Source: Okeania sp. SIO3B5
GTDB lineage: Bacteria; Cyanobacteriota; Cyanobacteriia; Cyanobacteriales; Microcoleaceae
Length of the DNA: 33,844 nt
Assembly (NCBI RefSeq): GCF_010692555.1
Contig: NZ_JAAHHG010000006.1
Span: 54,664-88,507, forward strand
Reading direction: 5' to 3'
The notes under the pieces were generated by a model that saw only the letters and a program-made list of their open reading frames with translations, did not search any database and had not been told where the DNA came from. A program made the position numbers and the translations under genes. Positions within the stretch are counted from its first letter, which is position 1; every line of letters starts with the position of its first letter. Shown piece after piece: positions 1 through 33,844 of this stretch.

Positions 1-75
1 TGTTTCACTGAAGACCACCGACCACAGTCTGCAAACTTATCTTCTCCACAGGCTTAAATTCGCTCTTGACTCAAG
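1..75 (-). ncRNA. Right-end region of IS200/IS605 element, possible omega RNA
   Basis: This stretch lies just downstream of the tnpB stop codon. In IS200/IS605 elements the 3' end of tnpB and the adjoining right end are known to encode the omega (guide-scaffold) RNA. On the minus strand one reading frame is open in part (VKSEFKPVEKISLQTVVGG, then a stop), which suggests the original tnpB C-terminus ran into this region before the frame decayed. The element's outer boundary is not visible because the window starts here. The RNA assignment rests on position only; I did not find a folded scaffold. Confidence 0.3.
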
Positions 76-1168
76 CTACTGATTCACATAGTTTTTCAGG
101 TTGATAGCAGCATTCAAATCTCTATCAGCTTCAAAGCCGCATTCACTACACTCATAAGTTCTCAAGTGTAACGGCATTTTCTGTTGATGCCCACAGTTTG
201 AACATATTTGAGAACTTGGATAATATCTATCCGCTATGACTAATTCACTGCCGTACCATTCACTTTTGTATGTAAGTTGACGTTTAAATTCATAAAAACC
301 ACAGTCTGCTATGGCACTTGCTAGTTTATGGTTTTTGAGCATTCCACTTACATTGTCATACCTCAATTACTATGGTGCTGTGGTTTTTAGCTAACCATGA
401 TGTGAGTTTATGTAATGCATCTGCTCTAATATCAGCTACTTTCTTGTGGAGTTTTGCTAGTTTTTTTACTGCTTTGCGTCTGTTTTTGGAGCCAATAACT
501 TTTTTACTGACTGCACGTTGATGACGAACTAATCTTTTTTTTGCTTGCCTGTAGGCTTTAACATTGGCAAATTTAGTTCCATCGGAACAGGTTGCTAATG
601 TATTTATTCCTATATCTACACCTATAGTTTCTCGGGCTTTTTCTGTTGGACAGGGTTCAAAATTGTATTTAAAACTGATGTACCAACTATCTGCTTTTTT
701 TGTTAGCGAAGCTCCTCTGAAAGAGGCTACGGTGACGTTTTTTACTGGTACTGGAGGTAAGATTTCATAAGTTTTTACTACTCCTATTCTGGGTAATTGT
801 ATGTAGTTTCCTTGGAAAATCTTAATACTTCCTTCTAAGTAAAAGCTGTCTTTTCTTCCTTTTTTCTTGAATTTTGGGAATCCACGTTCAGGAATAGTTA
901 GAAAGTTTTTAAATGCTCTGTCTAAATCTCTTAATGCTTGTTGTGGGGCACATTTAGATACCTCATAATACCATGGATTAATTGATTTGACTTCGGCTAC
1001 TAAACGTTTATGCAAGGTAATTGCGCTTGGGCGTTTTTTAGTTTCTTCGTACTCTTTTATACAAGTTGCTAACCCCCAATTATAAGCATGACGTGCAACT
1101 CCTGCGTGTTTGGCAAGTATTGTTTTTTGTTGATTGTTAAGTTTTAACTTGGTCTTGATTGATTTCAT
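76..1168 (-). pseudogene. tnpB: Frameshifted TnpB (IS200/IS605-family RNA-guided nuclease)
   Basis: TnpB is the RNA-guided nuclease of IS200/IS605 elements. The sequence shows an N-terminal helix-turn-helix part beginning MKSIKTKLKLNNQQ, the RuvC-I motif with its Asp (IGVDIG), the RuvC-II Glu (STIVIE), a C-terminal zinc finger (CSNCGH ... CSECG) and the RuvC-III Asp (DRDLNAA). All three acidic catalytic residues survive. The frame breaks near 356-366, directly after the RuvC-II Glu: seven bases separate the Glu codon from the NVSGM codons where six are expected, so a one-base insertion is the likely cause. The ATG at 1168 fits the family start; the open frame extends upstream to 1282 but that part has no family character. 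No tnpA is seen in the window. A short palindromic repeat (about 706-736) adds ASFRGASL to the protein. The gene is probably inactive unless translation slips at the junction. Confidence 0.88.
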
Positions 1169-1299
1169 TGGAACTGGTAAACCATGAAAAAAAGCATTTG
1201 ATAAATTAGGAGAATTGAATATACCATAGCAGATAATCAGCAGGTTTTCAAGATTTATTGAGATTTTTCTAACTTTGTCCAATTATTCGGCTTCAGTAG

Positions 1300-1623
1300 T
1301 TAGCCCCCATGGGAATATATCCCATCAAAAGATTCTTGCAGTTCCATTGATAACACATTACCTTCTACTACTTTTACCCGATTTCCCAAACGAGCTTTAC
1401 CCCGCTCTAACATAGCAGGACTAAAATCTATGCCAGTTATCTCATAGCTGGAATCTAATTCGAGTAGTTTTTCTGCAAGTAATCCCGTTCCTACACCTAT
1501 TTCGAGCAGTTTTTTCCGACCTTTGAGGATAGAGTCGAGGGACTGAGATTCTTTCGGATAGTCGTAATACCCACTCTCCATAAGTAAGTCATAATACTGG
1601 GCAATGTCATCGTATTTATTCAT
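1300..1623 (-). pseudogene. Class I SAM-dependent methyltransferase, 3' end lost
   Basis: The N-terminal third of a small class I methyltransferase is present, with motif I LEIGVGTGLLAEKL and the acidic motif ITGIDFSPAML. It ends abruptly after FDGIYSHGG, where homologues continue, and the tnpB element begins within about 20 bp. The IS insertion or a linked deletion therefore removed the C-terminal half. The start at 1623 is supported by GGAAGGAG about 9 bases upstream; the open frame reaching 1665 overlaps the GNAT gene and is unlikely to be used. It lies 16 bp after the GNAT gene and was probably the third cistron of the aminotransferase-GNAT operon. The original substrate is unknown. Confidence 0.75.
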
Positions 1624-1639
1624 AAGTTGTTTCTCCTTC

Positions 1640-2296
1640 CTATTTCCAGGCTGTAATGTTATCATTTTTCAATTCCATCAATACCATATCTGCTAGTTCT
1701 CCATTAGGCATCGGCCATGATTTATACATGATTTCTCTAACTACAAAATCGAGATTTTTAAACATATTAATTGACCTGTTATTTGATAGCAAAATTACGG
1801 CTCCAATTGTTTGAATATGCAATTCCTGGAATGCATAAAGAATTAGTCGTTTTAATGCTAGGGTTCCATAGCCTTTATTTCTGTATTTTTTATCCATAAT
1901 TGCTATACCAATTTCAGTAGTTAACAAATCCATGTTTAAGCCTTTTAATACTACATATCCAATGGGAAAATTGTCTTTGTTTAGATAAATTCCAAATGGT
2001 AGAGGCTGACTTTTGCGAGAATAGGGGAAAGCGTAACTTGAAATTGCCTCTATAAATTCTTCCGTCTCATCAGGATTAAAGAATGTATTCCAACCAAGTA
2101 AATCTATTAAACTTTCGTCTTGAGCAAGCTTAATTAAGTGCTTAACATGACTATTTGCCATAGAAGCTAAAAAAAACTTCGATCCTGCTGCTTTATGTTC
2201 TTGCTCTAATAATATTCTTTCATTCATAATTCTGTTATAACTTGAATTTAGCCATTCAAAGCTAATGGGTTTGACAACAGAAATTTTCGTAGTCAT
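1640..2296 (-). CDS. GNAT-family N-acetyltransferase
   Basis: The 218-residue protein has the GNAT fold signature. The acetyl-CoA pyrophosphate loop appears as RNKGYGTLALKRL, preceded by a beta strand (TEIGIAIMDKKY) and followed by the typical NNRSINMFKNLDF segment of RimJ/RimL-like members. It would transfer acetyl from acetyl-CoA to an amine; the substrate cannot be read from sequence. Its ATG shares one base with the stop codon of the upstream aminotransferase (TAATG), so the two are probably translationally coupled and may act on related compounds. In-frame starts at 2317 and 2335 exist inside the aminotransferase gene but are less economical. Confidence 0.8.
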   Translation of the reverse strand: MTTKISVVKPISFEWLNSSYNRIMNERILLEQEHKAAGSKFFLASMANSHVKHLIKLAQDESLIDLLGWNTFFNPDETEEFIEAISSYAFPYSRKSQPLPFGIYLNKDNFPIGYVVLKGLNMDLLTTEIGIAIMDKKYRNKGYGTLALKRLILYAFQELHIQTIGAVILLSNNRSINMFKNLDFVVREIMYKSWPMPNGELADMVLMELKNDNITAWK

Positions 2297-3516
2297 TAAA
2301 CTAAAATAGTCGCACATCCGACAAGTATGCCACAAGCTTTCTCCATATCTTCCCGACGACCCAAAGTGCTTAAGCGTAAAAAACCTTCTCCACTCGAACC
2401 AAACAATGAACCAGGTACACCAACAATACCTGCTTTCAACAACAGTTGATTAAAAACATCCCAAGAACTCATTCCCTCCACTCCTTTGACCCATATATAG
2501 GGATTATTAGTTCCACCAAAACAGGTCAGTCCAAAAGCTTCTAAACCTTCCCTAAGAATTCTAGCATTTTCTAGGTAGTACTTAACAATTTCTTGGCATT
2601 CTTGTTGACACTGTTCCGACAAAGCAGCAATTCCCCCTTGTTGTGCTAAATTAGAAGCTCCCCAAAACCGGATAGATTGACTAATTCTAAACATCTCGTT
2701 CAACTCTCCTGCTACAGTGCTTTCAATAGTTAGCTCAACAGGAACCACAGACCAACCTAATCTTAATCCAGAAAATCCAGCCGTTTTAGAAAAACTACCA
2801 ACTTCGATCGCACATTCAGTTGCCCCCTCTATTTCATAAATACTTCTAGGAATGTTCGGATCAGTAATAAAAGCACTATAAACCGCATCAAAAATAATCA
2901 GAGACTTATGGTTTCTGGCATAATCCACAAAAGCTTTGAGTTGTTCTTTGCTAGCAACTCCTCCTGTCGGGTTATTAGGAAAACAGAGATAAATTACATC
3001 CACTTTTGACTGAGGAACATCTGGCACAAAATTATTTTTATCGTTGCACTCTAGATAAATAATATTATTTCGACCTGCCAACAAATTTGTTTCTAAATAT
3101 GGGGGGTAAATCGGGTCTTGTAGCGCAATAACATTATCTAGACCAAAGAGTTCTTGAATACCAAAAGTACCTGACTGCGCCCCATCACTAACAAAAATTT
3201 CCTCCGGTTTTAGATTAACTCCACGAGGCTTATAGTAGTTGTTGCAGATCGCTTCTCTTAACTTAATATTTCCATCAAGTTCCCCATATCCTGTATAAGT
3301 TGATTGATGACCAAGCTTTGTAGCAGCATCAACTAAAGCTTCAACAACTTTTGATGGTATAGGATGAGTTGTATCACCCCACGCCATCATGTATATTTCT
3401 TTTTGGGGATTGGATGCTTGATGATCTTCAACCGTCTTAATTAGCTTGTTTTTAATCATATCGGCGAAGGTATCAGAAGCAAACAATTGACTCAGATTTG
3501 GATTTGTTGTAGTCAT
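2296..3516 (-). CDS. PLP-dependent class I/II aminotransferase, LL-DAP aminotransferase-like
   Basis: This 406-residue fold-type I aminotransferase resembles LL-diaminopimelate aminotransferase (DapL). Shared signatures are AWGDTTHPIP near the N-terminus (GDTTEPIP in DapL), IFVSDGAQSG at 107-116, FPNNPTGG at 179-186, the PLP lysine K244 in SFSKTAGFSGLRLGW, D210 and Y213 for the cofactor ring, and R381 in GFLRLS as the likely substrate-carboxylate anchor. Length matches DapL (about 410). It is unlikely to be the housekeeping lysine enzyme, because it sits beside a 2-hydroxyacid dehydrogenase and methyltransferases; an amino-acid-to-2-oxoacid step (for example methionine to 4-methylthio-2-oxobutyrate) is inferred. 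It leads an operon with the GNAT gene and the truncated methyltransferase. Its start lies only 16 bp from the divergent dehydrogenase start, and no Shine-Dalgarno sequence is evident. Confidence 0.87.
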   Translation of the reverse strand: MTTTNPNLSQLFASDTFADMIKNKLIKTVEDHQASNPQKEIYMMAWGDTTHPIPSKVVEALVDAATKLGHQSTYTGYGELDGNIKLREAICNNYYKPRGVNLKPEEIFVSDGAQSGTFGIQELFGLDNVIALQDPIYPPYLETNLLAGRNNIIYLECNDKNNFVPDVPQSKVDVIYLCFPNNPTGGVASKEQLKAFVDYARNHKSLIIFDAVYSAFITDPNIPRSIYEIEGATECAIEVGSFSKTAGFSGLRLGWSVVPVELTIESTVAGELNEMFRISQSIRFWGASNLAQQGGIAALSEQCQQECQEIVKYYLENARILREGLEAFGLTCFGGTNNPYIWVKGVEGMSSWDVFNQLLLKAGIVGVPGSLFGSSGEGFLRLSTLGRREDMEKACGILVGCATILV

Positions 3517-3532
3517 ATTTAGGATTTTGGTT

Positions 3533-4465
3533 ATGTTTTCAATACTTATAATTTATGAAGCTGAAAATCTGGAACTATTGGTTACGGAGCTCAAGGCAAG
3601 TATACCAGATATCGATATCCAATTCTGGCCAGAAGTAGAGAACCCAGAGAAAATAGAAGCCATATTAACATGGAAACCTCCTCTAGGAATAATGGAAAAA
3701 TTTCCGAACCTCAAAGGAATTATTTCCCTGGGAGCGGGAGTAGAACAGATTTTAAGAGACCCCCATCTTCCCCAAAATGTACCCATTGTTCGTATTGTTG
3801 AACCTTGTCTGACATCAAGAATGACTGAATACATATTGTTAGCTGTTCTTCGTTTTCACAGACAAGCATTTCAATATCAAACATTTCAAAAAGCACGAAA
3901 TTGGGAACCTTTACCTCTACCAGAAACCAGTTCCTGTAATATAGGAATTTTGGGTCTTGGTGTTCTTGGAACAGATGCTGCTGTGAAACTCAAGACTCTT
4001 GGTTTCCCGATTCGGGGTTGGAGTCGGACACCAAAGAACATTGATGGTATAGAGTGTTTTCATGGACCAGACCAGTTAAAACTTTGCTTGAGTAAATGTC
4101 GAGTGCTAGTGTGTTTACTTCCCTTAACCCCAGAAACAGAAGGGATTCTTAATGGTGAAACATTTTCAGCCATGCCTAAAGGAAGTTATTTGATTAATGT
4201 TGCACGGGGGCAACACTTAGTAGAAACCGATTTATTAGAAGCATTAGATTCAGGTCAACTTTCAGGCGCTTGTCTAGATGTTTTCTCTAGGGAACCTTTG
4301 CCAGAAAGTCATCCATTTTGGTCACACCCTCAAATTACAATCACACCCCATGTAGCAACTCAAACTGATTCTGAATATTGGACAAAACCGATTATAGATG
4401 CTATTTTTTGCCTTCGTGATGGTCTTCCTGTGAAGAATGTCGTGAATTGTGAACAAGGTTACTAA
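3533..4465 (+). CDS. D-isomer-specific 2-hydroxyacid dehydrogenase, GhrA-like
   Basis: The 310-residue enzyme belongs to the glyoxylate/hydroxypyruvate reductase A branch. It has an N-terminal substrate domain with ISLGAGVEQILRDPHLP, the nucleotide-binding loop GLGVLG (141-146), GWSRTPK (162-168), whose Arg suits the NADPH phosphate, and the catalytic triad R225 (NVARGQ), E254 (SREPLP) and H273 (TPHVA). It would reduce a 2-oxoacid to the 2-hydroxyacid. With the aminotransferase next door, the expected substrate is the oxoacid that enzyme makes. The ATG at 3533 is preferred over a TTG six bases earlier because AGGA stands 8 bases before it. It is divergent from the aminotransferase and convergent with the aldolase-family gene (22 bp between stops). 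Confidence 0.88.
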   Translation: MFSILIIYEAENLELLVTELKASIPDIDIQFWPEVENPEKIEAILTWKPPLGIMEKFPNLKGIISLGAGVEQILRDPHLPQNVPIVRIVEPCLTSRMTEYILLAVLRFHRQAFQYQTFQKARNWEPLPLPETSSCNIGILGLGVLGTDAAVKLKTLGFPIRGWSRTPKNIDGIECFHGPDQLKLCLSKCRVLVCLLPLTPETEGILNGETFSAMPKGSYLINVARGQHLVETDLLEALDSGQLSGACLDVFSREPLPESHPFWSHPQITITPHVATQTDSEYWTKPIIDAIFCLRDGLPVKNVVNCEQGY

Positions 4466-4487
4466 GGTTTCCATTCAATAAAGACTA

Positions 4488-5273
4488 CTACTGACGATAT
4501 GAGGAATCGAGGCGATCGAGCAAACGGCGATTTGCTTCCCATACCCTTGCAACCTCCTGGTTATGGAAGCTTGGTTCCTCAAACTGGCGGGCGGTATGTT
4601 CACAAATGTCAGGTGCTGGTATAATGGTTTTGGCTCCACTACTTAGGACGTTGACCTGGATCTGGCACGCTTGATTCAGATAATACATATAGTAAAATGC
4701 TTCGGCGACGGTTCGCCCCACAGTTAAAAGTCCGTGGTTACGCAGGATTAAACATTTCTTTTCCCCCAGGGATGCAACAATTCGCTCGCGCTCATCAAGG
4801 TCTAGTGATATGCCCTCATAATCATGGTAGGCAACACGATTATAGAATTCCATTGATGCTTGGTTAAGTGGCAACAAACCTTCTTCCATAGCAGCAACTG
4901 CCATACCACTAATAGTATGACTGTGGGCGATCGCATGAGCATTAGGACAACCTAAATGAATAGCGCTATGGATGGTAAATCCGGCCGGATTTACCTCAGC
5001 ATCTGTAGCATCAATTTTGTTGCCATTGATATCAACTCGCACTAAATTTGATGCACATATCTCATCGAAAAGCAGACCATGGGGATTAAGAAGGAATATA
5101 GCTGGTTCCTCCTGAATGCGCACAGAAATATGGCTGTAGATCATATCCGTCATACCGTAGTGGTGAATCAAGCGGTATGCAGCAGCAAGGTCTTCGCGCA
5201 AGTTCTGTTCATCCTGGGAGTAGGACTTGGTTGCAGTTTCCCTAGTTTTTGTAATGCTCATACTTGTATTCAT
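4488..5273 (-). CDS. Class II aldolase/adducin-family protein without the aldolase Glu
   Basis: The 261-residue protein has the class II aldolase/adducin fold. The metal-ligand histidines are H117 and H119 (AIAHSHT) and H180 (RNHGLLTVG). Aligned on fuculose-1-phosphate aldolase, the catalytic Glu73 position is Gly98 here (NPAGFTIH), so retro-aldol chemistry is unlikely; adducin-like members share this form. The family also contains CloR/NovR-type non-heme iron oxygenases, which oxidatively decarboxylate 2-oxo and 2-hydroxy acids. In this neighbourhood a decarboxylation of a 2-hydroxyacid is an attractive but unproven role. The start at 5273 is the longest form; ATG at 5261 is an alternative. 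A small inverted-repeat element begins about 20 bp upstream, so any promoter must lie in that element or beyond it. Confidence 0.8.
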   Translation of the reverse strand: MNTSMSITKTRETATKSYSQDEQNLREDLAAAYRLIHHYGMTDMIYSHISVRIQEEPAIFLLNPHGLLFDEICASNLVRVDINGNKIDATDAEVNPAGFTIHSAIHLGCPNAHAIAHSHTISGMAVAAMEEGLLPLNQASMEFYNRVAYHDYEGISLDLDERERIVASLGEKKCLILRNHGLLTVGRTVAEAFYYMYYLNQACQIQVNVLSSGAKTIIPAPDICEHTARQFEEPSFHNQEVARVWEANRRLLDRLDSSYRQ

Positions 5274-5293
5274 AGTTAAACCAATGTTAATTA

Positions 5294-5858
5294 GGGCTTA
5301 CAGATCTAATTTAAAATCATTGACAGATTTTACTAATAGACATCTCCAGAAAAGAGGGAACAGGGAACAGGGAACAGGGGAAACCCACCCCTAACCCCTC
5401 CCAGGAGGGGACTAATTGATAATTTATGGGTAAGAATTGATTTTATTTTTGATTTTTGGAGATGTCTAATGGATAATGGATAATTGATAATTGATAATTA
5501 ATCGAATCTAGCTTTAAAGCCTCTTTATTTTAAGGAGAAGAAAGAAATACAGCATATTTCGGGCAAATGAGCTACAGGGTAAATGATGAAAATATTGTAG
5601 TGCGGGCATCTTGCCCGCGATGAGTGTACCTCATAACAACGGAAAGCGCTGTAAGATTTCCTTATATTCAATTCCGTAACGGTTTTAACCAGAGGTAATT
5701 ATCCATTATTCATTATCCATTATCCATTATCAATTAATGAAGACTACTTCTTCTATAACTCCCATTCATCCTGACTCCTGACTTCCCCTCCTGGGAGGGG
5801 GAGGGGCGAGGGGTGGGTTGACTCCTACCCTTACCAAAAGACTTCCATAAGCAGACCC
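5294..5858. mobile_element. MITE-B copy 1, interrupted by MITE-A
   Basis: The left end GGGCTTACAGATCTAA follows TAATTA (5288-5293), and the right end CATAAGCAGACCC precedes TAATTA (5859-5864). The interior holds a full MITE-A (5338-5467), degenerate TGGATAA-type repeats and G/C-rich AGGGGAGGGG-like tracts. The ends match the other MITE-B copies in the window. No gene was seen in this stretch. Confidence 0.65.
5338..5467. mobile_element. MITE-A copy 1
   Basis: This 130-bp element has perfect 10-bp terminal inverted repeats (AGACATCTCC ... GGAGATGTCT), flanked by AAT on both sides. The interior contains an (AACAGGG)n heptamer array near 5358-5380. It is inserted inside MITE-B copy 1. A second full copy lies at 33545-33685 and a one-ended remnant at 15340-15365. 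It carries no coding capacity. Confidence 0.75.
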
Positions 5859-5864
5859 TAATTA

Positions 5865-6074
5865 GGGCTTGCTGATTAAATCTAAAAGCATTTACAAATA
5901 AAGGTAAGTGCCTTTTTAGGTCTGAAATACCTTGGTTTTCAGCTCTTCATGCTCAAAAAGTTAGCATTTTTGCTGCTGAGTTGGGCAAAAAAATTCTCCC
6001 CTACTCCCCTACTCCCCTACTCCCCTACTCCCCCGCTCCCCTACTCCTGAAGAAAGACTTCCATAAGCAAACCC
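5865..6074. mobile_element. MITE-B copy 2
   Basis: This 210-bp element runs from GGGCTTGCTGATTAAATC to CCATAAGCAAACCC and is flanked by TAATTA on both sides (5859-5864 and 6075-6080). It shares its left TAATTA with copy 1, so the two look like successive insertions at a duplicated target. The right half holds an octamer array (CTACTCCC) around 6000-6045. Its last base forms part of the stop codon of the double methyltransferase gene. Confidence 0.75.
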
Positions 6075-7900
6075 TAATTAGCATTAAATGAAATCAGCAA
6101 AATCTCTTCAGGAAAGTAATAGACAGAGTTTCTCATCAATGAGCTTAGGTATCTCTCCATCTCTGGATGAGACAGTAATTCTTCCAAGGTAATCTCGTGT
6201 GATTCAGATAACTGCTCTGTTTCCTTATCCTTGTTAAAGCAGTTAACTGTTGCCTCGTGTTTGATGTAATGCTCTAAACCTGCATGGTCATCTGCTTTGA
6301 TTGGCTCTTCATAGAATACCCTATGGACTTGATGCTGAATCCCACATTCATCCATAATCTCTATGACATCTTCAGCGGAGGTAAATCCTTCCCCTTTTCC
6401 CTCTTTAAAAATTTGCAGATATTGCTCGTAGAAATCGACGTAAAAAGATTTACGAGTAGCCAAAGCAATAAATCCAATTCCCGTATCCTTCAGCAAACTA
6501 GCACACTTTTTCAATACAGATGGCAAATCCTGGCGTGGAATCATATAAAAGCCGTGCATCGACCACAATAAGTCGTAAGCATTTTTTTCCAGATTAGCCG
6601 ATTGAATTGTATTAACATATTGGTTCCCTCGCTGTAAGGGAAGATGTATTTTCTGACTAGCTTGAGCAATTGAACTCCCAGAAGGATCTAAGCAATCGTA
6701 GACAATATTGCCAATTTTTTCATCAAGTTGGATGTAGTGACTAAAAGCTTGCAACCAGCGCCCTGTCCCACAGGCAACATCCAGTAATCTCAGAGATGAA
6801 TTTTCGCCTTGATGATATTGTGAGAAAAAGGTACTCAACCAGTCAAAACGCTGCGCCAATTGCCAATAATCAATTACTGGATCTTTGTCTTCTGGACTTC
6901 TTTGTTGAACAGTAACACTAGGAACTGGCAATACAAAAACCCCTATCGGTTCATTTATAAAAGCTTTCCCACTGTCCTCAATCTCAGCCAATCTCCAAAA
7001 TCCCTGGAGAATTTTGAAAAATTTGGTTTCCTGAAGTTGGCGTAAATCGCATTCCATACAAAAGGACATAATTTTAACGCCAGTTTCCAACCCTTGGAGA
7101 CATTCAGTCACATCCAAGCGAGCATCAACATGGTGATACTGATGCGGATGAGATTGAGTATCCAGTAAATTTCTAATGTCCTCTGCTGTAAACATCTCGT
7201 TTTGGTTCCCTTTTGCTTCCAGCATAAACTCACGCTGAATTTGAGGAATACCTGTAGCTGTTTGGTGAACAATCACCACCCGTCCGCCTTCCTTCGTTTG
7301 CTTTAAAGCTCTCTGAATTGCTTCGTAAGGCTTGTCAAAGTAATATAAAACATGGGTCAACAGCACTAAATCGTACTTCTGTTCCTTTTCAAACCTATCG
7401 GGTTCAAAATACTCATCACGCACGGATACTTCTACATTTGGGCCTAAAGATACCCGATCGAGCCGTTCTAGAAAGCGTCTGCTATGGATAGGGTTGGGTT
7501 CAAGTGCTACATATTTTAACTGTTTCCACTGTGGGTTAAGTCTGGGAATCAGACTCTGTATAATTTCGATATCAATATCGCCTTCACCACTACCAATACT
7601 GAGTACCGAGAAGGTATCGTCTTTCTGTGAGGGTGAATAACTCCCCTCCAGTAATTCTGTGACATTATTGCGGAACCACTCAATGGCAGCAACTGTCATC
7701 GTCGAAGCTGCCTTGCGTAACTCATAACTCTCAGCGTAAAACTCATCATCCAGTGGTGGAGCGACAAATTTTTGATGGTGTGGCGACTGACGATCTATGT
7801 CAGAAGATTTCAAGTTCTCTGGAAATTTGTATTGAGTTTTCATTTTAAAAATCAGGTAAGGATTGAGAATTTCGCTAATTTTGTCCTTCAAGTCAGTCAT
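6074..7900 (-). CDS. Tandem SAM-methyltransferase protein, HNMT-like N-domain; candidate DsyGD-type enzyme
   Basis: The 608-residue soluble protein contains two Rossmann methyltransferase modules. Module 1 (about 1-330) resembles histamine N-methyltransferase: motif I LSIGSGEGDID (100-110), ALEPNP (E134), HVLYYFDKP, FTAEDIRNLLD, LDVTECLQG and a C-terminal GKAFINEPIGVFVL strand. Module 2 (about 340-608) has LLDVACGTGRW (372-382) and D405 in CLDPSG, then WSMHGFYMIPR. Both SAM sites look intact. DsyGD, a two-domain DMSP-synthesis protein (MTHB S-methyltransferase plus DMSHB decarboxylase), has been reported from some filamentous cyanobacteria as I recall, and the neighbouring genes fit, but identity is not shown. 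The open frame continues to 8002, but residues before this ATG come from a MITE-C element. The ATG itself lies at the element junction and has no clear ribosome site; ATG at 7843 (MKTQYKF) is an alternative. The stop codon lies at the edge of MITE-B copy 2. Confidence 0.75.
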   Translation of the reverse strand: MTDLKDKISEILNPYLIFKMKTQYKFPENLKSSDIDRQSPHHQKFVAPPLDDEFYAESYELRKAASTMTVAAIEWFRNNVTELLEGSYSPSQKDDTFSVLSIGSGEGDIDIEIIQSLIPRLNPQWKQLKYVALEPNPIHSRRFLERLDRVSLGPNVEVSVRDEYFEPDRFEKEQKYDLVLLTHVLYYFDKPYEAIQRALKQTKEGGRVVIVHQTATGIPQIQREFMLEAKGNQNEMFTAEDIRNLLDTQSHPHQYHHVDARLDVTECLQGLETGVKIMSFCMECDLRQLQETKFFKILQGFWRLAEIEDSGKAFINEPIGVFVLPVPSVTVQQRSPEDKDPVIDYWQLAQRFDWLSTFFSQYHQGENSSLRLLDVACGTGRWLQAFSHYIQLDEKIGNIVYDCLDPSGSSIAQASQKIHLPLQRGNQYVNTIQSANLEKNAYDLLWSMHGFYMIPRQDLPSVLKKCASLLKDTGIGFIALATRKSFYVDFYEQYLQIFKEGKGEGFTSAEDVIEIMDECGIQHQVHRVFYEEPIKADDHAGLEHYIKHEATVNCFNKDKETEQLSESHEITLEELLSHPEMERYLSSLMRNSVYYFPEEILLISFNAN

Positions 7901-8027
7901 ATCATGTCCGGTTGAATAATTAGACAATGGTTGTCCGAAGGCAGGAGGCAGGAGGCAGGAGGCAGAAGGTTTTCTCAAGAGTGTCACCTTTATTTTATAC
8001 ACGCTCCGATGCTACCGGACATGATAT
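7899..8027. mobile_element. MITE-C copy 1 at the start of the double methyltransferase gene
   Basis: This 129-bp element has inverted ends ATATCATGTCCGG (7899-7911) and CCGGACATGATAT (8015-8027). It contains a heptamer array of GGCAGGA units at about 7943-7970. On the minus strand its terminal bases AT join a G to make the ATG at 7900. Related copies lie in 33001-33414, and a single end lies at 22547-22559. Confidence 0.75.
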
Positions 8028-8115
8028 TATAGCGCTGTGCGCAGGTAACAGGCAACAGGCAACAGCTCATCTGGGGGAGGGTTAGTAAATTAGGGTATGA
8101 TATTAATCTTAATTA

Positions 8116-8355
8116 GGGTTTGCTGAATAAAGTATGAGTGGTAGGGGTAGGAGTCAGAATTCAGAATCCATAATTCAGGAGGAATGGGAATTATAGAAGA
8201 AGTAGTCAGAAAAATCGTCCCAAGATTGCTCTGCCATAATCGTCCCAAAATACTAGCTTTTTGAGACCCCTAGACCGAAAATATGCGCACTTTTTTCGAC
8301 CAAAAAAGGCTGAAACCAATATCAGTCAATGCTTTAATATTTAATCAGCAAGCCC
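8116..8355. mobile_element. MITE-B copy 3
   Basis: This 240-bp element runs from GGGTTTGCTGAATAAAG to TTTAATCAGCAAGCCC and is flanked by TAATTA on both sides (8110-8115 and 8356-8361). The flanks beyond (TATGATATTAATCT on the left, TTTAGGAGTCAGGAGG on the right) match those of the copy at 22222-22463, so both sit in copies of another repeat or moved as one composite. No open frame of note. Confidence 0.75.
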
Positions 8356-8442
8356 TAATTATTTAGGAGTCAGGAGGGAAGAAAGAAGAAGAAAGAGTAG
8401 CAGAAGGAGAAAGTTTTTTGTTCGCGTTCTTATCAGGACAAG

Positions 8443-8567
8443 ATATAGCGCTGTGCGCAGGCAACAGGCAACAGCTTATCTGGGGGAATAAAAAACCTAT
8501 AATATAACATTTTTAGCTATTGGACACCTCCTGTAATTTGTAAATATGCCAGCGCACATTGCTATAT
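8443..8567. mobile_element. MITE-D copy, uninterrupted
   Basis: This 125-bp element has imperfect inverted ends, ATATAGC-N2-TGTGCGC-N-GGCA against its complement near 8547-8567. A left-end fragment occurs at about 8028-8075. A second copy (about 8583-8976) is split by MITE-B copy 4. It carries the uninterrupted sequence GTAAATATGCC at about 8546-8556, the empty site for that insertion. Confidence 0.65.
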
Positions 8568-8582
8568 AATACCTCAAATCAA

Positions 8583-8976
8583 CAACGCTACAGGGGGAAT
8601 AAAAAGCAATATAAGATTTTAGCTATTGGACACCTCCTGTAATTTGTAAATAGGGTTTACTGAAAAAGTCTTTTAGTAGGGGTAGGAGACAGGAGACAAC
8701 CCACACCTCGCCCCTCCCCCTCCCAACCCACCCCTAGCCCCTCCCAGGAGGGGAGGGGAAAACAGGAGACAGGAGAAATGGTTCGGGAGCGAGGAGGTAG
8801 AAGTAAGAATTGTCCCAAGATTGTTCTGCCCAAATCTTGACCAAAATCCTAAATTTTTGAACCATTACCACTTAAAACCTCACACTTTTTGATACTTAAA
8901 AAGGCTAAAACCTTTATCTATAAAGACTTTTAGATTTAATCAACAAGCCCTAAATATGCCAGCGCACATTGCTATA
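8583..8976. mobile_element. MITE-D copy split by MITE-B copy 4
   Basis: Sequence matching the uninterrupted MITE-D (GGACACCTCCTGTAATTTG, then ATGCCAGCGCACATTGC) is divided by 298 bp of MITE-B at 8653-8950. The left terminus is degenerate. With the neighbouring elements this leaves 7.9-9.3 kb without any gene I can support. The short open frame at 9116-9304 is repeat-derived. Confidence 0.65.
8653..8950. mobile_element. MITE-B copy 4 with 6-bp target duplication
   Basis: The element runs from GGGTTTACTG to TCAACAAGCCC and is flanked by TAAATA on both sides (8647-8652 and 8951-8956). The uninterrupted MITE-D copy has a single TAAATA at the same place, so the 6-bp target duplication is seen directly. 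The interior contains AGGAGAC-like units and a C-rich tract. Confidence 0.85.
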
Positions 8977-9319
8977 TCATTGAAAATTGGTTTTTCCAAC
9001 CCACAGAAACGTTCCATTGAACATCCGTTCTTAGAAACCTACGATTATCTATATAAATCTATGATTTTCTCTAAATAATCTGTTCTATTCTTGCTTCTAC
9101 CTGGTAACGTCGGCGCTATCCAGTCCACAAGCTGTCACGGTCGAATTGACCGCCATAGCTAGATTTAATGCTGCATTTCCTACGGAATGCTACGCAAACA
9201 AATCTCGTTCGCGCTAGCGTTGCGGAGCAATCGCAACTAAAATTGCAGTGTTCGCAATAGAAAACGCGCTCTGATAAAGACAGAGACTCGCGATTCAGTT
9301 CCACTTAGCGGAATGATAC

Positions 9320-9360
9320 AAAAAAATAGTGGAGCAGACAAGGTTACCTACCCCACTATA
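9320..9360 (-). terminator. Intrinsic terminator after rbcS
   Basis: On the minus strand the hairpin arms ATAGTGG and CCACTAT (9353-9359 and 9326-9332) enclose an internal loop region and are followed by a run of seven T residues. It lies about 25 bp after the rbcS stop and would end the rbcL-rbcX-rbcS transcript. Confidence 0.8.
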
Positions 9361-9382
9361 ACTAAATTAATTTAGCAATGAA

Positions 9383-9718
9383 TTAGTATCTTCTTTGATT
9401 AGGCTTGTGTACGATGAAGCTCAATACTTGACATTGCTTCACGTTATCAAAACCCATTACACGAATAAAGCAATCAGGATTTTCACTACGGCAAGCATCA
9501 ATTTCCATCAAAACTTCTTCAACTGTTTTGGCATGGAATATAGGTAACTTCCACAAAGTCCAGTAGTGCATTTCTGGTGCAGAAGACTCGCTGAATTCTA
9601 CACCAGGGATGAAACCTTGCTCTAGAATATACCCAATCTGCTTGCGAGTTTGCATATCTGTCAGAGGAGGCAAATAGGAAAGGGTTTCAAAACGACGCTC
9701 TTTTGGTAATGTTCTCAT
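9383..9718 (-). CDS. rbcS: RuBisCO small subunit
   Basis: The 111-residue protein is a cyanobacterial form IB small subunit. It opens with [19 protein letters not shown] and has the conserved [11 protein letters not shown] stretch and the [10 protein letters not shown] strand; the length is normal. Eight copies cap the L8 core of RuBisCO, the carbon-fixing enzyme of the carboxysome. It is the last gene of the rbcL-rbcX-rbcS operon, 117 bp after rbcX, and a hairpin terminator follows closely. No strong Shine-Dalgarno sequence precedes the ATG. Confidence 0.98.
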
Positions 9719-9835
9719 TGATTTTTTGACTGTTTAATAAATGTGCTAGGAAGCTGAATTTTAAATCAATCAAGATTTTAGACCTCAGCCCCCGGTCTCT
9801 CCGTGGAGGGAATTTTTAACCGCAAATTTTCGTGG

Positions 9836-10216
9836 CTAATCTGTTTGTTGCTCTGGATCTAAACTAGGGTCTGCTATTTCCAGTTGCGTTATCTTCTCAA
9901 GATACCGACGGCGATGTTCCATATTATCTTTCTGAATACCACTGCGAACCATCTCTGGTAAATACTCAGTCACTTCCTCTGCTAAATGCTCTCGAACGGT
10001 CATCACTCTAAATGCTAATTCTTTATTTTCCTGGAGCAACTCTTGTAGGTAAGCTTCTCCATCTTGAATTTTGCCTGTTGAGGAAAAACCACTTAACCAA
10101 ATTGCTAAGGGAGGGTTCGTCTCTCGTAACTGAGCAGTTACAGTCCGCACAGCTTGATAGGTCAGGTAGCTCGTCAGTACCTTTGCAGTATCTTTCGCAA
10201 CTTTTTTAATATCCAT
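9836..10216 (-). CDS. rbcX: RuBisCO assembly chaperone RbcX
   Basis: The 126-residue, largely helical protein begins MDIKKVAKDTAKVLTSYLTY and contains the NPPLAIWLSGFS and MTVREHLAEEVTEYLPEM stretches typical of RbcX. RbcX acts as a dimer that clamps the C-terminal [12 protein letters not shown]-type peptide of newly folded RbcL and promotes L8 core assembly. Its position between rbcL and rbcS is the classic cyanobacterial arrangement. The tail after about residue 110 is acidic and variable, as usual. The 139-bp gap to rbcL contains a short AAAATCTA-type repeat. Confidence 0.97.
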   Translation of the reverse strand: MDIKKVAKDTAKVLTSYLTYQAVRTVTAQLRETNPPLAIWLSGFSSTGKIQDGEAYLQELLQENKELAFRVMTVREHLAEEVTEYLPEMVRSGIQKDNMEHRRRYLEKITQLEIADPSLDPEQQTD

Positions 10217-10355
10217 TTTTGACCCCAGCCTGAATATTCTTGTTAGACTTTAGATTTTAGATTGAGGATCGATCTAATCCTTTAGCAGACAAGTTTGACA
10301 TATCTATCTCATAATTGCCATCTAAAATCTAAAATCCCACATCTCAAAGATAGAC

Positions 10356-11786
10356 TTAGAGGGTATCCATTGCCTCGAACTCGAACTTGATTTCTTTCCA
10401 TAGTTCGCAAGCAACGGCCAAGTCAGGAGACCACTTAGCAGCTTCACGAATTACATCGCCACCTTCTTTGAAGAGGTTACGACCTTCGTTACGAGCTTGG
10501 ATACAAGCTTCTAGAGCTACACGGTTAGCTGTTGCACCAGGAGCATTACCCCAAGGGTGACCCAAAGTACCACCACCGAACTGTAGGCAGGAATCATCAC
10601 CAAAGATTTCAACCAAAGCTGGCATATGCCAAACGTGAATACCACCAGAAGCAACTGGCATTACACCAGGCATGGACGCCCAATCTTGAGTAAAGTAAAT
10701 ACCACGTTCGCGGTCTTGCTCGATGTGGTCTTCCCGCATTAGGTCAACAAAGCCCATAGTGATACCTTTTTCACCTTCGAGCTTACCAACAACTGTACCA
10801 GAGTGTAGGTGGTCTCCACCAGACATTCTCAAGCACTTAGCCAAAACGCGGAAGTGAATACCATGAGCTTTCTGACGGTCAATTACAGCGTGCATTGCCC
10901 GGTGGATGTGTAATAACACACCGTTACGACGACACCATTTGGCCAAAGTTGTATTTGCAGTAAAACCACCAGTTAGGTAGTCGTGCATGATGATTGGAGT
11001 GCCAATTTCCTTAGCAAACTCAGCACGCTCCATCATTTGTTCAACGGTGGGGGCAGTTACGTTGAGGTAGTGGCCCTTAATTTCACCAGTTTCAGCTTGG
11101 GCCTTTTCAATAGCTTCTTGAACAAACAGGAAGCGATCGCGCCAACGCATGAAAGGCTGAGAGTTAATATTTTCGTCATCCTTTGTGAAGTCCAAACCAC
11201 CGCGCAAGCATTCATATACTGCTCTACCGTAGTTCTTAGCAGATAGACCCAACTTAGGCTTAATAGTACAACCTAATAGAGGACGACCATACTTGTTTAA
11301 TTTGTCACGCTCTACAGTAATACCATGAGGAGGACCTTCAAAAGTCTTGAGATAAGCTACAGGAATCCGCATATCTTCCAGACGTAGCGCTCGTAATGCT
11401 TTAAAACCAAATACGTTACCTACAATAGAGGTCAACATATTAGTTACAGAACCTTCCTCAAACAAATCTAGAGGATAGGCCACATAGCAAATGTATTGAT
11501 TATCTTCACCGGGAACTGATTCAATATCATAGCAACGACCTTTGTAGCGATCGAGGTCAGTCAACAAGTCAGTCCATACTGTTGTCCAAGTACCAGTAGA
11601 AGATTCAGCAGCTACCGCAGCACCAGCTTCTTCTGGAGGAACTCCAGGCTGAGGAGTCATCCGGAAGGCTGCCAGAACATCTGTATCTTTTGGTATGTAA
11701 TCAGGGGTGTAATAAGTTAGTTTATAGTCTTTTACTCCAGCCTGATACCCAGACTTAGACTGACTTTGTGTTTTAGCGTAACTCAT
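10356..11786 (-). CDS. rbcL: RuBisCO large subunit, form IB
   Basis: The 476-residue protein has every expected signature: the [21 protein letters not shown]-terminal stretch, KPKLGLS with the active-site lysine, [10 protein letters not shown] with the carbamylated lysine and Mg ligands near 200, [18 protein letters not shown], the loop 6 lysine in VVGKLEGE, and the C-terminus EFEAMDTL recognised by RbcX. It catalyses carboxylation of ribulose-1,5-bisphosphate in the carboxysome. The ATG at 11786 is preceded by AGGA about 10 bases upstream. It is the first gene of the operon, so the promoter should lie in the long gene-free region 11787-12813. Confidence 0.99.
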
Positions 11787-12061
11787 ATATTCTTTCCTAA
11801 GAATCTTTTCACTTCTTTCTGCTATTCAGCATACTTTTTTAGATAATATCAAGAATTAGAACTTTTCCACTTTAAAGATTATTTTTTTATTAATAATTTT
11901 TTTTAATCTGTTTGTTACATTTGTTAACTTTATCGCCATAATAATCAAAAATAAATCAAGTGAATAATTACTTATTGACAAAAAAACACAGATATGCAAT
12001 GTAAAAACAACCTTAATTATTCAAGATTAAATATTGAACAAGTACAAGGGATCGTCATTTT

Positions 12062-12092
12062 AGTTATCAGTTATCAGTTATCAGTTATCAGT
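12062..12092. repeat. Heptamer tandem repeat (TTATCAG)4
   Basis: Four head-to-tail copies of TTATCAG lie upstream of rbcL. This is a short tandemly repeated repetitive (STRR) sequence of the kind common in filamentous cyanobacteria. Confidence 0.85.
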
Positions 12093-12351
12093 AAAAAAAT
12101 GATAGATTCACTAAAAATGCAAGGTTATAGTAGCTAACCGATCGGGAAAAATTTGACTCTAATTTTATGTAGAAATTATTGCTATTATCAAGATAACATA
12201 ATTACTTTTTCTAGAAAAAATAAGCATTTAAGACAAGAAAAAATCGGTAAATTAATTTTGATAGAGCGCTCATTATTAAGCACCTTTCTATTTAGAACTA
12301 CTACCACAGTCTGACTCAAGCAATCTACATTTAACTTGCATTTTTGTCCGC

Positions 12352-12389
12352 AAAGTCAAGAATAATTAGGTCTAATTATTCTTGACTTT
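12352..12389. repeat. 38-bp near-perfect palindrome upstream of rbcL
   Basis: Two 18-bp arms (AAAGTCAAGAATAATTAG and its exact complement) are separated by two bases (GT). The arms could form a long cruciform or RNA hairpin. No T run follows on either strand, so it is not a standard intrinsic terminator. It sits about 565 bp upstream of rbcL and about 425 bp upstream of the kinase gene. Confidence 0.8.
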
Positions 12390-12813
12390 TAATAAATTTG
12401 TTTCGCACTATTACCTGTTGCCTATTATTTGTAGTGAAAATATAATTAAATTTCCTGGTTGTGGTGCATAGTAATGGTACAGACAGTGTGGGGAGATGAG
12501 GAGCGTATCAGTGCAGTGCGAGCGTCTCGCTCGCGAGTGGGGAGTGTGGAGAGAAATTAAGAAATATATATCTTCAGCGTTAAAGTCCTACGTTGTACAT
12601 ATTCTTGGACAATTGCTTTAAGGCTTTAAAATCCTGGCTAGACAGATTTCTAATTTTGTTCTTTTGGGTCAGATACATAATTAATTTTCGCACCTATAAT
12701 ACATCTAATAGCGAAAATCACGCTGAAATGCCAACTTGACTACGCTTTATTGCCAATCGAGTCGTTTCCATCCACAGCTTAAAAGACTGTAGTTTCCCAC
12801 TTATCGAAAGTTT

Positions 12814-14652
12814 ATGATGACTGTACATCAGTCTGTTTTATCAAAAGTCCACTGTATCAATCCCCATTGTCTAAGTCCAATCCAGGCATGGGGAAATAAC
12901 TTTTGTCAAAGTTGTGGAACCCCACTACTAATTAACGATCGCTACATTCCCCTGCGAAAATTAAGCGCTGGTGGATTTGCGAAAATCTACATTGTTTGGG
13001 ACCAAGAAACTCAAACCGAACGTATTCTGAAAGTATTATTAGAAAGCTCTCCCAAAGCACTCGAACTATTCGACCAAGAGGCGTGGGTGCTAGCCAATAT
13101 GCGTCATTCAGGTATTCCTAGAGTAGAAACAGGAGACTATTTTCATCTACGCAAGCGAAATAGTCAGCCAGCAATTGGCCACTCTAGCCAATGGTTTCTC
13201 CCATGCCTAGTCATGGAAAAAATTGATGGTTGTACCCTAGAAGAAATTCTGGAACAATATCCCCAAGGATGTCCAGATTTCTATGTAATCAATTGGCTTT
13301 CCCAAGCGGTAGAAATTTTATGGGAATTACACCGCCGGAAAATTATTCACAGGGACATAAAGCCTTCTAATTTAATGTTGCGGGAAATCCAACCTTCAAC
13401 TTTGACAAAATCTTCTTTATCCTATTCTTTTCATCATCAACGAAAAAAAAGAGGTCAACTGGTCATAATTGACTTCGGAGGGGTGAAACAAATTAGTAGT
13501 TATAGAATCCAACCTAGAGAAACTTTAGCAAAACGCAGCACAACCAGATTAGTTTCTCCTGGATATAGCCCTCCAGAACAAATTAATGGAAGTGAAATAG
13601 GCCCTTTTACAGATTTTTATGCTTTGGGCCGTACTTGCATTCATTTACTAACTGGTCAATATCCAGCAGAATTGGAAGACCCCTCAACAGGTAAGCTAAA
13701 GTGGCGTCAACTTAAGCCTGTTCATCCAGCTTTGGCTAATTTACTTGATGATATGGTGAGCTTAGATGTTACCCAACGACCAGCAACAGCAGCAGAAGTG
13801 CAAGTCCGTTTAGCTAAAATTTATCGACGGCAAAAGAGGTCTCTGAGAATATATTCCTTAGCTACATTAGCTACAACTGTTAAAAATTCATTAATAGCTC
13901 AGTTGAAAAATCTCAGTGAGAATATTAATAGGTTATTTTTTACCCTGTCTAAAATTTTTAATCAAATAGTTTCAGGTTGTGTAGATACAATTTGGGAAAT
14001 GGTACTGGGGGCAATTGGGGGGAGTATTGGGGCAACATTCGGATTAATTTTTGCTTATTGGTCAGGAATAGGCGATCGCCTCGCTAGTATATTTACGAAT
14101 CTAATTTTTCTTGTGTGGGATGTTCCCCTAAATATTGGTCCGGAAATACTTGTCTTTGGTTTGGCAGGTTTGGGAACGGGAGTTGGTTTAACAGATGTGG
14201 GAGGTTTAGGTCAACGTCGTCGTTATGGGTGGGCTGCATTTATGGGAATTATTGGTTACATTTTGGGTGGGTTATGTTGGCAATTTTCCCAAGTTGGCAG
14301 TAGCGTCTACACGACAAAAGAAGATTTAATTATCCTAGAAATTATGGGTAAGTTATCTGTGGGGGTAGCTACTGGTGTTGTTACTCTAGGACTGGGTTTA
14401 AGAAAGCATAATTTTATTTATGCTTTGATAGTTGGTAGTTTGACAGCGATAGTTTTTTTTGGTTTAGAGCAATTTAATATTGTTCCAGAGTTATTTTTAC
14501 AGTTTACTGCAATGAATCACAGTCAACCTAATTTATTAGAATTTTTTGCGAGTATAACTTTTTTCAGTTTGTTAGGTTGCATTGGTGGTTTTTGTTTGGG
14601 TGTGAGTCATTATGCGATCGTTCCTATTTTACGGTGGTTGGGTTTACGATAA
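12814..14652 (+). CDS. Membrane Ser/Thr protein kinase with N-terminal zinc ribbon
   Basis: The 612-residue protein starts with a four-Cys zinc ribbon (C14, C19, C31, C34). A Hanks-type kinase domain follows (about 44-330): Gly loop LSAGGFAKIY, K73 in ERILKVLL, catalytic HRDIKPSN (D181, N186), DFGG (D220) and SPGYSPPEQ as the activation-segment end. All catalytic residues are present. From about 385 onward there are roughly six hydrophobic segments rich in Gly, such as VLGAIGGSIGATFGLIFAYW, so the C-terminus is a multi-span membrane domain. This layout is typical of cyanobacterial Pkn kinases; the signal and targets are unknown. The gene is monocistronic. ATG at 12814 and 12817 are both possible, with no clear ribosome site. 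Confidence 0.9.
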   Translation: MMTVHQSVLSKVHCINPHCLSPIQAWGNNFCQSCGTPLLINDRYIPLRKLSAGGFAKIYIVWDQETQTERILKVLLESSPKALELFDQEAWVLANMRHSGIPRVETGDYFHLRKRNSQPAIGHSSQWFLPCLVMEKIDGCTLEEILEQYPQGCPDFYVINWLSQAVEILWELHRRKIIHRDIKPSNLMLREIQPSTLTKSSLSYSFHHQRKKRGQLVIIDFGGVKQISSYRIQPRETLAKRSTTRLVSPGYSPPEQINGSEIGPFTDFYALGRTCIHLLTGQYPAELEDPSTGKLKWRQLKPVHPALANLLDDMVSLDVTQRPATAAEVQVRLAKIYRRQKRSLRIYSLATLATTVKNSLIAQLKNLSENINRLFFTLSKIFNQIVSGCVDTIWEMVLGAIGGSIGATFGLIFAYWSGIGDRLASIFTNLIFLVWDVPLNIGPEILVFGLAGLGTGVGLTDVGGLGQRRRYGWAAFMGIIGYILGGLCWQFSQVGSSVYTTKEDLIILEIMGKLSVGVATGVVTLGLGLRKHNFIYALIVGSLTAIVFFGLEQFNIVPELFLQFTAMNHSQPNLLEFFASITFFSLLGCIGGFCLGVSHYAIVPILRWLGLR

Positions 14653-14806
14653 GGTAAGCATTTCCTCCGGAATGCTGCGCAAACAGCATTCAGCCATCAG
14701 CTATTGTTTTTGTGGAATGGGCATCTTGCCCGTTCCCTGTTTGCCTAGCTTGATAGAATCCCAAACTCTGGTTCTAAAGTAAATAAGTCAGTTAACGGGT
14801 ATAATT

Positions 14807-14975
14807 ATGAATATAAAAGTAGTATTAGAACCAAGTGAAGAAGGTGGATATACCGTTGACGTTCCATCACTTCCCGGTTGTATTAGTGAAGGAGAAACTA
14901 TTGAGGAGGCACTGACTAATATTCAATGAAGCTATAGAACTTTACCTTGAACCAATTGAAAAAATAGAGCGATAA
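14807..14975 (+). pseudogene. Frameshifted HicB-like antitoxin gene
   Basis: The ATG at 14807 opens MNIKVVLEPSEEGGYTVDVP, followed by SLPGCISEGETIEEALTNIQ, the HicB partial RNase H-fold pattern. A stop then occurs at 14927-14929. Reading one frame over from about 14925 continues the family sequence (EAIELYLEPIEKIER) to a stop at 14973-14975, so a one-base deletion explains the break. No HicA toxin is seen beside it. Probably a decayed antitoxin or orphan HicB protein. Confidence 0.72.
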
Positions 14976-15046
14976 TGCTCCGAACCACTAGCGCTCACGC
15001 TCTTGTTTGATAGTTGAGAAATGGGGAGCGATCGCTCCTGTCATCT

Positions 15047-15274
15047 TTATGCTAATTGAAGAGTTTGTTCTATATTTTTAGGTTGTGGAAGGCTTTTACC
15101 TTCTTGCCGATATTCTTCAACTAACAGCTCTAATACTTCGCAAGCATTTTGTATTGCTTCTTCATAAGAATTTCCGTGGGTATGAAATTTTTGAGAAGGA
15201 AATTCTGGTAAATGAACCAGATAACAGTTATCCTCATCCGACCAAAAAATGACGACTGTATAGGGTAATTTCAT
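15047..15274 (-). CDS. HicB-like small protein
   Basis: The 75-residue protein has the HicB N-domain pattern: YTVVIFWSDEDNCYLVHLPE, the HTHGNSYEEAIQNACEVLE helix, and a short polar tail. Such proteins are antitoxins or orphan relatives. A start at 15274 is favoured because the ATG overlaps the TGA of an upstream reading frame (ATGA). Its upstream neighbour has lost its 5' part. No HicA-like toxin is visible, so an active toxin-antitoxin role is doubtful. Confidence 0.75.
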   Translation of the reverse strand: MKLPYTVVIFWSDEDNCYLVHLPEFPSQKFHTHGNSYEEAIQNACEVLELLVEEYRQEGKSLPQPKNIEQTLQLA

Positions 15275-15339
15275 TCTTCTGACTCCTGTTGTTCGATGGT
15301 TTTTAACATTTCCAATTTGCGATTAACTTCTTTTTCTAT
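15271..15339 (-). pseudogene. C-terminal remnant of the gene upstream of the HicB-like gene
   Basis: Twenty-two in-frame codons (IEKEVNRKLEMLKTIEQQES ...) end in a TGA overlapping the HicB-like ATG. They are preceded directly by a MITE-A end. The charged helical peptide looks like the tail of a small coupled partner gene whose 5' part was removed. No function can be assigned. Confidence 0.45.
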
Positions 15340-15365
15340 CTACTCCCTCTTTTCTGGAGATGTCT
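15340..15365. mobile_element. MITE-A single end
   Basis: The sequence ending GGAGATGTCT matches the right end of MITE-A at 33660-33685 base for base over about 26 bp. The opposite end is missing, so this is a remnant. Confidence 0.7.
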
Positions 15366-15459
15366 AATGAGGTTCAAACTTTAGATTTGATAGAAAATCC
15401 GACAGTTGCAAATTGTTTTATGATAATAGTCGTTAGTGCAACATTTAACCTACTCAAAG

Positions 15460-16075
15460 CTATTCACCTTGAATCTGTATAGCATCACCAGTTAAAGTGA
15501 TGGCTGTTGCCGGCAAAGCTCGTAGCATAATATTACGAGCGCCGTTCCAATCCCGGTGTGCAGTATATCCGCACTGCGGACATTGAAACTTTTTATTTCC
15601 ACCTAATTGCTTGTGAACATGACCGCATTCAGGACAAGTTTTTGAAGTATAGGATTCATTACACAATACTAATAAAACATTATGTCTATTAGCCATCTGG
15701 ATTAAATGCTGCTGAAACTTGTAATGGCTCCATGAGAGCATATTTCGAGCCGTCCGTTTATTTAGTTTGCGGCCAGACTTGACTACCATGGAAGATGTAG
15801 AAAAAGTAGGCAAAAAGATAACTTTGTATTCTTTTACTAAAAACTGTGCAACTTTCCATACGCAAATCCTTAACTAGACTTTGAATTTTTTCCCTAATGC
15901 GATAACTTGCTTTACGCATTGCTCGTCGTTGACGTTTAGCCACGCTTAAGTCAATGCGACTCATTAAATTATCTAAATGGGAACACAACCTTTGAATTTT
16001 TCCCATATCTCTATTGCCAAATTCCACAATTTTTTCCCCATCATATCCAGTGATAAAAGTACGCACTCCAGGGTC
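15460..16075 (-). pseudogene. Decayed TnpB remnant (second lineage)
   Basis: On the minus strand the remnant begins at the RuvC-I motif (DPGVRTFITGYDGE, Asp at 16073-16075) and runs through a helical segment to LVKDLR. It is then frameshifted near 15780-15850 and resumes at FSTSSMVVKSGRKLNKRTAR. The zinc finger (CPECGH ... CPQCG) and the RuvC-III region (HRDWNGARNI) are present. A stop precedes the RuvC-I Asp, and the whole N-terminal domain is missing. The sequence differs clearly from the tnpB at 76-1168, so it derives from another IS200/IS605-type lineage. Inactive. Confidence 0.87.
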
Positions 16076-16137
16076 TCAATTCTTATCAAGGTGGTACAAT
16101 GTTTGTCAAAGGTATAAAACGATGAAACAGTCCAGTA

Positions 16138-16244
16138 GTGGCGTGTCAAGCTGAAAATGTGTATTAAATTTTTGAGTATAATTCTTGCCCTGACTAAGGT
16201 TTGGAGAATTTTCCTAAAACACTATTTCAAGCTTGACACGCCAC
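16138..16244. mobile_element. MITE-E, TA-flanked
   Basis: Inverted ends GTGGCGTGTCAAGCTGAAA and TTTCAAGCTTGACACGCCAC bound about 107 bp, flanked by TA on each side. TA targets are typical of IS630/Tc1-mariner-related elements. It lies between the tnpB remnant and the HopA1-family gene and ends 8 bp from that gene's stop codon. Confidence 0.75.
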
Positions 16245-16252
16245 TACAGAGA

Positions 16253-17362
16253 CTATAATTTTCTGTAAATATCTTCAGAATTAGCATTCAAATAAGGACG
16301 CTGCAAATCAATCCCCAATACAGAAAACTGTTCCAAAATCGCCTTCATTTTGCCCTCGGTGGAATTATCTCCCTGTTGCCAAGCTGTCAATAATCCATTT
16401 GCTATAATCTGACACCTATTCATACCAAAACTTTCCTGACTAGCAAATTTTTTGTCTGGTTCTTCAGCTAATCCCAAACCCGGTGCCAACTCCATTGTAA
16501 ATAAAGGTATTTCTGATTGAAAATAGGATTTATTCTCCCCATAAATATCCGACAAAACCTGCCTTACCAACTCATAATTACCTTTATCAAAATAAAGCAC
16601 ACCAGAATCGTAGCGTTTATAATCAGCAGGATTATACAACACTTTAAAACTGAAAGGAACAGCAACCTGATTTAATTTCTCTGTCAAGCTACCCATGACT
16701 GCTACTGCACCTTCAGGGGTAACATTAAAATAAACTCGCACCGTTCCAGATTGACTTTCTGAGTCTACGTTACTCTGAGTACCCAAATTGCTAACTGCCA
16801 TATAGAAACCACTTTGCACCAAATTCTTAGGCATCCGAATTGCTACCGAATCCCCCATAACAGCATCTTTCTCAGATTCTTGAAGATGCTTGTCCCGTTG
16901 AATATGCAGTCGCAAACCATTCTTAGTGACAGCTAAAGTACCATCGGTTTCTTCTCTCAACACCAACCAAGCAGAATCAAAATACCCCTTTCCCCTATTA
17001 CTTTCATCTAACTGAAGATAAAACTCCATCTCTACTCCAAGAAAAGTATTATTCTCCAAATCTAATGGGCGATCATTTTCTTCACTATCCAATGCTAGGG
17101 AAGTTTGCATCGAACCATTGTAGTAGATACCATAGAGAAAACTACGCAATTGTAGACTCAGATATTTATCCCGCATTTGTTTTGGCAAAGCTTGAAAACG
17201 GGCAACTACCTCAGCAGGCAAATCTAAAGGTTTATACTCAGGATGACGAATAGAAAAATCAGAGGAAATTTCTACTTTCTCAACAATGTCTGATAAAACT
17301 TCTTTTAATCGCCCAGTTATTTCAGCGGCGAAGTGATGGGATGGAAACTCAAGTAATTGCAT
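16253..17362 (-). CDS. HopA1-family protein, candidate class V lanthipeptide lyase
   Basis: The 369-residue soluble protein matches the HopA1 effector family pattern seen in bacterial RiPP clusters. Family features are the VRVYFNVTPEGAVAVMGSL strand-helix, FSFKVLYNPADYKRYDSGVL, IPLFTMELAPGLGLAEEP and ESFGMNRCQIIANGLLTAW. In class V lanthipeptide clusters (pristinin and lexapeptide types), a HopA1-family protein works with a phosphotransferase-like kinase: the kinase phosphorylates Ser/Thr of the precursor and the partner eliminates phosphate. The gene upstream on the same strand is such a kinase, 406 bp away, which supports that role. Catalytic residues could not be assigned by eye. No precursor peptide is seen nearby. 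Confidence 0.78.
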   Translation of the reverse strand: MQLLEFPSHHFAAEITGRLKEVLSDIVEKVEISSDFSIRHPEYKPLDLPAEVVARFQALPKQMRDKYLSLQLRSFLYGIYYNGSMQTSLALDSEENDRPLDLENNTFLGVEMEFYLQLDESNRGKGYFDSAWLVLREETDGTLAVTKNGLRLHIQRDKHLQESEKDAVMGDSVAIRMPKNLVQSGFYMAVSNLGTQSNVDSESQSGTVRVYFNVTPEGAVAVMGSLTEKLNQVAVPFSFKVLYNPADYKRYDSGVLYFDKGNYELVRQVLSDIYGENKSYFQSEIPLFTMELAPGLGLAEEPDKKFASQESFGMNRCQIIANGLLTAWQQGDNSTEGKMKAILEQFSVLGIDLQRPYLNANSEDIYRKL

Positions 17363-17768
17363 AATTTTTAAACCTCTTCAAGAATTTAGAATTTAGAATT
17401 TAGAATTTAGAATTACCTCTCCTTTAAAACGGATAGGATTCACTCAAAGGAAAATTTTTCTTTTTATCCTCTTAAAAGAGGAGGCTTTCAACCACAAATT
17501 TTCGGTAAAATTTTTTCAGGAAGGAAGAAGGAAGAAGGAAGAAGGAAACAGAAATAAGTATGATTGTAGTGGACTGATACTTACGCAATGGTGCGTTACA
17601 ACGGATTGCTGAGTCCTTTTCATACTCTGAGTTTAAGCCGTATAACGCACCCTACTGGACTTTTTCATCTAAAATGGTGCGTTACATTAATTGGGGGGCG
17701 GGTTTATCTAACTTTAGGTGAAAGCTCGTTAATTTAACGGGGAAACCCGCCCCTACCCCATGCACCAT
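17363..17768. repeat. Gene-free spacer with heptamer arrays and a TAACGCACC-type repeat
   Basis: The spacer contains (GAATTTA)n at about 17384-17413, an AAGGAAG array at about 17521-17548, and a repeat built from GGTGCGTTAC and its inverse near 17588-17670. A second partial copy of that repeat lies near 17684. No lanthipeptide-like precursor reading frame was found on either strand. Confidence 0.6.
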
Positions 17769-18977
17769 TTAAGGTGTGGAGCGTCTACTACTACTGACTC
17801 CTGACTCCTGACTCCTGACTCCTTCTTCAATACCAGCACCAAAAATTGTAGACATTGATGAGTCTGGGCGACATAATAATGCTTTGGCAACCTGAAGCAT
17901 GGCAATACCTGTATTATTAAAAGTCTTTTGATATTGAACCATTGACAAGATTCCTGTCATTAAACCCCAACCTGCAAACTGTACTACTTGTCTCAAAAAA
18001 TCAGGACGATATTCCACAATTTCTGGGAAAGTGTCAAAATAAGCTAGAGCTAAAGCAGCAATAGAAGGTTGAAGTAATTCCAGGGGTGTGGTGGCAAATT
18101 TGAGAGATTCTTCTATAGTCAGAGAATTACTAATCACCAAACTACCCAACCAAATTTGCAGATAGCTGCTGATCGTCGTTCCCAAATCAAAAGCAGGATC
18201 TCCCCAACTAGATCTTTCCCAATCAATCAACCGCACAATATTTTCACTAGAATTTTCCCACTCTTGAGCAACGAGAATATTATTTAGTTTCATGTCATTG
18301 TGAGTTAGACAAGTGGGAGATAAAGTCTCGCGAAGTTGAGCGATCGCTTGCCCCAAACTGTCATATCGTTGATAAAGAGCAAAAAATTTCAATCCATCTA
18401 CAGGAGCGATACCAAAAATTTCTGGCCCTATCCTTTCGAGACTCTCCACCAAAAGTGGTGAGACTTCAGGTTTGGCACGAACAACTTCACTAGCAAAGAA
18501 CTCTCGATAATTTTCTCTATTCCAAGTATCTCTATGAATAGTAGCCATAAAACTACCGATTTGAGCAGCAACTTTTGTCGGGAAGTTGTTTTCCTTGGAA
18601 TATAAATCGCTTAAATCTCGATAATTATCCAGGTAAGTTGAGACTACAATAGACTTTTCAGGATCGTGAAGTAGCAATTCTGGCAGAAAGCTGCGCCAAT
18701 GTTCGAGTTCGGGAAATGTCTGTAAAAATTTTTGGATTCGCCATTCTCCAAACAACTCACCAGCAGTTTTTCCTTGAGAATTATATTGTTCTTGTTTAAC
18801 CAGAAGTTTTCGATTATCTGGCAAAGTCACCAATAAATTGAAATTTTTAGCACTAATTCGTTCAATATTACTCTGAGGTGTCTGGGAGGGATATTGCTCC
18901 GCTTCCTGTAGTGAATCGCATAAACCATTTTCTACTAAATAGTCATAGACATTTCGAGAGTTTAAAATAAATTTCAT
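17769..18977 (-). CDS. Phosphotransferase-family kinase, candidate class V lanthipeptide kinase
   Basis: The 402-residue protein has the aminoglycoside phosphotransferase/choline kinase fold: a Lys in the N-lobe (RKLLVKQEQY, K61), the Brenner motif LTHNDMKLNNILV (D228, N233) and LIDWERSSWGDPAFDLG (D252). Such kinases phosphorylate small molecules or, in class V lanthipeptide systems, Ser/Thr residues of a precursor peptide. Its pairing with the HopA1-family gene supports the second reading. The start at 18977 has AGAGG about 9 bases upstream. The last 15-20 residues (GVRSQESGVSS and following) are encoded by a GGAGTCA heptamer array at 17791-17820, so the native C-terminus was replaced by repeat sequence. 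Confidence 0.8.
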   Translation of the reverse strand: MKFILNSRNVYDYLVENGLCDSLQEAEQYPSQTPQSNIERISAKNFNLLVTLPDNRKLLVKQEQYNSQGKTAGELFGEWRIQKFLQTFPELEHWRSFLPELLLHDPEKSIVVSTYLDNYRDLSDLYSKENNFPTKVAAQIGSFMATIHRDTWNRENYREFFASEVVRAKPEVSPLLVESLERIGPEIFGIAPVDGLKFFALYQRYDSLGQAIAQLRETLSPTCLTHNDMKLNNILVAQEWENSSENIVRLIDWERSSWGDPAFDLGTTISSYLQIWLGSLVISNSLTIEESLKFATTPLELLQPSIAALALAYFDTFPEIVEYRPDFLRQVVQFAGWGLMTGILSMVQYQKTFNNTGIAMLQVAKALLCRPDSSMSTIFGAGIEEGVRSQESGVSSSRRSTP

Positions 18978-19191
18978 TTAAACTAGCCTCTAATTAAGTT
19001 ATAAATTATCAGTCAGTATCTACCTACTTAATACTGTCAAAATTTTACTGAACTGACAAGCATTTTAATTAAATAAAACAGATATAACTAACACAATTAT
19101 GTCTTTAAGTTCGAGTGAGGGCAAATGGCATTCTCCCCTAAATATGGCGTTTTAAAGGTTAATTTCGTCAGTCCTGACTATATTCCTATTT

Positions 19192-19515
19192 GGGTGCATC
19201 TCAATGCGTGAATAAAGCCAAAAAATTATCGCTTTTAGGGAACAGGGAACACCGGAGCTGGGAACAGGGAATATATATAGAACCCATTTGAGATCTATAT
19301 AATTATGGTAGTCAAGTTTTTTCGCGCATCAATTTTGGGGAAAAATCTGAAGAAGGAGTGTTGAATTTTGTGTATTATTTCTCCCCACATCTTCCCTTTT
19401 CCCTCTTCCCTACTGTCTCCTGTCTCCTGTCTCCTGACTCCTTGCTAAATTTATGAAGATACCAAATGGGTTCTATATAGTAAAAAAAGTATTTTTGCAA
19501 ATATGAGATGCACCC
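19192..19515. mobile_element. MITE-F with 8-bp target duplication
   Basis: Ends GGGTGCATCTCA and TGAGATGCACCC bound a 324-bp element. Both sides carry TCCTATTT (19184-19191 and 19516-19523), an 8-bp target duplication. Another element, MITE-G, sits inside it, and heptamer arrays (CTCCTGT) fill part of the interior. No protein is encoded. Confidence 0.8.
19274..19479. mobile_element. MITE-G nested in MITE-F
   Basis: Ends TATATAGAACCCATTTG and CAAATGGGTTCTATATA are exact 17-bp inverted repeats bounding 206 bp, wholly inside MITE-F. The order of insertion (F first, then G) follows from the nesting. Confidence 0.75.
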
Positions 19516-19551
19516 TCCTATTTTTTATAAAATCGCTAGTATTTTGAGATC

Positions 19552-19630
19552 AAAAAAAGACATAACTGCTAAAATTATGTCTTTTTGAGCGATCGCCCAT
19601 ATTCTGACATAACTGCTAAAATTATGTCTT
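19552..19630. repeat. Two tandem hairpins flanking a HIP1 site
   Basis: The motif GACATAA-CTGCTAAAA-TTATGTC occurs twice (about 19558-19580 and 19606-19628), each followed by a T run (five and nine or more). The first copy is also preceded by an A run. GCGATCGC lies between them. Each resembles an intrinsic terminator on the plus strand, though no plus-strand gene precedes them. A half-copy (ATTATGTCTTTAAG) occurs near 19098. Confidence 0.6.
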
Positions 19631-19639
19631 TTTTTTTAG

Positions 19640-20169
19640 CTATTGCTGATGTTGAAAAGTAAGCATTCAGCCGTCAGCTATCAGCTATTGCACCGAATAA
19701 TTAATAATGAATAATTAATAATGAATAATTAAGAGTTGATAGTTAATAATTATTCATTCAACAATTCACGCCTTGAAGCCTCCCCTTTTAATGGAATAAA
19801 ATCAAAAAAAAATCCTTTTAGTCAATCCTCTTCTTTTAAGAAGAGGTAATTATTAATTATTAATTGTTAATTGTTAATTGCTGAAAAATCAATACTTTTG
19901 ACTTTTGACTTCCGCATAGCGGTACTATTCCGAAAATAAAAGATAATAGCTATCAGTAAAATTCTGGTCTGGTTCATTAATTGATAATGGATAATGGATA
20001 ATTGATAATTACCTCTGGTTAAAACCGCTACGGAATTGAATATAAGGAGATATTATTTCTTTTTTTTCCCCTTAAAAGGGGAGGCTTTAAACCAGAATTA
20101 TTTAATTATTAATTATTAATTATTAATTATTAATTATTAAGCGCATTGTTACAGAGAAATGGTATGAGT
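19640..20169. repeat. AT-rich repeat spacer
   Basis: This gene-free stretch consists of ATTAATAATGA-type and (AATTATT)n repeats (about 19700-19760, 19845-19880 and 20097-20142). It also has AGAAGAGG/CCTCCCC fragments that recur elsewhere in the window. Nothing else was seen. Confidence 0.55.
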
Positions 20170-20538
20170 CTACTTCGGAGCTGTTATACAAAAGTCAATA
20201 CCTCCTTGCCCACCTGGTTTTCTATGAAAACAAAGCCACTTGCCCTGCTCGTAGTGGAATTTTAGATAACGAGTACCCCTACCATAAATATCTCCGTTGG
20301 AACGGGCATGAAGTATATCTGCGTATTCACCTGACTGTGTTGAGACAAGGGTAATTAATGTCTTGTCAGTATCAGGCCAAGTAATTAGGAATTGTGACCC
20401 TCCTTTTTTCTGCATATCACAAATCTGGTACACTTTATTCTTGCCAATATAACACTGTATTGGAGAAGCATTAACTATTTGAGGAAAGAGACTTAAAGCT
20501 GTAGTAATAATAGAAAGAATAAGCTGTTTTGTTTTCAT
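20170..20538 (-). CDS. Small exported protein of unknown function
   Basis: The 122-residue protein starts with a typical signal peptide (MKTKQLILSIITTALSLFP, then VNASPIQ with an A-S-P cleavage region). The mature part of about 95 residues has four cysteines (QCYIG, QICDM, WLCFH, DFCIT), which could form two disulfides outside the cytoplasm. I do not recognise a family. ATG at 20538 is chosen because GAGG stands 5 bases upstream; the open frame also contains a TTG one codon earlier. It is on the same strand as, but 1.2 kb from, the kinase/HopA1 pair, so no link is claimed. Confidence 0.7.
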   Translation of the reverse strand: MKTKQLILSIITTALSLFPQIVNASPIQCYIGKNKVYQICDMQKKGGSQFLITWPDTDKTLITLVSTQSGEYADILHARSNGDIYGRGTRYLKFHYEQGKWLCFHRKPGGQGGIDFCITAPK

Positions 20539-20640
20539 CAAAACCTCACAAAATTTGCTTAAATAACTTCACAACTTAATTATAATGTATCCCCTCAGTA
20601 AATTGGGGTAAAAAGAGAAAAAGTAGAGCTAGTGGATTGT

Positions 20641-20835
20641 AGGTTGGGTTAACGGAGGAAACCCAACAACAACAAATACAACAACAACAAATATAAGTAC
20701 CTGGACATAATTAATTGTGCATTTTCGATGACTCTGTTATAGAGGCATCAAAGGATTAACAATAAATTTGTATACAAATAATTTTGTCTACTTACTTAGG
20801 TATCTGTTGGGTTGCGCTGTCCCTTAACCCAACCT
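20641..20835. mobile_element. MITE-H between the exported protein and the deaminase
   Basis: Inverted ends AGGTTGGGTTAA and TTAACCCAACCT bound about 195 bp; inside lie AACAACAAAT repeats. A related end appears at about 33741. It fills most of the intergenic gap and ends 4 bp from the deaminase stop codon. Confidence 0.65.
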
Positions 20836-20839
20836 ACGT

Positions 20840-22177
20840 CTATTCCGAAAATAAACTATCTAATTCACAATAATCCGGTAAAGTTGTATCAATAATTCGA
20901 CCATTTCTTAATACTACTCTGTCATGTTGAGGTCGTGATAAAAGTTCGCTAAAATTCCGCCCTTTAAACAGAATTAAATCCGCAGGTAATCCAACTTTAA
21001 TTCTGCCAATATTAGGTAAACCAATTAAATCCGCAGGAGTCTTAGTAACAGTACAAGGCCAGTCTCCATAAGGCATATCTAAATGAGCAATCCTCACTGA
21101 CATATTAAACACTTCCAAAACATCATGGTCGCCAAATCCAAAAAATGGGTCGCGACAATTATCACTCGCTACAGCAACAGAAATTTCCTGTTTTTTAAAC
21201 TCATGTAATAAAGTAACTCCCCGCCATTTCGGAGTATGATTATCTTGCCTATTTTGGAGATAAAGATTACACATTGGCAGACTAACAATACTAATATTTG
21301 CTTCCTTAACTAATTTGAGAGTTGCTGTTACTTGTTCCGGAGTTTGTACGGCTAAACTACAACAATGTCCGCAGATAATTTTGCCAGAAAATTGATGACT
21401 AATTGCCTGATCAGCAACTTTGTATAAAACTCTAGAATTAGGGTCTCCATTTTCATCAGTATGTAAGTCTAAATTTAATTGACGTTCTTTCGCCAGACTA
21501 AATAATCTATCTAATTGATTATCCAAGTCTGAATTCATAAATGGAACTGCTCCTAATATTCCACCAAGATCGGCAATTTTATCGGCTAATTTTTCTCCAG
21601 CTTCAGTAAGATAATAATCACCAGTAACTAAAGAAACAGGTTGTAAAATTAATCTACCTTCCCACTCTTTTTGCAATGTTTGAAATACTTCCAAACTAAT
21701 ATTTGCTTGTTCTGCAAAACAGTCAAGATGAGTCCGAATAGCCTTTGTACCATGAGCATAACTGCACTTGAGACCAAATTCCATCCGCTGATAAATATCT
21801 TCAGCATTCCAATATTCTTTAGCATCCCTAGCTCCCGCATCCAAAGCGCCATTAAAACTACCATCTGAATTAGGCGATCGCATCCAGATATGACCTTTAT
21901 CTAGATGGGTGTGCATATCCACAAAACACGGCCAAACCTGGCCACCTTTGAGGTCTATTGTAGGAATATTCTCAGTTTCCAGAGAGGGTAAATGTGTTGA
22001 GGAGTAGATAACTTGTGTAATAAGTCCTTTAGTAATTTCGATATCTACCAATGATAAACCCTCCCTAGTTTGACTAGGTATATCAAAATCAGTTTCTAGA
22101 AGACATACAGGTATATGAGCATTTTTGAGCCAATAGTGAGAACTATTATAAATTACAGAAAATTGTTGATTATTCAT
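20840..22177 (-). CDS. codA: Cytosine deaminase-like amidohydrolase
   Basis: The 445-residue protein has the amidohydrolase metal-site motifs of cytosine deaminase: VDMHTHLDKGH in strand 1, DLHTDENGD (CodA has a comparable DExxD region), GHCCSLA and ASDNCRDPFFGFG. It would hydrolyse cytosine or a related amino-heterocycle to release ammonia, in pyrimidine salvage. The start MNNQQFSVIY is the only obvious one, without a strong ribosome site. CodA-like amidohydrolases have diverse substrates, so the exact substrate is uncertain. It is flanked by small mobile elements on both sides and has no linked nucleobase transporter in view. Confidence 0.82.
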   Translation of the reverse strand: MNNQQFSVIYNSSHYWLKNAHIPVCLLETDFDIPSQTREGLSLVDIEITKGLITQVIYSSTHLPSLETENIPTIDLKGGQVWPCFVDMHTHLDKGHIWMRSPNSDGSFNGALDAGARDAKEYWNAEDIYQRMEFGLKCSYAHGTKAIRTHLDCFAEQANISLEVFQTLQKEWEGRLILQPVSLVTGDYYLTEAGEKLADKIADLGGILGAVPFMNSDLDNQLDRLFSLAKERQLNLDLHTDENGDPNSRVLYKVADQAISHQFSGKIICGHCCSLAVQTPEQVTATLKLVKEANISIVSLPMCNLYLQNRQDNHTPKWRGVTLLHEFKKQEISVAVASDNCRDPFFGFGDHDVLEVFNMSVRIAHLDMPYGDWPCTVTKTPADLIGLPNIGRIKVGLPADLILFKGRNFSELLSRPQHDRVVLRNGRIIDTTLPDYCELDSLFSE

Positions 22178-22221
22178 AATATCGGCGTTGGTGAATTAGT
22201 GTATGATATTAATCTTAATTA

Positions 22222-22463
<242 letters not shown>

Positions 22464-22669
22464 TAATTATTTAGGAGTCAGGAGGAAAGAAAAAAGAAGG
22501 AAGAGGAAGAACAGGAGAAGAAGAAAGTTTTTTTATCACTAATTATCCGGACATGATATAATAATGAGAATTTCCCTACAAGGTTTGATGTGTGAAGATG
22601 TAGTTCATCAATTTGAAAAGCGCTGAAAAAAATGTTCCATCTGAGCATCGTTGCCAAATCTTTCTACTT

Positions 22670-22800
22670 AAAACTTTCTACTTAAAACTTTTGACTTTTG
22701 ACTTTTGACTTTTGACTTTTTAAAGCTTTTGACTTTTGACTTTTTAAAACTTTTGACTTTTGACTTTTGACTTTTGACTTTTTAAACCTTTTGACTTTAG
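22670..22800. repeat. Heptamer array (CTTTTGA)n upstream of ycf23
   Basis: About 130 bp is made almost entirely of CTTTTGA/TTTTGAC heptamers with short interruptions (TTTAAAGC, TTTAAAAC). It ends about 65 bp before the ycf23 start, so it may lie in or near that promoter. Confidence 0.8.
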
Positions 22801-22865
22801 CCATAACTACTACCTCCGTGGCACAATAATGTTGAGAACAAGATCGGCAAAAGGATTAATCTAAA

Positions 22866-23624
22866 ATGATGACTGAATCTAGATTACAAACTGCATTGAA
22901 AAATGGCCAAGCTCTAAAAATTATTAGTGGTTTGACTAATTTTGATACAAACAGAGTAGCAGCAACTGTCAAAGCTGCCACCCTTGGCGGTGCAACCTAC
23001 GTTGATATTGCTGCCGATCCTAATTTAGTGAGAATGGCGCGCAGTTTAACTAACTTGCCCATCTGTGTTTCTGCCATCGAACCCACTAGATTTTTACCAG
23101 CAGTAGAAGCAGGAGCTAATTTGATTGAAATTGGTAACTACGATCCATTCTACGCCAAAGGTATACGCTTTGAAGCGGAAGAAGTATTGCAGTTAACTCA
23201 ACAAACTCGCGACTTATTACCTGATATTACTCTTTCTGTAACTGTTCCCCATACTTTAGAATTAGATCGACAAGTACAACTAGCTACTGAGTTAGTGAAA
23301 GTTGGTGCTGATATTATTCAAACTGAGGGTGGTGCCAGTGCTAAACCTGTTCATCCTGGAACATTAGGGTTAATTGAAAAAGCGGCTCCTACTCTAGCAG
23401 CAGCTTATGAAATTTCTCGTGCTGTATCTGTACCTGTATTGTGTGCTTCGGGTATTTCTAATGTAACTGCGACTTTAGCTATTGCTGCTGGTGCGGCTGG
23501 AGTTGGTGTGGGTTCTGCGGTGAACCGCCTCAATGATGAAGTGGCGATGATAGCTGCAGTTCGTAGTTTGGTGGAAGCTTTGGCAAGTGTTAGTTATGTG
23601 AAAGCAGATGCAATGTCTGTTTAA
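22866..23624 (+). CDS. ycf23: Ycf23/DUF561 TIM-barrel-like protein
   Basis: The 252-residue protein matches Ycf23, conserved in cyanobacteria and in some algal plastids. Signatures are LKIISGLTNFD, VKAATLGGATYVDIAADP, NLPICVSAIEP, VTVPHTL and IIQTEGGASAKP, and the C-terminal GVGVGSAVNRLND loop resembles a phosphate-binding TIM barrel. The biochemical role of the family is not established. ATG codons at 22866 and 22869 are both possible. The gene stands alone; a palindromic GTAGGGACGTTGC repeat follows at 23682-23709. Confidence 0.93.
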   Translation: MMTESRLQTALKNGQALKIISGLTNFDTNRVAATVKAATLGGATYVDIAADPNLVRMARSLTNLPICVSAIEPTRFLPAVEAGANLIEIGNYDPFYAKGIRFEAEEVLQLTQQTRDLLPDITLSVTVPHTLELDRQVQLATELVKVGADIIQTEGGASAKPVHPGTLGLIEKAAPTLAAAYEISRAVSVPVLCASGISNVTATLAIAAGAAGVGVGSAVNRLNDEVAMIAAVRSLVEALASVSYVKADAMSV

Positions 23625-23681
23625 TTTGGTTGACTTGCATTGTTTTCAGGTTAATGAACTACATTAAAAAATGATAACCCT

Positions 23682-23709
23682 GTAGGGACGTTGCATGCAA
23701 CGTCTCTAC
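23682..23709. repeat. GTAGAGACGTTGC-type palindrome
   Basis: Arms GTAGGGACGTTGC and GCAACGTCTCTAC form an almost perfect 28-bp palindrome after ycf23. It could act as a bidirectional hairpin. A partial relative lies inside the CHAT gene near 28154. Confidence 0.75.
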
Positions 23710-23761
23710 TAAAATGAAAACGCTGTATGGTAGAGATATGTCAATTTGAAATCTAGTAAAG

Positions 23762-24427
23762 TTAAGAAAATATTGCCATTTTTGCCTGACAGTGTTTGTA
23801 AGAAAGTGAACAATAACGACATTCCCAGGAACTAGGTTTTGGTTTGAGAGATTTTGAACTGGTAATGGTGGCGATCGCTTCTTTCAGAGATTCTCTAAAT
23901 TTATCGTCAACTTGCCAAGCAGGAATATCGACTATACCATCTGGATATATTAATCGTCCGTGGGGTATTTGTTTTTGACAAATATCTTTAGTTTCTGATG
24001 CTAAAGGTAATAGCAACATATACAATAATACTTGCATTTTATGAGATTTTCTACGCTTACCTGTTTTGATATCTTCAACTATTACCCAATCATCTTTTAC
24101 GGCAACAATATCAGGTCTACCAGAAACACAAACATCATAAGTTTTGCCATTAACTTTGAATGAATTTTGGTGTTCGACGTAGACAGTAAAATCTTGTTCT
24201 TCCATAATTATTGCTCTTTGAATTACTTTTTCATCATGTTTGGAGAAGTCATAATTATTGGGTTGTTTAGGAAATTGATAATTAGTTAGTTGTTGGATTG
24301 AGTATATACATTTTGTCTCTTCTGCTAATACTTTTGCTAGCCATGTCACCCAGATAAATTGTTTTGTTCTTTGTTTAGGTAAGTGTTTCATATTTTTTTG
24401 AAGCAATAATTTAGTTTTACTATTCAT
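23762..24427 (-). CDS. PD-(D/E)XK nuclease of the RecB/Cas4/AddB type
   Basis: The 221-residue protein has the PD-(D/E)XK core: D106 in SGRPDIVAV, D119-x-K121 in VIVEDIKTG, and the QVLLY motif (Q132, Y136) typical of RecB-like nucleases. Cysteines C40, C203, C206 and C213 are arranged like the Fe-S cluster ligands of Cas4 and AddB (one before the nuclease core, three after). It would be a metal-dependent DNA exonuclease or endonuclease. No cas gene or CRISPR repeat is in the window, so it is a solitary Cas4-like enzyme. An alternative start is the ATG at 24391. Confidence 0.78.
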   Translation of the reverse strand: MNSKTKLLLQKNMKHLPKQRTKQFIWVTWLAKVLAEETKCIYSIQQLTNYQFPKQPNNYDFSKHDEKVIQRAIIMEEQDFTVYVEHQNSFKVNGKTYDVCVSGRPDIVAVKDDWVIVEDIKTGKRRKSHKMQVLLYMLLLPLASETKDICQKQIPHGRLIYPDGIVDIPAWQVDDKFRESLKEAIATITSSKSLKPKPSSWECRYCSLSYKHCQAKMAIFS

Positions 24428-24716
24428 ACTTTATCTCTATGATTCAGGAATTGTAAATAAATTGATATAACAAATTTAAGCTATTAAATAACCTGAAATA
24501 ACAGCAAATACACTCAAATGACAGCAAATGACAATTTTCTAATTATGGCTGTTCAGTTATGGAAAAATAGTTATAATTGAAATGTTATCGGAACTTACCC
24601 ATAGGGAACCCAGAAACCGGGTTTGTCGTAAATTTCTATTGTTAAGAATAATGGTTGACTGTAGAAACGGGGTTTCTTTGCGTAAGTTATGGTTATATTT
24701 TTGAGAAGGAGAAAAG
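24428..24716. other. Spacer with GAAACCGGGTTT-type repeat
   Basis: The gap between the divergent nuclease and the next gene contains CAAATGACAG repeats (about 24505-24530). It also holds an imperfect inverted segment from GGAACTTACCCATAGGGAACC (24591) to CTTTGCGTAAGTT (24687). This resembles the GGACTTACGCA family seen at 29576. It ends 27 bp before the downstream start codon, so it may carry that promoter. Confidence 0.45.
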
Positions 24717-25601
24717 ATGACTAATACAGAATTTGAAAAACAATTCATCAGTGATATTGCGGGTGAATTATTTGAAAAAGAGAACGATAGGGAAACTGTT
24801 AATGAGGTTTTATTTCGGTTGCGGTTTAGTCGAGATAATTATGATTTGCAAAATCAAAAAGATACGGCTGAACAAGATATTAATAGATTAATGGAATCGG
24901 CAGGATTTAAGGGTAAGAATATCCAAAGAATATTGAGGTTTGTTATTAATCTGATACGGGATAAATATTCTGAAGAGATATCAGGAAATATCAGTGAAAA
25001 AGAATTGAATGATTTAAGAAATACAGAGAGAGGTAAGGGTAATATTTGGCAAATTGTTTTTAAATGGTTGTGGAATTATAAATTTCCTCAGTGGCAGATG
25101 GATTGGATTTGGAAAAAATTGCAAGGTGAGGCAAAAAAATCTCTTAATTGGTTAAATTTTGTTCCGATAAGTACAGATAGATCAATGGCTTTTGATAAAG
25201 AAAAATTCAAAGAAAGATTGCAGGTTAATCAAAGATACGATATGAAAGTTGATTTGCCCAGAGAAGCTTATTTAGTATTATTAAATCGGGGATTAGATAC
25301 AAGATATTTAGTTTGCCCTTCCTTGGCTTTTGCCCCTGAATATAAAATTGTTGAAACTCCTATTTGGCTGCCACAAAATCAGGCTTGGGCAAATGAGGAT
25401 AAAATTTATTTTGATGCTCCAGGAAAAGAAGAATATTTGGCAATTTTGTTAGAGAAACCTTTAGATATTGACTGGTTAAAACCAAGCGATCGCGACCCTT
25501 TTCCAAGTTGGCAGTCTAATGAGATTATTCAGTTGTGGGAAGCTTTAGCAAAGCAAAGTAACTGGCAGGTATTTTATCGGCAAGTTGAAATAGTAGGATA
25601 A
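24717..25601 (+). CDS. Unknown protein with possible DUF4384-like C-terminal domain
   Basis: The 294-residue protein has a helical N-terminal part (about 1-85; FEKQFISDIAGELFEKEND, then LMESAGFKGKNIQRILRFV) that looks like a small protein-interaction domain. A Trp-rich linker follows (about 110-145; KWLWNYKFPQWQMDWIWKKL). The C-terminal part (about 165-255; LPREAYLVLLNRGLDTRYLV, CPSLAFAPEY, DAPGKEEYLAILLEKPL) resembles DUF4384, which is often attached to caspase-like proteases. The start is supported by GAAGGAG about 7 bases upstream. It lies on the same strand as the VapBC and CHAT genes, but 104 bp and a repeat separate them. No function is known; the DUF4384 match is by eye. Confidence 0.6.
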   Translation: MTNTEFEKQFISDIAGELFEKENDRETVNEVLFRLRFSRDNYDLQNQKDTAEQDINRLMESAGFKGKNIQRILRFVINLIRDKYSEEISGNISEKELNDLRNTERGKGNIWQIVFKWLWNYKFPQWQMDWIWKKLQGEAKKSLNWLNFVPISTDRSMAFDKEKFKERLQVNQRYDMKVDLPREAYLVLLNRGLDTRYLVCPSLAFAPEYKIVETPIWLPQNQAWANEDKIYFDAPGKEEYLAILLEKPLDIDWLKPSDRDPFPSWQSNEIIQLWEALAKQSNWQVFYRQVEIVG

Positions 25602-25705
25602 TATATTTAGGACTTACTAAATTGACTTTTCAAGCATCATCTGTAGGGGCGAATGGCATTCGCCCTAGCTATCTGAAAAGTTGATCCATAGATTAGGAGA
25701 AAATT

Positions 25706-25921
25706 ATGCGGAATTTTAAGAAGAAAATAGTTACCGATGAAACTATGCGCCCTGTAGCAGTTTTAATTGACTATGAAGACTGGCAAGAAATTGAAAATTT
25801 ATTGGCTGCTTGTGAGTTAAAAATTGAAGAACAAAATGTAGATTTAGCTGAGTATGCAGGCACAATAAAACTTAGTATAGACCCTTTGGAATATCAACAA
25901 CAAATTCGGGATGAATGGTAA
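25706..25921 (+). CDS. Antitoxin of a VapBC-type pair
   Basis: The 71-residue protein (MRNFKKKIVTDETMRPVAVL opening, then IDYEDWQEIENLL) has the Phd/YefM/RelB-like N-terminal pattern. Its acidic C-terminal tail would bind the toxin. It overlaps the PIN-domain gene by 7 bases (its TGG TAA end contains the ATG of the toxin), the usual order of antitoxin then toxin. It probably represses its own operon. A GGGGCGAATGGCATTCGCCC palindrome lies just upstream (about 25643-25664), but it is a dispersed repeat rather than a proven operator. Confidence 0.82.
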   Translation: MRNFKKKIVTDETMRPVAVLIDYEDWQEIENLLAACELKIEEQNVDLAEYAGTIKLSIDPLEYQQQIRDEW

Positions 25922-26286
25922 TAAAAAATTTAATTGTGCTAGATACAAATGTGGTTTTGTATTATTTAGGTGGGCAGTTAGTGAACCCTTTACCTGATGC
26001 TAGATATTTTATTTCTATAATTACAGAAATAGAGTTATTGTCTTATCCCAGTTTGACTCCGGTTGAGGAAGTACAAATTCGTAATTTTTTCGCTCAAATA
26101 ACAATAGTTGGTATTGAGAGTCAGATTAAAGATTTAGCGATCGCTTTACGGAAAAGTTACAGGTTGAAACTTCCTGATGCTATTGTGGCAGCAACAGCAC
26201 AGTTATTGAATGCTAAGTTGTTTAGAAATGATGCTCAACTGATGAATTTGTCAGAAATTAAAACTGAGTCTGTACAAATTTTATGA
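25915..26286 (+). CDS. vapC: PIN-domain toxin
   Basis: The 123-residue protein has the PIN-domain acidic residues: D10 in IVLDTNVVLYYL, a Glu in ITEIELLSY, an Asp in LKLPDAIVAATA, and an Asp in LFRNDAQLM. PIN toxins are Mg-dependent ribonucleases, commonly cutting tRNA or rRNA, and are held inactive by the overlapping antitoxin. All four expected acidic positions are present, so it should be active. It is followed 73 bp later by the CHAT gene. Confidence 0.9.
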   Translation: MVIKNLIVLDTNVVLYYLGGQLVNPLPDARYFISIITEIELLSYPSLTPVEEVQIRNFFAQITIVGIESQIKDLAIALRKSYRLKLPDAIVAATAQLLNAKLFRNDAQLMNLSEIKTESVQIL

Positions 26287-26359
26287 TTGGAGAGCTAGAC
26301 AAGGATGATATTCATGTCTAGCTTTTAGTTATTTGAATTAATCAAAGGAATGAATAAAA

Positions 26360-29300
26360 ATGGATGAACAATTTAACTTTTTAATTGATATACTACAAGC
26401 AACTGCCGACAGCAATCGCGACCCCAAAATAATCTACCCACTCCTGCAAGCAAACCTAGACAAACTCGACGAGAACTTTGCCAATATCTTGCGAAGTTGG
26501 GCAAAAATTAAACTCTCAGAAGTAGAAACAGACGCAGCAGAATTAATCGCCAATGCTATTTTGTATTTCAGTAGCTGCCTCAGCGACTTCCCCCTCGGCA
26601 ACAAAGCACATAACATGGAAATTGTCATTGCAGGTTATAAAATAGCGCTCAAAGTCTTTACCCGTGAGAGTAAACCGGAAATTTGGGCAATAACTCAAAA
26701 CAATCTTGGCGTTGCCTACCTTGACAGAATCAGAGGCGATCGCGCAGAGAATATGGAAAAAGCTATTGCTGCATTTAATTTAGCATTGCAACTTTATACT
26801 AAGAAAGATTTCCCTATGCAGTGGGCAAACATTCAAAACAATCTTGGCATTTCCTACCGCGATAAAATCTGTGACGATTGGGCAGAAAATCTAGAAAAAG
26901 CTATTGAGGCTTTTCAGCAGGCTTTGTCAGTTTACAGCCGTGCAGATTTCCCTATACAGTGGGCAAACATTCAAAACCATCTTGGCACTTCCTACGGCAA
27001 TAGAATCCGTGACGATCGGGCAAAAAATCTAGAAAAGGCAATTGATGCTTTTCAGCAGGCTTTGTTAGTTTACAGTCGTGCAGATTTCCCCATCGATTGG
27101 GCAATGACTCAAGGCAATCTTGGCAATGCTTACCGTCTGAGAATCCGTCATGACAAAGCAGAAAACGAAGAAAAAGCAATAGATGCTTTTCAGCAAGCTT
27201 TGTTAGTTTGCACCCGTGAAGATTTCCCGATTGAGTGGGCTAAGACTCAAAACAATATTGGCAATGCCTACACTAACAGAATCAGTGGCGACCGGGTACA
27301 GAATCTAGAAAAAGCTATTGCTGCATTTAATCTGGTGCTGGAAGTTTTGACCAAAAAAGATTTCCCCATCGATTGGGCAACCACTCAAAACAATCTTGGC
27401 GTTGCCTACAATTACAGAATCAGTGGCGACCCGGTACAGAATCTAGAAAAAGCTATTGCTGCATATAATTTGGCATTGGAAATTCGCACCAAAAAAGACT
27501 TCCCCTATGAGTGGGCAATGATTCAAGATAATCTTGGCAATGCCTACAGTGACAGAATCATTGGCAACCGAGCCGAGAATCTCGAAAATGCTATTGCTGC
27601 TTATCAACGTGCATTGGAAATTCGCACCAAAAAAGATTTCCCTATTGATTGGGCAGGGACTCAAAACAATCTAGCTGTTGCCTACAGTGACAGAATCAGT
27701 GGTGATCCGGCAGAGAATCTCGAAGATGCTATTGCTGCATATAATCTAGCATTAGAAGTTCATACTCTTAACGCAAATCCTATTAACCATCTCACAACTT
27801 CCCGTAGCTTAGGCAACCTCCACTTCAAGGAAGGCAACTGGAAACCCGCTATTGCTGCCTACGAAAAAGCCATAACCGCAGTCGAACTAATTCGCAGTTG
27901 GTCAAAAGACGACGATCGCCGTCAAGAAATCCTGGAAGGCAGCATCGTAGTCTACCAAAACATCATCCAATGCTTCGTTAATCTCCAGCAATACGATAAA
28001 GCATTAGAATATGCCGAGCGTTCCCGTTCCCGAATGGTTGCAGAATTAATGGCAAGTAAAGACCTCTATCCAAATGCTGAAATACTCCAACATCTGCTAG
28101 AGGAATATTATCGCCTGCAACAACTTCTCTCTAACCTCCATCGCTCCAATTCTGTAGAGACGTTCCATGGAACCTCCCTACCAAATACCCACAGTCGGTT
28201 TGAACGTCGCGACAGTGGGGAAGTTGAAAAGCAGAGGTTAGCAGAAATTGAAAAAATAGAAGCAAAACGACAAAAAATTTGGCGAGAGATTCGTAGTTTC
28301 GATCCAGTATTAGCAGGTCAGTTGCAGGTAGACTCAATGAGTATCCAGCAGATACAGAGATTAATAAAAGATAAGGAAACAGCAATACTCAATTTTTACA
28401 CCACTAAAAATGATACCTATATATTTATAGTGCGTCAGCAGGATATTCAACTTTATACCTGTAGGGGAGAAGGTATTGAGATTTTCCAAAATTGGGTAGG
28501 TCAAAACTGGCTAAAACTCTACATTGAGAATAAAGCAGAATGGCGTAACAACATGGGAACATTTCTCCAACAACTCGCCCAACGCTTACAACTAGATCGA
28601 CTCATTGCTCAACATCTCACAGACATCAAAGAATTAATTATTGTGCCTCATATATTCCTGCATCAAATTCCATTTGCTGCTTTACCCATCACAACAGAAA
28701 CTGTGACTATCGCAGACAACGTACTTGTGGATAATACCAAAGGCATGAAATTTAATCGGCGCTCCACTCAAACCCAAACCAAAACTATATCCAAAACCTA
28801 TCTAAGTGACAAATTCCGTTTGCGAGTCCTACCCAGTTGCCAAATACTCAGCTATTGCGATAACCGCAATAAAAGCACCGACTCCCCAAAAATGGGAATA
28901 GTCGAAAATGCCACAGGCGACCTCATGTTCACCCAGTACGAATGCCAAAACCTCGCACAAATGTTCCAAGTGCCGAATAACCTGCACCTCAAATATCAAC
29001 AAGCAACAGTCAACAACTACCGTCAACTCGCAAAACAAGTACAAATTCTCCATTCCAGTCATCACGCTAGCGCCGACTTAATCAACCCCCTAGAATCAAA
29101 ACTCAAATTATTTGATGGGGAAATCACTCTTGGAGATGTGTTTACCTGGCGTTTACCAAAATTAACCGATGTCTTCCTCTCCTGTTGTGAAACTAACCTC
29201 ACCTTTATCAACAAACTTAACGACGACATTCTAACTATTGCAGCAGGTTTCCTCAGTGCAGGTGCTCAGAGTGTAGTTAGTACATTGTGGGCGGTGGAAG

Positions 29301-29461
29301 ACAAATCGACTGCTGAGTTTTGCCAGTTATATTATCAGTTTCGCAACCAGGGAGAAACTCGCCCAGAAGCATTACGAAAAGCTCAGTTCGAACTTAGAAA
29401 AAGGGAAGATTTTAAACATCCCTATTATTGGGCAGGATTTGTTTCTCAAGGTTTACAGTAG
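26360..29461 (+). CDS. TPR-CHAT protease-like protein
   Basis: The 1033-residue cytoplasmic protein has a short helical N-terminal region, then eight 46-residue TPR-like repeats (residues 114-481, for example NNLGVAYLDRIRGDRAENME), one more canonical TPR (482-515), a coiled region and a C-terminal CHAT domain (about 690-1033). CHAT domains are caspase-like Cys proteases. The likely catalytic His is H902 (LHSSHHAS) and Cys is C943 (LSCCETN), and WAVEDKSTAEF near the end fits the family. Such proteins are thought to be sensor-protease effectors, with the TPR part binding a partner. An in-frame piece of a dispersed GTAGAGACGTTCC repeat (about 28154-28181) adds SVETFHGTSLP between the TPR and CHAT parts. 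The neighbourhood of toxin pair and DUF4384-like gene suggests a stress or defence role, which is inference. Confidence 0.88.
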   Translation: MDEQFNFLIDILQATADSNRDPKIIYPLLQANLDKLDENFANILRSWAKIKLSEVETDAAELIANAILYFSSCLSDFPLGNKAHNMEIVIAGYKIALKVFTRESKPEIWAITQNNLGVAYLDRIRGDRAENMEKAIAAFNLALQLYTKKDFPMQWANIQNNLGISYRDKICDDWAENLEKAIEAFQQALSVYSRADFPIQWANIQNHLGTSYGNRIRDDRAKNLEKAIDAFQQALLVYSRADFPIDWAMTQGNLGNAYRLRIRHDKAENEEKAIDAFQQALLVCTREDFPIEWAKTQNNIGNAYTNRISGDRVQNLEKAIAAFNLVLEVLTKKDFPIDWATTQNNLGVAYNYRISGDPVQNLEKAIAAYNLALEIRTKKDFPYEWAMIQDNLGNAYSDRIIGNRAENLENAIAAYQRALEIRTKKDFPIDWAGTQNNLAVAYSDRISGDPAENLEDAIAAYNLALEVHTLNANPINHLTTSRSLGNLHFKEGNWKPAIAAYEKAITAVELIRSWSKDDDRRQEILEGSIVVYQNIIQCFVNLQQYDKALEYAERSRSRMVAELMASKDLYPNAEILQHLLEEYYRLQQLLSNLHRSNSVETFHGTSLPNTHSRFERRDSGEVEKQRLAEIEKIEAKRQKIWREIRSFDPVLAGQLQVDSMSIQQIQRLIKDKETAILNFYTTKNDTYIFIVRQQDIQLYTCRGEGIEIFQNWVGQNWLKLYIENKAEWRNNMGTFLQQLAQRLQLDRLIAQHLTDIKELIIVPHIFLHQIPFAALPITTETVTIADNVLVDNTKGMKFNRRSTQTQTKTISKTYLSDKFRLRVLPSCQILSYCDNRNKSTDSPKMGIVENATGDLMFTQYECQNLAQMFQVPNNLHLKYQQATVNNYRQLAKQVQILHSSHHASADLINPLESKLKLFDGEITLGDVFTWRLPKLTDVFLSCCETNLTFINKLNDDILTIAAGFLSAGAQSVVSTLWAVEDKSTAEFCQLYYQFRNQGETRPEALRKAQFELRKREDFKHPYYWAGFVSQGLQ
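26699..27802 (+). repeat. Eight in-frame 138-bp TPR repeats
   Basis: Eight consecutive 46-codon units (NNLGxAYxxRIxGDxAEN, then a helix pair ending DFPIxWAxxQ) sit end to end without indels. They belong to the extended TPR type often found with CHAT domains. Neighbouring units are closely similar at DNA level, so unit-number change by recombination is likely. Confidence 0.85.
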
Positions 29462-29575
29462 TTAGGAGTAATTAGGAGTCATGAAGTCAGGAGTCAGGAG
29501 TCATAATTTCAAAGGCTTTCAGTTATAGCAGGGAACAGGGAACAGTGTTCAACAATGAATAATGAATAATGAATC

Positions 29576-29664
29576 AGGACTTACGCAAAGGCACTATTTA
29601 TAGAGTAAAGTAACTGTTGGACAATAGTTTTGAACTCTATATATAGCGTATCTGCGTAAGTCCT
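29576..29664. mobile_element. MITE-I (AGGACTTACGCA ends)
   Basis: Ends AGGACTTACGCA and TGCGTAAGTCCT (12 bp, exact) bound 89 bp in the gap after the CHAT gene. The rest of the gap (29462-29862) holds AGGAGTC and AATGAAT repeats and an AAGAGGA/AGGGGAGG fragment. No gene was seen. Confidence 0.8.
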
Positions 29665-29862
29665 CTGAATAATGAATAATTACCTCTCCTTGAAAAGAAG
29701 AGGATTGACTAATAATGAAAATTTTTTTTTATTATCCCCGATCAAGGGGAGGCTTTAAACCACAATTTTTCGGTAATACTTATGGGGACTGTAGCAAAAA
29801 CAAGTTCAAAATAGAAATTTGATTTTGACGAAAAGGACAATATCACCTAAGTCCTAACAAAC

Positions 29863-30612
29863 TTAAGTAATTAAGGTACTTTGTTCAACATTTATCATCC
29901 TTGCATAAAGAATTTGCTCATTAATTTCTAGATTATTAATTAAGCTTAAAGAAGTTACAATACCATCGCCTATTAATTCTCCTTCTATCTCTCCATACTC
30001 GACCTGCAAAATAATATTATCTGCCCGTGAATCATTAGATACACTATCGGGATCTTGCCAGGTTCCCAAACCACTAATTTCTGTCGTTGCTTTCATAAAA
30101 TTTAATGATTCAGATTTGAATCTGGGCACAGTTAATGTTAATAATTCCTGTTCAATTCTCGTAAATTTAACATGATTACTTTCATCCCCAAATAGTAGTG
30201 CAAAAAGCACATCCTTAGCTAGAATCAGTAATTCATTACCCTGATTACTCCGATATTTTTCTGTTATTAAGTCAGTTCCTTTTTCTGGAGGATTATTAAT
30301 TAAATATCCAGCTTCTATTAGTTGATTGCGGTCTCTTTTTTCATGTTTTTTGAGAAAATCATCTAATTTTTTTCTATCCAGTGCTATATCTTTCAGGCGT
30401 TCTATTCTTGAAAGTCGCTCTAGATATTTTTGTTCTTTAATAGCTTTAATATCTTTCTTTTTTATATATAAAGAATCTAAGGTTAAGCGTATAATTTGCT
30501 CAATTAACCATTCTCGGTCTTGTTGTACTAAATAACTGCGTAATTTTTCCTCGAACTGAGGAGCTAGCTCTTCTTTAACAGAATTAACTATACCTTGAAT
30601 ATTCAAACTCAT
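29863..30612 (-). CDS. Unknown cytoplasmic protein
   Basis: The 249-residue protein begins MSLNIQGIVNSVKEELAPQF. AGGA 8 bases upstream supports the start at 30612 rather than the longer frame to 30645. The N-terminal half (to about 120) is strongly charged and helical, probably coiled-coil (KKKDIKAIKEQKYLERLSRI). The C-terminal half is mixed beta/alpha with no motif I recognise. No signal peptide or membrane segment. It stands alone between the CHAT and YaaW genes. Confidence 0.65.
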   Translation of the reverse strand: MSLNIQGIVNSVKEELAPQFEEKLRSYLVQQDREWLIEQIIRLTLDSLYIKKKDIKAIKEQKYLERLSRIERLKDIALDRKKLDDFLKKHEKRDRNQLIEAGYLINNPPEKGTDLITEKYRSNQGNELLILAKDVLFALLFGDESNHVKFTRIEQELLTLTVPRFKSESLNFMKATTEISGLGTWQDPDSVSNDSRADNIILQVEYGEIEGELIGDGIVTSLSLINNLEINEQILYARMINVEQSTLIT

Positions 30613-30891
30613 TTCTGTTTTCCTAAACACTGGTAATTCAAACAATAGATTTGTTTGGTATTTTACTCATTGTATAACATAGAGCCACTTTAATAGATAT
30701 TGATTGATAATCTGAAATTTATTCTACTATAATTTTATTTCCTAGTTCAATTACTCTCATGGCAATTTTCTCTAATTACTAAATTGAACTGCTATTCTAT
30801 TCAACTATTTGTATACAGTTCTAGTAATAATTAAATTGTTCTAGAGTTTTACATAACTCTAAAATAAAGCCCAAAGTGTAACGTATCCCTG

Positions 30892-31713
30892 CTAATTCAA
30901 CAGCCGAATCTGGGCCAAAACAAAAACAGCCGGAATCACACGACCATAATTTGTAGCGATCGCTCTCCAACCCAAATCGGCCAAAAACCAAGTCCAAAGC
31001 ATCGGGCCTAAAAAGCTTAAAGCTGTGCGCGCCGCCCCATAACGAGCTGCACTTATGGCCATACCTCGATTAGCCATTTGCATAGCTATGTGATTTTGAA
31101 ACTGAGCTGCTGCTGTTGCCCCACCCCTAACTAATGCTGCTTTTGTTACTTGATATTTAGCAAAATGAATGGCAAACTGACGGGCAAATTCCTTGAGTAA
31201 AATAGGTTTCAAAATCGAACTCACAGCCAAAGCACTACCACCTTTCAATAGTAAACTTAATGGATTTTTTTGTATGAACATTGGTAAAGGCTGAGGCACA
31301 TTAGATTCGGCCAGGGATCGACATATACTTTGGCTTAAGACCTCTTGTTCTGATTTTGGTAGGTGTTTCCATGCCTGACTTAAAACATGAAGAAATACCT
31401 CTGCTTCTAAATCTATAGTTGAAAGCTTTTGAGAGTAGGAAATTTTCAGATAACGACAAATTTTGATTAAAGCTTGCCGATAGGTTATTTGTTGAGTGCG
31501 CCCTCGCAATACCGTCATGCCATCTGCCACCAGATAACAAAATCTTTGCTCTAGGGCATCTAACCAAGCATCACGATCGCGACTTTGTACATCTATAGGC
31601 AGAGGAGTCTGGAAATAATCCAAAGGATTGATCCCGCGCCCAAACAAAAGTTCTGTTAACTGTTGTAACTCCTCTTCTGTTGCTAATTCTAGTGCTGCTC
31701 TTAGTTCATTCAA
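30892..31713 (-). CDS. YaaW-family protein
   Basis: The protein of about 273 residues resembles Escherichia coli YaaW. It has an N-terminal helical NELRAALELATEEELQQLTE, the central ALIKICRYLKISYSQKLSTI helix pair, a glycine/alanine-rich hydrophobic part (ALVRGGATAAAQF), and a C-terminal YGRVIPAVFVLAQIRLLN strand that matches the YaaW end. Function is unknown. The hydrophobic C-terminal half may associate with membrane. The TTG at 31713 is preferred because GGAGG lies about 9 bases upstream; the open frame can also start at GTG 31731. Confidence 0.75.
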   Translation of the reverse strand: MNELRAALELATEEELQQLTELLFGRGINPLDYFQTPLPIDVQSRDRDAWLDALEQRFCYLVADGMTVLRGRTQQITYRQALIKICRYLKISYSQKLSTIDLEAEVFLHVLSQAWKHLPKSEQEVLSQSICRSLAESNVPQPLPMFIQKNPLSLLLKGGSALAVSSILKPILLKEFARQFAIHFAKYQVTKAALVRGGATAAAQFQNHIAMQMANRGMAISAARYGAARTALSFLGPMLWTWFLADLGWRAIATNYGRVIPAVFVLAQIRLLN

Positions 31714-31843
31714 CTTATCATTCCTCCACACCCACCAAGCATGACTTAGTTATTTTACTCTAGTTTGAGAGGCAAATTACCAAATTAAGGTTAAGTTCCA
31801 GATTATTATAACATAACTATCTATTGTCGCCAGGAAAATTATT

Positions 31844-32953
31844 ATGGGATCGCAACAATTTGATGTTACAGTAATTGGTGCTGGTATGGCTGGTTTAGTA
31901 TGCGCTCAACAACTCCAGCAGGCTGGTTATTCGGTGGTGGTACTGGAAAAGTCTCGGGGAGCGGGGGGACGGATGGCAACTCGCCGTGTATCAGGAACTC
32001 GTGTAGATCATGGGCTACGTTACCTCGAACCCACAGGTAAATTTTTGCAACAATTAATTAATTATCTAGAAAAAGAAAAAAATGGCCTTTCTTCCCAGCA
32101 CATTCTCCAACTTTGGACTGATAAAATTTATGAACTAACTCAACCCCAGGGACGAATACTTCCTCTGACCAAAGATTGTTATATTGCGCCCCAGGGAATG
32201 AACTCTGTGGGTAAATTTCTTGCCCAAAATTTAGAGGTTTGGTTTAGTAGGCGAGTGGAAACTATGCAAGCAACAGTGCAGAAAAATTGGCATCTGACTT
32301 TGGAAGTTACTAATGATGCTGCGACTGAAAAACCTATAGAAGTGATATCGAAAGCAGTTGTTGTAGCTATTCCTGCACCTCAAGCATTAATGATTTTAGA
32401 AAAACCTGTTGCTGAAACGCCACCAGAATTTATCAATAATTTGCGTTTTGTAGAATATGACCCCTGTATTACTGTGATGGCGGGATATTCTCCAGCTCTA
32501 CAGGAAAATTTACCGGAGTGGCGATCGCTTGCTTTTCCTGATGATGACTATCTTGCCTGGGTGGGTGTTGATAGCAGTAAGCGCCTCAATTCTACTCAAC
32601 CTGTATTTGTCATTCAAAGCAACGCCAAATTTGCCACTACCCACCTCGATACCACAGACTTACAACCAGTGGGGCAAGAATTACTAGAGTATACAGCGCA
32701 ACAATTGATGCCATGGTTAAAATCTCCAGAATGGTTGCAAGTGCATCGGTGGCGTTATGCTTTTTGCCGTCAACCTTTAGCTGTTTCTTGTCTGACTACA
32801 GAATTGCCACTGCCATTAGTGGGTGCAGGTGACTGGTGTAGTGGAGATAATATTGAGGGTGCTTTCGCTTCTGGATTAGCAGCAGCAAATTGGGTAAATA
32901 GTAAACTACAGAATTTGTCATTGCCAGGGGAAAGTTTTTTGAGAGAAATTTAA
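31844..32953 (+). CDS. Renalase-like FAD-dependent oxidoreductase
   Basis: The 369-residue protein has the N-terminal FAD-binding fold (VIGAGMAGLVCAQQLQQAGY, then LEKSRGAGGRMATRR) and the C-terminal GDWCSGDNIEGAFASGLAAA of the NAD(P)/FAD amine-oxidase superfamily. The RGAGGRMATRR and RVDHGLRYLEP arrangement is renalase-like. Bacterial renalases oxidise isomeric (2-DHNAD/6-DHNAD) forms of reduced nicotinamide cofactors; that role is plausible but unproven here. The gene is divergent from the yaaW-like gene (130 bp between starts). The ATG at 31844 is the natural start for the FAD-binding fold. Confidence 0.85.
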   Translation: MGSQQFDVTVIGAGMAGLVCAQQLQQAGYSVVVLEKSRGAGGRMATRRVSGTRVDHGLRYLEPTGKFLQQLINYLEKEKNGLSSQHILQLWTDKIYELTQPQGRILPLTKDCYIAPQGMNSVGKFLAQNLEVWFSRRVETMQATVQKNWHLTLEVTNDAATEKPIEVISKAVVVAIPAPQALMILEKPVAETPPEFINNLRFVEYDPCITVMAGYSPALQENLPEWRSLAFPDDDYLAWVGVDSSKRLNSTQPVFVIQSNAKFATTHLDTTDLQPVGQELLEYTAQQLMPWLKSPEWLQVHRWRYAFCRQPLAVSCLTTELPLPLVGAGDWCSGDNIEGAFASGLAAANWVNSKLQNLSLPGESFLREI

Positions 32954-33000
32954 TCTTGTATCCCACATTCGGCACCACAAAATGTATAGAAGAAGGAGTC

Positions 33001-33151
33001 ATATCAAATCCGTTTAATTTGGTATAAAAAAAGATTCCATCTTCACCTAGAGCGGAAAGAATTCTGAGTTCTCTTCCCTTCTGAATTCTGGATTCTGAAT
33101 TCTGAATCAGAATCCAGAATCTTATTACACCGATGCTACCGGATTTAATAT
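33001..33151. mobile_element. MITE-C variant copy
   Basis: Ends ATATCAAATCCG and CGGATTTAATAT bound 151 bp. The right end retains the CCGATGCTACC inner sequence of the copy at 7899-8027. The interior has GAATTCTG-type heptamer repeats. Confidence 0.6.
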
Positions 33152-33152
33152 C

Positions 33153-33414
33153 ATATCATGTCCGGATAATCAGTGATAAAAAAAACCTTTTCCCTTCTAA
33201 TATCATGTTCGGATAATCAGTTATAAAAAAACTTTATCCCTTTTAATCCTTTCTTCCCTTCTGCCTCCTGCCTCCAGCTCCCGCTGCCTTCCTTCCTCCA
33301 AAGTGTAAGTATTCAACCGAACATGATATAACCTTTTCTTTCCTTCTGCCTCCTGCCTCCAGCTCCCGCTGCCTTACCTCCTCCAAAGTGTAACTATTCA
33401 ACCGGACATGATAT
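33153..33414. mobile_element. MITE-C copy with a second MITE-C nested inside
   Basis: The outer ends are ATATCATGTCCGG (33153-33165) and CCGGACATGATAT (33402-33414). Inside lies another copy, 33200-33329, whose ends both carry the same substitution (ATATCATGTTCGG and CCGAACATGATAT). Interior segments (CTGCCTCCTGCCTCCAGCTC) occur in both. Confidence 0.75.
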
Positions 33415-33527
33415 CAGTAGGGGCGATTCGCGAATCGCCCGTACAGGAGACAGGAGACAGAATGTTAGAAGAAAATCATAGCTGCTGCGATCGAGTAAAC
33501 GTTCGAGCAAGTATTTATGCTTAATTA

Positions 33528-33844
33528 GGGCTTGCCGATCTAATAGACATCTCCAATAATAAAAAATTAAATCAATTATGCTACATAAATTGTCAATTAT
33601 TCCCCTCCAGGGAGGGGGAGGGGCGAGGGGTGGGTTCCCTACTCCCTACTCCCTACTCCCTACTCCCTCTTTTCTGGAGATGTCTAATATCAAAGCATTG
33701 ACTGATATTGGTTGTAGTAGACTGACACGCCTAAAAATGTAGGTTGGGTTGAACGGCAGTGTTAGCGTAGCTTCCCGAAGGGAAACCCAACAAAACCTTA
33801 CTAATGTTGGGTTTATCCTAACGGATAAGCTCCGAAGATCGTCC
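33528..33844. repeat. MITE-B fragment split by MITE-A, then MITE-H-like sequence
   Basis: A MITE-B left end (GGGCTTGCCGATCTAAT at 33528) is interrupted at AAT by a full MITE-A (33545-33685, containing (CTACTCC)n). It resumes as ATCAAAGCATTGACTGATAT, which matches MITE-B copy 3 in reverse. From about 33714 an AGGTTGGGTTGAACGG segment related to MITE-H follows, with GTAGCTTCCCGAAGGGAA. No gene is present in 32954-33844. Confidence 0.7.

Follow-up and report, generated by a model that had tools for sequence, protein, structure and literature searches.

The closest described system is the transamination pathway to DMSP, which, in excerpts of PMC11306096, leads from an amino acid through a 2-oxo acid and a 2-hydroxy acid to SAM-dependent methylation and oxidative decarboxylation. 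The same excerpts count filamentous cyanobacteria among the hosts, present DsyGD as a methyltransferase fused to a ureidoglycolate-lyase domain, and state that knowledge of the oxidative decarboxylation of DMSHB is still lacking. We analyzed a 33,844-nucleotide stretch of Okeania sp. SIO3B5 (contig NZ_JAAHHG010000006.1), referred to as the window, in which four adjoining enzyme genes had been assigned to a DMSP-type pathway in a first-pass annotation. Judged from sequence, the enzyme classes do suit the four steps of such a route: transamination, reduction, methylation with SAM, and oxidative decarboxylation. The genes of this region are the following:

1300..1665, minus strand: truncated class I methyltransferase fragment, with a 242-aa form near the cluster in Moorena (L036)
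1640..2227, minus strand: GNAT-family acetyltransferase, 195 aa from the start common to relatives, a recurrent neighbor of the methyltransferase
2296..3516, minus strand: DapL-family aminotransferase paralogue with changed recognition residues L80, Q114 and W285
3527..4465, plus strand: D-2-hydroxyacid dehydrogenase related to GhrA (profile match), proposed 2-oxo acid reductase
4488..5273, minus strand: class II aldolase/adducin-fold protein (profile matches), proposed NovR/TqaM-like oxidative decarboxylase
6074..7843, minus strand: two-module SAM-dependent methyltransferase of 589 aa, its ATG conserved among relatives

All four enzyme genes are present side by side in the window, as had been annotated, and they are co-conserved in other cyanobacteria. 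We compared 12 loci, namely the window and 11 loci from other genomes. The four-gene set occurs in the same order in 8 of the 12: double methyltransferase, class II-aldolase-fold protein, reductase (on the opposite strand) and aminotransferase. Of the 11 loci outside the window, 7 share both the order and the orientation seen there, and this recurrence exceeds what a chance neighborhood would give. Additional sequence or genes lie within the cluster at L047, L048, L049, L050 and L056. The gap between the methyltransferase and the aldolase-fold gene is 800 bases in the window; it is below 140 bases in six of the seven other four-gene loci and approximately 495 bases in L047. The genes are under purifying selection (dN/dS 0.10–0.30 over the 27 whole-gene pairs computed). 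They are real genes that belong together, and they occur in several filamentous cyanobacteria. No description of the cluster was found among the literature matches listed, which came mostly from outside subscription journals.

The proposed kinship with DsyGD was not supported. Our comparator was a cyanobacterial protein of DsyGD architecture with a 510-aa frame (L083). The window methyltransferase shows no significant similarity to it by BLASTP (best E 0.03), and no PF04115 (ureidoglycolate lyase) was found in it up to E 0.1; two methyltransferase stretches are present instead, the first of them HNMT-like. An identity with DsyG was rejected on these two grounds. A search of 12 genomes that carry the cluster, the methyltransferase or a remnant gave matches of at most 33% identity along the entire DsyG domain; shorter ones (approximately 100–165 residues) went up to 43%, with 42% over 165 residues in the Hydrocoleum genome. 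Only one side of the L083 gene is visible, because it lies approximately 0.6 kb from the contig start, and on that side no aminotransferase, reductase or aldolase genes were noted by eye. The window cluster differs from DsyGD in having another methyltransferase of another architecture, with two methyltransferase modules, and in using an aldolase-fold protein rather than the PF04115 DsyD domain. What stands of the DMSP-type assignment is the co-conservation and the set of reaction classes: candidates for the aminotransferase, reductase, methyltransferase and decarboxylase of the DMSP transamination route, with functions assigned by family, lie together in 8 of the 12 loci, while the methyltransferase groups away from DsyG.

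The aminotransferase is a member of the DapL family. It scores 461.8 bits with the NCBIfam 'plant' DapL model (cut-off 364.7), its closest PDB matches are DapLs and ALD1, and the PLP lysine (K244) and an arginine (R381) are present as in DapL. An excerpt of PMC3102117 ties E110, K142 and N321 to substrate recognition, and we checked on the alignment that these are equivalent to E97, K129 and N309 of the Arabidopsis enzyme. In all eight cluster aminotransferases the three residues are replaced, by L/F, Q/H and W, respectively, whereas the separate canonical DapL of the same genome, 43% identical to the cluster enzyme, keeps E, K and N. Assignment as DapL itself was rejected on account of these replacements. 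Since ALD1 also has a glutamine at the K129 position, while keeping the glutamate and the asparagine, the glutamine says little by itself. The replacement of all three recognition residues in 8 of 8 copies points to a substrate with an uncharged or aromatic side chain.

The best model for the dehydrogenase is GhrA, at 254.4 bits and below the equivalog cut-off of 403. The aminotransferase–reductase pair recurs in a second cluster, together with a 2OG oxygenase and a SET protein; its members in Moorena (L037) are 58% and 56% identical to the window aminotransferase and reductase, and the reductase in Okeania (L122) is 52% identical to that of the window. For the aldolase-fold protein, the expected class II aldolase family was borne out, and its possible oxidative-decarboxylase character is consistent with profile matches to NovR and TqaM (E 1.3e-55 and 3.7e-52), which rank behind three other chains. 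The protein falls in the NCBIfam subfamily PRK07044 (341 bits, cut-off 207) and is matched better by adducin than by NovR; oxidative decarboxylation is a proposed activity. FucA has a catalytic Glu73 and three metal histidines. The window protein keeps the histidines (His117, His119 and His180) and has Gly98 at the position of Glu73. The missing glutamate makes the sugar-phosphate aldolase chemistry of FucA unlikely, and its absence beside intact metal histidines is, with the strong profile match, a likeness to NovR/TqaM.

The methyltransferase does consist of two modules, as had been annotated, while its length needed correction. It was given as 608 aa with a start near 7900; the longest open reading frame has 642 aa, and the frame common to relatives begins with the ATG at 7843, ends with the stop at 6074 and encodes 589 aa. 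The HNMT-like module spans residues 25–315 and the second module residues 325–589, both approximately. The relatives are 51–88% identical. SAM-binding motif I is intact in both modules, each of which has dN/dS of 0.145–0.219 (four pairs). Any relationship between the two modules is at most a distant one (E 0.027). The annotated likeness of module 1 to HNMT is seen in sequence and in the predicted fold: HNMT is its sole PDB match below E 0.001 (E 1.1e-5; query 98–285 on chain 53–246), and among the 50 chains listed by the fold search the top target-length TM (0.74–0.80) belongs to HNMT, with a model of mean pLDDT 67.8. Ranked by E-value, tandem N-methyltransferases such as plant PMT came top, with low TM. 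The confidence of the predicted structures is moderate to low (mean pLDDT 67.8 and 62.1). With the low-confidence model of module 2, Foldseek placed phosphoethanolamine methyltransferases first by E-value and HNMT chains highest by query-length TM (0.55–0.57, rmsd 8–9 Å, 50 listed); PHROGs returned general methyltransferases only. The window protein differs from HNMT in being bacterial and fused to a second module. According to an excerpt of PMC9867436, HNMT contacts its substrate through Glu28, Gln143 and Asn283. Gln143 aligns with His185 of module 1 (610-residue numbering), and therefore that contact is changed; Glu28 and Asn283 fall outside the printed alignment. The model for the OvoA mercaptohistidine N-methyltransferase gave a weak match (7 of 10 alignment rows; 19.7 bits against a cut-off of 170).

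The reading that we put first, with doubt slightly outweighing confidence, is that the cluster encodes one pathway, from an amino acid, perhaps histidine, to a methylated, zwitterionic acid shorter by one carbon. The DapL-derived aminotransferase would take the alpha-amino group off an amino acid whose side chain is uncharged or heteroaromatic, and the GhrA-related dehydrogenase would reduce the 2-oxo acid to the 2-hydroxy acid. The tandem methyltransferase would then methylate two positions, module 1 most likely a ring nitrogen and module 2 a second site, and the aldolase-fold metalloprotein would oxidatively remove the carboxyl carbon to leave the shortened acid. We infer the step order, the substrate, the product and the oxidative reaction; the gene order in 8 of 12 loci, the dN/dS values, the recurrent aminotransferase–reductase pair, the recognition residues, the HNMT-like module 1 and the OvoA and NovR/TqaM matches are in keeping with a single pathway. 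If so, the transaminate–reduce–methylate–decarboxylate logic known from DMSP would have been assembled a second time, independently, from other enzyme families. Histidine is our leading guess for the substrate, with a dimethylimidazolium acetate as the product: the scheme would give 1,3-dimethylimidazolium-4-acetate, which we take to be zooanemonin, and the cluster would be a bacterial source of a methylated imidazole zwitterion. No residue examined proves an imidazole substrate, the Gln143 contact is altered, and the OvoA score is far below its cut-off. An excerpt of PMC7767343 lists zooanemonin from sponges, the anemone Anemonia sulcata and the mollusc Halgerda aurantiomaculata, and terms it a tryptophan derivative, at odds with the structure given here; the literature matches listed, as excerpted, held no report of it from cyanobacteria. 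The narrower claim of an undescribed cyanobacterial route from histidine to a dimethylimidazolium zwitterion of the zooanemonin type, in which an HNMT-like double methyltransferase with fused modules acts together with an oxidative decarboxylase of the aldolase fold, is in our estimate unlikely.

A rather unlikely alternative is that the methylated 2-hydroxy acid, or an aryl acid, is a building block of a larger specialized metabolite, with another role for the aldolase-fold protein. One cluster of biosynthetic appearance (L075) combines a close paralogue of this protein (79%) with a decarboxylase-like gene, oxygenases, a hydroxyacid dehydrogenase and a CmcI-like protein, and cyanobacterial HNMT-like genes adjoin genes of specialized metabolism, a tryptophan halogenase in L042 and the wel cluster in the case of WelM3, whose purpose an excerpt of PMC4236562 gives as unknown. 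Yet visual inspection of gene listings for part of the loci showed no NRPS or PKS gene next to the cluster, and the aldolase-fold gene is in all eight four-gene loci, as the way of counting demands, being cut but present in L046. Synthesis of DMSP (or DMSHB) from methionine, which would call for an MTHB S-methyltransferase of a new, unrelated kind and a DMSHB oxidative decarboxylase that is a separate protein, appears rather improbable, even though each step of the transamination pathway has its reaction class in the cluster, the uncharged recognition pocket (L/F, W) suits methionine, and the host genera are mostly marine. One S-methylation would suffice for it, yet both modules retain the SAM motif and purifying selection; module 1 comes closest to an N-methyltransferase, and both the comparison with the DsyGD-architecture protein and the low DsyG identities across the 12 genomes count against it. 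Were methionine the substrate, the aldolase-fold protein would supply a step still poorly known according to the excerpts of PMC11306096.

ALD1 acts on lysine, and its place beside the DapLs among the closest PDB matches, together with the tandem N-methyltransferases that topped the fold search by E-value, would suit the shortening of a diamino acid, N-trimethylated lysine or ornithine, to valerobetaine or butyrobetaine. We regard this as very improbable: the recognition glutamate and asparagine, both kept in ALD1, have become L/F and W. Hardly more credible is that the four genes are mere neighbors and the methyltransferase partners the GNAT gene. In L052, L053 and L055, where none of the other three genes was found in the vicinity, the GNAT gene does adjoin the methyltransferase or its remnant or lies close to it, but it has no match in the M. 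bouillonii and Symploca genomes, both with four-gene loci, and order and orientation stay constant across 8 of the 12 loci, in several genera. A point against the pathway that we put first is that the methyltransferase may act outside it: two more distant relatives, L052 (61%) and L053 (51%), lie without the remaining three genes in their surroundings, and one of these two genomes (G387) gave no aldolase or reductase match.

The window contained no RNA families or tRNAs. Among 72,556 plasmid records one matched, with 25.6% identity over 30% of the query, and the promoter and terminator scan gave counts near those of shuffled sequence.

All four genes that the first-pass annotation had grouped as a candidate cluster of DMSP type were located in the window, with the following neighbors:

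1640-2227, minus strand, GNAT gene
2296-3516, minus strand, aminotransferase
3527-4465, plus strand, GhrA-related dehydrogenase, between the aminotransferase and the aldolase-fold gene
4488-5273, minus strand, class II-aldolase-fold protein
6074-7843, minus strand, two-module methyltransferase
9383-11786, RuBisCO genes (small subunit confirmed, others by eye)

The methyltransferase has the two modules previously described, with a SAM motif in each (IGSGEGD and VACGTGR). Its length required correction from 608 residues: the start common to its relatives is the ATG at 7843, and the protein is therefore 589 aa. IS605-type TnpB-like transposase pieces were seen by eye at 76-1282 and 15460-15813, one of them adjoining a truncated methyltransferase fragment (1300-1665).

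A scan with six exact peptide patterns, which may miss distant relatives, covered one genome per species in 84,980 species and revealed 11 loci outside the window. The hosts are Okeania (2), Moorena (2), Hydrocoleum, Hormoscilla, Symploca, Leptolyngbya cf. ectocarpi, and MAGs of 'Cyanothece', Calothrix and Nostocaceae; the majority of these genera are marine. Seven loci (L047, L048, L049, L050, L051, L054 and L056) hold all four genes in unchanged order and orientation, making 8 of 12 with the window, and a contig end cuts the methyltransferase in L051 and L056. The aldolase-fold gene and the reductase are spaced by ~3.4 kb in L050 and ~1.2 kb in L047. The Calothrix and Nostocaceae MAGs carry a CmcI/rhamnosyl O-methyltransferase-family gene inside the cluster (L049 12926-13675; L056 1385-2134), and a partial tandem duplication within the Moorena bouillonii cluster (L048 13669-14923) comprises the aminotransferase start, the methyltransferase end and a second aldolase-fold gene. 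In L046 the methyltransferase is accompanied by an aldolase-fold gene that is cut; a fragment of an aminotransferase lies on a separate contig (L077). The other three genes were not found near the methyltransferase in L052, L053 or L055, and in the last of these the methyltransferase itself is present only in pieces.

Among 386 genomes drawn across the phylum, the methyltransferase had matches at E ≤ 0.001 in 13. Both modules were present at high identity only in the window's own genome and in G360 (two contig pieces); the remaining 11 showed a single module at 21-32% identity. Within the window's genus (five genomes), the gene is intact in the window's genome, in pieces in two, and without a match at E ≤ 1e-20 in two. 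The piece in G561 has three stops and adjoins rbcX and rbcS, as the window gene does, and the pieces are identical between G598 and L055 (Okeania sp. SIO1I7). We infer that the cluster was lost within the genus. Pairwise dN/dS was 0.103-0.301 in 27 whole-gene pairs (methyltransferase 4, aldolase-fold gene 8, reductase 7, aminotransferase 8), a subset of the possible pairs, in which the window was compared with other loci and L049 with L056; each methyltransferase module alone gave 0.145-0.219 in the same four pairs.

The aminotransferase scores over the DapL model cut-off. It is nonetheless a paralogue: a second copy in the same genome (43% identity) has the DapL residues. PMC3102117 ties K142, E110 and N321 of Chlamydomonas DapL to substrate recognition; by alignment numbering they correspond to Arabidopsis K129, E97 and N309. 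In another DapL, a Glu, a Lys and an Asn belong to the conserved active-site set (PMC7113581). In a comparison that included two canonical DapL rows (two further reference rows, read in a wrong frame, were set aside), the K129, E97 and N309 places were Q or H, L or F, and W in all eight cluster copies, while the PLP lysine, Asn182, Asp210, Tyr213 and Arg381 were retained. At the Lys place ALD1, too, has Gln, but it retains Glu and Asn. The places are Q, I and W in two paralogues from a second conserved cluster, which consists of a SET protein, the aminotransferase paralogue, a 2OG-Fe(II) oxygenase and a reductase paralogue:

L037 3875-7431, second cluster, Moorena
L122 3413-7379, second cluster, Okeania SIO2F4

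Because the pair recurs there, aminotransferase and reductase may form a unit making a 2-hydroxy acid, joined with varying partners. A small SET-domain-like gene also adjoins a GNAT gene in Okeania and 'Cyanothece' genomes (L055 11843-12911, L077 4750-5827, L079 6990-8001; SET confirmed by Pfam in L079 only).

The profile of the aldolase-fold protein (nine members, of which eight are closely related and the ninth is 36% identical) matched, in rank order, an unnamed class II protein, a fuculose-aldolase-named protein, adducin, NovR (PDB entry name 'Decarboxylase NovR') and TqaM. NovR and TqaM perform oxidative decarboxylation. In the alignments, His92, His94 and His155 of E. coli FucA correspond to His117, His119 and His180, whereas Glu73 corresponds to Gly98; at the Glu73 place NovR has Ala and TqaM has Gly. 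A paralogue (79%) lies in a biosynthetic-looking cluster of Moorena bouillonii (L075 1-12999; 6.37 Mb), together with an Orn/Lys/Arg-decarboxylase-like gene and a second similar one by eye. Also present there are one Rieske oxygenase and one of PhyH type (others by eye), as well as a hydroxyacid dehydrogenase, an FAD enzyme and a CmcI-like protein 57% identical to its Calothrix cluster counterpart.

HNMT was the sole PDB sequence match of the methyltransferase below E 0.001 (E 1.1e-5). By TM over HNMT length, five chains of HNMT (0.74-0.80) stood above the rest of the 50 listed by the fold search (next 0.62); going by the PDB sequence match, this would cover module 1. Ranked by E-value, tandem plant PMTs came first (TM ~0.3). 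The OvoA mercaptohistidine methyltransferase model matched weakly, below threshold. The HNMT contacts described in part of PMC9867436 include Gln143, Tyr147 and Phe243. In the sequence alignment the latter two correspond to Tyr189 and Phe282, whereas Gln143 is replaced by His185 (numbering of a 610-residue stretch, not the 589-aa frame). Since the contacts are partly kept and Gln143 is changed, a heteroaromatic nitrogen as the module 1 target is a guess from the family. Histidine had been named as an alternative substrate, and a histidine-derived dimethylimidazolium acid is the boldest product considered, in our estimate an unlikely one.

The proposed likeness to DsyGD was not supported. Sections of PMC11306096 describe DsyGD as 494 aa, a methyltransferase plus PF04115, with two cyanobacterial examples. 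A PF04115 search of 291 genomes of the order gave, among the matches listed, one frame of >500 aa, which carries both domains (G444, L083). Similarity between L083, which may differ from the published cyanobacterial DsyGDs, and the window methyltransferase was not significant. No aminotransferase, reductase or aldolase-fold gene was noted by eye in 12 kb on one side of L083 (the contig start cuts the other). DMSP itself as the product is improbable, less likely than a pathway of the same class. The latter, in which the four genes would transaminate, reduce, methylate and oxidatively decarboxylate, is our tentative best reading, to which we give not quite even weight. Against it, the methyltransferase relatives in L052 and L053 come with a GNAT gene but with none of the other three in their neighborhood, and G387, the genome of one such relative, has no aldolase or reductase match. 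G388 has both (43 and 46%), but its reductase sits among housekeeping-looking genes, and the GNAT gene has no place in the scheme.

Single-domain PF04115 proteins (~202 aa, 35-37% identical to L083 over its DsyD part; Pfam assignment seen for L118 and L119) occur in L118 4520-9288 (Moorena bouillonii), L119 891-9129 (Hormoscilla) and L117 1072-11949 (the window's own genome, contig C534); single-domain DsyD is not reported in the sections of PMC11306096 concerned, which describe a red-algal DsyG-like protein carrying a PF02261 domain. These clusters have gamma-butyrobetaine-hydroxylase-like dioxygenases, a PanD-type aspartate decarboxylase (L118 by Pfam, L119 by eye) and a class I methyltransferase, which in L119 is 485 aa long and contains two methyltransferase stretches but in L117 and L118 is present only as shorter pieces. 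They look like a beta-alanine betaine-type route. In L042 (2538-9752), the genes around a stand-alone HNMT-like gene encode a tryptophan halogenase, FAD-dependent oxidases and a PF10017 'histidine-specific' methyltransferase; this is a candidate cluster for alkaloids of tryptophan or histidine. The window's own genome also has HNMT-like genes in tandem, one of them broken, next to an aromatic amino acid lyase fragment (L044 151-3807, contig C259).
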